A program made the translations under genes and the position numbers. 64,000 bases of DNA, taken from assembly GCA_006384855.1 (NCBI GenBank), contig VCJN01000812.1, positions 62,001-126,000 of the forward strand. The letters are read 5' to 3'. Source of the stretch: Tetraselmis striata. Taxonomy: Eukaryota > Chlorophyta > Chlorodendrophyceae > Chlorodendrales > Chlorodendraceae. Under the pieces are notes generated by a model. That model searched no databases. It saw only the letters and a program-made list of their open reading frames with translations, and had not been told where the DNA came from. Positions 1-64,000 of the stretch are shown in pieces (positions within the stretch are counted from its first letter, which is position 1; each line of letters opens with the position of its first letter).

Positions 1-88
1 GAGCACCGTGACAGAATGAGCGAGGGCTGTGTGCTTTCACATGTTTGAGCAGAGGTGGTTGGGGGGGGGGGGGGGGGGGAACACGCAC

Positions 89-3000
89 TAAAGTAGTGGA
101 TGATGGACTCGGAGACCCAGTGGTACCACTCCTCCGTGTGCATGGGGTCGAGGAAGTCGCACGCCGAAGCGGTATAGAAGTTGATCTGGCTTCCCACGAT
201 CAACGTGACAGTGTCCTCAATCACCGGCCCGTTGTCAACGGGCTCCTCATCCACATAGTCATACTCAAATTCGAAGTCGGGCGTTGTGGTCGAGTTGCCC
301 GCAGCGAGTGCAACCCAGTCAAAACCGACGTAGAAGTCGTCGTCCAGGGGGCGCAGCGAGGGCGGCACAAAGGCGCCGAGGTCTTCCGGCTCCACAGACC
401 CACCCAGCAGACGGGTCTCTCCGACCTCTGCTGGCAAGAGAACAAATGGCGAGAGCACAGATTGAATGTTGTCGCTCAGGGCGCGTGCCAGGGCGGTGGC
501 CGACTCGCGGAATAAGACGTCCCCCTGCAGCAGCGTGCGGCGGCGTGCTGCGGGATCCTCCTCCTCGAAGCTGGGGAACACAACATGCGTGGCAAAGACG
601 AGCCCCTCTGGATCGTTGGCAGTGATGCTGGGGACAAGCACGTGCCCCTGCGGCAGCCCAGCCTCGGCGGCCAGCGCTTCCACATAGTATGGTCCTATCA
701 ACGCCGCGTCCGCGGGCACTGCCTGGGTGAACTCTACATCAAAGGTGAGCACCAGCGAGACAGTGCGTGTGGTACTTGTGTCAAAGCCGCTCCAGATGTC
801 GTACCAGTAGCCAGGGGGCAGCGGCACAGCGGGCCCCGCCTGGCCCCGGGCGTCAGGCAGGCCAGGGAAGCTCTCGTTGCCGAGGATCGTCACTGTCAGG
901 GGGCCAAAGGCCGCTTGGAGTTCTGGGTAGATGAATTCAGGGTACGACTTCAGGTCCGCTGTGACGTAGCCAGAGTAGTAACTGATGTCCCCCTCGCTCC
1001 AGACGGGCAGGATGACCGCGGTGACCAGCTCCAGGCCCCTGGGAGTCTCAAAGTCGTCCAGGACCTTGACGTACTCTTCGGGCTGAGCAATCAGGGCCGA
1101 CGTGTTCTGCACGTGCGCCTGCAGCAGCGAATCGTAGTCCGCCGACGAGGCGGCGGCAAACAGCGTCTCGAAGCGAAGCACCAGTGTGAAGGGCTCAAAG
1201 ACCACTGGATCCGTCGAGTTCCCTCCGCTGCTGTTGCTCTCACTGCCGCTGCCGCCGCCGCCGTTGCCGAAATAGATGTCAGGGTCGGTCCAGTCGAAGT
1301 TGGCGTAGAATCGGTCCTCCAGCGGGCGGTACATCTCCATGCCGGGCGCGCTGGCCTCCAACACCGGGAAGTGCTCGACGCCGTCGCGCACCTCCATCGG
1401 CCCAAACTCCTCCAGTGGGCTGCCCCGGGCGTTGGCCTCCTCCTGTGCGCCGCCGGGCGGCTCCAGCCACTCCTTGAACGTATCGGCTGCGTCAGAAAAC
1501 GTGCGGTCGGGGTCCTGAAGGAGACCGCGGCGGCGCGCACCGCCAACTGTGCGGAAGTCCGAGGGGAACACCACAGCAATATACATCTCCAAGCCTCGCG
1601 GAACCTGCTCGCCAATGTACTGCACCCGCACGCGCTCCTGGATGAGGTCTGTGCACACAGGCGCGGCGTCAGCGACTTGTAGGCGCGGCATGGCACTGCC
1701 AGGTGCTGCAGCAAGTCGTGTACAAGCACTGCCATCGCTGGGCAACCTTGGGGGGGGGGGGGGGGGGGGAGGCGGGGAGGGGCACCTGCTTTGTTGGCAA
1801 GAAATCCCAACACTCGGGGCCCAAGCTCGAACACGTTTTCGCGGTTGCCTCCGGCGAAGTAGAGCGTGAAGCCCACGATGGGGGTCACCTCCTCTTGTGT
1901 CCCCGGGTCTGTGTCGTTGCTGGCTCCAAAATACCTCCTCCAGTAGCCATACTCATAGGGGCGTGCCAGATCCTGCTGCCCAGGCTCGTCAGGCATGCCC
2001 GGAAACACGCGCACCTCCATCTCCGACACAGTCACCTCCCCCCCTGTGGCAGTGGACGCGAAGTTCGGCAGCTCGGTGACCAGGCCCTCCCGGAAGAAGG
2101 ACTCGTCCGTCTCCGACCAGAGTGGGATAATTAGCTGCGTCACCAGGTTGAGCCCCGCGCGGGGCGCCGGCGGCGCAATCTCAAACATATCAGAGACTTT
2201 GACGTACTCCTTTGGTTGGTCTGCGCAGCGTACCAAGACAAGAACACACGGTCAGCCGTAGGCAGGCAGGGCGCTGGGTTGGAAGGATGCGTGTGTGCCT
2301 GTACCTATGCTGGAGGGGAAAGGCGGGGTGGAGGGGGGTGGGGGCACCGCGGCGCTTACCAATCAACCCGCTGAACATGTTGATGTATTCCTGACCAAGG
2401 CCGTCGGTGGTAAAGTCCTCCATGACGGCGCCGGCAATCGTGGCGGTAAAGGCCACCACCATGGTCTCGTACTCGTACATGGTGTAGTTGCCCGTGCTTG
2501 TGGCTGGGAAGAAGACGGTGGGGTCCAGCCAGTCGAAGAAGTTGTAGGCGCCGGCCTGCAGCGGGCGCGCCCACAGGGGCGGGTCGTCCACGAGCTCCAT
2601 CGAGTCCAGGTATGTGACCTCTGGGACGCCGTACGCGGCCCGGCTGAAAGGTGGGTCCGGGAACACAGAGCCAATACACTGCGGCGGCTGCCCGGCAAAC
2701 TGGCAATCGAGGGCCTCCTCTAGCTCCTCAGCCTTCGCAACAATCTGCTGCGCGGTCATCTGCTCCTGCAGCAGGCGGCGGCCGCCTTGGGGGCGCTCGT
2801 ACGTGGGGAACACCACCACCGCAATGAACTCCAGGCCGCCGTCTGACAGCTCATAGATACTGTAGACCTTCACGTACTCCACGCGCACACCTGAGGGCAA
2901 TGAGGGGCACGGCGTCCTGATCAGGGGTGCGTTGCCAGGCTCGCGACCAGGAGAGGTGCCTCAAAGGGGAGCACAACATGGCAGAGGATATCACCAGTGG

Positions 3001-6000
3001 GTGCTGCAGATGAAAGGGCAGGCGGCAAATGGTGGGCACTGGTAAGCGAGCAGGTTGACGTCGCGCAAGCGTTGGCAATGTCGAGCGCGGAGGTGCGGAC
3101 AGCCCACGGTGCCGGGGGGCTGTGTGCCTGGGGGATCACCTGCTGCCAAGGCAACGTTGTCCACAAAGAGGAGTCCCAGCCCAGGCAGGTCCATGCCGCT
3201 GGCCTTTGGAAACTTCACATTGAAGTGCACGATGGGTATGACCTCCTCGGTTGGGGAGTCTGCGGACGGAGGGGTGTCAGTGGCGTACTGGGCCCAGTAG
3301 TCCATCCAGTAGCCGGGCAGCAGCGGCCGCGCAATCGGCGGCTCCATGTCAAAGTCGGGGGGCAATCCGGGGTAGACGTCAAAGTTGATGGCGCGAGTTG
3401 TGACGGGGCCCAGCTCCGGCGGCACCCCGAACAGCTCGTTCGGAAAGTCGCGGATCTCGGCCACCAAAGAGTTCTCATAAAACTCCACGTCGCCGTGGTC
3501 GTGCAGCTCCACCAGCACCGCAGTTTGCAGGCTCCAGCCGGTCAACGGCGGCATGTCCTCCTCCCATTCGTCCAGCACCTTGATATACTCCTCCTTGAAA
3601 TGGCCTGCACGCAGCGCGGGTCAAGAGAGGGAGGCGGCGCATGGCGAATGTAAGCAGTCACACAAGCAGCAGCATCCACATTGGAGAGGAAGGGATCAGC
3701 CCGCTGTGGGGAGGGGTAGGGGGGGGGAGAGGGATTTGCCTGCTGCAACGCCGAGGTTGGAAACGTATGTCGGCCCGTATACGGGCCAGTCTGCCTCGGT
3801 GGCACCGGCCAGGTTGGCATCGAATCTGATCACCATGGTGGAGAATTCAAAGGGTGTAGTGGCAGGCTCGCTGCCGCTGCCAATGAAGCTACCAGAGCCC
3901 GAACCGCTCCCACCGAGGTGGCTGTAGAGAACGTCGCTGGAAAACCAGTCAAAGCCAGTGTAGTAGCCAGGATCCTCGGGGCGGGGGGGCGCCGGCCCGT
4001 CGCCAATGGTGTAGGTGTCGACGTTAGAGTACAGCACATCCGGGACGGGCATGGTTCCAGCCAGTGGGGAGAACACGGGGTTGTCTGGGTTCAGCAAGTC
4101 TGGCGAGAACTGGGCGGCGGTCAGTTGCAGCAGCGCACGGAGTCTGCGCCCCGCGCTGGTATCGTAAGAGGGGAACACGACAGCCATGCTGAAGTAAAGG
4201 CCATCGTCGTACTCATCAATGTAATTCACCAGGATGCGCTCCTTGGCCAGGCCTGCAGGTGGCAACATGGCGCAAAAGCAGCAGGGGGGGGGGGGGGGGG
4301 GGTCACGCGCAGCCAGCACATTCAGAAAACAATGCGGTTTCGCCTACACTTGGTCACACAGAGCGGCACAAATGTGCAGTGTACTTTCATGCTGGATAAT
4401 GTGGATGGTGCAAACACGGGAAGAGGGGGACTCGCCTGTGTGGCTCGCAATAGCGTTGAGGATGGCATCACCAAATGGAGGCAGGTTTGCAGAGCTGGCC
4501 GCAACATAGAGCTCAAACGTCACCACGTCAACATATGTGATTGAGGACGGCGGTTGGGTGGGGCCTGCAGGATCTGTATACCAGAAGCTTGAGCTGTATG
4601 TGCCGGGCAACATTGGCCGTGCGTCCGGGTTTACAGGGTCAGGTGCCACGCCCGGGAATATGGTGTAGTTGGGCGTGGCCTCCAGGTAGTAGGGGGAGTG
4701 ATAGTCGTCCCACTCGGCCGGGAAATAGAAGGCGTCCCAGAGCGAGCTGGAGATGTTGGTGAACACTGCCTGGGCACGGTCCTCGTCTTCCTGGGAGTAC
4801 AGCGGGATGATGATGCGCGAGTCGATAACAAAGCCGGCGGTGTCGTTGTAGTGGTCGTTCACATACACAAAGTTTTCATTCGGCAAGTCTGCACAGCGAG
4901 GCAGGTACATGACACGGTCAGTCACCTCAACGCATGCCATAGATGCTGCCCGCCCAGCCATCCGATCAGCGTACGCAAGCTAGCAGAGGGGAGGGTGTGG
5001 CTTCACCAAGGCTGTAAGTCCAAGCATCAAGCCACCCCTGCCCGATCGCCTCCGCGTCCACGACGGTAGAATTCTCCCAGCGCATCGTCAGGTAGATGAC
5101 GAAGCTGGAGGGCGAGTATGGCGCAGTGGTCGGCCCTACTATGAAGCTCGTAAAGAATGCCGGGTTGGTCCAGTCATAGCTCACATAGTGGCCTGGTGAT
5201 AGCGCCTGAGGCGGTGCTGGGCCGACTCCGATGGTGTGGTGGATCAACGTTGCATTGTTCACGATGACACCGCCAAAGGAGTTGTACACCGAGTTTGAGA
5301 ACACTGACGCCGGGTTGTTGCTCAGCTCTGAGTGCAGGCTGGCGGCATACACAGGGTCTCCCTGGGTAGCCACGAGCAGCGCACGGCGCCGGGCCGGAGT
5401 GGGACTCTGGGACTGTGCCTCCTGTGAGTACTCTTGGAACACAACTCGGAGACCGAAGTAAAGCCCATCTGCCCACTCCTCGATGTAGTCAATGAGGCAA
5501 TGCTCCTCAGGCAGCCCTGGAGTCGGTGATTAGGAGCGGAGGCCACACAAGCATGTCAGATCGCTTTGCAGCAGTACTAACTCGCAACAGGGCCATTGCA
5601 CTTGGATTATCTGCATCCGCAGGTGCACGCAACGGCGACATGTGTTCGCACGTGTGTGCGTGTGTGAAGCAAGGAAAGGGGGGAGATGGGGGGAGGGGGC
5701 AGCAGGTTTCCTCTATCGTGCCGCAGTGTGAGCATGGCATACCTATGAAGCTTGCAATATCTCCCAGGATGGCATTCCCAATGGTTGGCAGATCTGCAGC
5801 ACCAGCTTGGAACAGGTGCAAGTGACACTCTACCTCGTCCACAATTGTGTCGGAGGCGGTTGTCACGGTCCAGAAGCTTGAGCTGTATGTGCCGGGCAGC
5901 ATTGGCCGTGCGTCCGGGTCCACGGGGTCAGGTGCCACGCCCAGGAATATGGTGTAGTAGGGCGTGGAGTCCAGGTAGTAGGGGGAGTGATAGTCGTCCC

Positions 6001-7477
6001 ACTCGGCCGGGAAATAGAAGGCGTCCCAGAGCGAGCTGGAGATGTTGGTGAACACTGCCTGGGCACGGTCCTCGTCTTCCTGGGAGTACAGCGGGATGAT
6101 GATGCGCGAGTCGATAACAAAGCCGGCGGTGTCGTTGTAGTGGTCGTTCACATACACAAAGTTTTCATTTGGCAAGTCTGCACAGCGAGGCAGGTACATG
6201 CCACGGTCAGACACCTCAATGCATGCCTTAGATGCTGCCCGCCCAGCCGTCCGATCAGCGTACGCAAGCTAGCAGAGGGGAGGGTGCGGCTTCACCAAGG
6301 CTGTAAGTCCAAGCATGAAGCCACCCCAGCCCGATCGCCTCCGCGTCCACGACGGTAGAGTTCTCCCAGCGCATCATCAGGTAGATGACGAAGCTGGAGG
6401 GCGAGTATGGCGCAGTGGTCGGCCCTACTATGAAGCTCGTAAAGAATGCCGGGTTGGTCCAGTCATAGCTCACATAGTGGCCTGGTGATAGCGCCTGAGG
6501 CGGTGCTGGGCCGACTCCGATGGTGTGGTGGATCAGCGTTGCATTGTTCACGATGACACCGCCAAAGGAGTTGTACACCGAGTTTGAGAACACTGACGCC
6601 GGGTTGTTGCTCAGCTCTGAGTGCAGGCTGGCGGCATACACAGGGTCTCCCTGGGTAGCCACGAGCAGCGCACGGCGCCGGGCCGGAGTGGGACTCTGGG
6701 ACTGTGCCTCCTGTGAGTACTCTTGGAACACAACTCGGAGACCGAAGTAAAGCCCATCTGCCCACTCCTCGATGTAGTCAATGAGGCAATGCTCCTCAGG
6801 CAGCCCTGGAGTCGGTGATTAGGAGCGGAGGCCACACAAGCATGTCAGATCGCTTTGCAGCAGTACTAACTCGCAACAGGGCCATTGCACTTGGATTATC
6901 TGCATCCGCAGGTGCACGGCGACATGTGTTCGCACGTGTGTGCGCGTGTGAAACAGGAAAGGGGGGGGAGAGGGGGGGAGGGGGCAGCAGGTTTCCTCTA
7001 TCGTGCCGCAGTGTGAGCATGGCATACCTATGAAGCTTGCGATATCTCCCAGGATAGCATGCCCAATGGTTGGCAGATCTGCAGCACCGGCTTGGAACAG
7101 GTGCAGGTGACACTCCACCTCGTCCACAATTGTGTCGGAGGCGGTTGTCACGGTCCAGGGCGGGTTGTTGGCGTAGTGGTCCCCAGGAAGGGGCTGTGCC
7201 TGCAGGTTCCAATGGCTAGTGCTGGGAAGATCGGCGACAACGGAAGTTGACACGCCAGGGCTAGCCAGCACAGGGCCGCCAAAGTCCGTGCTCCAGGAGC
7301 CCGGAAAGCCCAGAGTTGACCAGTCGCTGGTCGACAGGTACGTCACCACACCGTACTGGAACGAATCCTCGTCACCGTCGGCATAGAGGTCAAACAAGAT
7401 GCGGAAGTGAAAGGTCAGGTAGTTGTTGGGTGGCGGACTGTCGATGCTGAAGATGTTGATGTACTCCTGTGGGTTGC
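89..7477 (-). repeat. Array of at least 12 repeated domains, two alternating types, mostly one domain per phase 1-1 exon
   Basis: Ten exons carry a domain of about 145-177 residues. Nine exons hold one copy each and the last (1648-89) holds three fused copies without introns. Type A copies have a DGLYF/GLEF strand, a VVFPS strand and an Arg-rich RRxLLQ segment. Type B copies instead have an IIPLWSE-like strand and no RR motif. The order alternates B-A six times. Shared landmarks are PGxYxxFDW in the middle and a strand with F and A before the exon end. Every border is phase 1, so any exon can be duplicated without a frame change. I do not recognise the domain. Its outline recalls the RR-LLQ beta-strand repeats of many algal extracellular proteins, but that is an impression, not a match. 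Confidence 0.75.
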
Positions 7478-10400
7478 CTGTAATGAAAGGAGGGGGGGGG
7501 GGGGGGGAGGGGCTTCAGAGAGCAAGCGCAGTTGCATGCTGTTATTCGTATTTAATTTGGGGGGGGGGGGGGGGGGGGGGGGGAACTGCACGCCACAGCG
7601 TAAGCCAGGCCTGCCGCAGCGGCTGCGCTTTAAGTGGCAGCGCATAGGAGGGCCATTAAAAACCCAACTACAACACCGGGCACCCGCAAAAAGTAATCAC
7701 CTGTGAAGCTCACGAGCGCATCCAGCATTGCCTGACCAATGGTGTAGTCATCCGAGGCCGTGGCTGCGGGGAACTCGAGGTGCGCTTCAACAATCAATGT
7801 GGAAGCCTGGAACGGCGTGCTGGAGCCGGTGCACACCGATGGCAGCTCGCCCGTCAAGTTGTTGGTGCCGCCCACGTCGAAGAGCACCAGCTGCCCGTAG
7901 TAAAAGGGGTCGGAGGAATTGGGCAGCAGCCCGGTGAGCAAGTTGTCGCTGAGGTCCAGCGTCTGCAGGCTCGTCATCGACGCCCACTCGCAGATGGGCA
8001 GACTACCTGAAAACTGGTTGCCCTGCAGCTTCAGTCCTTCCAAGCGGCTGAAGTTTCCCCAGCTGAGCGGCAGCATGCCGGTGAGCTCATTGTTGCACAG
8101 CTCAAGCCAGAACACCGACGCACGCCAGTGCGCGGCATTCGCATCCCAGGAGGCTGGAACGGGTCCGGTGAGCTTGTTGTCGCAGAGGTCCAAAACCTCC
8201 AGGTGGGTCCAGGCAGTCCACTCCTCCGGTACCGCCCCCGTGAAGTTGTTCTGGTAGAGGTACAGCTGCCGCAGCGCCGGCCACCCAGTACCCCACGAGC
8301 TGGGGATGGGGGTGTCCGCCGCAAGGGCGGGAAGCCACGCGGCGCTGAAGACCTCTATAGCCGACAAGCCGTCCGGCCAGCCGGCCTCCATGGAGCCGGT
8401 GAATGAGTTGCCGTCAATGAACAGCTTGGTGATGGCGCAGCAGTCGGTGGTGGTCCAGATACTGGGCAGTGTTCCCGTCAGCAAGTTCCAGGACACGTCC
8501 AGGTGAAGCAGATTGGCGGCCCAGCCAGCAGCGCCGGGGGCGTTGGTGCCCCAGCTGGCAGGCAAGCTCTCATTCAGGGAGTTGCTGTGCAGGATGAGCG
8601 TGGACAGGTAGCTCCAGGAGTTTGCCCATTCGGGCGGGATCGGCCCAAACAGGGCGTTGTAGCTCAGGTCCAGCTTCTCGAGGTACCACAGCTGGGTGAA
8701 CTCGGGGGGCAGCGTGTCGCTCAGCGAATTCTGACCCAAGTTGAGCTCCTGCAGGTTGACATAGTCGAGGATCTCCAGGGGCAGACTGCCCGTCAGGGAG
8801 CAGCTTTCCAAGCGTAGCACTTCCAGCTGGTCGTGTGTTTGCTGCGGGACCGGAACGGCGCTGCTGAGCGGCACGTAGCTGAGGTCCAGCTCGCGCAGCT
8901 GCAGGACATCGATCCAGTCACTGGGCACAGGGCCGTACAGATTCACAGTGCGGCTGAGATTGATCACCTCCAGAGCGCTCAGATCCACATACTCCCCCGG
9001 CAGAGAGCCGGCCAGCGACGGCATCTCACACATGTGCAGCTCCATCAGATTGGTGAGCATGGTGTACTCGAGCGGCAGCGTCCCGGTCATGTTGAGGCCG
9101 CACAGGTTGAGGTAGGTGAGCTCCGCCAGGTAGCCAAGGAACAGCGGCACCGAGTCGGTGATCCCGGTGTGGGAGAGATCCAGCCGGCGCAGGCTGGTCA
9201 TGTATTCCAGGTAAGGCATGGAGCTGTGGAGGCCGTTGTGCGAGAGGTCCAGCACCTCCAGCGCCTGCAGCCTGTCCGAGCCGATCCAGTCAGACGGCAC
9301 GGGGTCGTACAGGTCGTTGCTGGAGACGTTGAAGACTCGCAGGTCGCGCATGCCGGTCGCCCAAGCGGCAGGCAGCTGCCCGCTCAGCCAGTTGTGAGCG
9401 GCGCTGAAGACCTGCAGCCGCTCCAGGCCGTCGGCCCACTGAGTGTTGGGAATCGAGTCCCACAACTCGTTATGATCAAGGCGCAGCTCGCGCAGGCGGT
9501 GCATCCCGCTCCACTGCACGGGGAGCGCCATGGAGAAATGGTTGTGCGACAGGTCCAGCACCTCCAGCTGCTTCATGTTGTCGAGCGGGATCAAGAAGGA
9601 CCCGCCCAGATTTGCGGCACGCAGCTCCAGGCGCCGCAGGCGCTCGAGCTGGGACCACTCGTTCGGAATGCCCGCCCACACCTCCACGGCAGGGCAGTCG
9701 TTCACGCGCAGCACCTCCAGGGTGGGCGCAAAGTGCACCAGGTTGCTTGGCAGCGGGTCCCACCCAATCACGCCGCTGCTGTCCAGAATCAGCACCGCCA
9801 GCTTGGGTGCTGGCTGCGCATCCTGGAGAAGATCCACAAGATCAGTCAAGGAAGCGTTGAAGTTCTTGTTCCCCGCCATGTTGAGGGCGGTGAGCTCGGG
9901 GAAGCCGGCAGTGTACGGCCAGCCATCGGTGATGTCATTAGCCGCCAGATTCAGCGACCGCAGGTTGAGCAGGGTGGACTCCCAGCTGGGTTCCAGAGGC
10001 CCGGAGTAGCCGAGCGCGGCAAGCCCCAGGTTCTCTAGCGAGACCAGGTCGCTAAAAAACGAGAGGGCTGGGTATGTGGACGAAGTTGGGTTGTTGGAAA
10101 TGTCGAGCGTCTCGAGTGCTGTCAAGGCAGAGTACTCCGGCGGGACCACGGTGCCAGACAGCTCGTTTCCGAACGCGACGATCTCCCGCAGCCAGGGGAA
10201 GCTGGTCCACTCAACGGGCAGCGGGCCGGTGATCATGTTCAGGGAGCAGTCAAAGGTCATCAGGCTGCTGGCTAATGCTGTCAGCGGGGGCAGGGTGCCG
10301 TTGACCTGGTTGCGGGAGATGTCTAGTGTGGCCACAGTCGGCCCGGCCCAAGGATCGGGCAGCGTGCCAGTGAGCTGGTTGCCGGCCAAGACGAGCGCTC

Positions 10401-13400
10401 CCAGGCTCAGTCCGTCAACTCCAAGCAGCGCATCCTCCACTGGGCCGTCGAGCTGGTTGTCCGCAAGATTGAGGACATTCAGCGACACAAAGTTGGTCCA
10501 GTAGTCCGGAATGGCCCCGGTGAAGGCATTTCCGCTCATGTCCAGAAGAGTCACGCTTGACAGCTGATCCGGCAGGTACGGGTGGAGGGTTGAGTCCAGG
10601 TGATTGTCACACACGCGGAGCCGGGACAGGCCGTGGAGGTAAAACCCTGGCAGGAAGTCGCCGCCCAGGTTGACGCTGCACAGGTTGAGCTCCTCGAGGA
10701 CAGCGTTGTCCACGTGGTCCAGGTGCGGCGACACATAGGCCGGGTCAAAGTCGTTGTAGCTCACATCCAGCACACGTAGCGTGCTGCTGTTGAGCATGAA
10801 GCTCGGCAGGCCGCCCGTGAAGCGGTTGTGCGCCAGGCGGAACTCCTCTAGGTTGCCCATGTACTCAAAGCCGTAGTCCACAGGCCCATCCAGGAGGTTG
10901 TGAGAGACGTCAAGTGTCACAAGGTTCGACATCGAGGCGTAGCCGGGCTCCAGGTCTCCGTGGAACGAGTTACGTGAAAGGTTTAAGAGCTGCAGTTTTG
11001 CCAGGTTGGTGCCCCACTCCACAGGGAGGACGCCGGAGAGGCGGTTACCGCTGAGGTCGAGATCCTCCAGATCATGAAAGCTTGTAGCCCACTGGCTGTC
11101 GATGGTGCCGTGCAAATCGTTGTTGCAGAGAAACACAGACACAGCCCTGTCGCCAAACTGGCCCGCATTGCCCCAGCCAACAGGCAGGGTGCCTGTCAGG
11201 CGGTTGTTGCAGAGGTCAATCTGTTTCAGGCTGCCCAGGTTGCCGTACTGGTCCTTCACTGGGCCGTCGAATCGGTTGTCCCGCAGCGCAAGGTCTCGCA
11301 GCTCGGGCATGTTGAGGTCGGGGAGGAGCCCATGGAAATCATTCCTGTGTGATGCCAGCAGCAGAGTAGGCGTCGCTCAGCTGTTGACGGAACACATAGC
11401 AGGGCTGAGCTTTGCAGGCATGAGGGGCGAATGGGCAAGACGGGTAGTTGGGGTGGGTTGTTGTTGTTGGGGGGGGGGGGGGGGGGGGGGGCGCAGTACC
11501 CTGACAGGTGCAACACCTTCATGGCTGCCATGCCATTGATGTTGCTAGGAAGCACACCTGATAAGGCGTTTCCTCCGAGCGAAAGTTGGGTGAGGGACCC
11601 CATGTTGAACCAGCTTCCCGGAATCTGCCCAGTCAGCTCATTGCGATTCAGCTTTATCACGCGCAGGTTGGTGTATGAGGCCCAGGAGCTCGGCAGGGAG
11701 CCAGTGAGCTTGCAGCCGGTCAGAATAATTTCCTCTGGGCCAAGGGCGGTCGGGGACGGCACGTCTGGCAGCGACCCATCGATGTTCCCGTTCCACGACA
11801 GATCCGCCACCATCAGCTGCTGCTCAAACAGCTCAGCCAAAACGACGTCAATGGTGCCCTCCAGGTTCATGTGGCTGAGAATGAGAACCTCCAGGCTGGT
11901 CCAGCTGGACCACTCCGCTGGGACCGAGCCTGATATGGAATTGGTTCCCAGGTTGAGCTCTGAAAGGTTTGGGAACGTCAATGAGAGATCCGGCAGGCTG
12001 CCGGTCACCCAGTTGTCGCTGACGTCCAGTGCTTCCAGTGCCCCCCAAGCAGATCCGGTCCAGAAAGCGCCGGTATTAATATCATCCTGGAACTGATTGC
12101 GGCAAAGTGACAACGTGGCCATGCTGGGCGCCAAGCCTGCCAAGGCGGGGATGGTATCATTGAGGTAGTTGCCGCACAGGTCCAGGCTGCGCAAGTTTGT
12201 GAGACTGTCCCATGCTGCGGGCAGGCCGCCCGAGAACTCATTGTCGCAGAGGCTCAGCTCCTCGAGCGTGGCCAGGTTGGTCATGTCGTCCGGCAGGAGG
12301 CCACTCAGGTGGTTGTGGCACAGGTCCAGCTTGACCACATTTTCAAAGATTGACCCGGCTGCCAGCCACTCGGAAGGGATGCTGCCGTCAAACACATTGT
12401 TTGCCAGCGAAAGACTCTCCAAAGAGGATAGCTCGGACGCCCAGTCCGCAGGCAGCGGCTCCCATTCAAACGCGTTATTGCACAGTGAGAGCTCGCGCAG
12501 GTACGTCAGGTTGGCCAGCGAGTGCAGGGTGTCGAAGCCATTGCCGCAAAGGGAGAGAGACTGCAGTACAAGGTGGCAGCCGCAGCAGCAGATGACATTC
12601 AGTGCATGTCTGGGATGGGCACTCAGGAGTAGCGAGCAATGCTGAAAAGAGCCGCTCACCTCCAGGGTGCTCCACTCCGCGCTGAAGGATGGAACTGCAC
12701 CTGTGAGGTTGTTCCCGGCCAAGTTGAGGCTCTGTCACATGCGAAATTTTGGCAACAAATACATCAAGTCAGTGGCGTTGCCTTAATCGCCCGAAGACTG
12801 CATTTCAGCTCAGCTGCCCTGCCTCCACCCCCATATAAAAACAAGGCGCAGGCCCCCCCCACCAGGAAGTTTCCTCCAAATGCAGGACTGTCTGCCCAGT
12901 CGAGCAAGTCCCCAGTCAGGAGATTTCCCTCCAGGTTCAAGATCTCCAAGCTCATGAACTCGTGAGCCCAATCCCAAGGGAGAGAACCTGCGCCATCACG
13001 GGGATTAACTGCTTCAGCAATTCGCAGGAGTTAACTTGGACGGTACAGCAGAGGCTCAAATATCAGCACATCAGTGCGGGCGCCAGCGCACCGTTAATCT
13101 TATTGAACGAAAGGTCAACGGCACTGAGGCTGATGAGATCAAACGCCCATGAACCAGGAAGGTCCGACCTCAAGGAGTTTCCCGACAGGTGGATCTCCTA
13201 ATGGCGGCACAGCAACCAGGCAAGATGGTGAGGACACCCGCATGTTACATGGTGGCGTGGGCAGCATAATTGCAAGGACATGACAGCGGGCCCGGCGAAA
13301 GGGCGTGCTCGGTGGAGGCAAGCTGTCTCACCCTCAGGCAAAACACGCCCGCTAGATCATTATCGTCGTCGAGTGGACCCTGCAGGGAGTTACATCGTTA

Positions 13401-14342
13401 GGAGGGCAGGAGAAGCTGGGTGACCAGGTCACCCTTGGCGGCCTTCCCAAGGCAGGGTCTGGCATAGCAAGCGCGCTTACATTCAATCCAAGTCCGGCTG
13501 CATCCAGTGCCACGACGCGGCCCTTAGCACACTCGATGTTCGACCAGTTGTTGGTGTCCCCCGCACATGCGGGACCGGTCCAGTCGGTCAGGATGGATGC
13601 CCGGTTGCCATTGCCTCGCCAGGCAAGGAGGGCAGTCTCATCGTCTGATGGCGTCCCTGCTCAGCAGGTGCACCAAAAACCGCCGTCAGGCTCACCACCA
13701 TATCTGCTAGCAGGACAGAACGGCATGCAAGGCAAACATGCAGGTGCAGCATGTACCTCCATGCAGGATATACATGTTTGTTCCCTCGGCATCCTCCAAG
13801 TCCCCAGCATCACTTGCAGCCATGAGAGTGCACGAGTCCGCCGAGTACGTCGCGGAGAACGCCTGGCAGCCGTCCCCCGCATGTGTCGTCGAACACATAC
13901 TCGCACAAAACTCGGCCTGCGTCGTCTCATCCACGACGCCGCCTTCGCCAGAGGTGTCAAGCACTGTGTACCAACCCGCGTCACGCGCACCCGGGGCCAT
14001 CCCCTGGTCTGACCAAAGCGAATAGATCATGACATCTGCAACAGTACCACATAAAGCCATCAGTCTCTCCGTGCTCGTGGTGGGGGAGGGACCGCCTTCG
14101 GGGTCTGCTTTTCAGTAGGCTTGTGTGTGCCTGTGCCTGTGCCTATGCGTGTGGTCGTGGTCGTGGCTGCGTGTGCATGTGCCTGTGCCTGTGCGTGTGC
14201 GTGTGCGTGTGGGTGCGTGTGGGTGCATGTGCGTGTGGGTGCATGTGTGTGTGGGTGCGTGTGCGTGTGCGTGTGCGCGTGGGTGTGGATTTGTGGGTGT
14301 GTGTGTGTGTGTGTGCGCGTGCATGCGCGTGTGTGTGCGAGC

Positions 14343-14389
<47 letters not shown>

Positions 14390-15075
14390 TGGGTGTGGGT
14401 GTGGGTGTGGGTGTGGGTGTGTGTGTGTGCGTTTGGGTGCGGATGTGGGGGCGTGTGGGTGTGGGTGCGTGTGGGTGTGGGTCTGGATGCGTGCATGTGT
14501 GTGTCTGTGTCTGTGTCTGTGTCTGTGTCTGTGTCTGTGTCTGTGTCTGGGTGTGTGTTGGATGGGGTAGGTGGTGGTGGTGGTGGCGGTGGTGGAAGGG
14601 GAAAGGGGCACTGCTCTGCACAGCGGTTTATATGGGTGCTGAACCACCCCCCCCCCCCACCCCCCGTTCTTCAGAAGACACACACGCGCGCGCGCTCGCG
14701 CCCATATCTTCCGGCCACCGTCGGGTTGGAGCCAACATTCCGCGCGACAGCTGGGTGCGCGATGCTAGTATTTCAAGAGACGATGTGGAGCAAACGAGCT
14801 ATGTGAACCCTGTAGTCTGTGCCGCCGATAAATACCAGGGCGCGCGCCGCGCCGCGCCGAAGTTGAGCGCTGGCAGGGCGCACGCATGTCGGAGGGTCCG
14901 TTGTACTGCAAGGGTTGGTGAAGATCAGACGCAGCGGGAGGTGCGGCGTCCGCGTGAGCTGGGCATGCGCACCTGTTGGTCCAGGCTGGGCTTCGACGTG
15001 CTGTGGCACCGCCGCAAAGACGATCAGCAGCAGCAGCGCCGCGACCGCAGCCAGGGAGGTCTGGGGGGCTCGCAT
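89..15075 (-). CDS. Giant secreted LRR protein with a C-terminal array of repeated domains (partial, C-terminus off the left edge)
   Basis: Nineteen exons fit with agreeing phases: 15075-14973, 14035-13757, 13656-13481, 13379-13332, 13197-13092, 12987-12863, 12731-12660, 12560-11500, 11344-7701, 7477-7028, 6805-6296, 6234-5743, 5516-5007, 4945-4436, 4252-3740, 3604-3140, 2890-2360, 2220-1786 and 1648-89. They give about 3,860 codons with a donor at the left end, so the gene continues. The chosen ATG (15075) opens a signal peptide ([20 protein letters not shown], then AAVPQHVEA). Exon 2 is a Cys-rich PAN/Apple-like domain. Exon 3 ([10 protein letters not shown]...[13 protein letters not shown]) resembles a plant LRR N-terminal cap. 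Then come plant-type LRRs (LxxLxLxxNxLTGxLP) and a repeated-domain array. Two introns appear to use GC donors (after 4436 and 3740). Inferred role: extracellular matrix, cell wall or surface recognition. No kinase or membrane segment is visible, and the ligand is unknown. Confidence 0.85.
4640..7212 (-). repeat. Recent 1,289-bp tandem duplication inside the domain array
   Basis: The stretch from about 4.64 to 5.87 kb repeats almost base for base 1,289 bp further right (about 5.93-7.16 kb), introns included. It spans the A exon 5516-5007 (copy 6805-6296) and neighbouring B exon sequence. Exon 6234-5743 is a chimera: its first half matches exon 4945-4436 ([18 protein letters not shown]), while its second half matches exon 7477-7028 ([20 protein letters not shown]). 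The switch lies at a short shared 'ccag' near 5870. This is the product expected of one unequal crossover between two B exons. Confidence 0.85.
7701..13656 (-). other. LRR array of the giant secreted protein
   Basis: The coding part of this stretch holds a tandem array of about 24-residue leucine-rich repeats, on the order of 60 in all. It starts with short one-repeat exons (13379-13332, 13197-13092, 12987-12863, 12731-12660), then a 1,061-bp exon and a 3,644-bp exon. The consensus NxLTGxLPxxW, with frequent LCxN at the asparagine ladder, is the plant-type LRR. The short exons each end near a repeat border, as if older one-repeat exons persist at the N-terminal side while the C-terminal side became intron-free. 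Such arrays bind protein or peptide ligands in plants; the ligand here cannot be read from sequence. Confidence 0.9.
14110..14560 (-). repeat. (CA)n-rich low-complexity tract in intron 1 of the giant gene
   Basis: About 450 bp of TG/CA-rich simple sequence with interspersed TGTGGG, TGCGTG and a final run of TGTGTC repeats (plus strand). It lies in the intron between 14972 and 14036. All six frames are open by composition, so the long His/Thr- or Cys/Val-rich ORFs here are not genes. It could form Z-DNA or promote slippage. Confidence 0.9.
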
Positions 15076-15858
15076 GGCGGGGCGCTGTGCGAAGGTGCGC
15101 GTACTAAAGCGTACGTACGCGAGACGCTGGCAGCCGGGCGGCGGCGGCATGCTGCCACCTGTGCCGGCACCCGGCCAGGAGGAGCTAAGCTTGGCCAGGA
15201 GCGACAGGATCTCACACCCCCAAATTTATCAACGTGTGCGGTTCCGGCGTTGCTGCCGGGGTGTACAGCCGGGCGGCTCTGAGGCCGGGCAGCTTGTAGG
15301 TAGCGCGGGCCGATTATGCGCACTGCTCCGCTTGTTTGCCGTACTCAAACGCGGTACTTGTTACTTTCAGCATACCAGCACTCTTTCCGGCACCTGTATT
15401 ACTCCGGCGCGAGGGCTGTTCGCGACAACCTAGCACGTAGCTACGCAGCCTACAATAGTGCGTCCACTGCCCGTTGAGCGGGTCCTGCGGGCACTTGCAG
15501 CGCCTCTGGAGGACGATGCGTACTATGTGGAGGAGAAGCAGCGGGCGGCGTAGTCGTCGCTGGAGAACGCGCGTGGTATCATCGTCTTCCCACGCGGAAC
15601 GAGGGGTACGAGCACGAACATCGACGCGCTACGTGTACTCGTATCATCCGTATCCACCGCGTATCATAGAATACTATTAACTACTAGCTAAAAACGCGCT
15701 GCTGCGGTTCCGGTTGCTCTCGCGACGCGCGAGGTGATGCCCGTCCGGGCGCGTAAACATAACCCTGCCCTGGCGAAAAGAACCCACGACGCGGGCACCG
15801 GGGTTCGTCTGCTTAAATGTAGGCTTTTTCCTTCCCAGTACTTTGCGTGCATTCTCTT
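15076..15858. promoter_or_regulatory. Upstream region of the giant gene, no gene seen
   Basis: This 783-bp stretch lies between the predicted start of the giant gene and the Copia element. It must hold that gene's 5' leader and proximal promoter unless the Copia insertion displaced it. I see no clear TATA box or coding sequence. Copia inserted 783 bp upstream of the ATG, close enough to influence transcription. Confidence 0.4.
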
Positions 15859-16340
15859 TGTCGGATGGGATTGTCGAAGTGATGGCTGAGTGGCACTGTC
15901 ACTGATGGGGGGAGAGTCGGCGAGAGTCGGCGTGCACGCGTCGAATCACGTCGAGTGCCAGCAAGCAAGGTGCGAGCTGGAAAGGCAAAGGGCTGCTATG
16001 AGCCGTGGGCGATGGACGATAGGTAGTCGCTGTCGCCGTGGTGATGGCTGAGTGGCACTGTCACGAGAGAGAAAGGGTGAGTCGGAATATTTCTGGAAAA
16101 GCAGTTGACTGAATTACAAGGAGCCAAGGCTGGCAATTTATACCAGCCGACTAGGTGTCACTTAGAATGGACACCTCTCCGTCTAAGAAGGCCAAGTGGC
16201 AAAGATGCCTAGGTGCCATGCTTTGGTGCCGTACTGCTGCCATAAGGTCCAAATTAGGCACAGGTACGGCAGCCAGAAAAATGCGGATTTCACAGAGAGA
16301 AAAAGCGGATTCAGGGTACCGGGGTACCCTGGGTCCAACA
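15859..16340 (-). repeat. Copia 3' LTR (element reads on the minus strand)
   Basis: 482 bp, TGTCGG...CCAACA, about 99% identical to the copy at 30078-30559. CTCTT precedes it. Confidence 0.95.
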
Positions 16341-16347
16341 CCCCTCC

Positions 16348-19300
16348 TCATCCTGTGGAATCCCGCGGGCGCAAGACTGATGGCGGCAGAGGCGCAACAC
16401 GGGGCTCCTCGGATGACCCCATCAGGAAAGCGCGGAAACGAAGAAAGGTAGTCAGCGGCAGCGCCTTAGTGAAGAAATCGGCGAGCTGGTCTGCGGTAGG
16501 CGTGTAGTGCATGTCGATGACGCCATCTTGGCAGAGTTGGGCTGCATACTGAAACTTGAGGTCAATGTGGCGTTGCGCGCTTGTAATCATACCATGTTTC
16601 ACCTGAACGATGCACGCTTGATTGTCCTCGCATACCCGCACTGGGTCAGTGGTGGGGTGGTGGAGCTGGCGCAGAAGAACGCGAATAAACGCCAGACATT
16701 TGCATGCCATGCAGAGCGCCACGAACTCCGCCTCGGCAGTAGACAGGGCCACGCTCTTCTGAACTTGCGCGCGGTAGGCGACTGGGGTGCCATGCACCAG
16801 GGCAAGATAGCCGGTAGTGGAGCGGCGTTTGGGCACGAAGGTTGCCCAGTCAGCGTCCACAAAAAAGAGGAAGTCAGGTGCCTCGTTGTCCAGTTGCTTC
16901 CGGAAAATGAGGCCATGGTTGGGGGTGCCCTTGAGGTAGCGCAGCACTGATACGGCGATCTGCCAGTGACGCTCGGTGGGGGACGCCATGTAGGCGCACA
17001 GGCGGCCGACCACGAACGCAATGTCCGGGCGTGATGCCACAGCCAGCCAGATAAGGCTACCAACAAGATTGGGATAGGGAAAGAGTTTGGTGTCGAGGGG
17101 CGTGCATGTAGGGTCATGAAAATCGGTATCCGGTGTGCAGGGTAGGCGGCGAGGCGCGCATGCCGCCATGTTGAAGGTAGTCAAGATGTCGTTGATGTAC
17201 TTCTCCTGATGGAGGTGGAGCACGCCTCCCGGCTTGCGATCAATGGCCATGCCAAGAAGCCAGGTGCATAGGCCGTCAGTAGGTGCATCAAACGTAGAGA
17301 AGAGAGAAGTCTGAAAACGCTCCCGGATGTCGGACGACGGGGAGGCAGCCAGCATGATGTCATCGACGTAGACGCATAGGATGGCCAGCAGCGATTTATC
17401 GACTGCGAGCAGCGTCCATACGCCTGGATCGCACTCGGAGCTGACGAAGCCGAAGTCACGGAGAAAAGAAGAAAAGCGCAGAAACCACGCCTTGGGTGCC
17501 TGCGGCAGGCCATAGAGTGCTTTAACGAGTTTCCAAGCCTGATTTTTGCGGCCGTAGCCGGGGGGGGGGGGGGGGGGGGGGGGTAGACGTAGACATCTTC
17601 ATCGAGGTTAGCGTTGAGGAAAGCACAGGTGACGTCGAACTGGTACAGCTCCCAGTCAAGTTGAACTGCGAGAGCAATAGTGGTGCGCAAGGCGATGAAG
17701 CTGACGACTGGGGCATAGGTCTTAGTGTCATCATAGTTCTCGCCGGCAGTAAGTTGATCGCCGCGGACAACCACTCTGGCCTTGCGCTTGATGAGGTTGC
17801 CATCCTTGTCTTGTTTCTCCGCAAAGGCCCACGCCGTCTGTATGATGATTGTTGATGGGTTGTCACAGCGAAGGTCAGGAATGCTGATCCAAACAAAGGT
17901 CTCCATCTTGGTGATAGAGGCGATCTCTCGGTCCATGGACTGTTTCCAGTCATCGGGGTGATTGCTGGAGATGGCCTCCTTGTAGTTGCGCGGCGCCTTG
18001 GACACGCGGACAGTGGGTGCTGGCAGGGCGAGGGCGGCCATCTGCGCCGGGTAGGGGCGCACAACCTCCGCGATGGCGGATGCTACCAGCTTGGGGTGGT
18101 AGTCGCTAAGGTCGACATAAGGAGAAGATATGTGCGCTGATCCACTGGAGTGAGGAGTTGGCAGTGCTGTGGCGTCCCCCACCTGATGACGCGGAAGATA
18201 CGTCCCTTCTGGCTGCGGAGGTGGGGGCCCTCCTGCGCGGAGGCAAGCGCCGCTGACGGCGGCATGGGTGGCGGCATGGGAGGTGGCGCGTGGGGCCCCT
18301 CCTGCTGGTCCAAGGGTTGCGGCTCATCCATCAGGTGGTCATCGTCGGGGAGCTGGAAGACTGGCATAGAGAGCGCCGGTGTGCTGGAGAAGGGTCGTGT
18401 CACCTCATCAAAGATGACATCGCGTGTAACCGTTTCGCGCCTGGTAGCCGGGTTGTATATGCGGTAGCCGGCGGAGTCCTCATGGTGGCCAACGTAGATG
18501 CCCGGCCAGGATTTAGGTGTCATTTTTCCCTTGGCTGCCCGCATAGTCACAGGTATGTTGACCCAGGCCACACAGCCGAAAACATGCAGGTTGGCGAGGT
18601 CGGGCTTGCGACCGGTCATCAGCGTGTAAGGTATTGCGTTGACGGACGAGCTCCACTGGCGGTTGCAGAGATAGACGGCGTGAAGATACGCCCAGTCCCA
18701 GAAGGTGCGGTCGAGGCCGGCGTGGAGAAGCGTGGCTTGGGCACACTCACCGATAGTGCGGAAAGAGCGCTCCGCCAGGCCTGCCTGATGATGAGAGTGG
18801 GATGCGGTAAACTCCAGCGCGATGTTGAGGTCTGCACATGCTTGACGAAACGGAGAGCCGGTATAAACCGCGCTGCGATCGGCACGTATGCGTTGAACGG
18901 TGTGACCCATGCCGAGAACCGCCGCATGAAGTTGATGGACGGCGCGGACGGCCTCGTCCTTGGTGCGCATGGTGATCGCTACCTTTACTCCAGTGTAGGA
19001 ATCCACCGCGCCGAAAACATGCTGCGCGCCAGTCCTTGACCGACGGACAAGGTCCCTTCCAGTCGTCGATGACCACGAGCATGTATGGTGCCTCCGCGCG
19101 TGGGGAGGGCTGACGGTTGACTGACTGCTAGTGGGATTTGGCCTGAATGCACGCTGGGCATATGGCCTCCGGGGCAGATCCGAGTTTCGGGATGCCGATG
19201 GCATGTTGTTGGGTGAGCTCCATGTGGCGCGCGCAGCGATGACCAAGTCGAAGATGCCACAGGGAGTAGGAGGCCGTTGGAGATGGCAGTGCCATGACCC

Positions 19301-19740
19301 CATGAGACGGATCGCGGATGGGAAGGAGCTTGATGCCGTACAGGCCTGTGGTGCCGGGGTAGGGCTGAAGGTGGATGACTGCACCATCTGGGGTGATCAT
19401 GCTGTTGAGGAGGCGGCTGAAGTAGAAAGAGTAGCCCTGCTTGCTGAGTTGATGGGTGCTGAGGAGGCGGCTGATGTTGGTGAGACCGACACTGGAGGTG
19501 ATGTCAGGAGTATGGTAACAGTCTCGTGCCACAATGGTATGTGGCCTGCCTGTGATGTCTAGTGTTGGCGCCAGCGTGGTGCCGATGCCGACTGCCGGTT
19601 GCCCGAAACCGCCCACCAGAAATTGCTCCGCCGCAGGAATGTCCATGTAGTAGATGTAGTCGGTGCGGTGGGCATTGACGTGAGAGGATGCTCCCGAGTC
19701 GATGAGTACCCATGCTTCGCCATCGCTGGTGATGAGGGTG
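16348..19740 (-). other. Copia pol: protease, integrase, reverse transcriptase, RNase H
   Basis: In minus-strand order: a protease with the DSG motif (WVLIDSGASSHV, near 19700); the GAG-pre-integrase zinc-binding region (LWHLRLGHR...CPACIQAK, about 19280-19130); the integrase core (FGAVDSYTGVKVAI, about 18990, then IRADRSAVYTG and HQAGLAERSFRT); reverse transcriptase (NYDDTKTYAPVVSFIALR, YQFDVTCAFLNANL, about 17740-17590); and RNase H (SRPDIAFVVGRL...VALSTAEAEFVAL, about 17040-16720). This is the standard Ty1/copia order. The region is broken by several interruptions, and a long G run lies inside it near 17563-17583. Confidence 0.9.
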
Positions 19741-19789
19741 CCGTATGACGTGTGGCAGACAGTGATGACGGCTGGGGAAGGGGCGGCGC

Positions 19790-20760
19790 CCGAGACAGCC
19801 TTGATGTAGTTGCGCATGACGTTGAGATCGATGACCCCGCCGAGAAGTTTGCGCAGTGTCGCCTCAGAAAGGTGAGATGTGGGCAGATCATCCAAGGTGA
19901 AGCCCATGGCGCGAGCGCGTAGAGCTGCAGGGGGCTCGCACCATCTGCCGTTGTCCGCCCAGGACCAGGGGCCATCATGTTCGTAGACCATGCCAGTGCC
20001 CGGCTGACCGTTGGTTTGCATGCGAAAAGCGTATGAGCCGGGGCGGGCGACGAACTTCGGAAAGTAGTCAGTTGTCACCACTGGAGTAAAGTGGGGGAAT
20101 TCGGATATACAGAGGTCCCACGCGCAGGGGCCGGGGTCGGTGAGCTCGATGGCGTTGATGTTGTTGATGTAGTCCTGAACGTCGGTTTGCGAAGCGATAT
20201 TGGTCCACAGGAGGGTGTCGCGGTGAGCCGCCGAGCCGCAGGCGGTCGCACGCATGCTGTTGCCGGTGCCAAGTGAGGAGAGTATCTCAGGGAAGTCCAG
20301 CGCGCCTGGAACATTCTCCACAATGTAGCGCACCGGTGTGGGCTGTGTAGTCAGGTAGAAACGGATGAAACTGATGACGGAAGCAAAGGCCCGAGAGCGA
20401 TGGTCCTGCCAGCCAAGGCGTGAGCCAGCGCGCGACCATGGTTGACACGGTGGGCCTGACACGATGAGGGTGACCGGGCGCAGGGTCTCCAGCTCCGCGA
20501 TAGTGATGTTGTTGACGTCCATGGGGGTCCTGGCATGACAGTCCTGAAATGCTGAAGGGGGCAGACGGTCCGGGTACTTGTCGCTGATGACATGTAGGCG
20601 ATGCGTCCACATAGTACGAGCCTCGGGCGACGGGTCGGCGCCGGTGATCTTGTGGATGGTGAAGCCGTATTCTACCAGAGCCTCTACTTCAGATGCCGAT
20701 GGGCCATGGCATGGCGAAAAGAGATGGTCGATGACCAGAGAGGTTGGCAGCGGGAGGATT
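19790..20760 (-). other. Cytosine-5 DNA methyltransferase domain inside the Copia polyprotein
   Basis: Read on the minus strand, the C5-methyltransferase motifs occur in the family's order. Motif I-like VIDHLFSPCHG (about 20745-20690) would bind S-adenosylmethionine. Motif IV is SGPPCQPWSRAG, with the catalytic Pro-Cys (about 20460). Motif VI is ENVPG (about 20325), motif VIII-like SAAHRDTLLWTN (about 20230), and a motif X-like LGGVIDLNVMRNYI (about 19850-19805) closes it. The SAAHR...W.N spacing and the short N-terminal part recall the DNMT3 group more than bacterial Dcm. It lies after gag and before the protease, in frame with both neighbours over this stretch. Known role of the family: methylation of cytosine C5 in DNA. 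Whether this copy ever acted is unknown. Confidence 0.85.
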
Positions 20761-21766
20761 GGCGCAGCGGTGAGGAGCGGTAGTGTTGGTGGCGGGTCGC
20801 CACGTAGGGCGCCTTGCTCCGCATGAAGAATGTGGGATGCCAACGCCGCCGAGGCGGGAAATGTGGGTGAAGTGAGGCATAGGGGTTGGGCTGGGGTGGG
20901 GACGGGGTGGGGACGTTGCCAGTTGATGTCGAATAGGTGGATGGGGGGATCGAGGGAGTAGGGATGGGAGTAAACGTTCCAGCGGGGGGGGGGGGGGGGT
21001 GTCGGGGGTATCGAAGATTGGGAAGGCGTCGGGGTGAGGGCGGGAGCGGTGAACATGCCATGAGTGTGAGAACGGGGACTCGAAGTCGGCATAAGAGTCG
21101 GAGTAGGGGACGTGCCAGGGGTCATGTATGTCATCCTCCGCGCTGTCCTCGCCCTCCCCCTCCTGTCACTGTGAGATTCAGATGTGACGTAAATGTGCCC
21201 TACTGGTGACGAACGACGACATACGGGGACGATACGGGACGGACGAGGGACGTGGATTTCATACCCAGTAGCGACGACTATCGCGCGCGACCTGTAAAGT
21301 ACTATATGAATTTCTCGTTTCCATAATTTCATCAAATTGATATGCGCACGCGGGCTCGCGTGTCGCCCGCCGACGCGGAGCACCCGGGCTAAGTACAGGC
21401 GGATGTACGCACTCATTGCACATCGCCGCACATCGCTGACCGCACATCGCTGACCGCTGACCCCGCGGTGTGCCGCGATGTGCGGCACGACGGGCGGAGG
21501 TGTGGGCGGATGTAGGTGGTACGGTAGGTGGTAGGCGGTAGGTGGTGTTCGTAGGTGCGCGTTTTAATGCAGCCGCCCTAACTGCTGATGATTGTGTAAC
21601 GCCCCAGCACGCGCATGAAGTACGGGGTCGCCTCACGGTCACCGCCGCTCACCGTTGAATCAAGCGCGGACAGCTGCGCACTCGCATCTGTGTTGCCTGC
21701 CGGTGGTGGGTTACATCCACCCCAACTCTCAACCCCCCCCCCCGCCCCCCGCGCGCGGCAGCAGGC

Positions 21767-22183
21767 ATGCCGGCAAAGGGATGGATAGCGAGTGTGTCGA
21801 AGGATGGCGTGTACACATGCAAGCACTGCCACGGCATCGTGACGGGTAGTAGTGAAAGGACGGCGCGAGAGCGGCACTTCCGGAAATACCCGAACTGTAG
21901 CCACTCGTTGAAGCGTGCGGCTAAGTTGCGCCGCAAGGCCGCCTTATCACAAGCAGCAGCAGCAGGGGCGGCAGCAGCAGCAGCAGCAACAGCAGCAACA
22001 AGCGCGGCAGCAGGAGTAGCTGCAGCCGTCGGAAACGGCCCGCCGGCGCCGGTCTCGGACGACGGCGGCTCGAAGGTGGACGATGTGATGGGCGTGGGGG
22101 AGGACCCCGTTGGCGAAGACGGTATGGACATCGACGCGCCTGCGCGGCCGCCGGCGGGCGTCGAACCCGCGATGAGGGCGTGA
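21767..22183 (+). CDS. BED-like zinc-finger protein of the CACTA transposon
   Basis: 138 codons from ATG 21767. The N-terminal third contains YTCKHCHGIVTG followed by RERHFRKYPNC, a C-x2-C...H-x-C arrangement like BED fingers that bind DNA in transposases. A basic stretch (LKRAAKLRRKAAL) follows, then an alanine run encoded by a GCA/GCN microsatellite (about 21950-22020) and an acidic tail. Copy 2 (58411-58827) has the same protein with about three substitutions. The Tudor-like ORF overlaps its stop in another frame, so the two may be joined by an unseen intron. Inferred role: recognition of the transposon ends. Confidence 0.55.
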   Translation: MPAKGWIASVSKDGVYTCKHCHGIVTGSSERTARERHFRKYPNCSHSLKRAAKLRRKAALSQAAAAGAAAAAAATAATSAAAGVAAAVGNGPPAPVSDDGGSKVDDVMGVGEDPVGEDGMDIDAPARPPAGVEPAMRA

Positions 22184-22365
22184 TATGGAAAGGCGATCCC
22201 GGCGACTTCTACATGAAGGTCATCGCCAAGAAGTTCCGGGGAGTATGGCACTACGGCGTGATAACCGGCGTCGTTACCGAGTGGGTGTTGGAGGACTACG
22301 GCGGGGCGACCCAGTGGCGCGCTGTTTTCGAGGACGGTGACATTGTGGACCTTCTGCGTTCAGAG
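22180..22365 (+). CDS. Tudor/agenet-like chromatin-reader segment of the CACTA transposon
   Basis: The reading DFYMKVIAKKFRGVWHYG, then TQWRAVFEDGDIVDLLRSE, has the K-F-G-x-W-Y-G...W-x-V-x-[FY]-EDGD-x-x-D-L-x-x-E pattern common in Tudor/agenet-like domains of plant and algal chromatin proteins and mobile elements. It stops at a good donor (GAG|GTGAGT, 22365/22366). A likely acceptor lies near 22450, before VVEAMAAAQEHP. No clear ATG of its own is seen, so it is probably an internal exon. The same segment is at 58824-59009. Confidence 0.5.
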
Positions 22366-22626
22366 GTGAGTGGGCCCGGCCTGCGTGCTGGTGGCACCAC
22401 TCAACTGCGGTTGTATGGAATCACACGCACCCACCCGGTCGGCGTGGCAGGTTGTGGAGGCTATGGCGGCTGCCCAGGAGCACCCCACTGTGGATGCGGA
22501 CGGGGAGGCTCGCTTGGTAACCGTCCATCAAGGCGATGACTTGTCCAGTGAATCACGCGCCTTGCCCGGCGTGCGTTCAACACAACCCGGCTGGCGGAGG
22601 CCAAGCAGAACACTGGCTGCCATGGC

Positions 22627-23165
22627 GTGTGCCATGTGCATGTGGTCCTGGGCTATGTCAGCATGATCAACCTCTTCCCCCTCGCGCCGTTCCACCTGTT
22701 TTTTTTTGGCTTGGGAAGGGACTTCTGGAGGAAATTTGTCACCGTGCAGGGCCACATTGGATTCCGAGCTATGAAGCAGGAAGACCGGCGCCAGGCTTTA
22801 GTCCCGATACCCAGCAACTTTGAACGCGGGTTGCGCCCTTCGTTTGCAGTGTCCAAGAATCGAAAGGTAACCCCCCCCCCCCCCCCCCGGGCGTGGGCGT
22901 GGGCGTGGGCGTGGGCGTGACGGCATTCCCCTCCATGACTGCAGGGTCAGGCAAGGTGACGGTGCAGTCCGGCTGGGTCATGGAGGACTGCTTGCACCAC
23001 ATGGAAACGTTTTCCATTCTTAACGCCGGTCCGCTGCTCGAGGAGGCCCGGGTGAAGGCGATCATGACCGAGAAGGAGCTTCGCGTCCCTAGGCGGTGCT
23101 TGGGCACATGTACAAGCGCATGCAAGGAGCTGCGTGGTTCGTCACGCGGTGGGGGTTGCAGAATG
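22627..23165 (+). CDS. Transposase-like ORF of the CACTA element
   Basis: The frame from 22627 reads VLGYVSMINLFPLAP then FHLFFFGLGRDFWRKFV, a P-x-H-L...LG...FW pattern like the middle of Tnp2-type and related transposases; I cannot name catalytic residues with certainty. A run of 18 C begins just after the sequence AAG|GTAA (22867). Possible splicing from there to an acceptor before GTGACGGTGCAGTCC would remove it. In copy 2 the run is 19 C and the frame reads straight through (59271-59816). The frame changes again near 23090 (MYKRMQGAAWFVTRWGL continues in another frame). Exon structure is therefore uncertain, or both copies are damaged. Confidence 0.4.
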
Positions 23166-23243
23166 TGGTGACGGAGGAGGACGGCCCCGAGCGCAAGGCG
23201 CAGGTGAACGCGCTCACTAGGGAGGGGAGGACTCGATACCCCG

Positions 23244-23410
23244 CGCGGCGCCAAGGCGCGGCGGCCGGGGCAGCGCGGCGCCAAGGCGCGGCGGCCGGGG
23301 CAGCGCGGCGCCAAGGCGCGGCGGCCGGGGCAGCGCGGCGCCAAGGCGCGGCGGCCGGGGCAGCGCGGCGCCAAGGCGCGGCGGCCGGGGCAGCGCGGCG
23401 CCAAGACAGC
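23244..23410 (+). repeat. 30-bp GC-rich minisatellite in CACTA copy 1
   Basis: About five copies of a 30-bp unit (gcgcggcgccaaggcgcggc plus ggccggggca). In one frame each unit encodes a ten-residue RRQGAAAGAA repeat. Copy 2 of the transposon has about eleven such units plus 31-bp variants. Confidence 0.95.
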
Positions 23411-24362
23411 GCATACAGCGGAATCGGCGGAAAGGGATGCATTACAAGCTGTGGACGGCAGCCGCTGAAAACTATGCGGTCATGCCGCAACAACCCCAGC
23501 ACTGGCTTCTGGATACCTCTGATCTGGCTGACGGCGGCGGGCTGCGGGATGCAGGGCCGCATGACTGAGGTGGCGGTGCTGGTGAGCCCGCAGAGTCTGC
23601 ATGCGGCGGAGGCGGCGCAGCCGCATAGGCACTAGACAATGCTCTGAAGCGAGCCCCAATTGTCTGCCCAGCGCCTGCCCCAATGTAACGCACCAGCTTG
23701 GCAGCAATTGGCAGCTCTTTTGCCCCCCCCCCCCTCCACCCCACAGACACACTACCAATACCAGTTTCTCATCCCGGCGGGCAGTTGATGCGTATACCCA
23801 GGCTTGTGCGTACGCGGTGCGGGGGGGGGGGGGGGGGGGGGGATCACTATAGCTAAGCTAGTGATGTGAGATATGAGTGCAGCAACAGATATTGTGCAAG
23901 ATATAATACGATGGCATGCAAGCGGGTCCCCGCTCTTCCACAATCATTGGCCCTTCTCCCTCTTGCCCCGCCCCCGGTGCCCTTTAGCTGCTCTCAGCAT
24001 CCCGAGTGGGATGGGCGGGGCAGCGGTTGCTACCGAGTGAGGCGTAGCATCGTTTGCAGTAGCAACGCAGCCTTTCCGGTGTGACGCCGCCTGGATGTAA
24101 CCCAGCAGTACGCGCAAAGTGCAAGTGCAAGCTGCTGATGGCGGGGATCCCGCGCGGGGGGGGGGGGGGGGGGGGGGGGGGGCAGCGGCTGTGGGATAGG
24201 CGCGGCAGCGGTTGCTACAGAGTGAGGCGTCGCATTGTTTGCAGTAGCAACGCAGCCTTTCCGGTTGCATAGTGTGACGCAGCCTGGATGTAACCCAGCA
24301 GTACGCGCAAAGTGCAAGTGTTACACGTCCGTGTGCCCCACCCAATGACATTGCGCCCGACC

Positions 24363-25064
24363 TCACTGACGGCATGTCTCGCTCTCCTTCAGCTCCTGGG
24401 CCGTCCGCCGCCTCACCCTGCGCACCCTACCAGCCGCGCGTGCCTTCTCGGAAGCCTCACACACGGCGGCGCGAGTCGCGTCGTGGAACGCGTCCCTGAC
24501 ATGGCGGAACTCCGCCCTCTTCGTGGCCGTGGTCGGGCAGGGGACTGCCCGCTGATGGGTCGCCATGCATGGGTACTTGGGGCCGCACAAAGCCGGGGTG
24601 CCGTCGCAGCAACACTCCCAGTCCGTCCGTTGGCCGCAGTCCACGCATGACGGGCGTCCGGCCAGGACACGCACATGATAGTGCATGTGGCCGCCTCCCG
24701 CCACTGCTCGTAGTGCTCCGGTCAACATGGCGACGAGCAAGTCGGCATGTCCCGCAGGTGGCTGCGGGGCGGGTGGCGCGAGCGCAGCCTCGCTCGCCTC
24801 GACAACCCCCTCAGCCCGATCAGTCGCCTCGACCACGGCCTCCTCCGCCTCCTGACGCGGCGCACCAGGCGCATCATCGTCGCCTGGCAGGGCGTCCCCC
24901 CCCGCAACGGCGCCGTCGGCGGTGGCCGACGCCGTCGTGGCGGGGTGTTGTGAGGAGGTGGCCCTAGACATAGGTGGGGCCGGCACCGCCATGTGTTGCT
25001 CCACATGCGGTGCGGTTCCTGACGCGACAGCTCCGTCGCACCAGTACCGGCGCCGGCACCCCAC
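24363..25064 (-). CDS. Conserved minus-strand Cys-rich ORF in CACTA copy 1
   Basis: 233 codons, preserved with few changes in copy 2 (61335-62036). The first half is Ala/Pro/Glu-rich low complexity. The second half has RPSCVDCGQRTDWECC, then ALCGPKYPCMATHQR, a C-x2-C...C...C...C...H cluster. It recalls the Cys-rich tail of PiggyBac-like transposases (CxxC...C...LC..CF..YH) but I cannot confirm that. A basic tail (VRRVRRRTAQELKE) follows. Its start and any upstream exon are unclear. It may be the element's second protein, reading toward the transposase ORF. Confidence 0.4.
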   Translation of the reverse strand: MGCRRRYWCDGAVASGTAPHVEQHMAVPAPPMSRATSSQHPATTASATADGAVAGGDALPGDDDAPGAPRQEAEEAVVEATDRAEGVVEASEAALAPPAPQPPAGHADLLVAMLTGALRAVAGGGHMHYHVRVLAGRPSCVDCGQRTDWECCCDGTPALCGPKYPCMATHQRAVPCPTTATKRAEFRHVRDAFHDATRAAVCEASEKARAAGRVRRVRRRTAQELKESETCRQ

Positions 25065-25292
25065 GCACGCCTGCTGGGCTTACCACCAACCGGCATGTTT
25101 CCTTTGGGAGGCGGTTCATCCGCGTCGGAGGTGAGCGGCGGTGCCTGTGTGGGTGTGGATACTGCCCGGCCATTAGGGCTCCCGCCGCCTGTCGCTCCGC
25201 CGACCCACGCCGCCGCGTGTGCTGCGCCCCGCATAGTCGCCTCGAATATAATATACATGACGCGGGGACGGGGGGGGATTCGTGCGTTTCGT

Positions 25293-25595
25293 ATGTCGGC
25301 GGAAAGGCGTGCGAAGCTGCGGCTGGCGAAGGTGGTGGAAGTAAGCGTGGCGGCGTCGGCGGCGTATTACCGTGCGTGCATGCGTGCGCAACCCCGCGGC
25401 AGCAAGCGCCGGACTCGGCGTGTGCCAGCGGCAGAGCTGCGAAGCCATGGACACGGTACGGGATGCCAAGTCTGGCTAAGCAACTGCCGAGGCTGGCGGC
25501 TTAACCCCCATGTCCGGCGGTTGAGGGACGGAAAGTGCGTAGAAGTTGATCGGGAAAGCGGGCATATAAGCCTGGCTGTGCTAGGTTCCTATTAA
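25293..25595 (+). CDS. Small basic ORF conserved in both CACTA copies
   Basis: About 100 codons from ATG 25293 (MSAERRAKLRLAKVVE...), Arg/Ala-rich, ending LAVLGSY. The same ORF at 62265-62567 differs at about one residue. No family recognised. Conservation between young copies is weak evidence for coding. Confidence 0.25.
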   Translation: MSAERRAKLRLAKVVEVSVAASAAYYRACMRAQPRGSKRRTRRVPAAELRSHGHGTGCQVWLSNCRGWRLNPHVRRLRDGKCVEVDRESGHISLAVLGSY

Positions 25596-25722
25596 GTAAT
25601 GGCGGTTTGTGCTAAGTAATTCTTAGGGGTAGACCATGCAGCGCAGGTAGGGGGCGGTATAAATGAGGCCGGGCACATATACTGCTCCACGAAACGACAC
25701 TGTCGCACGTGTTGAATAGACG

Positions 25723-25756
<34 letters not shown>

Positions 25757-26040
25757 CCGGGTCGGCCCGCCGGGTCGGCCCGCCGACCCGCCACGGCATG
25801 TAATATTTGTCATGCATCGCCGGGGTATGTGTGAGTGGATGCCCCGCCGCCACATCCCCCCCCCACCCCCCCCCCCCCCCCCATTTACACTTGTGCACTC
25901 ATAAAGTTTGGGCTGGTTTCGGAGCAATACATGTACGTATGTATATACATACAATGGAACGTAGGACCTGCGCGGAAAGAGGGGGGGCTGGCGGAATGCG
26001 TTGGGGGTGCGTAGAGTAGCGTGTTGGTGAGATTCGGGGT

Positions 26041-26770
26041 GCATCGGACGCCGGATGCCCATCCACCCAGCGTAAAAGACGCCTACGTAATATTCACACT
26101 ATATATATTCACACGCAAATGTGTGAAAACCGGACATTCCGTGCCGGATGGGTGGGAATACGGCGTCCGATGCAGCCAAAACCCCAGCAACACGCTATTC
26201 TGTGCACCGCCAATGCACTCCGCCAGCACCGCCACATTCTCCGTCGATTTCGAAAACGCCTTCACATTGTCCACCGCTAATTGCAATTGCCACCGTGTAA
26301 TGTTGTCACGATGTGCGCACACAACAACACTTACTACCGGTTCCGACGCGGATGGAGGCGAGGCTTGCGGAGTGCGTTGGGGGTGCGTAGAGTAGCGTGC
26401 TGCAAATAATTGGGGTGCATCGGACGCCGGATGCCCATCCACCCGGCGTAAAAGACGCGTAATATTCACACTGCTTTATTAACCCACAAATGTGTGAAAA
26501 CCGGACATTCCGTGCCGGATGGGTGGGAATACGGCGTCCGATGCAGCCAAGACCCCAGCAACACGCTATTCTGTGCACCGCCAATGCACTCCGCCAGCAC
26601 CGCCTCATTCTCTGTCGATTTCGAAAACGCCTTCACATTATCCACCGCTAATAATTGCAATTGCCACCGTGTAATGTTGTCACGATGTGCGCACACAACA
26701 ACACTTACTAGCGCGCTACCGGTTCCGACGCGGATGGAGGCGAGGCTTGCGGAGTGCACTTGCGGTGCAC
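26041..26770 (+). repeat. Two 376-bp hairpin-bearing tandem units in CACTA copy 1
   Basis: Units begin at 26041 and 26417 (GCATCGGACGCC...). Each starts with an imperfect inverted repeat of about 32 bp per arm (GCATCGGACGCC ... GGCGTCCGATGC) around a 40-60-bp loop that holds a second pair, TTCACAC/GTGTGAA. The rest of each unit is unique sequence conserved between units. The copy at the right edge has at least three units. Confidence 0.9.
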
Positions 26771-27159
26771 AGACTAGCGGGAGACTAGACCCATTGTCGC
26801 TTATTTACAAGCACGGGCGGTGCTGCCAGACCTGATCGTCTACGGCCGATATAATATTCACACTATATTAACATCGGTGCACACCGCCGCACACCGCCGC
26901 ACACCGCCGCACACCGCCGCACAACGCTGCGCGCGCACATTCGTCGCACACATTATCCCGGATTCACTCGCCGTATCCATTACGCCGTGCTACTTCAACA
27001 ATAAACATTGCGAAATTACACCGACACAATGCCGCACCGACTAGCTCTTGACAATACGTGCATATAAATAGTAGTGGCGCGCTGCTCCTCGCCTCCGATG
27101 TGTCGTTGACTGCTGCGGAAGGCGGTCGTCGACTGGGTGTTAGTTTCTCCACCTCGGCC

Positions 27160-27830
27160 GCCCCCCCCCCCCCCCCCCCCACCCCCCCCCCGCCCCCCCT
27201 TCACCGCTCACAGCGCCATGGCCGACCTCGCCCCCCCGGGCAAAAGTGGGCGGCGAGCCTTGTTGTCTCGCGTGTCCGCGCCGCCGGCATCGAGGAGGAC
27301 GAGAAAGACATGAGGAAACCCGTGACAAGGTGGGCGCGCAACAAAACACTCCATCCTCCGCATTAGCACGCACCCACTCGTGGCTAACTTGTGCCGCGCG
27401 CAGGTTCGTCCGGGAGCGCCGTAAGGCCCACCTCAACGCCAAGGCTTCCACAGTGCCAGCGGCGCAACTCGTGGTGGCCGAGGAGGCCGCATCCTCAGCC
27501 GCTTAAAGGCGAAACGATTGTGGCTTGTTGTGGGTGTCTGGGCACAGGGGGCGTCCCGACGCCAAGGTAAGGAAGCTCATGGCGGCGTCGTCGACGGCAC
27601 AGCCTCCCGGGGTGGTGAAGACACTGACGGATGACAAGAAGCGGAAGAGGCCAGTGAAGAAACGCCGAGGTAAGAAACTGACGGTCGCGGAGTCGGAGGC
27701 GGAGTCGGAGGCGCAGGCGGAGGCGGAGGCGGAGGCGGAGGCGGAGGCGGAGGCGGAGGCAGCGAGATCGTCGAAGCGGAGGGTCCCCCGGGCACGCAAG
27801 AACAAGAACAAGCAGTAGCCCCCGCCCCCT
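27160..27830 (+). other. Right part of CACTA copy 1 with short basic/acidic reading frames
   Basis: One frame reads GIEEDEKDMRKPVTR, a donor (AG|GTGGGC), then after an acceptor near 27404 RFVRERRKAHLNAKAS to a stop at 27507. Further right a frame (27567-27818) encodes a Lys/Arg-rich then Glu/Ala-rich tail, with GGCGGA repeats, ending RRVPRARKNKNKQ. These look like pieces of a nuclear basic protein. Start codon and connections are unresolved, and long C and G runs interrupt the region. Confidence 0.25.
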
Positions 27831-28519
27831 TTACCCATCCCCCCCCCCCCCCCCCCCCCCCCAACGCGGGAGCGGCTGGCGGCGAGGGGGGGGGGGGGGG
27901 GGGGGCGGGCGTGGTCCCCCCGCCCCCGCCCCCCCCCCCCCCCCCCCGGGCCACATCCCCCGATGGCAGCTGTCGCGAATATTGTAATTCAAACATTCTT
28001 CGGCAAACCGCTGCCTGCCCCCGCCCTCCCCCTCGCGAATATTTATGTAACGTGAGCACTCTTTGGCAAAACATGGCAGCCAAACCGCCCATCTGATGAC
28101 CTTTGATCGGACGGCTGGCAGGCCCGATCAGCAGTACTAGTACTACAAATTCCCCAGTGTTACCAAGTATGTACGGCTGCGATTTGCGCTCCCATGTACT
28201 AATAGTCGTAGTTATCCACTGGACGACTAGGGTTCGTACTCGATACCCGGTACCGGCGTAATAAATATATCGCGTACTACCCGGTACTACACGGACAACC
28301 TTGTACCTTGTACGTCAGTGCCATGTACGCTTCACCGGGCTGGTACGACTACCAGAATGATGACAAAAAGGATTTATCGCCCGCCGGCAATAACGCCGGA
28401 TGTACTCGCACGTAACTGGATGGACGTGCCGCCACCAGCAGCAGCCTTCACGGATAAATAATAGTCGCTAGTAGTAGTGCTTCGTCACCTGTATGTCACA
28501 TCTGAATCTCACAGTGTGT

Positions 28520-30000
28520 GCTCCGGTGTCCGCCCCTCCTGGGGCGGTAGTGTTGCAGGTGAGCATGATAGGCAGGCTGATGTGGTGTTGTGCTGATGGG
28601 GACACTCCCACGAACGGGTAGGCCTCCTGGTGTCCCGTCGGCCGCTGGGTGAAGGTGTCGCTGGCCTGCTGATGACCCGGGTGCTGGGTGATGTCCAGCC
28701 GGGGAGACGAAGCCGACCGGCTGCTGACGACGCTGGATGCCGTCGTTGCCGCCCTGGTTTGTCCAATGCTGCTGCCGCTGGGGCCTGTCCTGATTGTTGC
28801 GGTTGTCGTTGTAGAAAGGCTGGCCTGGCGGTGCCCGATGGCGGTAGTTGTCGCGCGGGTGGTGGCCATAGTTGGTGTTGACGCGACGCTCCGCAGGCGC
28901 GCGCTGATGGCGGTCATAGCGAGGGTTGGTCATGGTGCTGGTCGGCGTGGTGTCATCCAGGATACGCAAGCCATTGGCATGGCGCCTGGCCACACACTGC
29001 TGCTGGGTATGGCCCGGACGGTCACACCGTCTGCAGACAACGCTGGGCCCGGTGGTGTGCTGCGGGTCCCTGGGGCTGTAGGAATTAATGAGGTTTGGCG
29101 GGCACGCGCGGACGCGCTGCTGACGCTGACGCTTGCGCGCCTCCATGTTCTGTCCGGCGCTGATGATGGTCGCCAGCTTCTCGTTGACAGTGGCCGCCGA
29201 GGTGGTGGTGTCGACGATATGATCGTAGTCTGGGTGAAGGCCTGGGATGAGGTAGTTGGCAGCCACGTACTCGAAGGTCCACTGGCCATGTGCCTTGTTC
29301 AGCAGATTCCAGAGGTTCTGGTAGCGACGAACATACACCTGAACTGGCTCATTCGGGAGCTGGCCCGCTGTGATCTCTTCCTCCAAGCGCTTACGCTCCT
29401 CCATGGCTGAGCCCTGGAGCTCAGTAAGAAGAGCCTTCCATGCGGTGTATCCACACTTCCTGGAATCCATGCTGATGCTGTTGACGATGGCCAGTGCCAT
29501 GGGATAATGGGCTGTTGCGTGGCGTAGGGCGGCCAGAAGGATCATTTGCTCCTGACGGGTGCCTTTGCCCTTGGTGGTGTCCAAGTAGCCAGCGCTGCCG
29601 AGAGCGATCTTGATGGCTTTAGCGTTGTCTCGTGTAGAGATGGCGTTGTCCCAGATGGGGACGTTCTTGAGGTCGAGTGTCGGCTTCACCGCAGCTGGCT
29701 TGATATGCTGGACGACCTCGGAGTCATCGTCTGACGCCCCGTCCATGCTGAAGGCGTCGTCAGAACTGGAATCATCACGTAAGTCAGGAGGTGGTGGGGC
29801 GTGGCCAGGGTCGGTCTTGATCGCACTCTGCCGAGCCAGATTGGCCAGGGGGGTGTTCATCATGCCGGTGTTGATGCTGGTAGACATTGCGAAGGGATGG
29901 CGCACTTGTGCTTGAGGATGTATAACTGTAGGGGTGGGCGGGTGGGAAGAAAAACTCGTCGCACGGCGCCGTCGACCGTCGAAAGTTGTCGAGGGTCGAG
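28520..30000 (-). other. Copia gag region
   Basis: Minus-strand reading gives a Ty1/copia Gag: an N-terminal acidic stretch rich in D and S, a helical core resembling the UBN2/retrotran_gag family (TAWKALLTELQG, VQVYVRRYQNLWNLL), and a zinc knuckle CRRCDRPGHTQQQC near 29025. It would form the virus-like particle and bind RNA. The nested CACTA element interrupts the element just downstream. Confidence 0.85.
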
Positions 30001-30077
30001 ATACACGCAGGTTGAAGCCTCTGGCAGGCGTCGAGCACGGGGCAAGACGTCGAACCAAAGGAGAGGGCCCAAAAACC

Positions 30078-30559
30078 TGTCGGATGGGATTGTCGAAGTG
30101 ATGGCTGAGTGGCACTGTCACTGATGGGGGGAGAGTCGGCGAGAGTCGGCGTGCACGCGTCGAATCACGTCGAGTGCCAGCAAGCAAGGTGCGAGCTGGA
30201 AAGGCAAAGGGCTGCTATGAGCCGTGGGCGATGGACGATAGATAGTCGCTGTCGCCGTGGTGATGGCTGAGTGGCACTGTCACGAGAGAGAAAGGGTGAG
30301 TCGGAATATTTCTGGAAAAGCAGTTGACTGAATTACAAGGAGCCGAGGCTGGCAATTTATACCAGCCGACTAGGTGTCACTTAGAATGGACACCTCTCCG
30401 TCTAAGAAGGCCAACTGGCAAAGATGCCTAGGTGCCATGCTTTGGTGCCGTACTGCTGCCATAAGGTCCAAATTAGGCACAGGTACGGCAGCCAGAAAAA
30501 TGCGGATTTCACAGAGAGAAAAAGCGGATTCAGGGTACCGGAGTACCCTGGGTCCAACA
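30078..30559 (-). repeat. Copia 5' LTR
   Basis: Same 482-bp sequence as 15859-16340 with about 4 substitutions. CTCTT follows it at 30560-30564. Confidence 0.95.
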
Positions 30560-32009
30560 CTCTTGACGCTCTCCCTGCTGTAACCAAAAAGTACACGCGG
30601 GCACCGGCGAGTAGTTTCCACCGCGGTCACGAGAACCACGTCCGCAGTACGAACGTTGCCTGCGTCGTGACGGGGGTCGCATGAAACTCGCCCCAAAATA
30701 ATTGTTCAAGAATCGCTCACATTGCGGTGCACCACTACCTGCTCTTACCGACGACCGCGGCCAACTGCCAGCTCGGCATCGACCCCGTGGCCAGTGCCGA
30801 ATCGCAGACATGTTGGGATACCGCAGCCCACTTGGACGCCCGCGTTGCGGTGACGGCCACCTCTCGCCTCGCCGAATCTTTCGGAGTCAGCCTCGGACGG
30901 GATTATCCGGGCGACACTAGTTTATTTCCTCCGCGAGCCATATTCCGCCACCATGGTGACGCCCATCGCAGCATTTTCAGCAGCTGAAACGCTGCCGGTA
31001 GACTAGTTCTAGGTACTGCTCCGACTCCTCATGCCGATCTCGCCGGGTGCGTATGACCCAACTATAGGTGGAGCGCCTCGAGAGCTGGCGCCGTGCAGGT
31101 GCTGCAAGGCACGCCGGTGTGTACGCCACCACGTACGGCGAGGCCTGATCAGCCGAGGGACCGCCTGCCCGGTAAGTTCGTCCGAATGAGCGTACGCATC
31201 GCGATAGTGCGTGGCCCGGCAGTACGAGGGTACCTAGGCTGCCCTCAAAGGTTTAGGTTACGTTGTAGACAACGGCGCCCGCTTTTAACCGTAGCTGGTT
31301 CACCTGGGTGTACGCCGCGGCGTGTACGCAGTTGCGCTCGTCGCAGCGTCATCAGCAGGGTCAGTGATCCACTGCCGGTAAGCAAGCTGGTTTTGGATGT
31401 TTTTCGACCCCCGTGCCGATATCCGCGGGTGCCTCAGCCCGACGCATAGGTGGGGTGAAACAAGAACTAGCGCCTCGCAGGTCCTGCGAGGCACGCCGGC
31501 GTGTATGCGCCGCATACCTGGGTCCGCCGAGTGCGCGCAATACGCATCGCGATCGTGCGTGTCGCGGCTGTGCGAAGCAATAATCGCAGAGTAAACTTCG
31601 TCCAAGCGCGTACTGGTACTAGTACGGCTGTACGCATCGCCATCGTGCAGCGTGGCGCGCTGATAGCAGTACGAGTTTCCTCCGATTATTGCTGTCTCTG
31701 CAGAGGTTTAATCCTTAAGTTACGCCGTAGCCCACGGCGCGCGAAATAGAACCACCCGCTGGTCCAGCCAGGTGTACGCCGGCGTGTGCGCAGTGCCGCA
31801 GTCGCGCCAATCGCAGCGTCATCAGCAACTGAACCGCTGTCGGCAAGCTAGTTCAACGTACAGCTCCAACCCCTCATACCGATCTCGCCGGGTCCGTATG
31901 ACCAACGCATAGGCGGAGCGCGGCGAAAACTAGCTCCGTGCAGGCTCTGCACGGCTCGCCGGCGTGTACGCGCAGCGTACGACCGGTTGCACTCAATTGA
32001 GACCCTCTG
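30560..32009. repeat. Diverged repeat region between Copia and Gypsy, no gene
   Basis: Three degenerate copies of a 0.4-0.5-kb unit are visible. They are anchored by ATCGCAGC.TCATCAGCA...CCGSTAAGCWAG (near 30965, 31340, 31810) and by CCGATMTCGCCGGGT and GGCGTGTACGC motifs. A related motif, TACGCATCGCGATCGTGCGTGGC, recurs near 31193, 31543 and 31633, and again to the right of the Gypsy element near 42923. So Gypsy inserted into an older repeat array. No credible ORF. Confidence 0.6.
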
Positions 32010-32118
32010 TGTGAGGAGACATTCTCACGATATATATACGATACACTCTCGCAGTGTGTCATCCTCGGATCCTCCGCGCTTTTGATAGTGCGCGGCTATT
32101 AAGAGCTACCTCCTTACA
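32010..32118 (+). repeat. Gypsy left terminal repeat
   Basis: About 109 bp from TGTGAGG to TTACA. The last 92 bp match the right end; the first 17 bp do not. It contains a TATA-like GATATATATACG that could be the LTR promoter. Confidence 0.7.
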
Positions 32119-33830
32119 GTAAAGCGCGGAGTCCACGGATCGAATCCCAGTGTGGGTCGGTTCGCGGATGTCACGCATTACAGACGAATGATATCATATG
32201 ACCAACAAACAGTGTCATATCATACCGTGGCCAACTAACAGTGCCAACCGCTACACCTACCTTTCAGGGGGATGGAATGTGAGGATATTCTCACGATGTC
32301 ACAGCGTACAACGTTTCAGCGTACGCATGCGCGCGTACGGGGACTTGCTTACTTGGCATACCGGCGAATACTCGTCGCCCGTCATACGGGTATCAATTTT
32401 AGTACTTGCAGTACTGCGTTGTATGTGTATGCCTGATGTCCAAGCAAGCAGTCACCCATGGCGCAACGATCAACTGTCTGTCGCTCAGCTCTCACACCTA
32501 GAACCACCGACAGACCTAGGGCCCGTACCAACGGCTAACTGCCGCCAACCACGGCGCCCGTGCAGACCAATAGCGCGTGGGAAGGCCTAGGGGCTTAGTC
32601 GGCTCGCGCGCCCGCGGGATGCTTTAGCATCCTGTCGGCGCGCTGCCCGCCCACTCTGTGGCTTTCCAAACGTCTCATCCCCACCCATCTTGTAACCACG
32701 CTACTACACCACAAACACCTCGGCTCTGTGCACATCACACCTGCACGTGCCTCGACTATTGCTGTCCTTCAAGGGCAGTACAACCTGCTGTCGAGTTGCG
32801 AGTGATATCGCGCAGCAAGCAACGGTGGTGAGTCGCGGTTATACACCTGTGTTGTTTGCGTCGTGACGCCCGTCTTGCTTTTACCTCCTGTGAACCCGTC
32901 GTACCGACTGCCTGGACTTGTCGACCGACCGACCGACCGATTAGCGTACCGAACGTGCCTGATCAGCACTGGCTTGCTTGTTGTCATATGCGAGCCGTCG
33001 GTACTGCGCGTCGTCGTCGAGTCGTGTCGTGATACCGTACGCGTACGCATATGCTCGCGTGCGGGCACTCGTAGTCCATTCGCGAGAGGCATGTCGAGCG
33101 GCACAGGGTGAGGAGTGCTTGACGCATTTCGCGTCGATCGACCACACACACATACACCTCTGTCACGCCGAGTAACCAAGCAACTCGCACGCGTGCGTAG
33201 TGCCGGCCAATAGGGCCGATGGCACTGTGAGACGTACTTCTACTGGAGTCATAGGAACCGAGGCCAAGAGTCAGCAAGTCTTAGATAGACAGAGACTTAG
33301 AGGCCAGGACACGTACATAAGACCACATGCCTAAGAGTTTGTTAGGCGATCGTTTGGAAAGCCAAAGAGTGGCTTTTCCTAAGTGGTCTTAGTCATGAAC
33401 GCCCACATCCCAATACCCCCACTTAGACGCTGACCTCGAGGTTGTTCAGGGGACGCCCTCACCTCCTGCAGTCAGCCACGTCTTCACAAAGTGGAGGGAG
33501 CAAGTCATCATAGTGCAACGTTCATCGGCGCCGATCTTCTGCGCTATTGTTGGCAAGGCACTATGCAAGGCGCGCGTAGGAGGCATCGCCTACACCTACA
33601 ACGCGTGCAACGAGCTGAGAGGAGCCGCGTGTGGTGGTTACCTCGGCCTGGAGCGCGTTCGTCGGCAACCGCTTCATCAACCTGTTCAGTCCAAACTTCC
33701 GCGCGCCAATTGGGGGGGAGCGGTCACTGAGCAAGGCGCATGTCAGAGGGAGAGAGCCCGCGCCAACTCAGACGACGCTTCACGAGGAGTACCGGAGCAC
33801 CTGTGGCAGCACCCTTATAAGAGCCGGAGC
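32119..33830 (+). other. Gypsy untranslated leader with strong hairpins
   Basis: No convincing ORF over 1.7 kb. A stable hairpin is centred on GGATGCTTTAGCATCC (about 32615-32632), with GC-rich outer arms. A second structure at about 33316-33391 pairs TAAGACCAC with GTGGTCTTA and contains an inner GGAAAGCCA/TGGCTTTTCC stem. Such folds suit RNA packaging or dimerisation signals of LTR elements; this is inference only. Confidence 0.45.
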
Positions 33831-33835
33831 GCGTC

Positions 33836-36800
33836 TTGCGTCAAGCGCTCCGTGACGCCATGGCGCAGCGTGGTGGAGACCCCAGCGCCGTAGAATCTGG
33901 AACACCATCAAGACGACGACCACCTAGAAGTCAGCACTACACGCCCAATCAGATCATGGGTGACCTGAGTGCAGCGGAGGAGCGCATCTACGAGGAGCGA
34001 GAAGACGCGCGGACAATCGCCGGTGGTCTACGCAAGGAGACAACACCACGCCATGAGCGCTTCGACGGCGCTACCTCAATATGGACGGAGTGGTTCAGTT
34101 CATTCAACGCCAACGTGTTGGTGCCATACGCGCTTACCAAGGCGCCACCAAGATCAGCCCCGAGGGCTGACGGAGCTGGTTCATCGGAGGGCGAGAGCAC
34201 CGGACCGGAGTGGGTGTTCAGCCCAGCAGACTCCCTTTAGCTTCTTCAAGAGTACGTCGAGATCAACGCCGTCACCAGGCCCTTCATCGATCAATGGCAG
34301 AAGGACACTCTACGCTATCAACATCAAACTCTCCGCTTCGACCCTGCATCCGGACGCATTAGAGTGCCATCGCGCGAGGATGCGGACGCCTTTCACGAGT
34401 TCCGCTATCGACGCTACGTGGAGCTCTTTGAGACTAAGTTCAATGAGGCGCCGAAGATGCGCACTAGGTACGACGCCTACACCCGTGAGGGCTTCCGCGA
34501 GACCCCTGCCAGCTTGGCGATGACTCTTCGCGAGCTCAAGGCGCATCTACCAGACCTCACGTGGGACAAGGTCAACCAGAAAGCGTTCGACGTCATGACC
34601 TTTGTGTGGCGCTCTATTCCGGCGCTCAAGCAATCCCTCGACGTTGGCTTCCACCAGCTCAAGGACATCGCTGTTCTACGTCAGTCTCATGAGGACCGCT
34701 TGGACGAGATAGCTGCGGAGGTGGAGCGCTATGAGGACATCGTGAGGAAGGATGAGATTAGAATGGCGGAGGCCTTGACGGCTGCCCAACACTTCGCGGA
34801 ACTAACTGGAACATCGGCGCCGGCAGCTGGTGAAGGACGGCAGCACGGCACCAGCACTCAAGAACCGGTCATCACATGGACCATGGTCAACGGACGTCGT
34901 GTGCGAGCGCAGCTTGTCGTCGTGAAGGACACCCACCATATCCGCCCGTTGTGCGAGGCATGCACAAAGGCGCGTGGACGTGACATCTTTCACGGAGCCA
35001 ACTACCGAGAGTGTGCCAACAAGTTCGGGTCAACCATGTATGTCAACGACGCGGCAGGTGGCCGTGGCGGCCGTGGAGGCGGCCGAGGCGCGGGCCGAGG
35101 TGGCCGTGGTGGTCATGGCGGTGGACGCGGCGATGGAGGCGCGCCCGGAGGCGGACGAGGACCGTGCTGGAACGCTGGGTGCGACGGCGCTCACAACTTT
35201 ACTGAGTGCGACAAGCCAATCACTGACCCTACGCTCATCGCACGACTGAAGCGCAACCAGCGGGAGCGAGAGTGTCGCCTTGCCTATGGACAGCAACGCG
35301 GATGGACTATGGACGTGGAGACCGGACTGTCCAAGCTCGAGATGGACTTGGCGAGGAAAGCCGGACGCATGCTCACTGGGCAACACGACGCCCATGCTGA
35401 CGGAGCAGCGACATCATCAACAATGGCAGACCTGGAGGCCATGTTCTCTCGCATCCTGGAGAAGTCTCGAGCTGCCCATGGAGCTACGGGTGCCATGCGC
35501 TTGGCCGTGGAGGGGCCGGACCCCTTCTTGGATTGCGTTGACACCGACGATCACGGCACTTTGCTACATGGAGCGTCGTGTGTGGAGCTGCCCGTGCGTG
35601 AGCTGCGTGAAGTCTTCTTTGGAGCTCCAGGTCGTGCGCAACCTGTGGGGGCTGACCGGACGCCGGAGTCGACTGTGCCAAGACCGCGTGGACGCCCGGC
35701 AGTGCTGCCTCCAGGATCGGCGCGGAACCCTGAACTTCGCATGCGCCAACCCGGATGGGACGCCCAACGCGAGCAACTCACCAAGCAGCGGCCCCAAGGC
35801 TTTGAGCCGGCAGTCGAGCAGGAGGCTCTTGCGTCCTACGAAGGCCGCCGTGCAGGAGGAGCGATCACCTCGGACATGTTGGACATCCGCAATCAGCAGC
35901 TCCTGCAGCACCTGCGCACAACGCTACAACACGCCAAGTTCCCTGGTCTACCCGTTGCTGTGGTATCGGACATGACACCCGAGCATGCTGCAAGGTGGTT
36001 GGAGGCACGCGACACTGCACTGCGTGGAGGACTTGAAACTCGTGACCACATGGCCGTAGCATGGGAGACGGTGCTTCAGCAAGCCGTCCGACGCTTCGAG
36101 GCGACAGCGCGGCTCACCTGGGTTGACTACACGCACCTCGACTTGACGCGCGTCTTTGCCGCAGCCGTGCAGAGCGTCTATGGTCTGTCTCTCCCACGCG
36201 TCAGTGTCCCGCCACTGTCCTCGCCATCAGCGGAGCCCCAAACCAACATTCATCCAGTGGACGTGGTGCAACATGGCGTCAAGCCGCTGGAGTCTCGGCG
36301 CCAACTATCAGCGACATCTTCGGAACTTCAACAGTTGCGAGAGGTGCAGCGCAGCGCATACCCTGACTACCCGGAGTATGACCGCCACAGTGCTTTCTAC
36401 GTGGACTGCAAGTTGACCGTCATCGTCATTGGCGGCGTGCGCATCCTGATGGCCTTGTTAGACACCGGCTGTGACTACAGCGGTGTGCACCGGCGCGTGG
36501 TGGATCGCATGAAGCCGGGCGAGGCGGATGCCACGCTGCAGTCCATGTCCATGCAAGGCATTGGCGGCAAGATGGAGATGCAGCGCCTCGTGGAGCGCAT
36601 CTCCTACGTGATCAACCCGGACACTGATTGGGAGCGCAAGTTTGAGTGGCCAGCGTTCGCCATTCTTGAAGGCGATCATCTTCCAGATGTCATCTTGTGC
36701 ACATCCGTCATGGCACACCTTGGCATGGTCATCGATGTGGGGGGGCATACTGCCTCATACCGCCCAGATCCCCGCGATCTCAGCCGCCACGTGGATGTGC

Positions 36801-37640
36801 CGCTGAAGCATCACAACATGCCCAAGCTCCAAGTCCCGCGCAGGCTGCCGCACGCAACGCAGGCCGTGTTGGCATCGGGCGGCCCACCTCCCGGACTGCC
36901 GTCAGGAGTTGGGGGGGGGGGGGGGGGGGGGGGGGGGGAGGAGCCCGATGCCGCAGCCAACCTGACCTCTTCATTCTCCTTCAACAGCCGGATCGATCTG
37001 CAACCGGACAACGGGGGCACCGACGCTGCAGCACAGCCGGAGCAGCAGGACGACGACGCTGAGCTACCGGAGCTTGTAGCCGACTCAGATGGCGGGGAGG
37101 ACTTTGTGCCCTGTTGGGTAGAGGACGTGCCCGACCATGTTGCCAACGTCATTGCGTCATGCTTCACCATGCGCGCCAGACCCATGGACGCCGACTCTGA
37201 TAGCGATGAGGAGCTGCCGGACCTGGTGGAGGACTCCAGCGATGATGACGATGTCTATGAGGAGCTGCCGGACCTGATGGAGGACTCCAGCGATGATGAC
37301 GATGTCTATGTGGAGCTCACCATCATGACACAGACGGAGCCGGAGGTCGAAACAGCGCTTGATAGCGAACCACTGGCCGCGGGCGCGTGTTACGCCCTGC
37401 GCGCGGAGGGCCCCGGCGCCGACAATATGCAGGAGCAGGACTGCCCATCAGACGATGAAGAGCTGGAGGATGGCACTGCAATGCCATTGAGCGAACATGA
37501 GGACGAGATACCAGACTGGAGGGAGCTCCGGAGGCAGCGTCAAGCTGCCGGACGGCTGCACTTGAGCGGCCACACACTGGAGCGTTTGGCGCTCGTGCGC
37601 GCCGTGCCGCATTCGGCGCCGGAGCTGATCTACATCATCG
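33836..37640 (+). other. Gypsy Gag-like region, zinc knuckle, protease and acidic linker
   Basis: The Gag-like part includes FRYRRYVELFETKFNEAP and a helical stretch rich in E and R (about 34.36-34.80 kb). A Gly/Arg-rich RGG-type segment (about 35055-35160) precedes a knuckle variant, CWNAGCDGAHNFTEC (about 35164-35208). The protease motif LLDTGCDYSG lies near 36455. A run of 28 G (36911-36938) encodes Gly inside this frame. Beyond it is a very acidic linker with a perfect-looking 51-bp tandem duplication (37208-37258 and 37259-37309; EELPDL.EDSSDDDDVY). Confidence 0.8.
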
Positions 37641-38740
37641 ACCTCGACCGGACCGGAGGCAAGGAGGGACGCGCCAAGCAAGGGCTCTTCTTGTTCGCTG
37701 GCATGCTGTCGGTGCTGTTCACCAACCTCGTCGACGGGTACCACTATGAGATGATACAGATCGTGGATCGTATGCTCCGGAGCGTGGCTCATCGGCAGCG
37801 CCTGCTGCGACAGCTTGAGTGGATGCATCAGCGGTGGCCCGTGCAACTTCCTCGCAATGCGTTCGAGGAGTGCTTCTCTCTTAGCGACGAGTTGGAGCAT
37901 GACGTGGAGCACATCACAGCACCAGCCATCCTGAGGCACCTGCCGGAGCTGGACGAGCTACGCGCTGAGCCGCCCTGTCAGGACGTGTCATCAATGGGCA
38001 CTCAGCATGGACTACGTGGTGCGCGTACTGGAGTGATAGTCCCGTTGGCAGAGGCGATGAGCGAGCTCAACTGCATGTTGGCCAAGGCACGAGGCGTCAA
38101 GGAGTACTGGGCTGCTCCCGCGCAGTATGGATATGTTATCGAGAACGTGATACCGGCTGCGCCGAGCCGGCGCAGCCCTGAGGTGCAGGAGTTCATCGAC
38201 TTCATGGCCCGTGTCTTTGGCGAGCCCAACGCGCATCATGCCCACAAATGCGGAGACGCCTCTCTTCGCTCTGCTTTGTGGTGGACCAACACCTTCACTC
38301 AGCACTACTACCAGGCTGTGCAACACGAGTTTGAGCGGCCGCCGCGCGAGACCTACGCGCAGATTGTGGAGCGTTGCAGCGGTGGGCTGCTTCGCGCTCA
38401 AGTGGCAACGCCCACACGCCCAGGCACAATGCTGGGGGGGCTCAACGTTGCCGGTCGGCGCATGATTTATGCGCCCAAGTCAGTCAGCACGCCCAACACG
38501 CGGACGCAGCGCCTCCGACCTGGGGGGGCGCCCGGCTCAGGAATGGTGGAGGTTGTCGGCATTGACCCGCCGCAATACTGTCCGTCATCAGCCGTCATGC
38601 GTGAGGCGTGCCTTCTCGACAGAGACTACGCTGGCTTCTACACCCGGCAGGAGCTAGGCTTTTCTGAGGAGGAGATGGTGATTGCCATCGGAAATGTTTG
38701 TGCGCCGACATCGGTGTCGGTCATGAAACGGTGTGCTGTC
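37640..38740 (+). other. Cytosine-5 methyltransferase-like domain in the Gypsy polyprotein
   Basis: After the acidic linker the frame shows C5-methyltransferase landmarks in order: GLFLFAGMLSVLF (motif I-like, about 37680), EPPCQDVSSMGTQHGLRGAR (motif IV with Pro-Cys, about 37967), VIENVIP (motif VI, about 38135), LRSALWWTN (motif VIII-like, about 38265), and VIAIGNVCAP (motif X-like, about 38680). The segment after PPCQ resembles the DNMT3 pattern (PPCNDLS...GLYEGTGR). A Lys/Arg-rich tail follows. It is more divergent than the Copia domain and sits after, not before, the protease, so independent capture is likely. Activity unknown. Confidence 0.7.
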
Positions 38741-39281
38741 GCCTATGCGCATGAGCGCAGACATCAACATATGCTGCAAGCTGTTTGTGCAGCAACGATT
38801 GAGGAGGACGCCCCTGCCGGCGCAGCAGTTGAAGATCATTCGGTCAAGTCGCAAGAGCTGCGCGCCGCACAGCACGAGCTCCGCCGCTCAACTGCTGCCG
38901 CCGTGGAGGCAGAGATGGAGCATGCCATCAACATGGCTACCCTCAAGCAAGGCACTAGGGTGAAACCTCCTGATAACCCACGCACAGCAGCGCGAGTGAC
39001 CAAGGCGGGGCGCCGTTGGCTGGAGGAGCAGCGCCAAGCGACTCGAGCGACGGAGCGGGAGGTCGCCAAGGCTCGGCGCCGAGTGTTGGCAGCTGACCAC
39101 ACAGCCCAAGTTGTTGCCGGCGATCACAAGGCTGCCAAACCAAGACCCCGTCGTGGTAGAGCTGCTACCGGACGCAAGACTGTCAGCGCGGCGTTGACAC
39201 TTCTGATGTGGCTAGCCCTTTTGGGCCCCGCGTGCTTCGTCGCCGCTGGCGTGCGTCGGTTCGCGTGCTGGCGCTGGACTG

Positions 39282-42200
39282 ATGGCAGATGTCTTTGGTG
39301 GAGCGCAAGAGCGTCCTGCGTGGGCCACATCACATGTGGACGGTGTTGATGACAAAGCTGCAGCGGGCGGATGGAGTCGACGTAGCCAGGCAGCTCTCGT
39401 GAAGTGCTATGCCGCATACGCCAACGAGAAGGATCTCGGTAAGGAATCACCAACGGTGAAGGTAGCGAGCAAGCTCATCAACCCCAAGGACTCCAAGCAG
39501 CCTCATCACTGGGCGATATCGGCAGATTGGAAGGACAAGGAGGGCTTCGCAGCACTTATGGACTCAGACCCGGAGTGGTACGCGTGGGGTCTGGACGACT
39601 TGCGTGCCGTTGACGCCGAGCCCTATGACTTCCAACTGGTCGACTACAACCCAGTCTTCAAGCGCCAGTATCACCTTGCCCATCGAGAGCAAGAGTGGGC
39701 TAACGATTGGGTCAAGAAGTTGGAGAAGGCAGGCATCGTGGGCGAGATCGAGAGCCCTTATGCTGCACCAGTCATCGTGGCGCCGAAGAAGGACGAGCAT
39801 GGCGCATGGACCGATCTTCGCTATGCGGTGGACTATCGTGGGCTCAACGAGCGTACCATCCGCGATCAATACCCGTGCTCGACAGCGGACGAGCTCATGA
39901 CGCGCATGGAGGGAGCTTCGCGATTCACCGCGACTGATTGCACGAAGTCGTTTCATCAGCGCCGAGTGTGAGACAAGCCGTCCGGACCCGATGAATCGTC
40001 AGCGCAGCAACGCCTCGCGTTTCATGCAGGCAATCGGCTGCTAACCTTCAAACGCATGCCCTTCGGACACAAGAACTGCGTGGCAGCATGGCAGCGCGTT
40101 GTGGATCAAGCGCTCGCTGGTTTGGACTTCGCAGTCGCCTTCGCGGACGATGTACTTATTTTCAGTCATGACGATGAGCAAGAGCTCATGCGCCGTGTGC
40201 GCATTGTGTTTGATCGACTCAAGGCCCGGGGAGTGCAGGTCTCTCCACCCAAGACACGTCTCGGACTGTCACGAGTGACCTTTCTTGGTCATATTGTCAG
40301 CGGCGCAGGCGTGGAGCCTATGGCTGACAAGGTGGAGGCCATCAACTCTCTTCCGGCGCCGAAGAATGTCAGTGATGTGCGCCATTTCCTCGGGATGGCC
40401 ACCTACTACTGCCGTTTCTTGGAGAGCTTCTCGCTTGTGAAGGCACCTTTGACAGCGTTGACCAAGAAGGATGCGCCGTGGAAATGGGGCGCAGCCGAGC
40501 AGCAATCCTTCGACGCCATCAAAGCCATGCTGGTTTCGGCGCCGGTGCTGCGCCATCCTGATTGGCGTCGCCCGTTTGTGCTGCACACCGATTGGTCCCG
40601 AGCTGGAGTAGGAGCGTGCCTTTCGCAGGTGGACGACAATGGCGTGGAGTATGCCGTGTCTTTTGCGTCGCGCATGAACACCCTTGTGGAGGCAGACCTG
40701 TCTAGCTACGAGGGAGAGGTCGGCGCAGTCGTGTGGGCTGTTCAACGCTTCCGCTACTACCTGTATGGCAACCACTTCCAGCTCATCACTGACTGCAAGG
40801 CCATGGAGTGGCTGCGGACGACAGCAAGGCTGCGAGGCAAGCTTGCTAGGTGGAGCCTCATCCTTGCGGAGTACGACTTCAGTATCAAGCACCGTCCGGG
40901 CAAGGACAACACCGTGCCGGACTTGCTCAGTCGGCGTCCAATGCCAGCGGAGCCAGTAAGGGCCACCTCGGAAGCCGCCGGCACCGCCACTGCAATCGCC
41001 ACTCAGAGGAGGTCGCCAGCCGCGATGGCGGATGCGTCGGCTATGTTTGGTGGCTGCTCACCCAGCAAGTGCCTTGGAAGGACGCCCGCGCTACCCTCGG
41101 CACACGCAGCGTTTGCAACACATTGTATCGCAATGGCCTTCACGGCAGGTGTCTACGCGAGCCAGGAGCTTCATTGGCCTACCCGGGACGTGTGGAGCAG
41201 CCCAGTGGCTATCTCTTACCTGCGAGGTGAGACCACGCCAGCCGACGTGTCAGTGGAGGTGTGGCAGCAGCTTGTGCGCCGCTGCGCCAAGTACAGCTGG
41301 CACAACGACAAGGTGTGGCAGCACACTGGAGACACTGCCCGTGAGGTGCCCAAGCCTGAAGAGCGACCGGACGCGATTCGCCGAGTGCACGCCAGCATCG
41401 GCCACCTTGGCCGGGACCGCACTTACCAAGTGTTGGCCCGCCACTTTGTATGGCCGGGCATGCACAAAGACGTCGGCGCCATGGTCAAGCAGTGCCGCGC
41501 CTGCGATCGCGTCAAAGCGTCGTTCAACCAGAAGCACGATCGTCTCAAGCCCATACCACTGTTTGGGCTCTTCTATCGCTTCAGTGTGGACTCAGCCGGA
41601 CCGCTGCCGACGGGCCACAAGTACGTGATCGTCATCGTGGAGCACTTCAGCAAGTGGATCGAGCTGGTGCCTGTCCGCGACCTCGAGGCGTCTACGACTG
41701 CCAAACCGTTCCATGAGCGCGTGTTGGCCCGTTATGGAGCACCAGTGGAGGTCGTCACAGACAATGGCACTGAATACCAAGGCGCGTTCCGCGAGCAGTT
41801 GGAGCGCCATGGCATTCAGCCCGTGGACATTCCGCCAGGGCATCCCCAAGCCAATCGCATGGCCGAGCGCATCGTTCAAGTCTTGAAGGTGGCACTTCGG
41901 AAAGTTGTGCCAACCCTCGGCACTGCCTCTTGGCACTCGTGGATGCCAGTGATCGAGTTTGGCTATCGTGTCAGCAAGCAAGCAACAACCGGCTACAGCC
42001 CGTACTTTCTTCTGTTTGGCCGTGATCATGTGGCACCGGACCGGGTTCGCGCGTTACTCGAGGAGCCGGTCGACATGGACAACGACATTGCAGTCATCAA
42101 CCTAATCACACAGCGGGCTGATATGCTGAGGGCTGCCATGCCTAAGGCATTCGAGAGGGCGCTGCAGGCTCAACAGCGCGATGTGGTGCGCTACCGCCAG

Positions 42201-42605
42201 GTTCGGCGCGGCGATGTGCAGCCTCGGCGCCACCGCTTCGAGATCGGCAGCTACGTCTACGTGGCGCAGCCCCCGCTCAACACCCTGGACGTCCGTACCG
42301 CCCGCACCATCCTGCGTGTTGTGGAGATCTTGGAGTCCGGATGGCTGCGTTTGTCCGGATCCGACGGCAACGAGATTCAAGTGCACATGGACAACTGCGC
42401 GCCGTGCCACTTGTCCAACCTTGTGCCGGCGCGGTACGGCCGCGGCATGCCAGCATGCAAAGGTTGTGGCAGCGACAGCATTGCAGCCCCACGACTCATC
42501 TGTGACAAGTGCCAAGCCATGTGGCATGTGGCGTGCGCCAAGGCAGAGTTACATCCTGGCGAGGAGTGGCTATGCCCGGATTGCGCGCCGCCACTACGCC
42601 GCTGA
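39282..42605 (+). other. Gypsy pol: RT, RNase H, integrase, C-terminal PHD finger
   Basis: RT carries PYAAPVIVAPKKDE, LRYAVDYRGLNERT and FADDVLIFSHD (near 40145). RNase H begins FVLHTDWSRAGVGA (about 40575) with the TDCKAMEWLR region. The integrase has an HHCC zinc region (HASIGHLGRDRTY...CRACDRVK), then the catalytic-core landmarks FSVDSAGPLP, VVTDNGTEYQG and HPQANRMAERI (about 41580-41880). Beyond the SH3-like end a PHD finger follows, CKGCGSDSIAAPRLICDKC then MWHVACAK and WLCPDC (about 42457-42590), a Cys4-His-Cys3 layout. PHD fingers read histone H3 tails, and here one takes the place where chromoviruses have a chromodomain. The region is broken. Confidence 0.88.
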
Positions 42606-42737
42606 CGCTGCAGCATAATATGCTGCCATCCTACGAGCCATCTTCAAACCATCAGTCATCATCATTTTTTCTTCATGTCGTCAGCCGCGCACTTCCGTCT
42701 TGGACTCAACACCTGTGGAGTTGAGTGGGGGGGAGTA

Positions 42738-42886
42738 TGCAGTGCGGCGTCGACAGTTTACCATCACCATCCCATTTCTCTTTTTCCTGCGACAACGATA
42801 TATATACGATACACTCTCGCAGTGTGTCATCCTCGGATCCTCCGCGCTTTTGATAGTGCGCGGCTATCAAAAGCTACCTCCTTACA
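42738..42886 (+). repeat. Gypsy right terminal repeat
   Basis: About 149 bp from TGCAGTGCGG (just after a purine-rich tract) to TTACA. The last 92 bp match the left end with two differences; the first part has no counterpart in the left copy. Confidence 0.65.
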
Positions 42887-43699
42887 CTCTGCCGGTACAC
42901 TTCGTCCGAGCGAGCGTACGGCCGTACGCATCACGATCGTGCGTGGCGCGATGGTACGAGGAGCAGTGGAGAGAGCGAGCGCTTCACAAAAGTAGTCGCT
43001 ACAAGAGGACCATCGCGGGCATGCTCATGCAACCATTATTGCGACAGCTCCGGGAGACAGTCATATGTCCGCTCAAGCGTCCTACACGGTCGTGTGCGAA
43101 GAAGAGGATCATCATGAGTCCATCATGAAGATGCACCCGGATGACCAAGAGCATGCATGTGGTGCGCTCAATACAGCACTTCGTCACTGAGGTGGCCGTC
43201 ACCGAGCCGGAAGGTACACATAGTCCGTTCAAGCGCCATGGGATGCTTGTTGTGTGAAACGAGTCGTGTTGGAGTCGTGTTGGAGTCGTGTTCTGGCCAT
43301 GTATCTAACGCTGCCCTTCCACCGAATCGCACTCAAGAGAATATGGACAACGCTCGGCTCATCTCATTATCCTTGCGTTCTCGTCGCCCGAGCCCTCCGG
43401 AGCCCAGCCGTCTCCAAGTGCCGGCAGTGTTTCCGGTGGTTCCATTATCGGGCGTGCAAGTCTTACTCTCATCGGAAATGCGAGTGTGGCATATATTTTC
43501 TCGGCCGGAATCCCCACCCATGCGGCGCCCGCGGGTGAGTGCCCTCCTCTTCTCGAAATTAGCAGGTGCACTCAATTCATACACAGAAATGTGATATAAT
43601 ATGAGAAACGATAATGCGTTGACACGGTTTATCGTGTCTCCCGCGCAGAGACCCCCCCTGGAAACAACGAGCGACCGCCCGCATTGCGTTCCCATGGAA

Positions 43700-43734
<35 letters not shown>

Positions 43735-44042
43735 CGGCGACGAGTTTGCATTGAGGGAGGGCACGTTGAATAAGTTATATGCTGCCGTGAAGGCAACGTT
43801 GGGAGACAACATCCGCATGGCGGAGCCGCCAACCTTGAAGTGTCCCGTGAATTCTACCCCAAAAGATTGCGACATGCTCGCCACATGGATCGGCGTGATG
43901 CTGCTGCGCTCGGACCCCACGCGATCTTGCGTGGATCCTCGCACTTGGCAAGAAGCAATTTTGAGAATTGATGGTGGCAGGAAATTCACGCGCATCGCCG
44001 TGCGTGCGGGTGTAGCGATCCGGAAATGCCGCTACTCCCGAG

Positions 44043-44075
<33 letters not shown>

Positions 44076-44200
44076 CCCCCTTCCCCGCGCTATCCGAGGT
44101 TTGTAATGGACTTGCCTACTGCTGAAGGGCATGCGAGTTGTTGCTGTTTAATCGCGTGTTGGATTATTGACGATACTACGGATGAAATTGTCCTATTTAT
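42887..44200. other. Region right of Gypsy: old repeats and one doubtful coding fragment
   Basis: The first 100 bp continue the repeat family seen left of Gypsy (TACGCATCACGATCGTGCGTGGC near 42923). A plus-strand frame between a 34-G run (43701-43734) and a 32-C run (44043-44074) reads DEFALREGTLNKLYAAV and DCDMLATWIGVMLLRSD. It looks protein-like but matches no family I know; it could be an exon or transposon relic. Nothing else is supported. Confidence 0.3.
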
Positions 44201-44900
44201 CACGACGTGGCGTTGACACGACTAACCGTGCTGCTACTGTTGGGCATAATGTCTTGGAGTGATAACAAGCAAGCGATGAACGAATCGTGGGTGATAAAAA
44301 GCTACCTCGCTTGTAACGATTCATCGATGACACTATATAGTGTGACTGAAAATGTGTGCTAGGGGCATACTGCCCGTCCAAGTTGATGATAACACGGCGG
44401 CCACATACTGGTGTGAACAATAGGGTGATGATTAAATACTACCGCACCTGCAACGATTTATCGTTGACACGATAAATCTTAAATAATACTGCCGGTACAC
44501 AATGTCCGGCATTCACGACTTGTAACGATGCAACATTGACCCGACACAGCGTGACTACTTGCCGGGTTCATTGGTGAGATACTCATAGCGATACAGCGTG
44601 ACTACTTGCCGGGTTGGTGACATACTCATTATAGCTATATGAACGATCGCGGGTGATAAAAAGCTACCTCACTTGTAACGATTGATCGTTGACACGATAC
44701 AGCGTGACTAGCACTGTGCGGTCGGGACATACAGTTCGGGGTTGATGCTAATGAGATTTACTTTACTTTATGAACGATTGTGGGTGATATAACACGACCG
44801 CACTTGTAACGATTTAAAGTTGACACGATATATCGTTACTAAACTTTCAGAGCATAATGTCCGGCGTCCCTAACTTGTAACGACGATTTCGCGTTATAAG
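44200..44900. repeat. Degenerate tandem repeats with AACGAT/ATCGTT palindromes
   Basis: At least five diverged units of about 110-180 bp share CTTGTAACGATT.ATCGTTGACACGATA, GAACGAT.G.GGGTGATAAAAAGC and CATAATGTCCGGC (near 44274, 44422, 44516, 44641 and 44770). The core AACGATNNATCGTT is a palindrome. The segment is AT-richer than its surroundings. AAAAGCTACCTC also occurs at the ends of the Gypsy terminal repeats. Confidence 0.7.
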
Positions 44901-45638
44901 TCGCGATCTCGCGTCTAGACGGACTTCATGCGTCGTCGTCATACCACCTTGCTTCCCTAGAAGAAGGCCCATGACCTTTTGAGCGCAGCGTCCCTACCAA
45001 CCCGCCCCGTGCGGGTTCCGGCGCGAGCGGGGACTGTAGGATAGGGAGCATGAATAAGCGCGGAGAGTGGCTGGTTACAAAGAAGTGACCATCCAGGCCC
45101 GACGGGCGCCGCACGCATCTACACAGGCATTGCGGTGCCTGATGCGCGCGCGCCATGGTGCTAATGCGGACTATGCATGATGACATGTGCTAAAGTACTG
45201 AGGCATACCCTAGCAGTAGTGTACCAACACGGATGTCAACATAAAGGTTTGATTACACCGGGCTATTATGTTACCGGTAGTGGCTATTGGTACCGTTGAG
45301 ACTCTAGCTACTTTGAACGTTAGGTAGCTACATGTACTTGCGGTACGCGTACCGCTTGGACTTCCCGATGTCCAGCGGCGCTAGCGACAACATGCGACAG
45401 CCCTGCTGCATGACGCACCCGCACCACGAGGGAGTCCACATTCTGCCTTTGCGCCAGCTGACCAGGTAGCGCAACCCACCCAGCCCGCGATGCTACCCTT
45501 CCAATGCGGACAGTACGCCCCGTGGGCCCACTCACACCCAAAAATGTAAGAGATTGTAAATCTTTGGCGAATTCGGTCCCACACAGGTCGCGGACTCGCG
45601 CGGATGATCTGGAACCAGTAGCGAGTATCTGTGGTACC
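44901..45638. other. Intergenic, no gene seen
   Basis: Short ORFs only, with no recognisable protein features. No clear repeat to neighbours. Confidence 0.4.
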
Positions 45639-45979
45639 CATTTCAAAGTTGGGTCTGGTTTTGCCGAAAAGGTCGCGCAGGCTATTTTACACTGTCCAGA
45701 GCCGAAATTGGTATGAAGGCAAAGTGAATAAAAGCGAGGAGGGAAAACGGAGTCAGGGAGGGCGCTGCGTGGAACGCAGCGAAAACTGGAAGATGGCAGG
45801 CTCAGCTGTTATGGCTGCTTTTATGTCTACTCGTGCTGCACCCAAAAAAGGCGCAACGACAGGTGCCTAGTTCCCGTACCACTGAGCATCACTTGTAGCT
45901 GAAAAGCGGTTAGGTCAAGGGAGGAAACCCCATAAACTAGTTTAGATCATTTCAAAGTTGAGTCTGGTTTTGCCATTCA

Positions 45980-47420
45980 TAAGCGAACGGAGAGAGCGGT
46001 GGATTGACGGAGAAGGGGTAGCGCCAGGTCATGAAGGAGGCACCGGGAAGGCCACCGCTGCGGAGTCCTGTTGGACTTGGAAGTGGCGTCGGAGTTAGTG
46101 GCCCGGCCGCCTTGGTGGCGAACCTGGGACAATGGAACTCCGATGGCGTTGGCGGCAGACGGTGCTCCCTTGCGAAGGCTGTGTGAGGTCCGGGAAGTGG
46201 CAGCGGGAGGGGCAGCACCGACAAAACGGACGGCTGTAGAAAACCAGTCCGACATTGTAGCGGCGGTCCAAGGTTTTGACTGCTCGCTTGGGGTGACCGC
46301 CAAGAAGTTTGTTTCAGGCAAGGCAACAGTAGCCAGGGGGACATACTGTACGTTGTCGATGAAGTGGTGCAGGAGACGTGCAACTCGGGGGTGTTCTGAC
46401 ACCGGAAGGAGAAGCACGCGCAGGTCGTCGGGTCCCCGTCGGCAGCCAGCGCGGCCTTTCTCGCGGTACACTCGGAGGGTAATGTTGTAATCGTCGACAT
46501 GCACATCCCGCACTCGCTCGGCAAGACACGCCAGTAAGTCCCATGGCAAAGAACATGAAGTTGATAACCGAGGCCACGAGGGCTCGGAAGTCGTGTTGGT
46601 ACTCTGTGGTGGGAGCAGACACAATCAACTCGGCCTTCGCGACGAAGTTGTAAGCTACATCAGCAGGCAGAGGAACTCGCAAAGGGGCGGCTTCCAAACG
46701 GCGCTGCCGCGGCATCATCCCACGCCTAGCTGCAGTAAGGTGTAGGCTGTCTTTGGCGATTGGGTCGAGGTTGTCCAGCTCGAAGAACGTGCTGATTGGA
46801 GACATGTAGGGTTGCAGTGACTTCGCTCCAATGTGCCCTCGCTCACCAATCCAGGCAACGTACCGGGCGACAATAGCAGTGGTCGCCTCCAGTGGGCTGA
46901 TGTTCTCGGAGTCGTGGCGGAACTCCGCGAACTGAAACAGTCTGCGGCGTAGCTCTTGAGTGTCTGAGCGGTGAGGGAGCTGGAGAGCAGGTCGAGCGTC
47001 CGTTGTCCTAGTTCGTGTGAGCCGAAAGCATCCTGCAGTCGTGATCGCAGTGAAGCAGCCCATGGGGCGATAGCTTCGGGCTCGTCAATTACGTAAGTGC
47101 GGCGTTTTACCGACAGAGTACAGTGGCGACTACTGTTTGCAAAGTACTCGGCCGCAGCGGTTAGGTTCCCGGCGGCTGGCCGGTAGTTGCTGGACGGGTT
47201 TGCAGTAGTACCAGTACGGGTTTGCGGGGCTAGGTATAGGCAAGCGGGCCGCTCCGCGCGCCCTTCGCGCTCGTACCGCCGGTCACGCGCGTAACGTACA
47301 CGCGCGAAGATTGGTCGTTGCGAACCAGTTGTAACACGCAGTGTGACAACCGACGGACGCAGTGATGAAATGGTACGGCAGGTGGTTGGTTGAGCCGCCC
47401 TGTGAAGGTGTACGGATGGT
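45980..47420 (-). other. Tyrosine recombinase region
   Basis: Minus-strand readings show a SAM-like core-binding half (LTAQTLKSYAADC; ATTAIVARYVAWIGERGHIG, SLQPYMSPISTFFEL) and a catalytic half (HDFRALVASVINFMFFAMG; SHSLRKGAPSAANAIGVPL, VRHQGGRATNS). HSLRKGA with a following H..GG is the H-x-x-R box typical of recombinases in PAT/DIRS-like elements of volvocine algae. It would integrate a circular DNA form without making target duplications. The frame is interrupted, so this copy is a relic. Confidence 0.75.
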
Positions 47421-47618
47421 TGAGCCGCACTCGGCTGTAGCTGCAGGAAGCGCCGCACCGAGGAAGGTCTACATGAAGTCTGTAAGGTGGGGGGGTCACG
47501 TCCTGAAACATGGCGCTCATCCCGTCGTTGAACTGCAAGGATGCGCTTTGCGCGCGGCGGTCACCGAAAGGTGGCCTCGCAACGCTCTAGCGGCTCCGAC
47601 GAAAGGCGCCCCACACCG

Positions 47619-48209
47619 TCACTCGCGCTCACCTTCGCGGCCACGCCCGCGTCCACCGCCACGTCCTCGTCCACGCCCACGCCCTGCAGCTCCTGCCGCT
47701 ACCCGAGCAGTAGCGGTTGCTTTGGCGCTGCTGGCCACTGTCGCCTCGAAGACGCGACGCTCGTAGTCCCTCATGAGGTCCCCAAAAATCGCAGAACCCA
47801 GATGCTCAGAAGCAGGCTGAAAGTACTGGGCTCGCAGCACGTCCAGAACACTTTGGTCACCGTGCACACGCTTGACATCATTAAGCCTTCGTAGGAAGGC
47901 CAAACGAAAGCGAAACGCCTTGTCGATGGCTTCGGCGTGGTTCCGAGCTCTCGCGAGGTAGGGGGTGAAGTCCTGACTAGCAGCAGGGACGTAGCAGGGC
48001 AGCGGTTCGTCGAGTGCCACGAAAAGTGCGGCCATGTGGGCACCGAAACACGACATCCATAGATACTCCTCCTGGGCCGGGAGACGCCGGTCATCCCGCT
48101 TGAGGTACTCGTTCGTTAGGTCGGTGCTCAAGGGGAAGAGTCCAGGCACTCGGCTGACCGGTCGAACGGCCTCGTAACCAGACTCCGCTCGCTGAAGTAG
48201 CTCTGGCAC
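47619..48209 (-). other. Gag-like ORF of the tyrosine-recombinase element
   Basis: A 197-residue reading with a helical middle (HMAALFVALDEPLPCYVPAA; AFRFRLAFLRRLNDVK) and a Gly/Arg repeat tail (GRGRGRGRGGGRGRGRE), as in RNA-binding Gag-like proteins. Position upstream of the recombinase fits. No knuckle seen. Confidence 0.45.
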
Positions 48210-48817
48210 CGCGAGGTAGTCACCCTCGTCACTCGCGGATTTTGCTCTGACACGGCCGCTCTTGGCTAGCTAGCTCTAGCAAGTCGGGGCGCTCTGCGGC
48301 TCCTCCGCTGCATGTCGGTTGTCCCGCGATGCGCTGCCCGGAACCGGAACCATGTGCTCCTTCAAACCTCCTCCATCAACAACGCGCTCACGAGCCGTCA
48401 ATTGGGCCATCGATGTATAGCAAGCTCTTGCAGTAATAATGTAGACTGGGCCTTACTTCACGTCTGCGTGTAGCGACTCGAGCGTCGGCTCAACGACATG
48501 TTCTTCTCCATCTAGCATGGTACGCACTACGGACATACGGATGAGAATATCACACACGGGTGATAAGCCGGGTGTGGTCTTGAACAACCTGGGGTGACCT
48601 TGCTCGCAACATGGTACGAGACAGTTTTAACATCGCTGCGTGGAACGCAGCGAAAACGGGAAGATGGCAGGCTCAGGTGTATGTTATGGCTGCTTTTATG
48701 TCTACTCGTGCTTCACCCAAAAAGGGCGCAACGACAGGTGCCTAGTTCCCGTACCACTGAGCAGCACTTGCAGCTGAAAAGCGGTTAGGTCAAGGGAGGA
48801 AACCCCATAAACTAGTT

Positions 48818-49430
48818 AATTACATCAGGGCTTTCACAGAAGCGCACTACAACAGAACTAGTTCAGCGACTAGATTATACTCGCTCTTGCTCCTGGGCGA
48901 TTTCCTGATCACCCATTGCAGCTATCTCATGTAGCGCTCCGTAGCCCTACAGGTACTGGTGTGAATTACAAAAAGGGCAGTTCCCCAGAATTAGCGCTAC
49001 AGGTACTAGTAAGGATTACAGGTGTCTCATAATTGTAATCATACGGGTACTCCTGTCGTACTGCTCTCGTAGCAGCGACACCGGACCGCGTCCGCCAGCA
49101 AAATATAGAGCAAAGAAACCCGACATCCACCACGACTGGTCTACTACTCAGGAGCAAACTGCCGTACAGTCTGATAGGACGCAGGCCTCGACCCGCCCCG
49201 GGCCGGTCGGGTCTCCGGCATCACACGCAGACGCAAGACGACAGCGTCCTGCGAGGCCCGGCCAGGTCCGGCTGACCAACAGTTCCTTTCGAGCAACCTC
49301 GGTCGCCCCGCCGGTGGGGGTGAAGATAGGGGTACCTGGCTGCCAGGTAAACAGATATATACGACTCCTGAAACGGCACAGACAACTGCGGTAGTGACTG
49401 TTTGGTCGTCTACTTCCTAGCCTACCTGTG
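48818..49430 (+). promoter_or_regulatory. Upstream region of the F-box/LRR gene with a TATA-like box
   Basis: No ORF of note. ACAGATATATACG gives a TATA-like box at 49356-49361, 70 bp before the ATG, a usual spacing for a short leader. An AGGCCCGGCCAGGTCC / GGCCGGTCGGG GC-rich inverted stretch lies near 49195-49265. Confidence 0.35.
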
Positions 49431-49982
49431 ATGTCTGCTCTGGAGCCCGTTTGGGCTGCCCTGCCTTGCGCTGTCTTTGCCGAGCTGCTGCCGTCGCTGT
49501 CGCGCGCGGACTACGCCGCGCTGCGCTGCTGCTGCAAGTCCTGGCACGCCAGCCTTGCCAACACCCTGCCAGAGCTGGCGCCAGTCGGGCCCAGCCCGCC
49601 GGGGTGGGCGGCACGCTTCCCGGCGCTACAGCGCCTCGACTGGTCTGGGTGCATCTGCCCTGTCTCGGACGCCGACCTCGCACAGGCGGGCGAATTGCAT
49701 CGGCTGGCCTACCTCGACTGCACACCCCTGGAGAACACGAAGGAACTCAGCACCCTCACTGACCGCGGGCTTGCCCTCCTTGAGGTGCGCCGAGGCCAGC
49801 TTCTTGGCTGCGTAGCCGCCTTCCACGCCCCATCACACCTAACATAAGCTCAGGGTTGGGCGGGAGGGACATCCCCAACCCCCCCCCCCCCCCCCCCCCC
49901 CCCCTCCCTCTGGGCCAGCTTGCGTAGCTGTGGGCATAACCTTGGCGGCCATGTATGATGAGGGCGAGACAGCATAGGCAGC

Positions 49983-50013
<31 letters not shown>

Positions 50014-52987
50014 AAAAAATCAAAAATAAACTGGTGGTTGATTGTGAGGGTTGGGGCGAGAGGGGGACTGGGGGTTGGGGGTTACGTCCGAGGACCATAT
50101 GGACTGACTCTGCACCTCGCCCTGCTCCGCAGGCACTGCCCATGCTGACGCATCTAAACCTCAGCAGCTGCCGTTTGATAACCGACTCGGGGATTGCACA
50201 GCTGGCTTCCATGCCGCTGACTCGCACGCTGCACACGCTGAGTCTCAGCAACTGCCGGCTGCTCACAGACGGCAGCATCATGTCCCTGCAGAATCTGGGG
50301 GCGCTGCAGCGACTGAGCCTGTACGGACTCAAGGAGGCACGCCCCCGATGCCATGTCATCCTGGATTATGGGCTTTGTGAGCACGGGCCAGCGCCACTTA
50401 GCAGACGCAATGCCACACTGATATTGTTGGCATGATGTTGCTCAGGTTTCAGCTTCCAGCATCTCCTGCCTGAAGCAGCTGCCGCTTACAAGCCTGGACC
50501 TCAGGCTGTGCAAGGGCATCAGTGCGCACCGCCATCCCCGCAGCGTATGCTAGTTGTAGACTCCTACTGCAATCTCGAACTCTCCACCGCAGTGTTCCCT
50601 CATGTCACCAACTCGCCAAGTCATGGCCTGCAATAAGATGAGGTCGCGCTTGCCTGACAAACATGCTCACCTCATCCCGCCATACCCCTTCTGCTTCAGC
50701 CAACCTCGCTCTGGACTCGCTGAAGGAGATCGCCACCCTGACGGAACTGGACCTCACCGGCTGTGACGCCATCTCGGATCTCGGGGTGCACCAGCTTTGT
50801 CAGCTAACAGGCCTGCAAACACTGCAGCTGGATGCCTGCCGCCAACTTACAGACTACTCGCTGGCAGCGCTGTCACGGCTCACCAACCTGCGTACGCTGG
50901 GCGCCAGCATGTGGCGAGAGCTCACAGGCGATGGCCTCAGCGACCTGCCTGCTGGTGCCCCCCCCCCCCCCCCCCCCCGGGCGCTTCTCTCACATTCCCG
51001 TCCTCTCATTGCATTGTTAACACGGTGCCGCCGGACTGCAGTCAGGGCCTTTGCATCTCATGACCACCCTGCCTCGCAGGGATAACACACCTGAATGTGA
51101 GCTGGGCGCCTCGGCTGCGCAGCGTGGATAGTCTGCAGGTCGTGGCAGCAACTCTCAGGTGCATCGCACCCCCTCCCCCGCCCCCTCCCCGCCCCTCTGA
51201 AAACCACAGCACCTTAATGCAGTGGGCGAGTCAACAAACTGTCCATCACTACAGAGAGGCGCATCTCTGTATTGCTATTGATAGACCATGACAGGGCGCC
51301 TTTTCTATATGCAAGCGAGACACAGCCACTCCAATGCGTTACAGTATCACGGTTGTCCGGCAGAAGTGCCATTATGCCTATTCGCTTTTAACCTCCTGGT
51401 CATGGTCTACTTTCACCCTCCCGGCGTCATGTCCAGACACAAACCGGACCAAAGGTATTGCACCTGGCAGATCCATGATCTTGCTGCGACTGGGGTAGCT
51501 TCTGACCCCCCCGCCCCCCCCCCCCCCCCCCCCCCTATTCCTCCCCTCTCGGCGGCAGGTGCCTGGACCTGCAGCACTCGGGCGTGACAGACCTGCGCCT
51601 GCACTCGTTGATAGCTTTGTCTGCCCTGGAGCGCCTCTCCCTGGCAAGCTGTGCGGAGCTGCAACTGTCGGCCCAGAGCCCTGTGGCGCGCGCCCTCGCA
51701 CGGCTTCCCGGGCTGCAGTCACTGGACCTCTCGGACAACATTTCTGTGCGGGACGTGCACCTGGAGACGCTCCGCGCGGCAACCAACCTGACAAGCCTGT
51801 CACTTCTGCGTTGCAAGGTGGGCACCTTCCAGGGCGGTATTGGTTGAACTTTCTGGCTTGGTGTACGAAATCCGTAGTTCGTCAGCGCGGTTGGGTGGGC
51901 GGAGGCCCCACCAAAGCGTCCCCATAAGAATCATAGCGGGTCCAGAGTACTGTTTTCATGGCCGCAAACAGTACTACCTGCAGTAAAGCCACAGTGCTAT
52001 ATATTGCACCGAATTCCGGACAATCCAGCACTGCAGCACGGGCAAACTTGCAAGCGGCTTCCTGTAGGTAGCGTGTGCCGTCGTACGTACTTGTTCATAC
52101 CATTTGCGCCGTCGATATCTGTCCACCACTTCGGTTGCGTTTCTCCACGAAGTCAAAATGATGCACGTGTGGAGGGCATCCATGCCAAGTATCCCATACA
52201 TTGTTCATTCCAAACCGAGTGAATACGCCCTTTGGGGGCAAATGAGATGTCTTGAGAGGTGTAGTGTGCACCAAGCCGGTTATATCCAGATGAGAACAAC
52301 AATAGAAACCATACAATCGACATGTTCTGTATGTTCCCTGTATGAGTAAGCGTATGCAAGGAGCTTACCCCCGTCGATATTTTCCGTGGTTCTATATTAT
52401 GTGTGCATGCCCACCTTTCCCTTTTAATGGATTGTCAATGGTTGAACCCACCCCAATATCAAATGCCTTACTATATACACGAGGGCACGCAGATACAAAT
52501 GGGATGTCTTGAGAGGTGTAGTGTGCACCAAGCCGGTTATATCCAGATGAGAACGACAATGGTGACCATACAACTGACATGTTCTGTATGTTCCCTGTAT
52601 GAGTACGCGTATGCAAGGAGCTTACCCCCGTCGATATTTTCCGGGGTTCTATATTATGTGTGCATGCCCACCTTTACCTTGTAATGGATCGTCAATGGCT
52701 GAACCCACCCCAATATCAAATGCCTGACTGCAGCCCCTTTCTGCTGACCAACCACATGTTTATAGAGGCATGTATGATGCCGAGACCCATTACACCCTCC
52801 CCGGGGTTGCTGACCCTGCCTGTGCTCCCCACAGGGCATCACGGACGCGGGGCTTCGCCACCTGCACGCGCTACCATTGCTTGCAAACCTGAACATCATC
52901 GGCTGCTTTCAGATCAGCACTGCTGGGGTAGCACAGCTCACGGCAGCGCGGCCAAAGCTCTGCGTCAGGAGCTCTGTGGCCAAATAA
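49431..52987 (+). CDS. F-box/LRR protein (AMN1/FBXL-like), seven exons, 459 aa
   Basis: Exons 49431-49784, 50133-50336, 50446-50521, 50700-50954, 51080-51158, 51559-51817 and 52835-52987 join in frame (1,380 nt including TAA). Residues about 5-45 form an F-box (LPCAVFAELLPSLSRADYAA, then RCCCKSWHASL). This is followed by Cys-type LRRs of the AMN1 kind (LTHLNLSSCRLITDSGIAQL; LTELDLTGCDAISDLGVHQL; LANLNIIGCFQISTAGVAQL). F-box proteins of this class recruit substrates to SCF ubiquitin ligases through Skp1. Intron 2 seems to use a GC donor (GAG|GCACGC, 50337). Introns 1, 4 and 5 carry long C runs. TGTAA at 53178, 191 bp after the stop, fits the chlorophyte polyadenylation signal. The ATG follows a TATA-like box by 70 bp. 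Confidence 0.88.
52242..52730 (+). repeat. Direct duplication (about 230 bp, offset 257 bp) in intron 6 of the F-box gene
   Basis: GATGTCTTGAGAGGTGTAGT and the following ~220 bp occur at 52246 and again at 52503 with about 95% identity. Intron 6 is over 1 kb, far longer than its neighbours, partly because of this. Confidence 0.85.
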
Positions 52988-53286
52988 CACCCTGGTCATG
53001 GGGGCATCTTTGCGCAGAGGCATTGCGCTTAACCCCCCCCCCCCCCACCCCCCCCCCCCCCCCCCCCCCTCCGTGCCCCTCCATTCCCCGACCTTGTGTG
53101 CCAAGCCCTTCAATGCTCCGACGCCCTGGATCCTGTAGCAATACATTTAAAAACGTGTATAAACCAGTCCCACTTTATGTAACATGACAACCTCGAACCA
53201 AGTGGACTAGTGCGCTCGGGGATTCTGCCCCCTCAGCCGTGCCAGATCCTGCTGCCCTGGCGGTTGCTAGCTGAGTGGCTTCAGCA
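52988..53286. terminator. Shared 3' region of two convergent genes
   Basis: 299 bp separate the stop codons of the F-box gene and the SRPBCC gene. It contains an interrupted C run (53034-53070) and TGTAA at 53178-53182, read on the plus strand. Confidence 0.5.
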
Positions 53287-54640
53287 TCAGCGCCCGGAGC
53301 TCTTTCTTGCTGCCACGTCCTTGAACCGCTTCATGTCGGCGCCAATGACCGACTCCACCAGCGGCTGCAGCGCCTGTGTGTGTGTGTCCCATCCAGCGAT
53401 AGGGCGGGCTTAGTTGCGGTGGGGTTGGCTAGAGAAGCTCTTGGAGTTGTCGAGAGGGCATGGGGGGGGAGGGGGAGGGGTAGCGTACGTTTGCGAAGGG
53501 GGCCAGCGCATCAGGCACCTCGTAGGAGATGGTGAGTGTCACGTTGCAGCTCTGAGGGGTGCGCCTGGCATACCAGTGAGGCCAGGGGCAAGCGTCAGTC
53601 TAGCGCCGTGCCGGGGCAAGTGGAGCGGAACATGGGGTTCGTACAGCTGAGGTGTGCCCCTTACCTGAAGAATCGGATGGAGCCACGGTTCGCCACCTGG
53701 AGGCAGAGGCACATCACAAGCAGGGCCGGTCAAGGTGCTGCGAATGGGGGGCAGATATAGAGTCCCAGGCGCTGGCCTCACCTCAATGCCCTGCATTGAC
53801 ATGGATCCGGGCACGGAGCGCCAGTGGATCTTCTGCAGCGGGATGGGTGTCAGGTTCTGCGCCAGCCAGGACAGCGTCCAGTCTCGGCCAAACTGGTTTG
53901 TTTTCAGGGTCCAGCGGCTCATCTTTGGGTCATCATCTTCTATCTGCGTGCGCCAGTGCAAGGATGCCGCCATAGAAAGGTCAGCATCTGGTACCAATAG
54001 TGCTGCGTGGCGCTTTAGCAGGAGCAGGCCCCATCCCGCCCGCGCAGTAGATCCAAGGCGCAGGTCAAGGCGCACCTGGACGCTGTCCACCCAGGGCATC
54101 CACGTCGGGATGAGCGATCGGTCGTCCCAGAGAGCCCATGCCTCCTCGACTGGAACGTCCACATCGATGCTCGCACTGCAGCAGTCAGCACGACAAGCAT
54201 CAGGCCGCGCTCAGCACAGTGAACCGACCGCCCTCTAAACAGGTACATCTGTCTGCCGGCCGCACTTGTTCTCTATCCACTGGGATGCGCTCCACTTGCG
54301 GCCGTTAGCGCAGCTGCTTGCGAGCCGTGTTCCGGACATAGAGCTTGTTGATGCGCGGCAGCGCACTCCAGATAGCGCTGTGCGCCTCACATCCCGCAAC
54401 TTGGCGGCCGGCTGCTCATGCCAGCAGTGCAGGGAGTGCAGAGCTGAGTTCTCATAGGCCGCCCTCTGTTTTGCCCCCCCCCCCCCCCCCCCCCCCCCCC
54501 TCCCACACCCCACTGAGAATGGCGCATGGCGCACTTCCCTGCCCGGTAGCTGTACTCACCGGGCGTGGCGATCGCAACGCTGTGGAGCGATAAGCCACGA
54601 TGGGAGAAGCTGAACGGGGGGAGCAGCTGCAGGACAGCAT
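53287..54640 (-). CDS. SRPBCC (polyketide cyclase/START-like) protein, probably plastid-targeted, seven exons, 240 aa
   Basis: Exons 54640-54560, 54465-54266, 54175-54076, 53943-53782, 53696-53665, 53549-53489 and 53373-53287 join in frame (723 nt with stop). The Ser/Arg-rich N-terminus (MLSCSCSPRSASPIVAYRST) looks like a chloroplast transit peptide. The core reads ASIDVDVPVEEAWALWDDRS, IPTWMPWVDSV, SRWTLKTNQFGRDWTLSWLA, KIHWRSVPGS, VTLTISYEVPDALAPF and ends VIGADMKRFKDVAARK. It matches the plant plastid family annotated as polyketide cyclase/dehydrase and lipid transport; the ligand is not known. The exon 2 donor (AA|GTGCGG, 54266) is the least certain, chosen because it gives the needed phase 2. 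Confidence 0.85.
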
Positions 54641-56989
54641 TATGGTCTGGCGGTAGAAGAAACGGCGAGTGTGGATGATGAGTGGGGCCGAGTGAGGTGG
54701 GGCGGGGTTCTCTGCCACACTGTGAGAGGGCCCCGCTTGGTTGACAAGACTGTTGGCGGAGGAGGACGCAGAAGGAAACAACAGATCAGTGCAGGACGGA
54801 GGGTGCGAGTGCTGTACTGGCACGACGGGTTGCCGCTAGCGACTAAACCGGCTGGATCAGCTTCGTCCGATCATCGGCTTGATCGATGGTGCAGCCAATC
54901 TGTCAAAGCAGCCAGCCTGTGATAGCGTTCAGGGTTGGCTACAGGGATAGCGTCCATTGAATGCACGGAAAGCAGGCGATGGAATGCGCTACAGGTCCTT
55001 AATCCATGCATCAGTACAGTGAGCAGCGGGTTCAGGACTTCAGGTACAGGTACCCTGTACTCGTACCAGAGGTCCCCAGGTAACCAGAGGTCCCCAGATC
55101 ATCTCGTAGGATAAAAGTACTGCGGAGCGGCATGTAGGATCTGAATCATCTGACACCAATAATTCCCCGCATCGCGGTACCCGGACTAGTACCTCGTATC
55201 GGAATGGCGGGGGTGGGATGCGCCCCGGCCCCCCGCCAGCGCCGCTCCCAGCACAATACCGGTATCTCCCAGCACAATCATGCGAACAGATGGGCTGATC
55301 GATCGCGCGGAGCGGCAGTTGACCAGAATAGCCCAAGTGATGGCGCTTGGGACACTAACGTCCGTGTTATAATCCTTAATATGGCTCAAACACTCACCTC
55401 AACTGTCGTCGCATCGCGGAATTATCTGAGAGCAGACCAAGGGTGCCACTTTTTCCGGCCGTTTTGGGAGGTTGCATGTGGTATGTTCGTATGTTCCCGG
55501 CACCAGCCAGTACTGGCGCGAATTACAAATAAAGGCACAATAATTACACTGTTACTACACATTTCCACATAAGTTTGGGGTCCCTTGTCGGCAGTCTCAA
55601 GACTTCAGAAGTCTAGGGCACCTGAACGTAGGGTATATGCGATGAAACCCTGGAACCTCAGAGGGGTTTATTAGACCTGCATGACGAGTGGCTCAAACTC
55701 AAGCTTAAAAACCTTTGACTAGGGTGTCACGCTGCACTTGGTGCGTGGATGGGCGTCGCTTGCAACTGCACCAAAACCAGGGTCGATATCACGCACACGC
55801 CGACGCGTGTGAATAGACAACCAAACGGCGGGATGGCCATGAGCGCGTGATATAACACATTGGCGACGGGCTCGGGCGCATTTGGTTGGCCGGGGTGCAG
55901 CCGTGTGGGCGGCGGCTAGTACATGTCGCGTTGCGATACCATATATACTACTGACATGGCATCCGTGTCGGCCACGCTCAGCAACACCCCCTTGGCTTTA
56001 AAACGCTATAACTTCTCAGGGTTTGTTCAGATTCTTTTTAGCTACCATGCAATTTCTCGTTCAAATCTGCGCCGAAACTAACCTTCCAAAATCAAAAATT
56101 CGATTTTTGGGGCCCTGGAAAAAAATCCCCAACGATGATCATCCAAGTTGCCCCGCCCTCACTGCCTCATGTGCCCACTCATGTCGGCGCGTGGCTTTGC
56201 GCCATGTGCGTGTCAAAGCCCCATACTCGGTTGTGAGAAAGCGTTATGTGTGTGGATGACCACGGACCACCAACACTTGGCATGTGCCGCCTCCTAGCGA
56301 TATATATACACATCTACCAGCCAAAATGCCATTTTCCACTGCATTTTTCATGGAATTTCTTATTAGTTAAAGTCCACGCCCCTACTGCGCCACCCCACCC
56401 ACGAAACGGTGCAACTGGCATTCCACCACGCGCCCCCATAGTAGAGCATCACCGTACGCCAAGCAAAGGGGCCATCGAGCGCCTTTCATACGTGCGTTCG
56501 CCACAGTAACAACATTTTCACCCCAAAATTGCTCCCCACAGTGGCCAACTTTCTCGTTGCGGTGTCACGTCGGATCGTGCCTATAGCGACATGCTTTCAG
56601 TGGCATACACGCACGGTTTGTGCAACTTATGCCAAGGCCCGTACTCACCGAGTTTGGTGCGACGAGTGCCGCTATTTCCATAGGCTCGGACGGTTGGCGC
56701 AACCCACAATTTTCTAGCGCCACCGCATCATGCACTGATTTCGCGTTTTTTAAATGGCGCCCACAAATGGTCGTGCTGTCGCGCGGGTAGTGGGTATAAA
56801 GCGCACAATAGGCGTTTGCCCGAACTATTCCCACTGTAGTTAGCATGTATGCACATGCAGCCGGCGTTTTCCTCGCCCATGCATGCGCTTTGCGATCGAA
56901 AATGCAAAACCCGGACTTATATTAATTACATGAGCTAGCAGCAGAAGGCGATATCGGAAATCACCAAAATAAAAGGCAATCAGAAAGGT
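54641..56989. other. Gene-free stretch upstream of the SRPBCC gene
   Basis: The first ~200 bp should hold the SRPBCC promoter; no TATA box is obvious. From about 55.9 to 56.9 kb the DNA is AT-richer (AAAAATTCGATTTTT palindrome near 56093) and carries no ORF with protein character. I see no tRNA, rRNA or transposon ends here. Confidence 0.45.
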
Positions 56990-57810
56990 CCTCTACATCG
57001 ATTGCGGGGTGGAAGCAGTAACATGAGAAGACGCAGAGTGGGCACGAGCACACGCATCAGACTTGGCCATCTGCACACCGGCAGAGAGAATGCCGCCCAG
57101 GGTACCATGCACGCAAGCCGAGACCCGCTGCAACAGCCCCCGCCGTGTGCGCGACAGGTGACGGCGGAACTCAGCAGGTTGGCCGGCGACAAAGTTTCGA
57201 AGTGCCTGAACGGATTGACCACGAAGAAAGCAAGAGGTCGGGGCGGAAGGACCGCCAGGGAAGTTAGTTGCGCACAGCCAACAGCACCGCGAAGATGTAG
57301 ACCACAGTCAAAGCGGACTTCCCGAGTCGGCCGCGGTCCTCAACCACAAAAGGGTAGTACCGGTGAACACCCTGCACTGGGGCGGAAGACGCCCGGTCCG
57401 CTGCCAACTTAGCATGCTCCGCCTCGGTCGCCGCGATTCCCGGGATGCACCAGCGGGGGTCGTTGCTCCAAGTGGGGGTCGTGGAGGACACGCACGCGAA
57501 GTCGATCATGTAATCTCACGCTGCCCCTCCCCACCCCGCCAGCGTCAGGTCCGACGGCCGCGAGCGGTCCGCTGGGCGCAGCCCACTCGTCTCAAGGGTC
57601 AAGTCGCCGGCTCCCGAGCGGTCCCGGTCAAGCACCGCCCCCGCATCAATTGCCACAGATGCCCACAAATTCTTCAAAGCGGTATGCATGCGGTGCTTGT
57701 AGTTCGCTACGGGGCATATGGGTAGATGATCCACGATGAAATCCGTAGCGCTCCGGTTCGAGCCATCCGTAGAGCGAAGCCATAAGGGATCAATACCACA
57801 CGTTGGGCCA
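56990..57810 (-). pseudogene. 3' fragment of a LINE-like retrotransposon, cut by CACTA copy 2
   Basis: Minus-strand frames read FIVDHLPICPVANYKHRMHT and LKNLWASVAIDAGAVLDRD, then RSRPSDLTLAGW, MIDFACVSSTT, EAEHAKLAADRA and HRYYPFVVEDRGRLGKSAL. This pattern (H-x-x-H/aG, then a D...IDF-x-V...K and a terminal PF-V-x-x-x-G-R-L-G) resembles the segment after the reverse transcriptase in algal LINEs, possibly a PDDEXK-like nuclease. There is an in-frame TGA after GGAA (57523-57525) and a frame change after AVRN (57264 on). The upstream RT is absent because the CACTA element starts at 57811. Confidence 0.45.
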
Positions 57811-58410
57811 CACTGTGAGATTCAGATGTGACGTAAATGTGCCCTACTGGTGACGAACGACGACATACGGGGACGATACGGGACGGACGAGGGACGTGGA
57901 TTTCATACCCAGTAGCGACGACTATCGCGCGCGACCTGTAAAGTACTATATGAATTTCTCGTTTCCATAATTTCATCAAATTGATATGCGCACGCGGGCT
58001 CGCGTGTCGCCCGCCGACGCGGAGCACCCGGGCTAAGTACAGGCGGATGTACGCACTCATTGCACATCGCCGCACATCGCTGACCGCACATCGCTGACCG
58101 CTGACCCCGCGGTGTGCCGCGATGTGCGGCACGACGGGCGGAGGTGTGGGCGGATGTAGGTGGTACGGTAGGTGGTAGGCGGTAGGTGGTGTTCGTAGGT
58201 GCGCGTTTTAATGCAGCCGCCCTAACTGCTGATGATTGTGTAACGCCCCAGCACGCGCATGAAGTACGGGGTCGCCTCACGGTCACCGCCGCTCACCGTT
58301 GAATCAAGCGCGGACAGCCGCGCACTCGCATCTGTGTTGCCTGCCGGTGGTGGGTTACATCCACCCCAACTCTCAACCCCCCCCCCCGCCCCCCGCGCGC
58401 GGCAGCAGGC

Positions 58411-58827
58411 ATGCCGGCAAAGGGATGGATAGCGAGTGTGTCGAAGGTTGGCGTGTACACATGCAAGCACTGCCACGGCATCGTGACGGGTAGTAGTGAA
58501 AGGACGGCGCGAGAGCGGCACTTCCGGAAATACCCGAACTGTAGCCACTCGTTGAAGCGTGCGGCTAAGTTGCGCCGCAAGGCCGCCTTATCACAACCAG
58601 CAGCAGCAGGGGCGGCAGCAGCAGCAGCAGCAACAGCAGCAACAAGCGCGGCAGCAGGAGTAGCTGCAGCCGTCGGAAACGGCCCGCCGGCGCCGGTCTC
58701 GGACGACGGCGGCTCGAAGGTGGACGATGTGATGGGCGTGGGGGAGGACCCCGTTGGCGAAGACGGTATGGACATCGACGCGCCTGCGTGGCCGCCGGCG
58801 GGCGTCGAACCCGCGATGAGGGCGTGA
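58411..58827 (+). CDS. BED-like zinc-finger protein, CACTA copy 2
   Basis: 138 codons, same as 21767-22183 with about three substitutions (KVGVYTCKHCHGIVTG; an Ala to Pro change and an Arg to Trp change). The Tudor-like segment follows at 58824-59009. Confidence 0.5.
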   Translation: MPAKGWIASVSKVGVYTCKHCHGIVTGSSERTARERHFRKYPNCSHSLKRAAKLRRKAALSQPAAAGAAAAAAATAATSAAAGVAAAVGNGPPAPVSDDGGSKVDDVMGVGEDPVGEDGMDIDAPAWPPAGVEPAMRA

Positions 58828-59270
58828 TATGGAAAGGCGATCCCGGCGACTTCTACATGAAGGTCATCGCCAAGAAGTTCCGGGGAGTATGGCACTACGG
58901 CGTGATAACCGGCGTCGTTACCGAGTGGGTGTTGGAGGACTACGGCGGGGCGACCCAGTGGCGCGCTGTTTTCGAGGACGGTGACATTGTGGACCTTCTG
59001 CGTTCAGAGGTGAGTGGGCCCGGCCTGTGTGCTGGTGGCACCACTCACCTGCGGTTGTATGGAATCACACGCACCCACCCGGTCGGCGTGGCAGGTTGTG
59101 GAGGCTATGGCGGCTGCCCAGGAGCACCCCACTGTGGATGCGGACGGGGAGGCTCGCTTGGTAACCGTCCATCAAGGCGATGACTTGTCCAGTGAATCAC
59201 GCACCTTGCCCGGCGTGCGTTCAACACAACCCGGCTGGCGGAGGCCAAGCAGAACACTGGCTGCCATGGC

Positions 59271-59816
59271 GTGTGCCATGTGCATGTGGTCCTGGGCTAT
59301 GTCAACATGATCAACCTCTTCCCCCTCGCGCCGTTCCACCTGTTTTTTTTTGGCTTGGGAAGGGACTTCTGGAGGAAATTTGTCACCGTGCAGGGCCACA
59401 TTGGATTCCGAGCTATGAAGCAGGAAGACCGGCGCCAGGCTTTAGTCCCGATACCCAGCAACTTTGAACGCGGGTTGCGCCCTTCGTTTGCAGTGTCCAA
59501 GAATCGAAAGGTAACCCCCCCCCCCCCCCCCCCGGGCGTGGGCGTGGGCGTGGGCGTGGGCGTGACGGCATTCCCCTCCATGACTGCAGGGTCAGGCAAG
59601 GTGACGGTGCAGTCCGGCTGGGTTATGGAGGACTGCTTGCACCACATGGAAACGTTTTCCATTCTTAACGCCGGTCCGCTGCTCGAGGAGGCCCGGGTGA
59701 AGGCGATCATGACCGAGAAGGAGCTTCGCGTCCCTAGGCGGTGCTTGGGCACATGTACAAGCGCATGCAAGGAGCTGCGTGGTTCGTCACGCGGTGGGGG
59801 TTGCAGAATGTGGTGA
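59271..59816 (+). CDS. Transposase-like ORF, CACTA copy 2
   Basis: 181 codons in one open frame, because its C run has 19 C where copy 1 has 18. It contains FHLFFFGLGRDFWRKFV, VQGHIGFRAMKQEDRRQALV, then after the poly-Pro/Gly-Val stretch SGWVMEDCLHHMETFSI and EEARVKAIMTEKELR. The frame then changes near 59746 as in copy 1, so the real protein probably uses introns or both copies share an old lesion. Confidence 0.4.
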   Translation: MCHVHVVLGYVNMINLFPLAPFHLFFFGLGRDFWRKFVTVQGHIGFRAMKQEDRRQALVPIPSNFERGLRPSFAVSKNRKVTPPPPPPGVGVGVGVGVTAFPSMTAGSGKVTVQSGWVMEDCLHHMETFSILNAGPLLEEARVKAIMTEKELRVPRRCLGTCTSACKELRGSSRGGGCRMW

Positions 59817-59879
59817 CGGAGGAGGACGGCCCCGAGCGCAAGGCGCAGGTGGACGCGCTCACTAGGGAGGGGAGGACTC

Positions 59880-60390
59880 GATACCCCGCGCGGCGCCAAG
59901 GCGCGGCGGCCGGGGCAGCGCGGCGCCAAGGCGCGGCGGCCGGGGCAGCGCGGCGCCAAGGCGCGGCGACCGGGGCAGCGCGGCGCCAAGGCGCGGCGGC
60001 CGGGGCAGCGCGGCGCCAAGGCGCGGCGGCCGGGGCAGCGCGGCGCCAAGGCGCGGCGGCCGGGGCAGCGCGGCGCCAAGGCGCGGCGGCCGGGGCAGCG
60101 CGGCGCCAAGGCGCGGCGGCCGGGGCAGCGCGGCGCCAAGGCGCGGCGGCCGGGGCAGCGCGGCGCCAAGGCGCGGCGGCCGGGGCAGCGCGGCGCCAAG
60201 GCGCGGCGGCCGGGGCAGCGCGGCGCCAAGACAGCGGCGGCCGGGGCAGCGCGGCGCCAAGACAGCGGCGGCCGGGGCAGCGCGGCGCCAAGACAGCGGC
60301 GGCCGGGGCAGCGCGGCGCCAAGACAGCGGCGGCCGGGGCAGCGCGGCGCCAAGACAGCGGCGGCCGGGGCAGCGCGGCGCCAAGACAGC
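59880..60390 (+). repeat. Expanded minisatellite in CACTA copy 2, 30-bp units then 31-bp units
   Basis: About eleven 30-bp units are followed by about five 31-bp units in which AAGGCGCGG has become AAGACAGCGG. All frames stay open across it. Confidence 0.95.
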
Positions 60391-61334
60391 GCATAGAGCG
60401 GAATCGGCGGAAAGGGATGCATTACAAGCTGTGGACGGCAGCCGCTGAAAACTATGCGGTCATGCCGCAACAACCCCAGCACTGGCTTCTGGATACCTCT
60501 GATCTGGCTGACGGCGGCGGGCTGCGGGATGCAGGGCCGCATGACTGAGGTGGCGGTGCTGGTGAGCCCGCAGAGTCTGCATGCGGCGGAGGCGGCGCAG
60601 CCGCATAGGCACTAGACAATGCTCTGAAGCGAGCCCCAATTGTCTGCCCAGCGCCTGCCCCAATGTAACGCACCAGCTTGGCAGCAATTGGCAGCTCTTT
60701 TGCCCCCCCCCTCCACCCCACAGACACACTACCAATACCAGTTTCTCATCCCGGCGGGCAGTTGATGCGTATACCCAGGCTTGTGCGTACGCGGTGCGGG
60801 GGGGGGGGGGGGGGGGGGGATCACTATAGCTAAGCTAGTGATGTGAGATATGAGTGCAGCAACAGATATTGTGCAAGATATTATACGATGGCATGCAAGC
60901 GGGTCCCCGCTCTTCCACAATCATTGGCCCTGCTCCCTCTTGCCCCGCCCCCGGTGCCCTTTAGCTGCTCTCAGCATCCCGAGTGGGATGGGCGGGGCAG
61001 CGGTTGCTACCGAGTGAGGCGTAGCATCGTTTGCAGTAGCAACGCAGCCTTTCCGGTGTGACGCCGCCTGGATGTAACCCAGCAGTACGCGCAAAGTGCA
61101 AGTGCAAGCTGCTGATGGCGGGGATCCCGCGCGGGGGGGGGGGGGGGGGGGGGGCAGCGGCTGTGGGATAGGCGCGGCAGCGGTTGCTACAGAGTGAGGC
61201 GTCGCATTGTTTGCAGTAGCAACGCAGCCTTTCCGGTTGCATAGTGTGACGCAGCCTGGATGTAACCCAGCAGTACGCGCAAAGTGCAAGTTTTACACGT
61301 CCGTGTGCCCCACCCAATGACATTGCGCCCGACC

Positions 61335-62036
61335 TCACTGACGGCATGTCTCGCTCTCCTTCAGCTCCTGGGCCGTCCGCCGCCTCACCCTGCGCACCCT
61401 ACCAGCCGCGCGTGCCTTCTCGGAAGCCTCACACACGGCGGCGCGAGTCGCGTCGTGGAACGCGTCCCTGACATGGCGGAACTCCGCCCTCACCGTGGCC
61501 GTGGTCGGGCAGGGGACTGCCCGCTGATGGGTCGCCATGCATGGGTACTTGGGGCCGCACAAAGCCGGGGTGCCGTCGCAGCAACACTCCCAGTCCGTCC
61601 GTTGGCCGCAGTCCACGCATGACGGGCGTCCGGCCAGGACACGCACATGATAGTGCATGTGGCCGCCTCCCGCCACTGCTCGTAGTGCTCCGGTCAACAT
61701 GGCGACGAGCAAGTCGGCATGTCCCGCAGGTGGCTGCGGGGCGGGTGGCGCGAGCGCAGCCTCGCTCGCCTCGACAACCCCCTCAGCCCGATCAGTCGCC
61801 TCGACCACGGCCTCCTCCGCCTCCTGACGCGGCGCACCAGGCGCCTCATCGTCGCCTGGCAGGGCGTCCCCCCCCGCAACGGCGCCGTCGGCGGTGGCCG
61901 ACGCCGTCGTGGCGGGGTGTTGTGAGGAGGTGGCCCTAGACATAGGTGGGGCCGGCACCGCCATGTGTTGCTCCACATTCGGTGCGGTTCCTGACGCGAC
62001 AGCTCCGTCGCACCAGTACCGGCGCCGGCACCCCAC
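61335..62036 (-). CDS. Conserved minus-strand Cys-rich ORF, CACTA copy 2
   Basis: Same 233-codon ORF as 24363-25064, with a few substitutions (for example H to N and K to V) and the CVDCGQRTDWECC cluster intact. Confidence 0.4.
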   Translation of the reverse strand: MGCRRRYWCDGAVASGTAPNVEQHMAVPAPPMSRATSSQHPATTASATADGAVAGGDALPGDDEAPGAPRQEAEEAVVEATDRAEGVVEASEAALAPPAPQPPAGHADLLVAMLTGALRAVAGGGHMHYHVRVLAGRPSCVDCGQRTDWECCCDGTPALCGPKYPCMATHQRAVPCPTTATVRAEFRHVRDAFHDATRAAVCEASEKARAAGRVRRVRRRTAQELKESETCRQ

Positions 62037-62264
62037 GCACGCCTGCTGGGCTTACCGCCAACCGGCATGTTTCCTTTGGGAGGCGGTTCATCCGCGTCGG
62101 AGGTGAGCGGCGGTGCCTGTGTGGGTGTGGATACTGCCCGGCCATTAGGGCTCCCGCCGCCTGTCGCTCCGCCGACCCACGCCGCGGCGTGTGCTGCGCC
62201 CCGCATAGTCGCCTCGAATATAATATACATGACGCGGGGACGGGGGGGGATTCGTGCGTTTCGT

Positions 62265-62567
62265 ATGTCGGCGGAAAGGCGTGCGAAGCTGCGGCTGGCG
62301 AAGGTGGTGGAAGTAAGCGTGGCGGCGTCGGCGGCGTATTCCCGTGCGTGCATGCGTGCGCAACCCCGCGGCAGCAAGCGCCGGACTCGGCGTGTGCCAG
62401 CGGCAGAGCTGCGAAGCCATGGACACGGTACGGGATGCCAAGTCTGGCTAAGCAACTGCCGAGGCTGGCGGCTTAACCCCCATGTCCGGCGGTTGAGGGA
62501 CGGAAAGTGCGTAGAAGTTGATCGGGAAAGCGGGCATATAAGCCTGGCTGTGCTAGGTTCCTATTAA
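62265..62567 (+). CDS. Small basic ORF, CACTA copy 2
   Basis: Counterpart of 25293-25595, with a Tyr to Ser change. Function unknown. Confidence 0.25.
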   Translation: MSAERRAKLRLAKVVEVSVAASAAYSRACMRAQPRGSKRRTRRVPAAELRSHGHGTGCQVWLSNCRGWRLNPHVRRLRDGKCVEVDRESGHISLAVLGSY

Positions 62568-62819
62568 GTAATGGCGGTTTGTGCTAAGTAATTCTTAGGG
62601 GTAGACCATGCAGCGCAGGTAGGGGGGCGGTATAAATGAGGCCGGGCACATATACTGCTCCACGAAACGACACTGTCGCACGTGTTGAATAGACGCCCCC
62701 CCCCCCCCCCCCCCCCCCCCGCCGGGTCGGCCCGCCGGGTCGGCCCGCCGACCCGCCACGGCATGTAATATCTGTCATGCATCGCCGGGGTATGTGTGAG
62801 TGGATGCCCCGCCGCCACA

Positions 62820-62850
<31 letters not shown>

Positions 62851-63008
62851 ATTTACACTTGTGCACTCATAAAGTTTGGGCTGGTTTCGGAGCAATACAT
62901 GTACGTATGTATATACATACAATGGAACGTAGGACCTGCGCGGAAAGAGGGGGGGCTGGCGGAATGCGTTGGGGGTGCGTAGAGTAGCGTGTTGGTGAGA
63001 TTCGGGGT

Positions 63009-64000
63009 GCATCGGACGCCGGATGCCCATCCACCCAGCGTAAAAGACGCCTACGTAATATTCACACTATATATATTCACACGCAAATGTGTGAAAACCG
63101 GACATTCCGTGCCGGATGGGTGGGAATACGGCGTCCGATGCAGCCAAAACCCTAGCAACACGCTATTCTATGCACCGCCAATGCACTCCGCCAGCACCGC
63201 CTCATTCTCTGTCGATTTCGAAAACGCCTTCACATTACCCACCGCTAATTGCAATTGCCACCGTGTAATGTTGTCACGATGTGCGCACACAACAACACTT
63301 ACTACCGGTTCCGACGCGGATGGAGGCGAGGCTTGCGGAGTGCGTTGGGGGTGCGTAGAGTAGCGTGCTGCAAATAATTGGGGTGCATCGGACGCCGGAT
63401 ACCCACCCACCCGGCGTAAAAGACGCGTAATATTCACACTTTATTAACACACAAATGTGTGAAAACCGGACATTCCGTGCCGGATGGGTGGGAATACGGC
63501 GTCCGATGCAGCCAAAACCCCAGCAACACGCTATTCTGTGCACCGCCAATGCACTCCGCCAGCACCGCCACATTCTCCGTCGATTTCGAAAACGCCTTCA
63601 CATTGTCCACCGCTAATTGCAATTGCCACCGTGTAATGTTGTCACGATGTGCGCACACAACAACACTTACTACCGGTTCCGACGCGGATGGAGGCGAGGC
63701 TTGCGGAGTGCGTTGGGGGTGCGTAGAGTAGCGTGCTGCAAATAATTGGGGTGCATCGGACGCCGGATGCCCATCCACCCGGCGTAAAAGACGCGTAATA
63801 TTCACACTGCTTTATTAACACACAAATGTGTGAAAACCGGACATTCCGTGCCGGATGGGTGGGAATACGGCGTCCGATGCAGCCAAAACCCCAGCAACAC
63901 GCTATTATGTGCACCGCCAATGCACTCCGCCAGCACCGCCTCATTCTCTGTCGATTTCGAAAACGCCTTCACATTATCCACCGCTAATAATTGCAATTGC
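63009..64000 (+). repeat. Hairpin-bearing tandem units in CACTA copy 2
   Basis: Units begin at 63009, 63385 and 63753, with periods of 376 and 368 bp. Each has the GCATCGGACGCC ... GGCGTCCGATGC inverted repeat. The array runs off the window. Confidence 0.9.

Follow-up and report, generated by a model that had tools for sequence, protein, structure and literature searches.

DNA methyltransferases carried by retrotransposons

The capture of DNA methyltransferases (DNMTs) by retrotransposons, mentioned in the preliminary description of this locus as reported from a few algal and dinoflagellate lineages, is indeed on record: de Mendoza et al. (2018; PMC5890265) described DNMTs in LINE and DIRS elements of the dinoflagellate Symbiodinium and in a Gypsy element of the charophyte Klebsormidium nitens, and the accessible text of that paper presents the Copia elements of Symbiodinium as being without a DNMT. 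For SymbioDIRS-Dnmt3, it was proposed there that the enzyme is packaged and meets the new cDNA. In yeast, two copies of SymbioDIRS-Dnmt3 methylated CG de novo; no methylation was seen with the DNMTs of SymbioLINE and KnitGypsy, a result judged inconclusive in the same paper. One sentence of a 2025 paper (PMC12344493), citing the 2018 study, mentions DNMT3s in "LTR Copia and DIRS" elements; in its accessible part, the 2025 paper also sets the ChloroDNMTs of chlorophytes and charophytes apart as a lineage of their own. According to a 2023 survey (PMC9998398, accessible text), no DNMT3 was identifiable in the green-algal transcriptomes of the MMETSP.

The DNA analyzed here, referred to as the window, is a 64-kb stretch (contig C640, positions 62001 to 126000) of the 224-Mb genome of Tetraselmis striata, a member of the Chlorophyta (Chlorodendrophyceae), in agreement with the chlorophyte-type genome suggested from the sequence. 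The literature searched, including PMC12477816, PMC9033089, and PMC6338049 in their accessible text, with subscription papers, most preprints, and Repbase lying outside the search, contained no description of a DNMT-bearing Copia element in a chlorophyte. The earlier suggestion that such an element may be new therefore stands for the chlorophyte Copia element itself, while capture as such had been described for LINE, DIRS, and Gypsy elements (PMC5890265) and Copia had been named in one sentence (PMC12344493).

A Ty1/Copia element with a methyltransferase domain

Positions 15859 to 30559 of the window (minus strand) comprise a complete Ty1/Copia LTR retrotransposon. The LTR pair is 99.2% identical (4 mismatches over 483 nt aligned, the last base being shared flank), the CTCTT duplication is present on both sides, and the reverse transcriptase (RT) is of the Copia-type RVT_2, all of which bears out the initial assignment to Copia. 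From the 5' end, the order is gag, nested transposon, DNMT, protease, gag_pre-integrase, integrase/SH3, and RT, with the following features:

30560..30564: right copy of the target-site duplication CTCTT, 5 bp
30078..30559, minus strand: 5' LTR, 482 nt (TGTTGG...CCGACA on the minus strand)
28520..29887, minus strand: gag part of the polyprotein, 456 stop-free codons up to the nested transposon
28994..29035, minus strand: zinc knuckle CRRCDRPGHTQQQC, nucleocapsid (CCHC), motif reading
21167..28516, no strand assigned: nested CACTA-like DNA transposon, 7350 bp, with 22-nt inverted ends CACTGTGAGATTCAGATGTGAC
19785..20738, minus strand: C5-cytosine DNA methyltransferase domain, DNMT3-like, 318 aa (P0036)
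19680..19700, minus strand: aspartic protease motif DSGASSH, motif reading
19134..19325, minus strand: gag_pre-integrs (PF13976), Pfam, E=2.7e-8; shares a 786-aa ORF with PF00145
18395..19024, minus strand: integrase core (PF00665) and SH3_retrovirus (PF25597), Pfam; integrase at 27.6 bits, under the cut-off of 32.6
17137..17870, minus strand: reverse transcriptase (PF07727, RVT_2), Pfam; frame broken in the window copy
16348..17355, minus strand: RT end and a region that by eye resembles the L061 polyprotein at its C terminus (RNase H)
15859..16340, minus strand: 3' LTR, 482 nt
15854..15858: left copy of the target-site duplication CTCTT, 5 bp

The inverted ends of the nested transposon start with CACTG and are flanked by a TGT duplication (21164 to 21166 and 28517 to 28519), which we take to be the pattern of a CACTA transposon; no Pfam domain, and hence no recognizable transposase domain, was found in the seven ORFs scanned. 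The final stretch of the gag part differs, by eye, from that of the intact copy L061 and is out of frame, the downstream reading frame is split across several ORFs, which are uninterrupted in other copies, and the ORF at 16348 to 17355 gave no Pfam match. The window copy belongs to a family that we designated family A; its insertion is recent, but the copy is dead, with the 7.35-kb transposon in the linker between gag and DNMT and with broken frames. Thus, the placement of the DNMT between gag and protease in the preliminary description holds for the element, while in the window copy the nested transposon separates the gag part from the DNMT.

The domain is a probable DNMT3-like cytosine methyltransferase

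The five motifs that had first drawn attention to the domain share, as had been read, a single reading frame, here placed on the minus strand; the protease motif DSGASSH comes after them:

20703..20723, minus strand: motif LFSPCHG
20433..20459, minus strand: motif IV, SGPPCQPWS, including the catalytic cysteine
20304..20318, minus strand: motif VI, ENVPG
20199..20234, minus strand: motif VIII, SAAHRDTLLWTN, aligned by the profile with SAAHRARYFWGN of DNMT3A
19821..19844, minus strand: motif X, LGGVIDLN

The profile search proposed as a check gave a clear match to PF00145 (E=1.3e-9, 38.4 bits versus a curated cut-off of 22). The corresponding domains of two further Copia families, B and C (described below), were also over the cut-off, and that of family D had no Pfam match at 1e-3; NCBIfam TIGR00675 matched all five DNMT domains from transposable elements (TEs), each under its cut-off of 100.65 bits. 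The catalytic motif columns P97 and C98 (IV) and E141, N142, and V143 (VI) were invariant in the DNMTs of families A to D and of a LINE. A chance motif match was ruled out by the Pfam score, the selection on the domain, and the further copies.

The catalytic domain of DNMT3A/DNMT3B ranked first among the sequence-profile and fold matches listed, with the regions of motifs VIII and X aligned: DNMT3A ranked over DNMT2 in the PDB profile search (DNMT2 chains from E 4e-8), and DNMT3 came first among the fold matches listed. The T. striata Copia DNMT differs in being embedded in Gag-Pol and in sharing 18 to 23% identity with the DNMT3 entries in the fold alignment. In the structure model, residues 197 to 267 had a pLDDT below 50. 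ADD and PWWP companion domains belong to DNMT3A/B, and the Copia DNMT is without them. By profile and fold ranking, the domain is best described as a DNMT3-like C5-cytosine methyltransferase; it is very probably catalytically active.

The DNMT is a regular component of family A

Searching the T. striata genome with the DNMT domain yielded at least 128 matches (125 of 519 candidates scored), the first 22 of which were full length at 92 to 100% identity. A protein search with the window DNMT returned 34 proteins, all of them jgi/Tetstr1 models, the best being 86% identical across the whole query and others 94 to 100% over parts. Three copies, L061 (2162 aa), L062 (2130 aa), and L063 (2085 aa), encode gag, DNMT, protease, integrase, and RT in a single frame between LTR pairs of 100%, 99.8%, and 100% identity, respectively. 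In L061, a DSGA protease motif was followed by gag_pre-integrs (1177 to 1240), rve (1255 to 1352; 29.2 bits, under the cut-off of 32.6), SH3 (1412 to 1485), and RVT_2 (1669 to 1900), which is the Ty1/Copia order of gag, protease, and integrase ahead of an RVT_2-type RT.

Whether the domain is fixed in the family, a question raised together with the initial finding, was addressed with the RT loci (all listed matches at 75% identity or higher, with halves of one RT merged): a DNMT match was located 0.5 to 5 kb upstream on the same strand in 51 of the 72 listed family A loci, and in 20 of 21 loci with frames of at least 600 aa. The 21 loci without a nearby match had frames of 123 to 767 aa, nearly all short and decayed, and two of them (on C397 and C707) had a DNMT match further away on the same contig and strand; since 125 of 519 candidates were scored in the DNMT search, some upstream DNMTs may be missed. 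The DNMT is the rule in family A and no accident of one copy, a passenger of a single copy being ruled out by the long-frame copies across many contigs.

Other Copia families with and without a DNMT

Families B to D were recovered when the genome was searched with PF00145 and RVT_2, and in total at least five divergent Copia families (A to E) of T. striata carry a DNMT, placed ahead of the protease in four of them (A to D). The DNMT lies between the zinc knuckle and the protease in families B (L064, 2299 aa), C (L066, 2483 aa), and D (L068, of whose 2147-aa frame more than 2000 aa were read). Family E, known from match tables alone, has an RT 42% identical to that of family A, frames of 2164 aa (C193) and 2152 aa (C1860), and a DNMT in the same orientation upstream of the RT in 13 of 13 loci. 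Across families, 32 of the 34 distinct RT loci listed in frames of at least 1600 aa shared their frame length with a DNMT match on the same contig, and the other two had a DNMT match on the contig in a shorter frame.

A Copia family without a DNMT, with frames of 1561 aa, was abundant among the RT matches listed. Its only copy examined (L069, 4.5 kb) contained Pol_BBD, integrase, and RT by Pfam and no DNMT by Pfam or tblastn. The RT of family A was 35 to 38% identical to those of B, C, and D and 38% identical to that of the DNMT-free family, whereas the latter was 48 to 50% identical to B, C, and D; by these RT distances, taken without an outgroup, the DNMT-free family is nearer to B to D than A is, which implies loss there or separate captures. 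The 1561-aa family formed multicopy clusters within contigs C776, C1230, C440, C805, C1137, C1303, C1776, and C2881, which might mark centromeres, unlike the DNMT-bearing Copia copies, which were mostly dispersed.

Other methyltransferase genes were encountered in the genome. Very similar stand-alone C5 methyltransferase ORFs of bacterial/viral type (L031 to L036, L038 to L042, and L047; ∼325 aa, some frame-disturbed) were located on C1993, C776, C1647, C2337, C355, C1455, C2272, C1230, C493, and C1496; those inspected had EQSAN in place of the usual ENV, L031 was CpG rich (observed/expected [o/e] ratio, 1.31), and C776 and C1230 also held many Copia copies of the 1561-aa type. As candidates for close kin of the TE DNMTs, L031 to L036 were rejected, having no match at 1e-10 in tblastn with five TE DNMT references. 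C2009 (L046) carries a DNA methylase and a neighbor that look bacterial by eye, and the segment is probably contamination. On C11, C726, and C1756 (L043 to L045), C5 methyltransferase fragments of host-like type, split into exons and containing the motifs GFCCQSFS and ENVANL, are candidates for the native DNMTs of T. striata.

Purifying selection, possible module exchange, and a nonautonomous offshoot

The DNMTs of families A and B are under purifying selection. Nei-Gojobori estimates for the DNMT, limited to pairs with dS of at least 0.05, gave a median dN/dS of 0.255 (0.137 to 0.530) in family A (87 of 210 pairs; 21 of 29 copies stop-free) and of 0.189 (0.161 to 0.215) in family B (32 of 66 pairs among 12 stop-free copies that remained distinct after removal of two duplicate loci), bearing in mind that pairs are nonindependent and that the copies are best matches, which favors intact ones. 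Neutrality was rejected in all seven pairs tested (Fisher P of 2.5e-3 to 1e-10). Moreover, in eight family B pairs, the DNMT ratio was the lowest of three neighboring regions, a comparison confined to family B because the upstream and downstream ratios of family A are unreliable where misaligned frames inflate dS.

Synonymous divergence in family B was about twice as high in the DNMT (0.17 to 0.20) as in its neighbors (0.06 to 0.10, one pair apart), a doubling seen between L064/L048 and L059, L060, and L065. B1-B2 identity was 91.7 to 93.7% in the DNMT, 92.3% in one stretch ahead of it, and at least 94.7% in the other stretches compared. The higher synonymous divergence, together with the lower identity, hints that the DNMT module was exchanged between B lineages by recombination.

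Among the matches of the own-genome DNMT search, 41 at 59 to 71% identity stop at residues 205 to 207, in frames of at most 1237 aa. The corresponding database proteins (for example, P0018 and P0021), here called N type, consist by eye of gag, a truncated DNMT, and a partial pol. Motif IV was readable in 10 of the 15 proteins pattern-checked, with Leu for the catalytic Cys in six and Cys in four, one of them P0026, which is a mosaic and has a fuller pol; in all seven proteins with a match at the ENV site, QN replaced EN. The N branch lies within family A (support of 85/66 in the TE DNMT tree and 94/82 in the tree with 14 added database proteins, both described below). Accordingly, N is a nonautonomous offshoot with a truncated, mostly motif-broken DNMT and dozens of copies. 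Since N relatives spread although they encode no sound DNMT themselves, the enzyme is either supplied in trans or dispensable; together with the abundance of the DNMT-free Copia family, the spread of N indicates that elements can transpose without encoding an active DNMT in cis.

A LINE and metagenomic relatives

Contig C2687 contains a 3505-aa open frame with an RVT_1 RT (L071) followed by PCIF1_WW, DNMT, and RNase_H (L070); judged by this domain content, the element is LINE-like. Two methyltransferase-type domains, PCIF1_WW and DNMT, thus sit between its RT and RNase H, and the DNMT is 37% identical to that of family A. C653, C2172, and C596 had the same PF00145 score as this LINE.

A profile search of 5.8 billion proteins gave 302 matches; besides T. 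striata, the best 120, which were listed, included six metagenome proteins from ENA (E 1e-71 to 4e-45), and the next best source among the matches listed was at E 4e-10. P0043 combines a DNMT with a following Copia Pol_BBD domain, P0041 runs by eye into an RNase H-like start, and P0044, P0047, P0050, and P0052 cluster with the LINE DNMT. A protein search with the linker attached and a wider length range gave three proteins only, so that little weight attaches to the lack of matches in other named species. An IMG/VR scan with the DNMT profile yielded 403 pattern stretches, none of which was confirmed.

The TE DNMT tree recovered a LINE group (99/99) and a group of B, C, D, P0043, and P0046 (90/88), with A and N apart. 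After addition of 14 lower-scoring database proteins (of the named ones, six bacterial and one from Trichinella), all TE DNMTs fell on one side (100/99), and the B-C-D-P0043 group was supported at 81/63; both trees were built without DNMT1, DNMT3, CMT, DNMT5/6, and plant references. A single Copia DNMT clade was not rejected in the latter tree (p-AU of 0.335), so that one capture and several are both compatible with the data. We tentatively suggest, with some doubt, that a DNMT3-like lineage lives mainly inside green-algal retrotransposons and moved at least twice into Copia (A and B-C-D) and once into a LINE; if true, de novo methyltransferases would in these algae be maintained by transposons and not by hosts.

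CpG composition and the possible role of the DNMT

CpG o/e ratios were 0.85 to 0.92 in family A, 0.83 to 0.86 in B, 0.77 in C, 0.88 in D, 0.75 to 0.79 in the LINE pieces, and 0.84 in the DNMT-free Copia, with 0.92 for the whole window and 0.79 and 0.98 for its two flanks. SymbioDIRS elements are likewise described without CpG depletion in the accessible text of PMC5890265. CpG versus non-CpG transitions per site stood at 0.95 (A, DNMT only), 1.18 (A, 3 kb), and 1.85 (B, resting on 12 versus 16 sites), and the corresponding transversion ratios at 0.87, 0.39, and 0.43 (the last two resting on 4 sites each), so that CpG transitions are raised relative to transversions. CpG composition therefore gives no clear methylation footprint; it is ambiguous, and the counts are too small to decide.

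In families A to D, a single unbroken frame runs from the nucleocapsid through the DNMT to the protease, and the catalytic motifs of the DNMT are kept across divergent families. With moderate confidence, we favor the reading that it is a DNMT3-like, predicted active enzyme of the Copia Gag-Pol, which would be packaged and would methylate the element's double-stranded cDNA or new insertion de novo. Borne by Gag-Pol, the DNMT would enter the virus-like particle, where the adjoining zinc knuckle might tether it to nucleic acid, and would methylate cytosines of newly made double-stranded cDNA or those of the new insertion; the methylated incoming DNA might then pass as self or stay quiet until conditions suit. 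Several observations weigh against this reading: the absence of a clear CpG footprint, the spread of N and of the DNMT-free family, the negative yeast results for SymbioLINE and KnitGypsy, the 21 family A RT loci with no DNMT match nearby, and the low-pLDDT stretch of the structure model. The self-methylation of cDNA or genomic copies put forward in the preliminary description is a putative and plausible function.

A role in trans, in which the enzyme would target the host genome or every genomic copy (as self-limitation or as rewriting of host silencing) instead of cDNA during replication, appears unlikely. Dozens of DNMT-bearing copies could raise the cellular DNMT dose, and host-epigenome effects have been proposed for Symbiodinium, whose genome is mostly CG methylated (PMC5890265), but the window is not CpG depleted, against expectation for long and heavy CG methylation, and the position inside Gag-Pol would speak for a role in the particle. 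Methylation of RNA in the fashion of DNMT2, with the element's genomic RNA or a tRNA-like molecule as substrate, is less probable still: the DNMT2 chains among the PDB profile matches would fit, as would the related LINE, in which the DNMT is accompanied by a PCIF1_WW domain (PCIF1 itself methylates cap RNA), but DNMT3A outranks DNMT2 in the profile search and DNMT3 heads the listed fold matches, although neither ranking informs on substrate.

A nucleic-acid-binding or structural spacer whose chemistry is no longer relevant would agree with the multiplication of the truncated, mostly motif-broken version in N, but five diverged domains, that of the LINE among them, all retain the cysteine and ENV unchanged, and the DNMT dN/dS is under that of the flanking polyprotein in the eight B pairs, so that we give this explanation a similarly small chance. 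The broken and interrupted state of the window copy might by itself have suggested a chance passenger or an assembly artifact; this was refuted by the copies in other contigs and has next to no probability in view of the single-long-frame copies on many contigs, the five families, dN/dS far below 1, and the metagenomic relatives.

Comparison with known systems

Young near-identical copies, five DNMT families, a DNMT-free Copia family, and a decaying offshoot occur together in one alga, and such a set in one genome makes the question of why retrotransposons carry DNA methyltransferases testable by within-genome comparison. Another possibility that emerges is that de novo methyltransferases are carried by transposons in lineages whose hosts seem to have lost such enzymes.

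Of the systems in PMC5890265, cited here from its accessible text, SymbioDIRS-Dnmt3 likewise has a DNMT3-type domain in a retrotransposon polyprotein, is multicopy, and is under purifying selection, but it is a DIRS element with a tyrosine recombinase and with the DNMT in the same ORF as the RT, whereas the T. striata elements are Ty1/Copia with a protease and an rve integrase, carry the DNMT ahead of the protease, and reside in a chlorophyte. KnitGypsy-Dnmt3 of K. nitens shares the green lineage, a DNMT3-related domain in Pol, and a low Ka/Ks (<0.2), and differs in its Gypsy domain composition with DIRS-like repeats and in its streptophyte host; neither a DIRS nor a Gypsy backbone was found in the T. 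striata elements, which have a Copia-type RVT_2 with the integrase before the RT. SymbioLINE-Dnmt resembles the C2687 element in being a LINE with a DNMT, but it holds an orphan-lineage DNMT in ORF1, whereas the T. striata LINE encodes RT, PCIF1_WW, DNMT, and RNase H in one frame, with a DNMT related to those of the Copia elements. The "LTR Copia and DIRS" sentence of PMC12344493 comes close in mentioning LTR Copia elements with DNMT3; it names streptophytes and dinoflagellates, its 2018 source calls the LTR element Gypsy, and the accessible text gives no chlorophyte and no element architecture. With the T. striata elements, the rare but known carriage of DNMTs by retrotransposons is extended to another group of hosts and another class of elements, both new in this respect.
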